32,857 nt of DNA from Bacteroidales bacterium (GTDB taxonomy: Bacteria; Bacteroidota; Bacteroidia; Bacteroidales; 4484-276). How positions within the stretch are numbered: the stretch's first letter is position 1; every line of letters begins with the position of its first letter. The notes under the pieces are model-generated. The model made no database searches and was not told the origin of the DNA. It saw only the letters and a list, made by a program, of their open reading frames with translations. A program made the translations under genes and the position numbers. Location of the stretch: NCBI GenBank assembly GCA_012523265.1, contig JAAYIU010000040.1, forward strand, positions 1 to 32,857, written 5' to 3'. Positions 1 through 32,857 of this stretch are shown here, piece after piece.

Positions 1-2
1 CA

Positions 3-605
3 GTTAAGCCAGCTCAACCACCGACGCCCGCGGCTGCCAGCACCGTTGTGCATGCCACGCCTGTTGCTCAACGATCGAATGTGCAGGAAACGGTAAAGGC
101 AGCGCCACCAAAAAATCAACCTGCTACCAACGGTTTTATCCCAGGCTCTATTTCTATCAAAGATGATATTGAACCAGCCGATGAAGAGGAAGATGAGGAG
201 GAGAAGCAATTCGACTTTGACTCCGAAGAATTCCGGTTGGCACCAAAATTTGGAAAAGAAGAGTTGGTGGCAGCCTGGCACGATATGATTGATCACATTC
301 CTGACGACAAGCCCGACCTGCGCTCAACATTGCTGGCAGCCGAACCTGAACCTGCCGAAAATTTCGTTGTTACTTTTGTGGTGAGCAATCCCATTCAGCA
401 GTCCAAGATAGGCGAAAACAAGCAGGATATCGTTCCCTTTTTGCGCGATCAGCTCAACAATCGTTTTGTTACACTCGATGTTATTGTATCCGATGTGCCA
501 GCCACAGATGCTCCGCCAGTGACCTCTGAAGAAAAATTCAGACACATGGCCGCCAAAAATCAGGCACTGCTCTATCTGCAAAAAAAGTTTGAACTCGAAC
601 CGTAG
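3..605 (+). CDS. dnaX: DNA polymerase III subunit gamma/tau, C-terminal part (5' truncated by window start)
   Basis: Reading frame 3 is open from base 3. Proline/alanine- and acid-rich linker followed by a C-terminal domain typical of Bacteroidetes DnaX (KFGKEELVAAWHDMIDHI...LRDQLNNRFVTLDV...KFRHMAAKNQALLYLQKKFELEP). Confidence 0.75.
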   Translation, partial: VKPAQPPTPAAASTVVHATPVAQRSNVQETVKAAPPKNQPATNGFIPGSISIKDDIEPADEEEDEEEKQFDFDSEEFRLAPKFGKEELVAAWHDMIDHIPDDKPDLRSTLLAAEPEPAENFVVTFVVSNPIQQSKIGENKQDIVPFLRDQLNNRFVTLDVIVSDVPATDAPPVTSEEKFRHMAAKNQALLYLQKKFELEP

Positions 606-608
606 GCA

Positions 609-625
609 GCGCTTATTTATAGCGC
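609..625. terminator. Weak hairpin between convergent dnaX and DASS transporter genes
   Basis: gcgct-tatttat-agcgc stem-loop directly after the dnaX stop. No strong T-tract. Confidence 0.25.
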
Positions 626-672
626 CGGCATTTTGATAGCAAAAAGTTCGGTATCCCAAGTCATCAGTCTAA

Positions 673-2181
673 TTATTCCACCTTTGCCCATTCTGGAAAA
701 ATATTGATTTCGATGCCAAAAACCACGCTGCCCAGCCAGTAGGTCATCAGTGTGATGATGATGGCGCCGGCAAGGTTGAGTGCCAGTCCGTTGACGGCCA
801 TTTGTCGCACGCTGAGGCGGTTGGTGCCAAACACGATGGCATTGGGAGGTGTGGCTACCGGCAGCATAAAAGCCATCGAGCCTGAAAGTGTGGCGGGCAG
901 CATAAAGAGCAGCGGATTGGTTTCGGTGGTGATGGCCATGCCGGCCAGTATGGGCAGGATCATCTCAGTGGTGGCCGTGTTGCTGGTAAGTTCCGTGAGG
1001 AAAGTCATCAGCAGAGCAATGGTGAGAATGATCACAAGCGGATGGTAATCCGTCACCCACATCATCTGGCTGCCGATCCACACCGAAAGTCCCGATTCTT
1101 TAAATCCCGACGCCAGCGCAAAGCCTCCGCCAAAAAGCAGGATGATGTTCCAGGGGATGTGTCGCGCCACCTTCCACTCCATGATGCGTGCGCCGGTATT
1201 GTTGCGTGTAGGAATGGTGAAAAGAATTATTGCAACCAAAATGGCGCTGGTGCCGTCGTTGATGTATTTGCTTTGTGGGAAAAGACCCGACCAGCCGGGC
1301 AGTACAAAAAAACCTGTATCGATGTCGGCACGGAAAAGCCATAGCATCGCCACCAGCACAAAAGCCACAAAAACTACTTTTTCTTCGTACGACGATTTGC
1401 CCAACATAACAAGCTGCTTCCTGAACACATCCTTATCGACGTCAACCCACCCCCATCGAGGTTTAAATATTAAATAAAGATAGCCCCACGTAAAACTAAA
1501 AATTACAATGCTCACGGGCAGTGCAAAAACAAACCAGGAGGCGAAAGAGATTTCCGGAGCATGTGTGAAATAAATTTGAAAAATCCGTGAAAACGAAAGA
1601 TTTGGCGGTGTTCCCACCAGCGTGGCAATTCCACCGATGGAGGCGCTATACGCCACGCCCAGCAGCAGCCCGGTGGTATAGCCCGCTACATTTTTACGGC
1701 CGATAAGTTCTTCCAGCTTGCTGATGATAGAAAGCAGAATTGGAATCATCATCATGGCGGTGGCTGTATTAGAAATCCACATCGAAAGGAAAGCCGTGGC
1801 AAGCATAAAGCCGAGCAAAATACGGCCGGGGCTTACTCCAGTAAATATGAGAATGTGCAGCGCAATGCGGCGGTGCAAGTTCCAGCGTTGCATGGCCAGC
1901 GCTATGATAAATCCACCGATAAAAAGAAAAATTACGTGGTTGAAATAAGTGGCCGAAACGCTGTTGCCGTCCATGATGCCGAGCATCGGGAAAAGCACCA
2001 CCGGAAGCAGCGCCGTAATGGCCAGCGGCACTATTTCTGTGATCCACCACACAGCCATCAGCAGGGCCACAGCAAGGGTATAGCTCACCAGCGGATTGTT
2101 GGCGTCGAGGGTTACAAATAGTATGAGCCACAAGCATAACAGCGGCGTAAGCAAAAAGCCAACGAAATTTTTTGCTTTCAT
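673..2181 (-). CDS. DASS/SLC13 family anion (sodium:dicarboxylate/sulfate) symporter
   Basis: 502 aa, many hydrophobic helices. Two SNT motifs (WISNTATAMMMIPI and TSNTATTEMILPIL) and VGTPPNLSF / VATPPNAIVFG, characteristic of the DASS family. Confidence 0.9.
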   Translation of the reverse strand: MKAKNFVGFLLTPLLCLWLILFVTLDANNPLVSYTLAVALLMAVWWITEIVPLAITALLPVVLFPMLGIMDGNSVSATYFNHVIFLFIGGFIIALAMQRWNLHRRIALHILIFTGVSPGRILLGFMLATAFLSMWISNTATAMMMIPILLSIISKLEELIGRKNVAGYTTGLLLGVAYSASIGGIATLVGTPPNLSFSRIFQIYFTHAPEISFASWFVFALPVSIVIFSFTWGYLYLIFKPRWGWVDVDKDVFRKQLVMLGKSSYEEKVVFVAFVLVAMLWLFRADIDTGFFVLPGWSGLFPQSKYINDGTSAILVAIILFTIPTRNNTGARIMEWKVARHIPWNIILLFGGGFALASGFKESGLSVWIGSQMMWVTDYHPLVIILTIALLMTFLTELTSNTATTEMILPILAGMAITTETNPLLFMLPATLSGSMAFMLPVATPPNAIVFGTNRLSVRQMAVNGLALNLAGAIIITLMTYWLGSVVFGIEINIFPEWAKVE

Positions 2182-2216
2182 AATGAGGGATTGCTCTATT
2201 TGGCTGAAGTCACTTG

Positions 2217-2224
2217 CAAAAGTA
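2217..2224 (-). promoter_or_regulatory. Candidate Bacteroidetes -7 element for the DASS gene
   Basis: TACTTTTG on the minus strand matches TAnnTTTG and lies about 36 bp upstream of the start codon. No clear TTG at -33. Confidence 0.35.
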
Positions 2225-2244
2225 TTTTATTTTGTAAAATAGTG

Positions 2245-2256
2245 TTAGCCGGCTAA
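2245..2256. promoter_or_regulatory. Perfect 12-bp palindrome TTAGCCGGCTAA, candidate operator
   Basis: TTAGCC|GGCTAA is self-complementary and sits in the divergent region between the DASS gene and arcC, near the -33 position of the minus-strand promoter. Confidence 0.35.
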
Positions 2257-2393
2257 GTTTTTCAATAGAGGACATTTGGTTTTTTAATGTTTAGTTTTGC
2301 TGCGGTTTTCGGCTTCATGTTGTTGATTGTTTTTTATTTGGCAACAGCCGCCAACTCATTCATTTATTAAAAAATAAAATAAAAAAAACACGC

Positions 2394-3341
2394 ATGAAAA
2401 AACTGGTAGTAGTAGCTTTGGGTGGTAATGCTTTGTTGCGTGGCGACCAAAAAGGCACCATCGACGAGCAAGAGAAAAATGCATTTGAAACCAGCGAAAA
2501 GCTGCTGGTGCTGATACGCGAGAACGATTACAACATGGTAATTACCCACGGCAACGGCCCCCAGGTAGGTAATCTGCTTTTGAATAATGCCGCCGGCAAC
2601 AAGCTCTATGGGCTGCCCGAGATGCCGCTCGATATTTGCGTGGCTTATTCGCAGGGATTTATCGGTTACGTTATAGAGCAGCAAATGCACAACGTGCTGC
2701 TGCAACAGGATCTCGACCGCGACATCCTTACCATCATCACACAGGTGTTGGTAAACAAAGACGATCCTGCTTTTAGCAATCCTACCAAACCCATTGGTCC
2801 TTATTACACCAAAGAAGAAGCTGAAAAAATTACTGCCGAAAACGGGTCGGTGTTTGCACCTGATCCGCGCGGCAGGGGATGGCGCAAAGTAGTAGCTTCG
2901 CCCAAACCTTTGGTGATTAACAACAAAAAATCAATCGAGAAGATAGCACGCGAAGGAACCATTGTGGTGGCTGTGGGTGGCGGCGGAATACCGGTGTTTT
3001 ATAAAGAGGAAAACCGGCTGCAGGGTATCGACGCTGTGATAGATAAAGACCTGGCATCGGCACTGTTGGCTGCACAAATCAATGCCGACAAGCTTTTTAT
3101 CCTTACCGATATTCCCAAAGTTTGTATTAATTACAATACCCCACAAGAAAAAGCCATCGACCGCATGACCATTGCCCAGGCCAAGCAGTATCTCGCCGAA
3201 GGACATTTTGCCGAAGGCAGCATGGCACCCAAAATCAGAGCGGCTATCTATTTTGTGGAGCATAGCGGCAAAGATGCCATCATTACCCAGACCACCCGGC
3301 TTGGCGTGGACGATGGCGGCACCCGTGTGGTGATGATTTAA
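2394..3341 (+). CDS. arcC: Carbamate kinase
   Basis: 315 aa. KKLVVVALGGNALL, THGNGPQVGNLLL, GWRKVVASPKP, VAVGGGGIPV and LTDIPKVCINY are carbamate kinase (amino acid kinase fold) signatures. Confidence 0.95.
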   Translation: MKKLVVVALGGNALLRGDQKGTIDEQEKNAFETSEKLLVLIRENDYNMVITHGNGPQVGNLLLNNAAGNKLYGLPEMPLDICVAYSQGFIGYVIEQQMHNVLLQQDLDRDILTIITQVLVNKDDPAFSNPTKPIGPYYTKEEAEKITAENGSVFAPDPRGRGWRKVVASPKPLVINNKKSIEKIAREGTIVVAVGGGGIPVFYKEENRLQGIDAVIDKDLASALLAAQINADKLFILTDIPKVCINYNTPQEKAIDRMTIAQAKQYLAEGHFAEGSMAPKIRAAIYFVEHSGKDAIITQTTRLGVDDGGTRVVMI

Positions 3342-3393
3342 TAAAGAAATTCATAAATAATTACTGATAAAAACGCATCAAATCTTATTCATT

Positions 3394-4395
3394 ATGGCTT
3401 TTAATTTAAGAAACCGAAACTTCCTGAAACTGCTGGATTTTACGCCACAGGAGATCAAATTTATGCTCGATCTTGCAGCCGATCTGAAAAAGGCAAAATA
3501 TGCCGGCACCGAGCAAATGCGCCTGAAAGGCAAAAACGTAGTATTGCTTTTCGCAAAAGACAGCACCCGTACGCGTTGTGCTTTCGAGGTGGCGGCACTG
3601 GATCAGGGAGCACACATTACATACATAGGCCCTGCAGGGTCGCAAATGGGTAAAAAAGAATCGATGAAAGATACTGCCCGTGTACTGGGACGTATGTACG
3701 ATGGCATCGAGTATCGTGGATATGGTCAGGAAATAGTGGAAGAGCTGGGCAAATATGCCGGCGTACCCGTTTGGAATGGCCTTACCAACGAATTTCATCC
3801 TACCCAAATCCTCGCCGACTTCCTCACCATGCAGGAGCATTCCGACAAACCACTGCACAACATATCTTTTGCCTACCTGGGCGATGCACGCAACAACATG
3901 GGCAACTCGCTGATGGTGGGAGCAGCCAAAATGGGAATGGACTTCAGAGCCGTGGCTCCCAAACAGTTCCTTCCCGACCAAAAACTGGTGGATACCTGTC
4001 TGGAGATTGCAAAAACTACCGGCGCAAAAATCACCCTTACCGACAATGTAGAGGAAGGTGTGAAAGGTGTCGATTTTCTTTATACCGACGTCTGGGTGTC
4101 GATGGGCGAACCCGACGAGGCCTGGAAAACCCGCATAGAGCTGATGAAACCTTATCAGGTAAACATGGAGATGGTAAAGAAAACAGGCAACAAGGCAGTG
4201 AAATTTATGCACTGTCTGCCCGCCTTCCACAACCGCGAAACGGCAGTGGGAGAGGAGATTTATCAGAAATTTGGTATGGAATCTCTGGAGGTTTCCGAAG
4301 AGGTTTTTGAGTCGGATATGTCGATTGTGTTCGATGAGGCCGAAAATCGTCTGCATACCATCAAAGCTGTGATGGTAGCCACGCTGGGCTGCTAA
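3394..4395 (+). CDS. Ornithine carbamoyltransferase
   Basis: 333 aa. [11 protein letters not shown] (carbamoyl-P binding), [22 protein letters not shown] and [11 protein letters not shown] (HCLP motif). Confidence 0.95.
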
Positions 4396-4421
4396 AGTTT
4401 AGCTGGTGCTGGAACACAACA

Positions 4422-4458
4422 AAAAAAGCCGCTTTCCTTTATGGGAAGCGGCTTTTTT
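4422..4458. terminator. Bidirectional intrinsic terminator between convergent genes
   Basis: aaaaaagccgctttcc-tttat-gggaagcggctttttt: GC stem with flanking A and T tracts. Confidence 0.9.
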
Positions 4459-4480
4459 AATAGCCATTTTTGTTCAATTA

Positions 4481-5977
4481 TTATTTAATCACCAGCTTGG
4501 TGCTGTAGATGCTTTCCTTGTTGGCAAGATTAAGAAGGTAAACGCCTTTGGCCATATTTTTCAGGTCTATGCCAACGGTATTGATTCCGGTGTTTAGTCT
4601 TACGTCGCCCGTGCGGATTAGCTTTCCGGTAAGGTCGGTGATGCTCCATGAGGCTTGCGATGGAGTATCAACCACCATTTGCAGCGTAGTGCTTCCGGAG
4701 GCGGGGTTAGGATACAAGGTTACATTATTTTTAGCAAAATAATCGTCGATGCCGGTAGCGCCCATGGTTGTAAACGAAAACACTTCGCTGTAGTCGCTTG
4801 TATCGTAGGAGGTGGTAGCGCGTATCCGCCAAAAATACTCGGTCTTGTGTGCCAATGTTTCGATGAGGTAATAGGAAGGGGAGGTTTCAGCATCACTGGT
4901 AGGTTTGTAGGCAACAAAAGAATCAGAGAAATCGGCATTTTTGCTGTATTCAATTTTGTAAGAAGTAGTGCCTTTTATCTGACTCCATTTCAGTTGCGGT
5001 TTTGTAGATACGCTGTCCATGCCATTTTCAGGAAAAAGAGGATTTACGGCAGCAGCGGTGGTAAATATGCGTATTTCTGACCAGCCGCTTGTGTCGCGCA
5101 TATTCTGTCCGCGTACATGCCAGTGGTAGGTAGTACCATATTTCAGTGGTGGTGTAGGTACTCTTATGGAATCTACAAAATACATCAGGGCATTGTTCCA
5201 GTTCTCGTTGATGTGTATCTGATAACTGTAGGTTTGCGTGCCTTTAAACTCTGTCCAACGCAGCTCGTGATTCAATCTTGAATTGGTTTCACCATTGTCG
5301 GGTTTCCTCAGGGCTATGGTATTATCGGTGGTGAAGCTGCGCACTTCGCTCCAGGCAGAGCTATCGGTAGCATGAACGGCGCGCATGCGCCAGTAATGGG
5401 TTTGTCCGTAGTATAAATATTTAACCTCATACTCTTTTTGTCCTTTTTGTGCCGGAAAGGCGTTCCATATCGGGCTGGTGCCATTAAAAGGAACAGTATC
5501 TACTTGTATCTGGTAGTGTGTGAAGCCTGAGAGTTTGCTGGAGTTTCCGGTCAGTTTTTCTTTCCACTTCAGCGTTACGTTGGCTTTTTCGCCGGTAGCA
5601 CCATTGGCGGGGCTGTTTAGCTCCAGAAAATCGAAGGTGGTAAAGCTGCGTGTTTCAGTCCATCCCGACACGTCTTCGCCATCGATGGCGCGTGCTTTCC
5701 AGAAATATTGTGTCTGGAACATCAGGCAGCAGGTTTGGTATGCCGAGTAGGGCGTAAATTCATGTACCACCACATCGGTAAAGTTTTCGTCGAGTGCCAC
5801 CATCACTTCGTAGCTGGTAGCGTTTACTACTGCCGTCCAGTCAAGGATAACGTCGGGCATTTGTTTTACGGCTTCATTGGCAGGAGCTACTGATTCAGGA
5901 GTGTCCACGCGCGTCTGTGCCTGAAGCAGTGTAGTGGTAAAGAATAATGCAAATGCTATTAATAATATCTTTTTCAT
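4481..5977 (-). CDS. Secreted protein with tandem fibronectin type III-like modules and T9SS type A C-terminal sorting domain
   Basis: N-terminal signal peptide (MKKILLIAFALFFTTTLLQAQ). Repeated Y-W-(R/K)-x-RA...SxWSExRxFTT modules. C-term VTLYPNPASGSTTLQM...GKLIRTG...GVYLLNLANKESIYSTKLVIK. Confidence 0.85.
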   Translation of the reverse strand: MKKILLIAFALFFTTTLLQAQTRVDTPESVAPANEAVKQMPDVILDWTAVVNATSYEVMVALDENFTDVVVHEFTPYSAYQTCCLMFQTQYFWKARAIDGEDVSGWTETRSFTTFDFLELNSPANGATGEKANVTLKWKEKLTGNSSKLSGFTHYQIQVDTVPFNGTSPIWNAFPAQKGQKEYEVKYLYYGQTHYWRMRAVHATDSSAWSEVRSFTTDNTIALRKPDNGETNSRLNHELRWTEFKGTQTYSYQIHINENWNNALMYFVDSIRVPTPPLKYGTTYHWHVRGQNMRDTSGWSEIRIFTTAAAVNPLFPENGMDSVSTKPQLKWSQIKGTTSYKIEYSKNADFSDSFVAYKPTSDAETSPSYYLIETLAHKTEYFWRIRATTSYDTSDYSEVFSFTTMGATGIDDYFAKNNVTLYPNPASGSTTLQMVVDTPSQASWSITDLTGKLIRTGDVRLNTGINTVGIDLKNMAKGVYLLNLANKESIYSTKLVIK

Positions 5978-6006
5978 GTTGTATGCTTTTTATTGATTTA
6001 ACAAAA

Positions 6007-9000
6007 CTACTTAACAATGAATTTGCTGTTGAACGACTGACCAAGAGCATACACGCTGACCATATAGATGCCGCTTGTCATTTGGCTACAGTCGATGCTG
6101 AATGTGTTGTTGCCCCTGGATTGATTGTTCAGTGCAAATTCTCTTACTACCTTTCCGGTGATGTCGAACACCTGAACGGTAACATTTTCAGATTGCCGAT
6201 CGAGCTGGTAGCTGATGCTTGCCTCGTTCATTACGGGGTTCGGCGAAATTACAAGATTGCTGCTTGTGGCAGTAGGGTCTGTATATTTATCATCATCAAT
6301 ACCAACATAATGATAGGTATCGTCGCGGAAAACGCCACGTCCGTAGGTGGCACAGTAGATGTCGCCATAGTTGTCGACAGCGGGATACACTACTGGTGGT
6401 ACCAGCGGGTCAGGACCTGACAGAGTAATCTGATCGGTATAGGTAGTCTGTTGTTCTAATTTCACCACCATGGCTTTGCCTATACCTTTGCTTGCAAAAC
6501 TCCATTCAGGAATGCTATCGGTAAGATTATCGGTGGCGTAAATGCCAAATTCAGTTCCGATGATCCCTACCGACGAGTTTTTCATTTCGATTACCGAAGA
6601 ATAAACCGGAGCTTTGGGCAGATTGCCGGTGATGTTGGTGAAAGTCATAGTGCCATTGCTTGCCAGCGCGTTCATCGATTGATACACATAATTTTCGTTG
6701 CCATAGTTGCCTAAGGTAAGGATGATATGCTGCGGATTTTGCTGATCGACAGATAAAGAAGTTATGTAACGGCCATCAAACGCACTATCAGCTATTTCGG
6801 CCACAGCCAACACGGTGAAGGGGCTGTCGATGTCGCCGGAGCGTTTATCGTACGCATCTTTGAGGTTCGATACACGGTAGATGCGTCCGTTTTCGGTGCC
6901 AACAAAAAGATGATTGGCATCACTGGATAGTGCCATGCACGAGGGTTTGGAGAAGTTGCCGGTGGTTTGCAGCACTTTCCAGATGTTACTGCGTTCCTCG
7001 TAAACAGGATTAAATTTGATGGTGCTGTCGAATTTGATAAAATCATTGGTCATGTAAACGGCGCTATGATTGGCAATAAAAAGTTTGCTCTGCACGATAT
7101 CCTTAACGCTGATAGAATCGCCTGCAACCAGTGAATCCTGATCAAGGACATAATAAAACGGATAGCCTTTGTCGCCTTCAAAGCCTTTGTTAACGCTGCG
7201 TACCAGCAGTGTTTCGCCCTGATAGTAAGTTCTGTCGGCTATAAATTTTGTATAAAATTTCGAACCATAGTCATTAAAACTTTCCCACAAGGCAAAGGGT
7301 GTAATGAAAAGGTTGGTGGTAGGGGGTGAAAAGTTCAGTGAAAAGCTTTCACCTTTGTCGCCTGTGCGCGCCAAATTCCCTCTGCTGTCGCTCACCATAA
7401 AGGCTGCCGGATAAATAAGGGAAACTTTGGCCGATCCGCCCGATGATCCTATTCCGCCATACACGCGCTCACCGGTTTCGGGAGTGTTGCCGTTTCCGGT
7501 TACATATTGAACGCCGTTACCGTGCACTCCTGCCAGGAAGGTGTGCTTACGACCCGAAATGCCAAGGGTGTAAACCTGTGCTGTGGAAAGACCACGGATA
7601 ATCTGGGTGTATTCTACAGCGTTTTGGCTGAAGTTGCCAAAGGCTATGCCCTGGTTGGTTGCGATGGCAAATTTGTTGTTATTATTTGGAAAAAAAACAT
7701 AATCGTGATGATAATAGGGCAGGTAATTGTCGAATCCGGGGAAAGCTCCCGAAGAGATAGCTCCTGCACCCCAGTCGTAGAAACCGCCATAGGGTGTTTT
7801 CTTGCCGTACCAAAGGTTGTCGCCACCCAGCAGCACTCTGTAAGGATCGTTGGGAAACACTGTGATAACGCTGTTGTAGCATGCTGTTCCGTCAAAAACT
7901 TTCATCGTAGAGCTGGCACCACCCGGAAAGATCACTTTCCAGGTAAGTCCTTTGTCGGTGGAGAGGTAAAAATTCTCCATGAATCCGTTGCTCACCGTGC
8001 TGGTGACGTACATCACATTTTCGTCGGTGGGTGCAATGGCAACCTGCGAACGACCGTTGGTAGCAGTAGAATATGGGCTTTCAGGTACTTTTAGGTTATC
8101 CCACGGGGTAACGACGTTGTAATTGATAGCACCACGATTGTAGATCTGATTGTTGGTGTCGATCACGATGAGATTGGTTGTGAAGTTTTTGTCTTCGCGG
8201 GCAAACATATCGAAGTTCTTGGGATTGCCCGAAATATTGCGGAATACCGGATCGGCACCGCCATCGGATACATACACTATATTATTAAAGGAAGCGATAA
8301 GATTTCCGTTTGGACCAACATCAACAGCATCACATTTTATCTTGCCAAAAGTTTTTTCAGCATTAATGCGGGCTATTTCGTTTTTGTTGTAAAGCAGCGT
8401 ATCGATAATGGTTTTCTTCAGCCCTTCTATTACCAGTTGGCCGGTAATTTCGTCGATGTACCAACTGTTGACCATTTTTGTGGTGTCCACCTGAATATTT
8501 ACACCATAGGTGATGGAGTCGGTTTCGTAGCGGGTTACTTTTTGCCAGGTCGTGCCTTTGTCGTTGGTGAAAAACAAACCTGTGTTGGTGGCGGTGTAGA
8601 CGCGGTCGTTGGCTGCATCGTACTCCATATCATACACATACGCCCAATCAACGGTATCGTTGGCCTGAGTTACCTGCGGCTGAGTGGCCGGAAGGAGTGT
8701 AAAGTTATCCTGATCGGTTGATTTGTAGACGCCCGTGCCGACAATACCGCTGTAGTAGAGGTTGTTCTGCGCATACTGCACGTTGTCGGTGCAGAAGGCA
8801 TCGCCTGTACCGGCGTAGATGTTGCCATCGTTGTCCTGCACCATACTGGTAACCTTCAGGTTTTGGTTGGCCTGATTGAGTTTTGTCCAGGTAGCACCCT
8901 GATTGGTGGTGCGCCATATTCCACCGGTGATGCTTGCCAAAATCAATGAATTGTTGCTTGCTTTATTGTCGAACAGCATAGCGCGTACCACGCCGGGAGC

Positions 9001-9285
9001 GTTGTCGGGCCCCATGCTTTTCCAATTCAGGTTTACTTCACTGCCTGCTTTTAGTGCCATCATTGCGTTGGCAGTAGCATGTGCTTGCAACTCGTCGTTG
9101 GGGTTCACACGCAGCGTCACCTGGTTTCGGCGAATCTTGTTTAAATAATCTGCCGCATTTTTGGTGGCCACAGTGCTATCGTTCTGTGGCACTGCTGGCT
9201 CACCAGTGAGACCGCCGGCCAGAATAATCGAGGCTACTCCTAAAATGAGGGTAAATAAACTAAGTGGTAAAAGTTTACTTTTCAT
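6007..9285 (-). CDS. Large secreted sialidase/BNR-like beta-propeller protein with T9SS type A sorting domain
   Basis: 1092 aa. Signal peptide, repeated propeller-type motifs (GGIWRTTNQGATWTKL, TNDKGTTWQKV, STDKGLTWKV) and C-term LVISPNPVMNEASISYQL...GKVVREF...SGIYMVSVYALGQSFNSKFIVK. Confidence 0.8.
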   Translation of the reverse strand: MKSKLLPLSLFTLILGVASIILAGGLTGEPAVPQNDSTVATKNAADYLNKIRRNQVTLRVNPNDELQAHATANAMMALKAGSEVNLNWKSMGPDNAPGVVRAMLFDNKASNNSLILASITGGIWRTTNQGATWTKLNQANQNLKVTSMVQDNDGNIYAGTGDAFCTDNVQYAQNNLYYSGIVGTGVYKSTDQDNFTLLPATQPQVTQANDTVDWAYVYDMEYDAANDRVYTATNTGLFFTNDKGTTWQKVTRYETDSITYGVNIQVDTTKMVNSWYIDEITGQLVIEGLKKTIIDTLLYNKNEIARINAEKTFGKIKCDAVDVGPNGNLIASFNNIVYVSDGGADPVFRNISGNPKNFDMFAREDKNFTTNLIVIDTNNQIYNRGAINYNVVTPWDNLKVPESPYSTATNGRSQVAIAPTDENVMYVTSTVSNGFMENFYLSTDKGLTWKVIFPGGASSTMKVFDGTACYNSVITVFPNDPYRVLLGGDNLWYGKKTPYGGFYDWGAGAISSGAFPGFDNYLPYYHHDYVFFPNNNNKFAIATNQGIAFGNFSQNAVEYTQIIRGLSTAQVYTLGISGRKHTFLAGVHGNGVQYVTGNGNTPETGERVYGGIGSSGGSAKVSLIYPAAFMVSDSRGNLARTGDKGESFSLNFSPPTTNLFITPFALWESFNDYGSKFYTKFIADRTYYQGETLLVRSVNKGFEGDKGYPFYYVLDQDSLVAGDSISVKDIVQSKLFIANHSAVYMTNDFIKFDSTIKFNPVYEERSNIWKVLQTTGNFSKPSCMALSSDANHLFVGTENGRIYRVSNLKDAYDKRSGDIDSPFTVLAVAEIADSAFDGRYITSLSVDQQNPQHIILTLGNYGNENYVYQSMNALASNGTMTFTNITGNLPKAPVYSSVIEMKNSSVGIIGTEFGIYATDNLTDSIPEWSFASKGIGKAMVVKLEQQTTYTDQITLSGPDPLVPPVVYPAVDNYGDIYCATYGRGVFRDDTYHYVGIDDDKYTDPTATSSNLVISPNPVMNEASISYQLDRQSENVTVQVFDITGKVVREFALNNQSRGNNTFSIDCSQMTSGIYMVSVYALGQSFNSKFIVK

Positions 9286-9754
9286 GTTGTGTTATTTTGA
9301 TTAGTATGTATTGCTTTGCTTTTGCAAATAAAGTTCCAAATGTAGCTTCAGGCCTGATTTTGACGTCGTTCTAATCAGTGTGCGGCCAACTGGAATCAGT
9401 TATCGGCTTCTGTTTAAATGCCTGTTTTTGCTCGTTTCATCACCTAAAAAATCTTAATTTTTGAACGAACAAAATTGGAAAAAAAAATCCAACCAGCCAT
9501 CCTTTTTTATCAATTCAAAACCATTTTAAATAAAAAAAACCTGCCATACGCTCCACAAAGGTAGGTAATACTTGTAACATCCACCTTTTATAGTTGCTGG
9601 TTAGTATGCCAAAGAAAAAATACAAAAGTACTGTTTCAGCAATGGGGAATCCATTTTTGTCTGAATTTATTTTCATTTTCTTCACAATTTTCGCCTCTCA
9701 TGGCAATTCCTGATGTTTTTTATTATTAATAAATCAAAATTTATAGCATAGAAT

Positions 9755-9786
9755 TTGTAAGCCAACAAAGCTTTTTAATACATTTG
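9755..9786 (+). promoter_or_regulatory. Candidate Bacteroidetes -33/-7 promoter for the C1-like gene
   Basis: TTG (9755-9757), 21-bp spacer, TACATTTG (9779-9786) matching TTG-N19~21-TAnnTTTG, about 60 bp upstream of the start codon. Confidence 0.55.
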
Positions 9787-9845
9787 CCTACTTTTCTTCA
9801 AAACACGTAATTCACAATCTTATTAATAAAAATTGAAAATCACTT

Positions 9846-10946
9846 ATGAAAAGAATTAATCTCCTCACCTGGTGCCTGGTAGCTCTATTTGGCCTGGCCA
9901 CATTTGATGCAACAGCACAGAAAGCCGACCTTAAGCTTAAAACCGTAAAAAGTGTAAAAACTGCCGACACCAAAGCCCTCAAACGCCAAAGCTCCTGCTG
10001 GAGCAATGCCGGCACCGCGCTCCTTGAGGCTGAGTGGCTGCGCAACGGAAAACCTGAAGCCGACCTTTCGGTAATGGATTTTGTGCACAATGCTTACCTG
10101 CTTAAGGCACAGGCTTACCTCGATTGGGAGGGCAAAATTAAGGTAAACGAAATGTCGCCGGCCATCGACGTAATGAAACTTGCCAAAGTGTATGGCTTTG
10201 TTCCCGAAACTGCCTACATGTATCCGCAGCAAGACCTGATGTCTCCTAACACTGCGGAGATGGATGCCATTTTGCGTGGCACCCTGCGCTTGGTGCAGGA
10301 AAAAGAAAAGGGAGTTTTTACCGAAAAATGGCAAAACACCTATAACACCACCCTGATGCGCTACATCGGCGAAAGCCAGATCAGCTTCGACTACAACGGT
10401 ACTACCTATACACCGGTAAGCTTTGCCCAATCCTCAGGCCTCAACTTTGACGATTACCTGATGATGACCTCCGATTTGCGCAGCGATAAAAATACAAAAT
10501 GCGATCTGCAGATGGCACAAAACTGGGGCGACTACAAATTTTATAATGTCGCTTTCAACGATTTGAGCCAAACCATAAACAATGCTGTCGAAAATAATTA
10601 CACCGTACTTTGGTATGGTAAACTCGATAAAGATGCTATGGTTGGCGATGATATGGCTGTGGTTTCGGCAGGTGACAAAGAAAAACCTACCGCCGAAATG
10701 GAAGTAAGTGCTGACCTGCGCCAGGAGACTTTTGAGGAAAATATCTCCAAAGAACAGGATTATCTCCTGATTTTTGGAATTGCAAAAGATGAAGAGGGAA
10801 AGACCTACTTCCAGGCGAAAAAGGTGTGCGAAGCCGGCGACCAGGTTGTCAATTTGTCGGAAGCTTACGTCAGCCTCAACACGATTCATCTTACCCTTAA
10901 CAAAAATGCCATGCCGGCAGCGCTTCGCAAAGGCCTTGGTTTGTAA
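9846..10946 (+). CDS. Secreted C1B (aminopeptidase C/bleomycin hydrolase-like) family protein, probably catalytically inactive
   Basis: Signal peptide ending ATAQ. SSCWSNAGTALLEAEWLR around the nucleophile region, PVSFAQSSGLNFDDYLMMTS, and C-term SEAYVSLNTIHLTLNKNAMPAALRKGLGL resemble Bacteroidetes C1B peptidases. Expected His and Asn positions are not conserved. Confidence 0.75.
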   Translation: MKRINLLTWCLVALFGLATFDATAQKADLKLKTVKSVKTADTKALKRQSSCWSNAGTALLEAEWLRNGKPEADLSVMDFVHNAYLLKAQAYLDWEGKIKVNEMSPAIDVMKLAKVYGFVPETAYMYPQQDLMSPNTAEMDAILRGTLRLVQEKEKGVFTEKWQNTYNTTLMRYIGESQISFDYNGTTYTPVSFAQSSGLNFDDYLMMTSDLRSDKNTKCDLQMAQNWGDYKFYNVAFNDLSQTINNAVENNYTVLWYGKLDKDAMVGDDMAVVSAGDKEKPTAEMEVSADLRQETFEENISKEQDYLLIFGIAKDEEGKTYFQAKKVCEAGDQVVNLSEAYVSLNTIHLTLNKNAMPAALRKGLGL

Positions 10947-10970
10947 AAGAAAAATTTATTTTTAAAAAAG

Positions 10971-11006
10971 AAAATCCTGTTCCTAAAGTTGGAACAGGAT
11001 TTTTTT
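10971..11006. terminator. Bidirectional intrinsic terminator between the C1-like gene and batE
   Basis: aaaatcctgttcc-taaagtt-ggaacaggattttttt stem-loop with T-tract. Confidence 0.9.
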
Positions 11007-11025
11007 GTATCAAAAAATTACTGTA

Positions 11026-11778
11026 TTAAATCTTTCTGATGTCTTCTTCTTTGAGCCACCCTACACTGCCGTTGGCAATTGTTATTTCGTACCAGTCGCC
11101 CACATGGTCGGTAAGTTGCACTTTGGTGCCTTCGTGAATTACAAAAAGGTCGATGCTCGAATCGGTGGGTGAGCTTTTGATGGTGACTGTGGGTGTAAAA
11201 ACAATAGCCTGATGATCGCGGCTGAAAGAGGTGTGTTTTTGCCGGGCAAGCAGAAACGATACTCCAAACAGGATCAAAAAGATGATGCCGCTCCAGAAGC
11301 TGGCTTTTCTAAGCCAGACGATATTCGAGAGTAAGAATACCAGCAGCATGAGAATTGTCAGGCCAAATACTGTAAGGCTTATCCAGCCCCATGCGTCGAG
11401 CGAGAAAGCATAGACCAGGCTTTTCCACCAGCGTGCGTAAAAAGCTTCAGGGACAGTTTCTATTTTGTCGACGATGCGGTTGTTGGCAATGCTTAGGTTG
11501 AACAAAATATTGTCGTCAGCGGGTGCGAGCTTGCGGGCTTTTTCGTAATAGAGGATTGCCTGCGGCATATTGTTGAGCTTAAAATAGGTGTTGCCCAAAT
11601 TGTAATACAATTCGGGCGCCTCGTAGCCATTCTCGATCACCTTCTGGTAAAGTGTGGCAGCCTGCTCATATTCGTTTTGGTTGTAGAGATTGTTGGCTTC
11701 TTCTATCAAAAGCTGGTTGTCGTCGGCCCACGCGAATGTTGCGCTAAGCAAAAAAAGGATGACAAGGAATTTTTTCAT
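11026..11778 (-). CDS. batE: BatE-like TPR + transmembrane + SH3 domain protein
   Basis: Signal peptide, TPR repeats (EYEQAATLYQKVIENGYEAPELYYNLGNTYFKL), two TM helices, C-terminal bacterial SH3 (VTIKSSPTDSS...VGWLKEEDIRKI). Last gene of the bat operon. Confidence 0.8.
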   Translation of the reverse strand: MKKFLVILFLLSATFAWADDNQLLIEEANNLYNQNEYEQAATLYQKVIENGYEAPELYYNLGNTYFKLNNMPQAILYYEKARKLAPADDNILFNLSIANNRIVDKIETVPEAFYARWWKSLVYAFSLDAWGWISLTVFGLTILMLLVFLLSNIVWLRKASFWSGIIFLILFGVSFLLARQKHTSFSRDHQAIVFTPTVTIKSSPTDSSIDLFVIHEGTKVQLTDHVGDWYEITIANGSVGWLKEEDIRKI

Positions 11779-11791
11779 TTTTCTTTTGCTG

Positions 11792-13702
11792 TTATTTAAG
11801 TTCTCGTTCTATTTTGGTAATTACGTCGAGCGCCTGGTGGTAGACTTTGTCCATCACCTCTGATTTTTCGCCCGGAGCAAAGCGGGCGTATTCCGTGCTG
11901 TTGAGTGTTTCGATAAACTGATCGGCAACTTCGGGATTCACCTTGCGGTGGTTAAGGATGTCACGCACGTTGTCCATCGATAGCTCGGCAGGAGGGATGT
12001 TTAGTTTATCGCTCATGTAGCCCCAGAGCGCTCTTGAGATTTCATTATAAAAAGCAAATTCTTTTTTCTCTTTCAGATACGAAGCCGCCAGCTTCAGTCG
12101 GCGGCGCGACACTTTGGTAGCTTTTCGGGTGCGCATTCTGGCCACATCGCGGCGCCGGCGAACGGTACGGCGCCACACAATGAGGATGGCAATAGCTACA
12201 ACAGCGATTGCCAGCATCAGCAGGTTGTAAAGCGGCGATCTGAAAAAGTAGGTGCCGATGGGGCGCAGTTGGTAAGGCGGTAGCTTAATGTGGCGAATGT
12301 CGCGGCCAATGTATTGGATGTCGGTTTGGTTGGTGCCGCCCTGGTAGGTGATTTGTGCGGCCTGGCCGTCGCCTTTGCTCACGGTGACGTCGTAGGCCGG
12401 TGTGTTGAGGTTTACGTAACTCTGGCGGCTCACGTCGAAGTAAGAAAAAGGTACCGACTTGATGGTGTAGCTGCCGGGGTTGCGCGGGATGATAAGATAT
12501 TCGAAGGTTCGCGTGCCTGAAACGCCGCTTAGGTTTACCTGTATGTTGTTGCTGATTTCCGGATCGTAAACTTCAAAGTCGGGCGGGAAGACGACCTTAG
12601 GTGCATCGATGAGTTCGATGTTGCCGCGGCCTTTGAGCTTAAAGCGCAGGGTGATAGGCTCGTTGGTTTTTACTTCGCTATTGCTAAGCTCCGACTCGAA
12701 CGAGAAGCTGCCCACCGCGCCGCTGAAATCCGTCGGTTTATTTTGGGTGGGCAATGGTTTTACATCAATTTTCAGGCTGTTGGAGATGAGCTTTTTTTCG
12801 ACATTTTGGTAGCGGCTGTTGAAAAAAGGATCGTTGAAGAAGCTGTCGAAGAAAGGATCGGAGCTATTGCGGCGTGAGGCGGAGCGCACCTGTGCCACGC
12901 ATTCCAGCAGGCCGGGTTCGATCACTATCTGGCCGCTGCGCTGGGCAAAGAGCGCCAGTTTTTTCACCTCTGCCACAACGAATTCCTGCCCGTTGATCAC
13001 CTCGCGGGTTTGTGGGTATTCTTTGATATTCTGAAAAAGGTCTTTGCTCCAGAAGCCAGGGAAAGAGTTTATTTCGGAGACATTGATGTTGGAAATGGGC
13101 AGGCTGGTATAAAGTTTATAGGTGATGATTACCTGCTCGCCCTGATAGGGTGTGCTGTTGCTGATCTGTGCACGCAGGAAAAGGTCGTCGGCGCCGGCAG
13201 TGGCTCCTGCGCTTTTTTGCTGGCCGGTGCCTGGTTGAGCAGCAGCATTTTTCACTACTTTTACCTGAACGCTGTTGGAGGTGTAGTTTTTTCCATCCAC
13301 CACAATAGTGGCTGGTGGGATGGTAAAAGTGCCTTCGGCAGAAGCTTGGAGGATGTACGAAAAAACGTACTCGCTCGTGCGGCTCACCTTCCCGTTGATG
13401 ATTTGCACGCTGCTGCTGGTGGAGGTGTTCGGGCCGCTGAGCATTTGAAAGTCGGTGATGTTGGGCCCGCGAAAGTTGGCTCCTTCTGCATTGATTTTAT
13501 AATTGAGCTGAAAGCGCTCGCCTGAAGTAACTACAGGCTTGGCTGTTGCCGTAAATTTCACCTCGTCGGCACGAACGCTGCCTGCGCCAAGCATCAGCCA
13601 GGCGGCGACAAGCCATAGCATCGTCTTTGCCATCCGGCTTGGTGAAACAAAATTTCTTTTGGTCTTATTCATTATCTCATTACTAAACATAGGTGCTACC
13701 AA
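11792..13702 (-). CDS. batD: BatD-like oxygen tolerance protein
   Basis: Signal/TM N-terminus, Ig-like repeats (FTATAKPVVTSGERFQLNYKINAEGANFRGPNITDFQMLSGPN), C-terminal TM and basic cytoplasmic tail. Located between batC and batE. True start may be an internal ATG (MNKTKRNF...). Confidence 0.85.
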   Translation of the reverse strand: MVAPMFSNEIMNKTKRNFVSPSRMAKTMLWLVAAWLMLGAGSVRADEVKFTATAKPVVTSGERFQLNYKINAEGANFRGPNITDFQMLSGPNTSTSSSVQIINGKVSRTSEYVFSYILQASAEGTFTIPPATIVVDGKNYTSNSVQVKVVKNAAAQPGTGQQKSAGATAGADDLFLRAQISNSTPYQGEQVIITYKLYTSLPISNINVSEINSFPGFWSKDLFQNIKEYPQTREVINGQEFVVAEVKKLALFAQRSGQIVIEPGLLECVAQVRSASRRNSSDPFFDSFFNDPFFNSRYQNVEKKLISNSLKIDVKPLPTQNKPTDFSGAVGSFSFESELSNSEVKTNEPITLRFKLKGRGNIELIDAPKVVFPPDFEVYDPEISNNIQVNLSGVSGTRTFEYLIIPRNPGSYTIKSVPFSYFDVSRQSYVNLNTPAYDVTVSKGDGQAAQITYQGGTNQTDIQYIGRDIRHIKLPPYQLRPIGTYFFRSPLYNLLMLAIAVVAIAILIVWRRTVRRRRDVARMRTRKATKVSRRRLKLAASYLKEKKEFAFYNEISRALWGYMSDKLNIPPAELSMDNVRDILNHRKVNPEVADQFIETLNSTEYARFAPGEKSEVMDKVYHQALDVITKIERELK

Positions 13703-14487
13703 TCTTTATCTGACTTCACGCGCTTGGCCGACTTGAGCTTCTCGAGCTTGAGTTTCTCCAGGGTATTCTTTTCATTATCTTTTAAAGCCTGCAGCATTCG
13801 CTCGGCGTCTTCTTTTGAGATTTGCTTAGGCTGCTGCCCCTGTGGCTGCTGCTGTTGGTCGCCCTGGTTTTGCTGTTGCTGATCTTGTTGTTGCTGATCT
13901 TTCTGCTCTTGGTTCTGCTGCTGCTGATCGTCTTGCTTATCCTGATCATTTTCCTGATCTTGCTTTTGCTGATCATCTTTTTTATCCTGATCATTTTTCT
14001 GATCCTGATTCTGATCCTGCTTTTGCTGTTGCTGTTGTTGTTGCAACATCTGCCGGGCGTACTCCAGGTTGTATTTGCTGTCGGTGTCGTCGGGATTTAT
14101 GCGCAGGGCATTTTTGTAAGCATCAATGGCCGGCTGGTATTGTTGTGACTGAACCAGAGAATTTCCTAAATTATGATAGGCTCCGGCTCTGGCTTCAGGG
14201 GTTTGAAGCGCGCCGGCAAGTTTTTCATAAATCTTGACCGATTCCTCGTAGCCTTCCTGCTGATACAACGAAGTTCCCAGATTGAACTCCCCTTTGGCGG
14301 AGTTTTGATTTTTCTCAAGCGCTTTACGGTAGTCGATTTCGGCTTTTTTAAAATCCTGATCAGCATAGGCGTTGTTGCCACGACGGATGAATTTATTCTC
14401 ATTCTGTGCCTCCGCCTTCAGGCCAAAAGCCATCATTAGCGTAAGCGCAATAATTATGGTTTGTAGGATGTGATGTGTGTTTTTCAT
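13696..14487 (-). CDS. batC: BatC-like TPR protein with Q/D/K-rich tail
   Basis: Signal peptide, TPRs (NAYADQDFKKAEIDYRKALEKNQNSAKGEFNLGTSLYQ), long low-complexity Q/D/N/K segment. Operon position. Confidence 0.8.
   Translation of the reverse strand: MKNTHHILQTIIIALTLMMAFGLKAEAQNENKFIRRGNNAYADQDFKKAEIDYRKALEKNQNSAKGEFNLGTSLYQQEGYEESVKIYEKLAGALQTPEARAGAYHNLGNSLVQSQQYQPAIDAYKNALRINPDDTDSKYNLEYARQMLQQQQQQQKQDQNQDQKNDQDKKDDQQKQDQENDQDKQDDQQQQNQEQKDQQQQDQQQQNQGDQQQQPQGQQPKQISKEDAERMLQALKDNEKNTLEKLKLEKLKSAKRVKSDKDW
13850..14045 (-). repeat. Low-complexity coding repeat encoding a Q/D/K/N-rich tract
   Basis: Runs of ctg/ttg/atc triplets on the + strand, encoding QQQQQQQKQDQNQDQKNDQDKKDDQQKQDQENDQDKQDDQQQQNQEQKDQQQQDQQQQNQGDQQQQ on the - strand. 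Confidence 0.85.
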
Positions 14488-14510
14488 TTTCTGATTTCCA
14501 CTTCTGACAT

Positions 14511-15554
14511 TTATTTTTTCTCACCGAAAAGGTTGACATTGCGAAAACGCTTTCCCCGACGGTCGAAAATGGTGAACTCTGTCAACAACAATAATAACGC
14601 AGCCGTAAGGAAATATTGGAACCGGTTTTCGTAATCGGAGAAAACACGCGACTCAAATTTGGTTTTCTCGAGTTTATTGATTTCATCAAAAATAACCTCC
14701 AGACCTGCCTGCGTATTATTGGCGCGCACATATTCTCCTTTTCCGGCATCGGCTATCTGTCGCAGCATCTCCTCGTTGAGGCGCGTGATGACAGTGTTGT
14801 TGCTGCGGTCTTTTTTAAATCCGGTTTGATTTCCATACCGGTCGTACACCGGAATAGGTGCTCCTTCGGGCAAGCCCATGCCGATGGTGTAAACGCGGAT
14901 ACCGTTTTCGGCTACCTTTTTGGCCGCTATGATGGCATCGCCTTCGTGGTCTTCGCCATCGGTAATGATGATGATGGCTTTCTCGTGTTCGTTTTCGCCA
15001 AAAGCTTCCGCAGCCAGGTTGATGGCGGCAGCGATGGCGGTGCCTTGTGTGGGCACAATGTCGGTATTGATGGTAGAGAGAAAAAGTCGTGCAGCCGAGT
15101 AATCGGTTGTGATGGGCAATTGTGTGTAGGCGTTGCCTGCAAACACCACGATGCCGATGCGGTCGTTGTTAAGCTTGTCCAAAAGCCGCGAAATGGCCTG
15201 CCGTGCGCTAAGTAGCCTGCTGGGCTTGATGTCTTCGGCGAGCATGCTGTTGGATACGTCGATGGCGATAACGATGTCGATTCCTTTGCGTTCCACCGTT
15301 TCGAGCTTAGAGCCTACCTGCAGGTTGGCCAGGCCTGCGGCGATAAAAGCAAACGCCAGGATGAGCAGAATAAACTTCAGCACCGGACGGCTCCGGCTGA
15401 TGTCGGGCGTGAGACGCTTTACCAAAACCTGCTCTCCAAAGCGTCGCATGGCGCGTCGATGCCAGCTGCGCATCACCACAAAAAGAATGATGAACAAAGG
15501 GATGAGCAGCAACGCATAGAAATAACCTGGTTCGGCGAATTTTAAAATTTGCAT
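14511..15554 (-). CDS. batB: BatB-like von Willebrand factor A domain membrane protein
   Basis: N-terminal TM helices, MIDAS IAIDVSNSMLAEDIKPSRL, TDGEDHEGD, C-terminal TM helix. Confidence 0.85.
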   Translation of the reverse strand: MQILKFAEPGYFYALLLIPLFIILFVVMRSWHRRAMRRFGEQVLVKRLTPDISRSRPVLKFILLILAFAFIAAGLANLQVGSKLETVERKGIDIVIAIDVSNSMLAEDIKPSRLLSARQAISRLLDKLNNDRIGIVVFAGNAYTQLPITTDYSAARLFLSTINTDIVPTQGTAIAAAINLAAEAFGENEHEKAIIIITDGEDHEGDAIIAAKKVAENGIRVYTIGMGLPEGAPIPVYDRYGNQTGFKKDRSNNTVITRLNEEMLRQIADAGKGEYVRANNTQAGLEVIFDEINKLEKTKFESRVFSDYENRFQYFLTAALLLLLTEFTIFDRRGKRFRNVNLFGEKK

Positions 15555-15662
15555 GCCTTTATTCTTTTTTTAATAACAGTTGTCAAGTTGTCGGGTTGTT
15601 AATTTTTTTGGTGTTGAGATTTTTACATTAACCAAGAATTCATCATAATATTCCCATTTTTT

Positions 15663-15674
15663 GGGCTAAAGCCC
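15663..15674. repeat. Short inverted repeat tgggc-taaa-gccca in the batA-batB gap
   Basis: ttgggctaaagcccac in the 189-bp gap between batA and batB. Confidence 0.4.
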
Positions 15675-15743
15675 ACTAAAACTTTTGGTTACAAAATTTT
15701 ATATCAGACCTAAAAAAGTAACTATTCAATATTAAGAAACAAA

Positions 15744-16748
15744 TTACGGTGTGCTTCTGAACAATGTGTTTTTTAATAAAATCTCCAAACCAAAAAGCAC
15801 CAGCGCCAGCAATGCCAGCGGATAGAACTCTTCGGTTTTCTTATGAAATTCAGTGACGTCAATTTTGGATTTCTCCAGTTGATCGATCTCCTGATAAACG
15901 GCTTCGAGTTTTTGATTAGAGGTGGCTCTAAAATATTTCCCGTCGGTCATGGCGGCGATTTGCTGCAGCAACGCATCATCAATTTTTACCTCCATATTCT
16001 GATAACGCATTCCAAAAGGAGTTTGAACCGGGTAGGGTGCCACTCCTATAGTTCCCACGCCAATGGTGTAAACGCGGATGCCGTAAAGTTTGGCAATTTC
16101 GGCAGCCGACAGCGGATCCACAGCGCCCATATTATTCACACCATCGGTAAGCAGGATGATTACTTTGCTGATGGCTTTGCTGTCGCGCAGCCGCGTGATG
16201 GCCGTAGCCAGTCCGTCGCCCAATGCTGTTCCGTCTTCTATCATGCCGCTTTTGAGCTGGCCAAACATTTCTTTCAGCACCTGATGGTCGGTGGTGAGCG
16301 GCACCTGGGTAAAAGTTTCGCCGGCAAATACTACCAGTCCCATCCGGTCATTCGGGCGATTTTTGATGAAGTCGATGGCTACCTTTTTGGCGGCTTCAAT
16401 GCGGTTGGGCTTTAGGTCTTCGGCAAGCATACTTCCCGAAATGTCCATGGCCATCACGATGTCGATGCCTTCGATGGTGATATCCTGCGAGCTGGAAGTG
16501 CTTTGCGGACGGGCAATGGCTACAATGAGCAAGGCCACAGCCACTATGCGCAGCAAAAAAAGTGTGTGATACAGCCATTGCCGCCACGACCAGCGTGTAC
16601 GGGCAAAAAAACTCGTGCCCGAAATCTGTATCTCCGCTTTGCTGTGGCGGTGTTTGAACCAATACCAAATCCCCATCAATGGGATTACCAGCAAAAGATA
16701 GAGGTATTCAGGATTGGCAAATTCGATATTATTGAGCATAGCTTTCAT
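15744..16748 (-). CDS. batA: BatA-like von Willebrand factor A domain membrane protein
   Basis: TM N-terminus, MIDAS VMAMDISGSMLAEDLKPNRI, LLTDGVNNMGAVDP, C-terminal TM helix. Confidence 0.87.
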   Translation of the reverse strand: MKAMLNNIEFANPEYLYLLLVIPLMGIWYWFKHRHSKAEIQISGTSFFARTRWSWRQWLYHTLFLLRIVAVALLIVAIARPQSTSSSQDITIEGIDIVMAMDISGSMLAEDLKPNRIEAAKKVAIDFIKNRPNDRMGLVVFAGETFTQVPLTTDHQVLKEMFGQLKSGMIEDGTALGDGLATAITRLRDSKAISKVIILLTDGVNNMGAVDPLSAAEIAKLYGIRVYTIGVGTIGVAPYPVQTPFGMRYQNMEVKIDDALLQQIAAMTDGKYFRATSNQKLEAVYQEIDQLEKSKIDVTEFHKKTEEFYPLALLALVLFGLEILLKNTLFRSTP

Positions 16749-17766
16749 TGCGGGTTACTGTGGGAGCCGCCTCTGCGATGGCTTCCTTTGTATATTCGTT
16801 TGAACCATTCATCTTTTCTGTTTTGTTTTCGGATGCCGGCGCGGTGTCCTTTACAAAGTCGGTTGCCTGCTGCATGCTTTGGCTGTTCTCGCCGGGTATC
16901 GGTGTGTATTTTGCAAATTTCACCAGATCGGCCAGCTCGAGAATTTGCTGCAGCTCACGCAGGTTTTTATCCGGCAAATTGATGTCGTATGCTGCCTGCA
17001 TAATCTCCTGAGAGGTCATTTCGGGAGCCATAATACCAAACCGGTCGTCGAGGTACTGCCTGACGATTTCCGTAAGGCGCGAGTGATATAGTTTGATCAG
17101 GTTTTTTTGCCATAGCTTTTCGTTGCGCAGTTTTTCAAGCTCATCGAGCGCCCACCGGTGGGGCGGTATTTTTGGCTTCGGGCGCGCAAACACAACAGGC
17201 TGTTTTTTCTTTCTTTTTTTATAATAATAAAAAAGAGCGGCGCCGATAAGCAGCACGGCCACTATGAGCAAAATCCACGGAAACAGTTCGGCAAAAGTTA
17301 GCGGCGCAGCGATAGGACCTTTGATGGGCTTGATGGCTTGTGTAGTATCTACTGCTACCGTAAAAACGTTTAGCAGGAAAGGCTCCGTTTCTGCTATGGT
17401 ATCCAGGGCTGCGCCTGTTGCAAAACTAACAGGCGGAATCACATAATACCCCGAGTCGAAGACGGTGATGGTAAGCTTTTGATCGATGCGCAGCATTCCG
17501 TTAGCCATGCGCGTGGTGTCGATGGTTCCGCGGTGTATAATCTCGATGTCGGCGGTGAGGGTATCGGTAAAAACAGGCCACCGGAAAGGTGTGGTTTGCG
17601 GAAGCTGCAACTGCAAATTAAAACCGATTTGGTCGCCGATAAGCATGCTGTTGGTATCCAGCGAAGCGCTGGCCACAGGCTGCTGAGCCTGGGTTGTCAT
17701 CGTTATCACCAGCAGCAACGACAATAGAATTTTATTGATATTTTCGTTCATCATTTTCATAATCAA
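16729..17766 (-). CDS. DUF4381-like membrane protein of the bat operon
   Basis: Signal peptide, Ig-like ectodomain, single TM (FPWILLIVAVLLIGAALFYYYKKRKKKQP), cytoplasmic HRWALDELEKLR...YHSRLTEIVRQYLDDRFGI typical of DUF4381. Overlaps batA by about 20 bp. Confidence 0.7.
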   Translation of the reverse strand: MIMKMMNENINKILLSLLLVITMTTQAQQPVASASLDTNSMLIGDQIGFNLQLQLPQTTPFRWPVFTDTLTADIEIIHRGTIDTTRMANGMLRIDQKLTITVFDSGYYVIPPVSFATGAALDTIAETEPFLLNVFTVAVDTTQAIKPIKGPIAAPLTFAELFPWILLIVAVLLIGAALFYYYKKRKKKQPVVFARPKPKIPPHRWALDELEKLRNEKLWQKNLIKLYHSRLTEIVRQYLDDRFGIMAPEMTSQEIMQAAYDINLPDKNLRELQQILELADLVKFAKYTPIPGENSQSMQQATDFVKDTAPASENKTEKMNGSNEYTKEAIAEAAPTVTRNESYAQ

Positions 17767-17771
17767 TTTGA

Positions 17772-18647
17772 TCAGGCTCGTGCTTCGCGTCGTTTGAACA
17801 AGCCGATCAGTTGCTTTACGTAATCCTGATCGGTACGGATGTTCACCACATCAACGCCGCTTTTCAAAAACGTCCGGCGCAGGTATTTTTCGTTGTCGAG
17901 ATGCTCCTGCCGGTATTGCCGGCGCACCGTACTGCTCGAAGTGTCAGTCCAGCGGGTTTTGCCGGTCTCGGCATCTTTAAATTTGGCCAGTCCGATGTTC
18001 GGCAGCTCCGTTTCACGCTCATCAAAAACACGGATGGCAATCACATCGTGTTTGTTGTTGGCAATTTGCAGCGCTTCATCAAAACCTTTATCCATAAAGT
18101 CGGAAAGCACAAAAGCGGTGCATCGTTTTTTGATGCCGTTGGTGAGAAAGCGCAGCGATTCTGAAACTTTGGTTTGCTGGTTTTGGGTTTTGAAATCCAC
18201 CAGCTCGCGGATGATGCGCAAGATGTGGGTGCTGCCTTTTTTGGGCGGAATAAATTTCTCGATTTGATTACTAAAAAAGATCACCCCTACTTTGTCATTG
18301 TTTTGTATGGCCGAAAAGGCCAAAACAGCAGCTATCTCAGTTATCATTTCTTCTTTGAGCATGCTTCGGGTGCCAAACTCGTTGGAGCCGCTCACGTCGA
18401 TGAGCAGCATCACGGTCAGTTCGCGTTCTTCTTCAAAAATTTTGATAAAAGGATGATTAAAACGTGCCGTCACGTTCCAGTCGATACTGCGTATGTCGTC
18501 GCCGTATTGATATTCGCGCACCTCGCTGAAAGCCATACCTCGCCCTTTGAAGGCGCTGTGGTATTGTCCGGAAAATATCTGGTTGGACAATCCGCGTGTT
18601 TTTATCTCTATCTTTCTTACTTTTTTAAATATTTCCGATGCGTCCAT
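17772..18647 (-). CDS. DUF58 domain-containing protein
   Basis: GMAFSEVREYQYGDDIRSIDWNVTARFNHPFIKIFEEERELTVMLLIDVSGSNEFG is the DUF58 signature with a vWA-like DxSxS. Confidence 0.92.
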   Translation of the reverse strand: MDASEIFKKVRKIEIKTRGLSNQIFSGQYHSAFKGRGMAFSEVREYQYGDDIRSIDWNVTARFNHPFIKIFEEERELTVMLLIDVSGSNEFGTRSMLKEEMITEIAAVLAFSAIQNNDKVGVIFFSNQIEKFIPPKKGSTHILRIIRELVDFKTQNQQTKVSESLRFLTNGIKKRCTAFVLSDFMDKGFDEALQIANNKHDVIAIRVFDERETELPNIGLAKFKDAETGKTRWTDTSSSTVRRQYRQEHLDNEKYLRRTFLKSGVDVVNIRTDQDYVKQLIGLFKRREARA

Positions 18648-18712
18648 AACCTGGTCTTAAATGATAGGCGGGAAAAATTGCAAACTTCATTAGTCCGTTT
18701 TTTCGGAACCGA

Positions 18713-19705
18713 CTAAGGCACCTCTATGGTGTTGAGGATTTCGTTGATGATGTCCTCGGAGGTGATATTTTCGGCTTCGGCTTCGTAGGTGAGGCCAATG
18801 CGGTGACGCAGCACGTCGTGCGCTATGGCGCGAATATCTTCGGGAATTACGTAGCCGCGTCGTTTGATAAAAGCATAGGCTTTGGAAGCCAGCGCCAGAT
18901 TTATCGAAGCCCGTGGCGAAGCACCGTAGTTGATCATGCCATCGAATTTGGCAAGTTTGTATTGCGATGGATAGCGTGTGGCAAACACGATGTCGGTGAT
19001 GTAGTTTTCAATTTTTTCGTCCAGATACACCTCGCGGGTAACGGCGCGTGCACGCAAAATACTTTCCGGACTCACCACTTTGTTGAGCGGAGCACGGTGC
19101 AGGCTGTTGTTCTGGCGCAGGATCATTTTCTCTTCTTCCTTTTTTGGATATGAGATCACCACCTTGAGCATAAAGCGGTCTACCTGAGCTTCGGGCAGGG
19201 GATAGGTTCCTTCCTGTTCGATGGGGTTTTGGGTGGCCATTACCAAAAATGGTTCTGGTAATAAGAAGGTGCTGTCGCCAATGGTAACCTGACGCTCCTG
19301 CATAGCCTCAAGCAGCGCACTTTGTACCTTGGCGGGCGAGCGGTTGATTTCGTCGGCCAGTATAAAGTTGCTGAAGATGGGCCCCTGACGCACCACGAAC
19401 TCTTCGTTTTTCTGGCTGTAGATCAGCGTGCCGATGAGGTCGGCGGGCAGCAGGTCGGGCGTAAACTGTATGCGGCTGAATCCGGCATCGATGGCACCGG
19501 CCAACGATTTTATTGCCAGGGTCTTGGCCAGCCCGGGCACCCCTTCGAGCAGGATGTGCCCATCGGCAAGCAGCCCGATAAGCAAGCGTTCGAGCATGTG
19601 CTTTTGGCCTATTATCACCTTGTTTAGCTCCAGATTGATCAGGTCGATAAAGGCGCTTTCCTGTTGAATCTTTTCGTTGATTTCTCTGATACTTGTTTCG
19701 ATCAT
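18713..19705 (-). CDS. moxR: MoxR family AAA+ ATPase
   Basis: Walker A GVPGLAKTLAIKSLA, Walker B FILADEINRSPAKVQSALLEAMQERQVTIG, MATQNPIEQEGTYPLPEAQVDRF. Confidence 0.94.
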   Translation of the reverse strand: MIETSIREINEKIQQESAFIDLINLELNKVIIGQKHMLERLLIGLLADGHILLEGVPGLAKTLAIKSLAGAIDAGFSRIQFTPDLLPADLIGTLIYSQKNEEFVVRQGPIFSNFILADEINRSPAKVQSALLEAMQERQVTIGDSTFLLPEPFLVMATQNPIEQEGTYPLPEAQVDRFMLKVVISYPKKEEEKMILRQNNSLHRAPLNKVVSPESILRARAVTREVYLDEKIENYITDIVFATRYPSQYKLAKFDGMINYGASPRASINLALASKAYAFIKRRGYVIPEDIRAIAHDVLRHRIGLTYEAEAENITSEDIINEILNTIEVP

Positions 19706-19730
19706 TTTGATAGTCAGTTTTTGTAGTAGG

Positions 19731-19738
19731 CAAAGATA
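19731..19738 (-). promoter_or_regulatory. Candidate -7 element for the moxR-bat operon
   Basis: TATCTTTG on the minus strand matches TAnnTTTG, about 26 bp upstream of the moxR start. No well-spaced TTG identified. Confidence 0.4.
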
Positions 19739-19862
19739 ACTCCCGCCCTTTTTTATAATTATTGGGCAATGGTTAAAAGTTGTTAAGTGTCGGGAAAATG
19801 TAAAACAACACTTTGCCGGATCATAATAATTAATCTGAAAATTGTGATTTGATTATTAATCA

Positions 19863-19897
19863 ATAGCCCCGTCGCCCGCTGCGGGTAATGGGGCTAT
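19863..19897. other. Strong GC-rich hairpin downstream of the DUF3467 gene
   Basis: atagccccgtcgcccg-ctg-cgggtaatggggctat: near-continuous 16-position stem (one C/A mismatch, two G.U) with a CTG triloop. Confidence 0.7.
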
Positions 19898-19909
19898 GGG
19901 ACGAAAAAT

Positions 19910-19960
19910 CCCCGTCTTTTCGCAGTCACTGATATTGGAGGCGACAGCGAAAAAGCGGGG
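19910..19960 (-). terminator. Probable intrinsic terminator downstream of the DUF3467 gene
   Basis: Minus strand CCCCGCTTTTTCGC...GCGAAAAGACGGGGATTTTT: 12 of 14 pairs, 23-nt loop, followed by T-tract. Confidence 0.55.
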
Positions 19961-19999
19961 AGGGATTCTTAAAATGTATTTCCTTTAGAAACGCTTGTA

Positions 20000-20311
20000 T
20001 CATGCTTGTGCCGTGGGGCCGCCCATGTTGAAGGGCATGTCGGTATCGGCTTCTTTGATGTTGCCGTGCATGCTTTCAAATTTCTTCAGATTGTCCTGCA
20101 ATGCTCTTGCCAGTCGTTTGGCGTGCTGCGGGGTAAGGATGATGCGTGACTTTACTTTTGCTTTGGGGATGCCCGGAAGCATTTTCACGAAATCGACTAT
20201 AAACTCTGATCGTGAATGTGTGATAATGGCAAGGTTGGCATAGATGCCTTCGGCTATATCTTCGGGAAGATCGATGTTGAGTTGTCCTTTTTTCGGTTGA
20301 TTTTGATCCAT
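20000..20311 (-). CDS. DUF3467 domain-containing protein
   Basis: 103 aa: LNIDLPEDIAEGIYANLAIITHSRSEFIVDFVKMLPGIPKAKVKSRIILTPQHAKRLARALQDNLKKFE is the DUF3467 pattern. Directly downstream of rpoC. Confidence 0.88.
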   Translation of the reverse strand: MDQNQPKKGQLNIDLPEDIAEGIYANLAIITHSRSEFIVDFVKMLPGIPKAKVKSRIILTPQHAKRLARALQDNLKKFESMHGNIKEADTDMPFNMGGPTAQA

Positions 20312-20331
20312 AGTATTTTATTTTTTTATTA

Positions 20332-20372
20332 AAAAAGAAAAACCAAAAGTAGCACTTCTGGTTTTTCTTTTT
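20332..20372. terminator. Intrinsic terminator/attenuator between rpoC and the DUF3467 gene
   Basis: aaaaagaaaaaccaaaagt-agc-acttctggtttttcttttt: about 19-position stem with A/T tracts on both sides. Confidence 0.75.
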
Positions 20373-20390
20373 GGTGTTAATCATTAAAAA

Positions 20391-23300
20391 TTATTTAACC
20401 TTCGGTTCGGGTTTTTCGTAGCGCGGATGGATGAGTGTTTCGTACTCTTCTTTCGAGCCAACGATGAGGTCTTCGTATTCTCTGAGGCCTGTACCGGCAG
20501 GAATCTTATGCCCGACGATGACGTTTTCTTTCAATCCGTTCAGCGTGTCGGCCTTGGCCATGATAGCGGCGTTGGTGAGCACTTTGGTAGTTTCCTGGAA
20601 GGAGGCGGCAGAGATAAAGCTGTTGGTTTGCAGCGAGGCACGGGTGATGCCCTGAAGCACCTGACGTGCTGTGGAGGTTTGTGCATCGCGGGATTCCACC
20701 AGGCGCTTGTCTTTACGCTTGAGCTGCGAGTTTTCTTCGCGAAGCTTTCGTGCCGAGATGATCTGCCCCGACTTGAAGAAGGTGGAATCGCCCGGATCGC
20801 CAACTACTTTTTTGCCAAATATCCAGTCGTTTTCTTCCTGGAAGTCGATTTTGTTCACCAATTCATTTTCGAGGAATTTGGTATCGCCCGGGTCGTCCAC
20901 TTCTACTTTGCGCATCATCTGACGCACGATAACCTCGAAGTGTTTGTCGTTAATTTTAACACCCTGCAAACGATAAACTTCCTGAATCTCATTAACAATA
21001 TACTCCTGCACCTTCATCGGGCCTTTGATGGCCAGAATGTCGGCTGGGGTAAGGGCGCCTTCCGAGAGCGGAGTGCCCGCTTTTACAAAGTCGTTTTCCT
21101 GCGCCAATATCTGCTTTGTGGTGGGGACAAGATAGCTTTTCTCTTCGCCGGTTTTGGAGGTAATAATGACCTCTTTGTTGCCACGCTTGAGTTTTTTGCC
21201 AAAAGAAACCACACCGTCAATCTCCGATACTTTGGCCGGGTCGGAAGGATTTCGTGCTTCGAAGAGTTCGGTAACACGCGGCAAACCACCGGTGATGTCG
21301 CCCGACTTGCCAATGGCACGCGGAATTTTCACCAACACGTCGCCGGGTTTTACCGTCTGGCCGTTATCTACCGAAATATGTGCTCCTACCGGAAGGTCGT
21401 ACACTTTAATTTCGACGTTTTCGTCGTTCATCACGCTGATAGAAGGGTTTTTGATCTTCTGACGCGATTCGACGATAACCTTTTCATAGTAGCCGGTTTG
21501 TTCGTCAGATTCGATACGGAATGTCTTGTTTTCGATCACATTGTTGAAAACTAACTTTCCGCCGAGTTCAGAAATGATAACGGCATTGTAAGGATCCCAA
21601 ACGCAAATTACATCTCCTTTTTTTACTTTGTCGCCGGATTTAAAGAACAGGTTGGATCCGTAAGGGATATTATGGGAAGCCAAAGGAATTCCTCTCACCT
21701 CGTCGATAATCCGCATCTCTGCAGAGCGGCCTATGACCACCTGATATTCTTTGCCCTCGAAATTTTTATACGGTACACTTCTTATCTCGTCGATTTGCAG
21801 GATGCCGTCGAAGCGTGCTTCGATGCGCGATTGCGACGAGATGTTGCCACCGGCCACACCACCCACGTGGAAAGTACGCAGGGTAAGCTGTGTTCCTGGT
21901 TCACCGATCGACTGTGCAGCGATAACGCCCACAGCCTCACCTTTTTGAACCATGCGTCCGGTAGCCAGATTTCGGCCATAGCATTTGGCGCAAACACCTT
22001 GCTTGGATTCGCAGGTTAATACCGACCTGATCTCGAGTGATTCGATGGGCGACTCTTCTATCTCGCGGCTTATCTCTTCGGTGAGCTGTTCGCCGGCAGC
22101 AATGATCAGTTGGTTGGTTTGCGGATGATAAACGTCGTGCAGTGTGGTACGTCCCAGGATACGGTCGTAAAGGGTCTCTACCACCTCTTCGTTTTTCTTT
22201 AGTGTCGAAATGGTTAGTCCGCGCAAGGTTCCACAATCTTCTTCAGAAATAATGACGTCCTGCGCCACATCCACCAAACGACGGGTAAGATAGCCGGCGT
22301 CGGCGGTTTTTAGCGCCGTGTCGGCCAAACCTTTACGGGCACCGTGCGTAGAGATAAAATATTCGAGTACCGTCAGGCCTTCTTTAAAGTTGGCCAGAAT
22401 CGGGTTTTCGATAATTTCACCACCGGTAGCGCCTGATTTCTGCGGCTTGGCCATCAGACCACGCATTCCCGAAAGCTGACGAATCTGTTCTTTGCTACCA
22501 CGGGCACCTGAATCGAGCATCATGTACACCGGGTTAAAGCCCTGCTTGGCTGCGGCGAGTTCCTCCATCAGCGTGCGTGTGAGCTTGCTGTTGGTGTGTG
22601 TCCAGATGTCGATGATTTGGTTGTAACGCTCGTTGCTGGTGATAAAGCCCATGCTGTAGTTCTGCAGCACTTCATCTACCTCGGCATTGGCCTCAGCTAT
22701 CAGAGTTCCTTTTATTTCAGGAATGATAACATCGCCCAGGTTGAAAGAGAGGCCGCCGCGGAAAGCCATTGTAAATCCAAGATTCTTGATGTCGTCGAGG
22801 AATTTGGCTGTGGTGGAGGTATCTGTTTTTTTCAGGATGTCGCCGATTATATCGCGAAGGGCTTTCTTAGTAAGCAGTTGGTTGATGTATCCATACTCTT
22901 CTGGCACCACCCGATTAAAAAGTACGCGTCCTACGCGAGTTTCGGTGAGCACCTGCTTTACAGAGCCATCTTCCTGCCGCATGGGAAGGCACACCGGTAT
23001 TATGGCGTGGAGGTCAACTTTTTTCTCATTGTAGGCAATGATAACCTCTTCGGGCGAATTAAATTTATAACCTTCGCCTTTGATGGGTAGCTCAGGAGTG
23101 CTCTTTCTCGACTTTGTAATGTAGTACAATCCGAGCACCATGTCCTGCGAGGGCACAGCAATAGGGGCGCCGTTGGCCGGATTAAGAATGTTGTGCGAAG
23201 CAAGCATCAGAATCTGGGCTTCCAGGATGGCAGCATTTCCCAGCGGGACGTGCACTGCCATTTGGTCGCCGTCGAAGTCGGCGTTGAAGGCCGTACATGC

Positions 23301-24701
23301 CAGCGGATGAAGCTGAATAGCTTTACCTTCGATCAATTTGGGCTGGAAGGCCTGAATTCCCAAGCGGTGCAGTGTAGGCGCACGGTTGAGCAACACAGGG
23401 TGTCCTTTCAGGATGTTTTCAAGAATATCCCAAACAACTGGGTCTTTGCGATCGACAATCTTTTTAGCAGATTTCACCGTTTTCACAATGCCGCGTTCGA
23501 GCATCTTGCGGATAATAAAAGGCTTGAATAGCTCTGAAGCCATGCCTTTGGGCAAACCGCATTCGTTGAGTTTGAGTTCCGGTCCCACCACGATTACAGA
23601 GCGGCCTGAATAGTCGACACGCTTACCGAGAAGGTTTTGACGAAAACGCCCCTGCTTGCCTTTAAGGCTGTCGCTAAGGGATTTGAGCGCGCGGTTCGAT
23701 TCAGTTTTAACAGCGTTCGCTTTGCGCGAATTATCAAACAAAGAATCTACAGCTTCCTGAAGCATACGCTTTTCGTTGCGCATGATTACATCAGGGGCTT
23801 TTATCTCTATCAATCGCTTGAGGCGGTTGTTGCGGATAATCACGCGACGGTAGAGGTCGTTCAGGTCGGAGGTGGCAAAGCGTCCGCCATCGAGCGGCAC
23901 CAGCGGTCGCAGTTCCGGCGGGATTACCGGCACTACTTTTACAATCATCCACTCGGGACGGTTTTCGATGCGGTTGCGGGCATCTCTGAAAGCTTCTACC
24001 ACTTGCAGACGCTTCAAAGCATCGGCTTTACGCTGCTGTGAAGTTTCAGTGTTGGCTTTGTGACGCAGGTCATAAGAAAGCTCGTCGAGATCGATGCGGG
24101 CCAGCAGGTCGTGCAGAGCCTCGGCACCCATCCTGGCAATAAATTTATTGGGATCGCTCTCATCGAGGTATTGGTTTTCGGGAGGAATAGTTTCCATGAT
24201 GTCGAAATATTCCTCCTCGGTAAGAAAGTCGAGATAGGCTATGCCGTCGTCGGCTTTGATGCCGGGGGTGATCACCACATAACGCTCGTAATAAATAATG
24301 GTGTCGAGTTTTTTGGTTTGCAGTCCGAGCAGTGCTCCAATTTTGTTGGGCAGCGAACGGAAGAACCAGATATGTGCTACGGGAACCACCAGCTGAATAT
24401 GTCCGGTGCGTTCGCGTCGAACCTTTTTCTCAGTAACTTCCACGCCGCAGCGGTCGCAAACGATGCCCTTGTAACGGATTCGTTTGTATTTTCCGCAATG
24501 GCACTCCCAGTCTTTTACCGGCCCGAAAATCCGTTCGCAAAACAAGCCGTCGCGTTCGGGCTTGTAAGTACGATAGTTGATCGTTTCGGGCTTGAGCACT
24601 TCGCCATGCGAGCGCTCGAGTATCGTCTCCGGGGAGGCCAGGCTAATAGTTATTTGTGAAAATTCGTTTTTAACAATTAAACTATCTTTTCTAAAAGCCA
24701 T
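20391..24701 (-). CDS. rpoC: DNA-directed RNA polymerase subunit beta'
   Basis: 1436 aa. Zn motif [23 protein letters not shown], catalytic [12 protein letters not shown], second Zn cluster [13 protein letters not shown]. Confidence 0.98.
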
Positions 24702-24773
24702 TAATTGGTTGTATTTGAATGATTATTTAAAAACAAAATCTTAAAAGAAAACCCGTAGGTTTTGGTCTTACCG

Positions 24774-27700
24774 TTAGTCGAACGAGATGTTCAATCCGAG
24801 GCCACGAAGCTCGTGCACAAGCACGTTGAACGATTCGGGGATGCCTGGTTTGGGCATAGGATCGCCTTTTACTATTGATTCGTAAGCTTTGGCGCGTCCT
24901 ATTACGTCGTCTGATTTTACTGTAAGTATTTCCTGCAGGATGTTTGAAGCGCCATAGGCTTCGAGTGCCCATACCTCCATCTCACCAAAACGCTGACCAC
25001 CAAATTGTGCTTTACCACCAAGTGGTTGCTGGGTAATGAGCGAGTAGGGGCCGATGGAACGGGCGTGCATTTTGTCGTCGACCATGTGGTGCAGCTTCAG
25101 GATGTAGATGTAGCCAACGGTGGCTGGCTGATGGAACCGTTCGCCGGTGCCGCCGTCGTAGAGGTAGATCTTGCCATTTTCGGGCAAACCAGCTTTTACC
25201 AGGTATTGGTTTATTTCATCTACCTCAGCGCCGTCGAAGATAGGCGTGGCAAAAGTTAGTCCGAGTTTCTTGCCGGCCCAACCCAACACTGTTTCGTAGA
25301 TCTGCCCTAAGTTCATTCGGGAAGGTACACCCAGCGGGTTGAGTACAATATCTACGGCTGTGCCGTCTTTGAGGAAAGGCATGTCTTCTTCGCGCACTAT
25401 CTTGGCAACGATGCCTTTGTTGCCGTGGCGTCCGGCCATTTTATCGCCTACTTTGAGTTTGCGTTTTTTAGCAACGTATACTTTGGCCATTTTTACAATG
25501 CCATGAGGCAGATCGTCGCCAACGGTTGCCACGAATTTCTTGCGGTTGAAGATGCCGAGTATCTCTTTGTATTTGATCACATAGTTATTGATCAATTGCG
25601 AGATAAGCACATTTTTGTCCTTGTCGGTGGTCCAGCGGTTGGGATTCACCGTAAGGTAATCGATGCCCTGAAGCATTTTCTGCGTAAACTTTGATTTGCG
25701 CGGAATGATTTCCTCCCGAAAGTTGTTGTTGACACCTTGAGACACTTTGCCGCTGACCAGTATCATCAGTTTATCGACAAGTTTGATCTTGAGCGAAGCA
25801 GCATCTCTATTAAACTCTTTTTCGAGATCGGCAATTTCGTCTTTCTCTTTGCCTTTGGATTTGCGGTCTTTGATGATACGCGAAAAGAGTTTCTTGTCGA
25901 TAACCACACCCTGCATCGAAGGTGGCGCTTTGAGAGACGCATCTTTTACGTCGCCGGCTTTGTCGCCAAAGATGGCGCGCAGCAGTTTTTCTTCAGGTGT
26001 GGGGTCGGATTCTCCTTTGGGGGTAATTTTCCCGATAAGGATATCGCCTTCGTTTACTTCGGCGCCGATGCGTATCAAGCCATTTTCGTCGAGGTTTTTG
26101 GTAGCATCGGTGCTTACGTTGGGGATGTCGTTGGTGAGTTCTTCTACACCACGGCGGGTATCGCGAACTTCGAGCACAAACTCTTCTATGTGTACCGAGG
26201 TAAAGATGTCTTCTTTCACCACTTTTTCGGAGATCACAATGGCATCCTCAAAGTTGTAGCCTTTCCAGGGCATAAAAGCCACCATAAGATTGCGCCCCAG
26301 CGCCAGCTCGCCATTTTGAGTGCCATAGCCTTCGCACAGAGCCTGACCTTTGGTAACCTTTTGTCCTTTTTTTACGATAGGTCGCAGGTTGATCGAGGTA
26401 TTCTGATTGGTGCGCTTGAATTTGGTAAGGGTGTAAGTTTTCATGTCGTCATCAAAACTCACCAGCTTTTCATTTTCAAGTCGGGTATAATGAATTATAA
26501 TTTCGTTGGCATCCACAAATTCTACAATACCGTCGCCTTCGGCTGTCAGCAGTACGCGCGAGTCGCGGGCTACTGATTCTTCTATGCCGGTACCCACTAT
26601 GGGAGCTTCGGCGCGCAAGAGTGGCACTGCCTGGCGCATCATGTTCGATCCCATCAAAGCACGGTTGGCATCGTCGTGCTCGAGGAAGGGGATGAGCGAG
26701 GCTGCAACCGAAGCAATCTGGTTTGGCGCCATATCGATTAAGTCGACATTCTGGGGTGTTTCGATAGGATAGTCAGCCTGGAAACGAACCTTTACTTTTT
26801 CGCGGATAAAGTCGCCGTCGTCGTCGATCAGTGAGTTGGCCTGTGCGATAATTTTGTTTTCTTCTTCCTCGGCGCTCAGGTAGGTTTCTTCTTCGTTGAT
26901 CTGCACTCTGCCTGCTTCCACACGTTTGTAGGGTGTTTCGATAAAGCCAAGCTTGTTGATTTTGGCAAACACACAAAGCGATGAAATCAAACCAATGTTC
27001 GGTCCCTCAGGGGTTTCGATGGTACAAAGACGCCCGTAGTGGGTATAATGCACGTCGCGAACCTCAAAGCCGGCTCTTTCGCGCGACAAACCGCCGGGTC
27101 CCAGTGCCGACACCCTGCGTTTGTGGGTTAGCTCTGAGAGCGGGTTGGTTTGATCCATAAATTGCGAAAGCTGGTTGGTACCAAAAAATGAGTTGATCAC
27201 CGCCGACAAGGTCTTGGCGTTGATCAGATCGGTGGGTGTAAAAACCTCGTTATCGCGCACATTCATGCGTTCGCGGATGGTGCGCGACATACGTGCCAGC
27301 CCCACGCCAAACTGTGCGTAAAGTTGTTCGCCAACAGTACGCACACGGCGGTTGCTCAGGTGGTCGATATCGTCGATCTCTCGTTTGGAGTTCACCATTT
27401 CGATCAGGTAAACGATGATGGAGATGATGTCTTCTTTGGTCAACACCTTGGTCTCCATGGGCACGTTGAGGTTCAGTTTTTTGTTGATCCTGTAACGGCC
27501 AACGTCTCCCAGGTCGTAGCGTTTGTCGGAGAAAAAGAGTCGATCGATAATGCCCCGTGCCGTTTCCTCATCGGGTGGCTCGGCATTGCGCAACTGTCGG
27601 TAGATAAATTCTACAGCTTCTTTTTCGGTATTGGTGGTGTCTTTTTGCAGCGTGTTGAAGATGATCGAGTAGTCGATGTTATCAATTTCCTCTTTGTGGA

Positions 27701-28580
27701 TGAGGATATTTTCGACGCCCGAATCGATGATCTGATCGATGTGTTCGGCAGTAAGCAGCGTTTCGCGGTCGATGATCACTTCGGTACGTTCGATAGAGAC
27801 TACTTCGCCTGTATCTTCGTCCACAAAGTCTTCTATCCAGCTACGCACTACACGTGCAGCAAGACGGCGGTCGATAAATTTCTTAAGATTTCCTTTGGTT
27901 GCTTTTACTTCCTGTGCCAGGTCGAAAATTTCGAGGATGTCTTTGTCGCTTTCGAAGCCAATGGCGCGGAGCAGGGTTGTAACGGGGAGTTTCTTTTTGC
28001 GGTCGATGTAAGCATACATCACCTGGTTGATGTCGGTTGTAAATTCCATCCAGGAACCTTTGAAGGGGATGATCCTTGCCGAGAAGAGCTGCGTGCCGTT
28101 GGCGTGGAAGCTTGTTCCGAAGAAAGCTCCGGGGGAGCGGTGCAGTTGCGACACTACCACACGTTCGGCGCCATTGACGCAGAAAGTGCCACGTGGCGTC
28201 ATGTAGGGCATCTGTCCCAGATAGACGTCCTGGATAATGGTTTCAAAGTCTTCGTGCTCAGGGTCGGTACAGTATAGCTTTAATTTTGCTTTAAGAGGCA
28301 CGCTGTAGGTTAATCCCCTTTCGATACACTCTTCGATGGAGTATCGTGGCGGGTCGACAAAATAATCCAAAAACTCGAGCACGAAGTTGTTGCGTGCATC
28401 GGTTATTGGAAAGTTTTCGCTAAAAACTTTATAGAGACCCTCGTTCACCCGGTCATCAGGATTGGTTTCCAGTTGGAAGAAATCCTGAAATGATTTCAAC
28501 TGGATGTCAAGAAAATCCGGATATTGAGATTTTATTTTTGTTTTTGAGAAACTGATTCTTTCAGTATTTTCCTGAGCCAA
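24774..28580 (-). CDS. rpoB: DNA-directed RNA polymerase subunit beta (probable TTG start; the ORF track extends to 28661)
   Basis: [42 protein letters not shown] and [13 protein letters not shown]. Homologue-like N-terminus begins at (L/M)[34 protein letters not shown], i.e. TTG at 28580-28578. Confidence 0.93.
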
Positions 28581-28640
28581 TGTGGTAAAGTTTTGGTTAT
28601 GAATAAGATAAAATAAATAAAGAACAAGGCGGGTTAATAC

Positions 28641-28691
28641 AAAGAAATATAGACTCTGCACAGCAAGGCTGGCAGAAGTCTATATTTCTTT
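28641..28691. other. Long hairpin in the rplL-rpoB intergenic region (candidate processing/attenuation element)
   Basis: aaagaaatatagactctgc (28641-28659) pairs with gcagaagtctatatttcttt (28672-28691), with an inner cagc-aag-gctg. About 23 bp with single-base bulges. Confidence 0.8.
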
Positions 28692-28711
28692 TATAGAGCG
28701 TGCTGTAAAAG

Positions 28712-29086
28712 CTATTTGATTTCCACTTCGGCACCGGCTTCTTCAAGCTGCGATTTGAGTGCTTCGGCTTCGTCTTTCGACACACCTTCTTTGATGGCTT
28801 TTGGAGCAGCGTCCACAAGTGCTTTGGATTCCTTAAGACCCAGACTGGTCAATTCTTTAACGAGTTTTACTACTGCCAGTTTGCTCTGTCCGGCTGCTTT
28901 GATGATTACATCAAATTCGGTTTGTTCTACTTCGCCTGCATCGGCTGCGGCTGCCGGACCTGCTACTGCTACTGCTGCGGCTGCCGGCTCAATGCCGTAC
29001 TCGTCTTTGAGAATCTGAGCAAGCTCATTTACTTCTTTTACCGTAAGATTGACTAATTGTTCTGCAAAAGATTTTAAATCTGCCAT
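28712..29086 (-). CDS. rplL: 50S ribosomal protein L7/L12
   Basis: 124 aa. [71 protein letters not shown]. Confidence 0.98.
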
Positions 29087-29143
29087 TTTATTATTTGTTT
29101 AAAAGATTATTCGTGAAAACTAATTTTGTAATTTAAAAAATTA

Positions 29144-29671
29144 TTATGCTTCTTTTTCTGATAGCGTTTGTAGTATGCCCGAAATCGTGTGGCCTCCTGA
29201 TTGCAATGCGCCCATAACATTTTTAACGGGTGATTGCAGCAGGGCAATGATGGCGGCAATAACTTCATTTTTGCTTTTAATACTTTCCAGAGCGTCCAGT
29301 TGATGGCTGCCCAGGTAAGTGGATTCTTCGGCATAAGCTCCTTTAAGCTCTGGTTTGTCAGTTTTGTATTTGATACGAAACTCTTTGATAAGCTTTGCCG
29401 GAGCATTGCTCACTTCGGTAAACATTACCGAGGTGGTTCCTTTGAGTGTATCGAAAAGACCGTGCAGGTCTTTATCCGATTTCTCCATGGCTTTGCGAAG
29501 CAGCGTATTCTTCACCACCAACAGGTTGATTTTGCGGGTGTAGCATAGCCTTCTCAATTCGCTGGTAACAGCAGAATTCAGACCGCTTGTGTTGGTGATA
29601 TAGAAATGAGATGCCTCGTTAAGCTTTTGTGATAGCGCCTCTATCGTTTGATTTTTTTCCTCTCTGGTCAT
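29144..29671 (-). CDS. rplJ: 50S ribosomal protein L10
   Basis: 175 aa. MTREEKNQTIEALSQKLNEASHFYITNTSGL... LRRLCYTRKINLLVVKNTLLRKAME. Position upstream of rplL. Confidence 0.96.
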   Translation of the reverse strand: MTREEKNQTIEALSQKLNEASHFYITNTSGLNSAVTSELRRLCYTRKINLLVVKNTLLRKAMEKSDKDLHGLFDTLKGTTSVMFTEVSNAPAKLIKEFRIKYKTDKPELKGAYAEESTYLGSHQLDALESIKSKNEVIAAIIALLQSPVKNVMGALQSGGHTISGILQTLSEKEA

Positions 29672-29697
29672 TTTAAATCTCCTTGTTTTTAACGAAT

Positions 29698-30393
29698 TTA
29701 TGCGCTCACTGATTTAGGATCAATCTGGATACCGTAGCTCATCGTACTCGACATGTAGATACTTTTTACGTATGTGCCTTTGCTGGCAGCGGGTTTGAGT
29801 TTCAGTACGGTGTTGATAAGTGTACGCGCGTTGTCCACGATTTTATGATTGTCGAAAGATGACTTTGCAACTGCAGCATGGATGATGCCCGTTTTGTCTA
29901 CTTTAAAATCTATCTTCCCAGCTTTCACGTCGTTAACAGCTTTGGCGATGTCCATGGTCACGGTGCCCGTTTTTGGATTGGGCATCAGGCCACGGGGGCC
30001 GAGAATACGACCTAACGGGCCAACTTTGGGCATTACGTTAGGTGTGGTAATGATAACATCGACGTCAGTCCAGCCGCCTTTAATTTTCTCGACATACTCG
30101 TCGAGGCCATAGTAATCGGCGCCGGCAGCTTTGGCTTCTTCTTCCTTATCGGGCGAACAAAGCACCAGTACGCGCATGGTTTTACCGGTTCCGTGTGGCA
30201 GGGTTACCGAGCCACGAACCATTTGGTTGGCCTTGCGCGGGTCGACGCCCAGACGGATGTCCATGTCGATGGAAGCATCGAAATTGGTCAGGGTAATGTC
30301 CTTGACGGTTTGCACTGCATCCGGGAGGGCGTATGTAGCATTTCTATCGATTTTCGCCAATGCTTCTCTACGTTTTTTTGTCAGTTTTGCCAT
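29698..30393 (-). CDS. rplA: 50S ribosomal protein L1
   Basis: 231 aa. [49 protein letters not shown]. Confidence 0.98.
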
Positions 30394-30441
30394 TTTTTTT
30401 AAAATGTTACTTTAATTTTTAAATGCTCGTAGATTTCACTG

Positions 30442-30885
30442 TTAGTTGCTGAATGGTGCTTTACCTTTAACGGTAATACCCATGCTGCGGGCAGTGCCTG
30501 CAACCATGCGCATTGCCGAATCAGACGTAAAACAATTCAGGTCTTTCATCTTCGATTCGGCGATGTTTTGCACCTGCTCCCAGGTTACCGCTGCAACCTT
30601 TTTACGGTTGGATTCGGGGGAGCCTTTTTTCTGCTTGGATGCTTCTAACAGTTGAACTGCAACCGGCGGAGATTTTATGATGAAATCAAAAGATTTGTCC
30701 CTATAGACGGTGATGATCACGGGCAAAATTTTGCCGGCCTGATCTTGTGTACGTCCATTGAACTGCTTGCAAAATTCCATGATGTTCACCCCTTTGGCAC
30801 CCAATGCAGGGCCTACCGGAGGTGATGGATTTGCTGCGCCACCTTTGATTTGCAGTTTGATTAATCCGCTAACTTCTTTTGCCAT
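30442..30885 (-). CDS. rplK: 50S ribosomal protein L11
   Basis: 147 aa. [35 protein letters not shown]... [12 protein letters not shown]. Confidence 0.98.
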
Positions 30886-30911
30886 TTTATCGTTCTACTT
30901 AATTAGATGTG

Positions 30912-30937
30912 CCGGATGCAACAGCTTGTTGCTCCGG
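30912..30937. other. Hairpin in the nusG-rplK intergenic leader
   Basis: ccgga(t)gcaaca-gct-tgttgctccgg: 11-bp stem with one bulge, immediately upstream of rplK. Confidence 0.6.
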
Positions 30938-30955
30938 TAAATGAGTTTGAAAATT

Positions 30956-31498
30956 CTATTCTTTCTCTACCTGCATAAATCCCAGCTCAAGTGGTGTTTT
31001 TCGTCCGAAGATCTTCACCATCACTTTCAGTTTTTTCTTCTCTTCGTTAATCTCTTCGATCATACCACTAAAACTGTTAAAAGGTCCATCGGTAACGGTA
31101 ACGGTTTCACCAACAATAAACGGCACGTTGACTTCCTCGCCTTGTTCGGCCAGCTCGTCCATTTTCCCAAGTATTCTCTTCACTTCCGATTCACGCAAAG
31201 GATCGGCTTCGCCGCGCGTGCCCAGAAATCCCAGAACATCGGGTACATTTTTTACGATGTAAGGTACTTCGCCCAAAAGGGCGGCCTCTATCAATACGTA
31301 CCCGGGGAAATAATTGCGTTCCTTGCTGATTTTTTTACCTTTCCGTACCTGATAAACTTTTTCGGTAGGAATGAGCACCTGCGAGATGTAATCCTGGAGG
31401 TTCAGGCGATTGATCTCACTTTCGAGATACTCTTTCACCTTCTTTTCCTTCCCGGAAATCGCTCTTATAACGTACCATTTTTTCTCGTGATTACTCAT
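30956..31498 (-). CDS. nusG: Transcription termination/antitermination protein NusG
   Basis: 180 aa. [83 protein letters not shown]. Confidence 0.97.
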
Positions 31499-31568
31499 AC
31501 CAAAGGTTTACTTAAGGTTTGTAAAAGAATAAAGTAACCTGTCGGCCACAATTGTACCTAAGCTGCAA

Positions 31569-31766
31569 CTACAGCCAGGTATAGAAACCTTTGAGCAGGC
31601 TGCTGAATGAAATATCCATCAGATAAACCACAAAAGCGATTATCAGGGAAGCAATGGATACTACCACAGCACTACTCTGCAGTTCACTCCATGAGGGCCA
31701 GGAAACTTTGTGTAACAGCTCATCATAACTTTCCTTGGCGTAATTTATTATTTTCAATTTTGCCAT
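31569..31766 (-). CDS. secE: Preprotein translocase subunit SecE
   Basis: 65 aa. YAKESYDELLHKVSWPSWSELQSSAVVVSIASLIIAFVVYLMD with single TM. Upstream of nusG. Confidence 0.93.
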   Translation of the reverse strand: MAKLKIINYAKESYDELLHKVSWPSWSELQSSAVVVSIASLIIAFVVYLMDISFSSLLKGFYTWL

Positions 31767-31787
31767 TAGTTCTTACTTAATATGAAT

Positions 31788-31863
31788 TGGCACGGGTGGT
31801 AGGAATCGAACCCACAGCCTATGGTTTTGGAGACCATCGCTCTACCAATTGAGCTACACCCGT
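31788..31863 (-). tRNA. tRNA-Trp (CCA anticodon), CCA 3' end encoded
   Basis: Minus strand ACGGGTGTAGCTCAATTGGTAGAGCGATGGTCTCCAAAACCATAGGCTGTGGGTTCGATTCCTACCACCCGTGCCA. Cloverleaf with anticodon loop CTCCAAA and TTCGATTC T-loop. Confidence 0.97.
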
Positions 31864-31881
31864 ATCGTGTGCAATTTAACA

Positions 31882-31924
31882 AAAGGAGTCCCGGAAGTAA
31901 TAATTTTTACTCCGGAACGCCTTT
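31882..31924. other. Hairpin between tuf and tRNA-Trp (terminator/processing candidate)
   Basis: aaaggagtcccggaagtaa...ttactccggaacgccttt imperfect inverted repeat. On the - strand it is followed by TTTTGTT. Confidence 0.55.
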
Positions 31925-31951
31925 GTATTTATAACCAAACACCTATTAAAA

Positions 31952-32857
31952 TTAATCAAGAATCTCGGTTACCTGACCAGCGCCAACGGTACGTCCGCCT
32001 TCGCGGATAGCAAAACGCAGGTTCTTGCTCATTGCAATTTCTGCAATAAGATTTACTTCAATAGTCAGGTTGTCGCCGGGCATTACCATTTCTACTCCTT
32101 CGGGCATGGTAATTTCACCGGTAACGTCGGTAGTTCTAAAATAGAACTGAGGGCGGTATCTGTTGTGAAAAGGAGTGTGGCGGCCACCTTCTTCTTTTTT
32201 CAGGATATACACCTCGGCTTTAAATCTCTTGTGGGGTGTAACCGAGCCGGGGGCGGCAATAACCATTCCGCGGGTAATGTCGTTTTTGTCGATACCGCGC
32301 AGCAGCAAACCAGCATTGTCGCCAGCTTGTCCGCGGTCGAGGATTTTGCGGAACATCTCAACGCCGGTAACTACACTCTTAAGTTTTGCGGCACCCATAC
32401 CAATGATATCAACCGGATCGCCGGTGTTGATAATACCAGTTTCGATACGACCGGTAGCCACTGTGCCACGACCGGTGATGGAGAATACGTCTTCAACGGG
32501 CATCAGGAATGGTTTGTCCTGGTCGCGCTCGGGTAGTGGAATCCATGTATCGCAAGCTTCCATCAGTTCCAATACTTTTTCTACCCATTTGGGTTCTTTG
32601 TTCAAAGCACCAAGTGCCGAACCCTGAATAACAGGGGTATTGTCGCCATCAAATTCGTAGAAGCTTAAGAGGTCACGGATTTCCATTTCGACGAGTTCCA
32701 AAAGCTCTTCGTCATCTACCAGGTCGACTTTGTTCATAAAAACGACCAGTCTGGGAACGCCTACCTGACGTGCCAGCAAGATGTGCTCGCGCGTTTGAGG
32801 CATGGGGCCATCAGTAGCAGCTACTACGATAATAGCACCGTCCATCTGGGCAGCACC
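31952..32857 (-). CDS. tuf: Elongation factor Tu (N-terminus beyond window end)
   Basis: [64 protein letters not shown] ... [17 protein letters not shown]. Confidence 0.98.

Follow-up and report, generated by a model that had tools for sequence, protein, structure and literature searches.

Can a peptidase gene that has lost its catalytic triad be a maintained gene rather than a relic in decay, and if so, what could its product still do? This question is raised by one gene in the stretch of Bacteroidales DNA analyzed here, hereafter the window, which is 32,857 nucleotides long. A sequence-only reading of the window had described the gene product as a secreted, full-length relative of aminopeptidase C and bleomycin hydrolase, in which Cys alone remained of the active site. 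The gene is the following.

9846-10946, forward strand: pseudo-C1B peptidase gene, 366 aa, recognized by its open reading frame, its homology to 3pw3/5wdk, and its AlphaFold2 model

The reading frame is indeed unbroken, with 366 codons and a TAA stop. None of the Pfam and NCBIfam models matched the protein even at an E-value of 10, and this includes PF03051 (Peptidase_C1_2), the model of bleomycin hydrolase and PepC. Its membership in the C1B fold family is nevertheless clear over the whole chain, from both sequence and fold. A phmmer comparison with the Parabacteroides distasonis C1B peptidase (3pw3/5wdk) gave an E-value of 5e-36, and an AlphaFold2 model, computed with nine orthologues as input (pLDDT 77, pTM 0.77), was matched by Foldseek to the same enzyme (5wdk) with an E-value of 7.8e-28, a TM-score of 0.77-0.80, and a probability of 1.0. 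This enzyme, Pd_dinase (BDI_2249; PDB 5wdk, 5wdl, 6w4n, and 3pw3), is a C1B dipeptidyl aminopeptidase, described in the PDB as processive, and the pseudo-peptidase shares with it the whole-chain fold, the Cys that opens the active-site helix, and the C-terminal tail. It differs from Pd_dinase in lacking the active-site Gln, His, and Asn, in having Cys in place of the Trp of the NSW motif, in a four-residue deletion after that position, and in the loss of several residues that are universal in the active group. Bleomycin hydrolase and PepC have the same C1B fold but are more distant (Foldseek E-value ∼1e-13), and they retain the triad that the pseudo-peptidase lacks.

The active-site positions, assigned to the Gln, Cys, His, and Asn columns with HMMER and MAFFT alignments, are listed below, with counts for the 11 members of the pseudo-peptidase clade and for a comparison set of 60 further C1B sequences, drawn from the order and the phylum.

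9978-9980, forward strand: Leu45, at the position of the oxyanion-hole Gln (L/I/Q in 8/2/1 clade members, Q in 60/60 active homologues)
9996-9998, forward strand: Cys51, at the position of the nucleophile, invariant (11/11)
10005-10007, forward strand: Asn54, invariant in the clade, Phe or Tyr in active homologues
10758-10760, forward strand: Asp305, at the position of the catalytic His (H in 0/11 clade members, 60/60 active homologues)
10821-10823, forward strand: Lys326, at the position of the catalytic Asn (N in 1/11 clade members, 60/60 active homologues)
10827-10829, forward strand: Cys328, at the position of the NSW Trp (C in 11/11 clade members, W in 57/60 active homologues)

Both programs placed Leu45, Cys51, Asp305, and Lys326 where they had been placed by eye, so that the Cys of the CW motif is present, and the oxyanion Gln, the His, and the Asn of NSW are missing. 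Clade-wide, Gln, His, and Asn are retained in 1, 0, and 1 of the 11 members, against 60, 60, and 60 of the 60 ordinary homologues, while the catalytic Cys is found in all 11 and in 59 of the 60. The subclade proposed in the sequence-only reading thus exists, although the exact letters do not form a conserved set: position 45 is mostly Leu or Ile, the His position holds D, N, K, S, or G, and the Asn position holds K, C, Y, D, Q, G, or N, as is expected where catalysis no longer constrains these residues. A His elsewhere in the active-site geometry, which had been named as evidence against the reading, was searched for column by column, and no invariant His column occurs among the 11 orthologues. 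His81 was considered as a replacement base and rejected, being present in only 9 of the 11 and lying in a helix predicted at 78-93. Since the His base, the Asn, and the oxyanion Gln are lost, we infer that papain-type hydrolysis would be impossible for this protein.

The changes also extend beyond the triad. Gly103, His107, Pro224, Asp225, Asp259, Asp303, and Asp304 (window numbering) mark positions that all or almost all active forms share and that vary in the clade; therefore, the original peptide pocket is probably gone, and simple binding of dipeptides appears unlikely. This bears on the idea of a decoy that traps substrates by retained binding of N-terminal dipeptides, which would suit a fold shared with a dipeptidyl peptidase but, given how many universal positions outside the triad have gone as well, is improbable.

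Regarding its distribution, C1B matches are present in all 12 genomes of the source family, and a clear orthologue of the pseudo-peptidase in 11 of them; the relatives with named records are metagenome assemblies. In the twelfth genome (G007), the contigs end between the two neighbors, at the orthologue site, so that the missing gene can be an assembly gap; true absence was rejected, as batE is cut off by the start of one contig and another contig has the T9SS gene beginning 10 bases from its start. The ten orthologues besides that of the window are 42-85% identical to it, and in the tree the 11 pseudo-peptidases are monophyletic (support 100/100) on a long stem. Between the window and its nearest relative, dN/dS is 0.15, which indicates purifying selection and is close to the value for the active C1B paralogue (0.12); the bat genes gave 0.09-0.13 and the T9SS neighbors 0.17-0.19. 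Similar pseudo forms were absent from the 30 best-matching loci at the order level and from the top matches at the phylum level. The tandem C1B pairs of another family (f20; L035, L037, L041, L042, and L043) were considered as carriers of a pseudo form and discarded, both copies being triad-intact. Two further C1B genes deserve mention in their own right: one (L110, genome G433) has Tyr for Cys (GTYWSF) but keeps Gln, His, and Asn, which may reflect a separate, different type of inactivation or an error in sequencing, and the other (L029, G000 C30), the source genome's third C1B copy, breaks off near a contig end (212 aa).

The intergenic signals around the gene are as follows.

9754-9786, forward strand: Bacteroidota -33/-7 promoter-like site TTTG-N21-TACATTTG, with its counterpart upstream of 11/11 orthologues
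10972-11008, no strand assigned: terminator-like hairpin, bidirectional, with A and T runs, in the gap that separates the convergent genes, read from the sequence

The promoter candidate, already judged good from the window alone, starts 92 bases 5' of the ATG, and the motif TTTG-N(17-23)-TAnnTTTG starts 78-92 bases 5' of the ATG in all 11 orthologues, against 0.14 expected from shuffles. In its strict form, it is absent within 300 bases of the intact-triad genes that lie beside batE in other families. Past the stop codon by about 25 bases there is a terminator-like hairpin with a T-run, and comparable hairpins lie 3' of most orthologues. The terminator earlier ascribed to the gene is thus present, but it may not be the gene's own: located between two convergent genes, it may serve both.

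The neighborhood is conserved as well.

6007-9285, reverse strand: divergent neighbor, 1092 aa, with a T9SS C-terminal sorting domain (Pfam PF18962, synteny)
11026-11778, reverse strand: BatE-like neighbor (TPR and SH3), at the end of the MoxR-DUF58-bat operon (Pfam, synteny)

The order runs from AA-kinase and OTCase-type genes through two T9SS-tailed genes, the pseudo-peptidase, batE-D-C-B-A, DUF58, and MoxR to rpoC, and it is identical in the 11 genomes as far as the contigs reach, with the orthologue always between the bat operon and the T9SS-tailed gene. The T9SS-tailed genes (4481-5977 and 6007-9285, reverse strand) form an adjacent pair transcribed away from the pseudo-peptidase and kept beside it family-wide. 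Within the bat operon, a family-conserved 345-aa ORF without a Pfam match (16729-17766, reverse strand) lies between BatA and DUF58.

Pseudogene decay or misassembly would account for three missing catalytic residues, but unbroken reading frames across 11 genomes, a low dN/dS, and conservation of both promoter and synteny contradict this explanation, and we consider it extremely improbable. The claim of a pseudo-peptidase that is maintained rather than decaying was borne out by the same evidence together with the triad-less subclade: across one whole bacterial family, the batE-adjacent C1B dipeptidyl-aminopeptidase-like gene has been maintained as a pseudo-peptidase.

Two other families (f96 and f110) likewise have a C1B gene beside batE and convergent to it, with Gln, Cys, His, and Asn intact; on its opposite side, f96 has a relative of the T9SS gene. 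Because triad-intact genes adjoin batE in these families, we infer, as the simplest account, that an ancestor of the source family lost catalysis in place, as the arrangement suggests. In the unconstrained tree, the batE-adjacent active genes are not sister to the pseudo clade; an AU test did not reject one clade of the pseudo group with the f96 and f110 batE-adjacent genes (p 0.17), or with those of f96 alone (p 0.34).

Secretion had been proposed, and a likely signal peptide is present.

9846-9920, forward strand: likely signal peptide (MKRINLLTWCLVALFGLATFDATAQ), with cleavage near residues 24-25, read from the sequence

Gln25 is invariant in 11/11 orthologues. The destination can be refined: with a signal peptide present and no T9SS tail found on the pseudo-peptidase, it is most likely the periplasm.

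A conserved inactive form with a conserved promoter most likely has some non-enzymatic job. The reading that we prefer, with a probability of roughly 0.6, is that of a periplasmic C1B-fold pseudo-peptidase whose catalysis was lost in place and which has a binding or structural role; more weakly, it includes a Cys51-Cys328 disulfide. The protein would be exported to the periplasm, fold as a C1B peptidase, and act by binding a partner or envelope protein or by its structure. C1B peptidases, for example bleomycin hydrolase, assemble into hexamers, and the pseudo-peptidase could instead be a regulatory subunit that joins active C1B paralogues and modulates how they assemble or admit substrates. 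Nearly all the genomes concerned do have triad-intact active paralogues, and the protein keeps the fold as well as the LGL tail at its C terminus; the identity to these paralogues is only about 30%, however, and they are encoded at separate loci, which leaves this an unlikely alternative.

Returning to the preferred reading, its disulfide component concerns the two cysteines. The mature chain has exactly two invariant cysteines across the 11 orthologues, Cys51 and Cys328, and in 5 of the 11 members it has no others. This pattern, the invariant Cys328 in place of the NSW Trp, and the invariant Asn54, three residues past Cys51, go beyond what had been read from the window. The pair could lie at the former active site and be linked there, in its stead, by a structural or redox-responsive disulfide, which perhaps stabilizes the protein; Cys51 may also be conserved for some other reason. 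A DsbA-type protein encoded in the source genome speaks for the disulfide, whereas no VKOR was detected in that genome, which we count against it. In a batE-adjacent C1B lineage of f110 (L034 and L054), the NSW Trp position is altered too, to His (KNSH), with the triad otherwise intact.

The protein might, on the other hand, not be inert, with Cys51 engaged in other chemistry, e.g., thiol exchange with Cys328. Both cysteines are invariant, in contrast to the drifting His and Asn positions, and the gene adjoins the bat (aerotolerance) operon; yet a conserved base is absent, and the operon lies on the other strand beyond the terminator-like hairpin, so that the two would not be co-transcribed. 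We regard such chemistry as doubtful. More speculative still is a redox-responsive periplasmic protein, made in place from a peptidase, in which Cys51 pairs with the newly fixed Cys328 and which partners the neighboring bat system.

Papain-fold pseudo-peptidases are documented in eukaryotes, namely the inactive cysteine proteases of scabies mites (PMC5956821) and Plasmodium SERA5, in which Ser replaces Cys (PMC4671257), to which the seed protein 2b1m, without the catalytic Cys, can be added. Each combines a papain-like fold with an active site that has degenerated, as here, but they are eukaryotic and not C1B, and, unlike in SERA5 and 2b1m, Cys is the sole catalytic residue retained in the pseudo-peptidase. 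Our partial search of the literature found nothing relevant on bacterial C1B pseudo-peptidases, which is weak evidence. The present case is bacterial, family-wide, under selection, and syntenic. It also carries a warning, as annotation by best hit would label this protein an aminopeptidase. The invariant Cys51/Cys328 pair yields a directly testable prediction, and the triad-keeping genes at the corresponding locus of other families provide a natural before-and-after pair.
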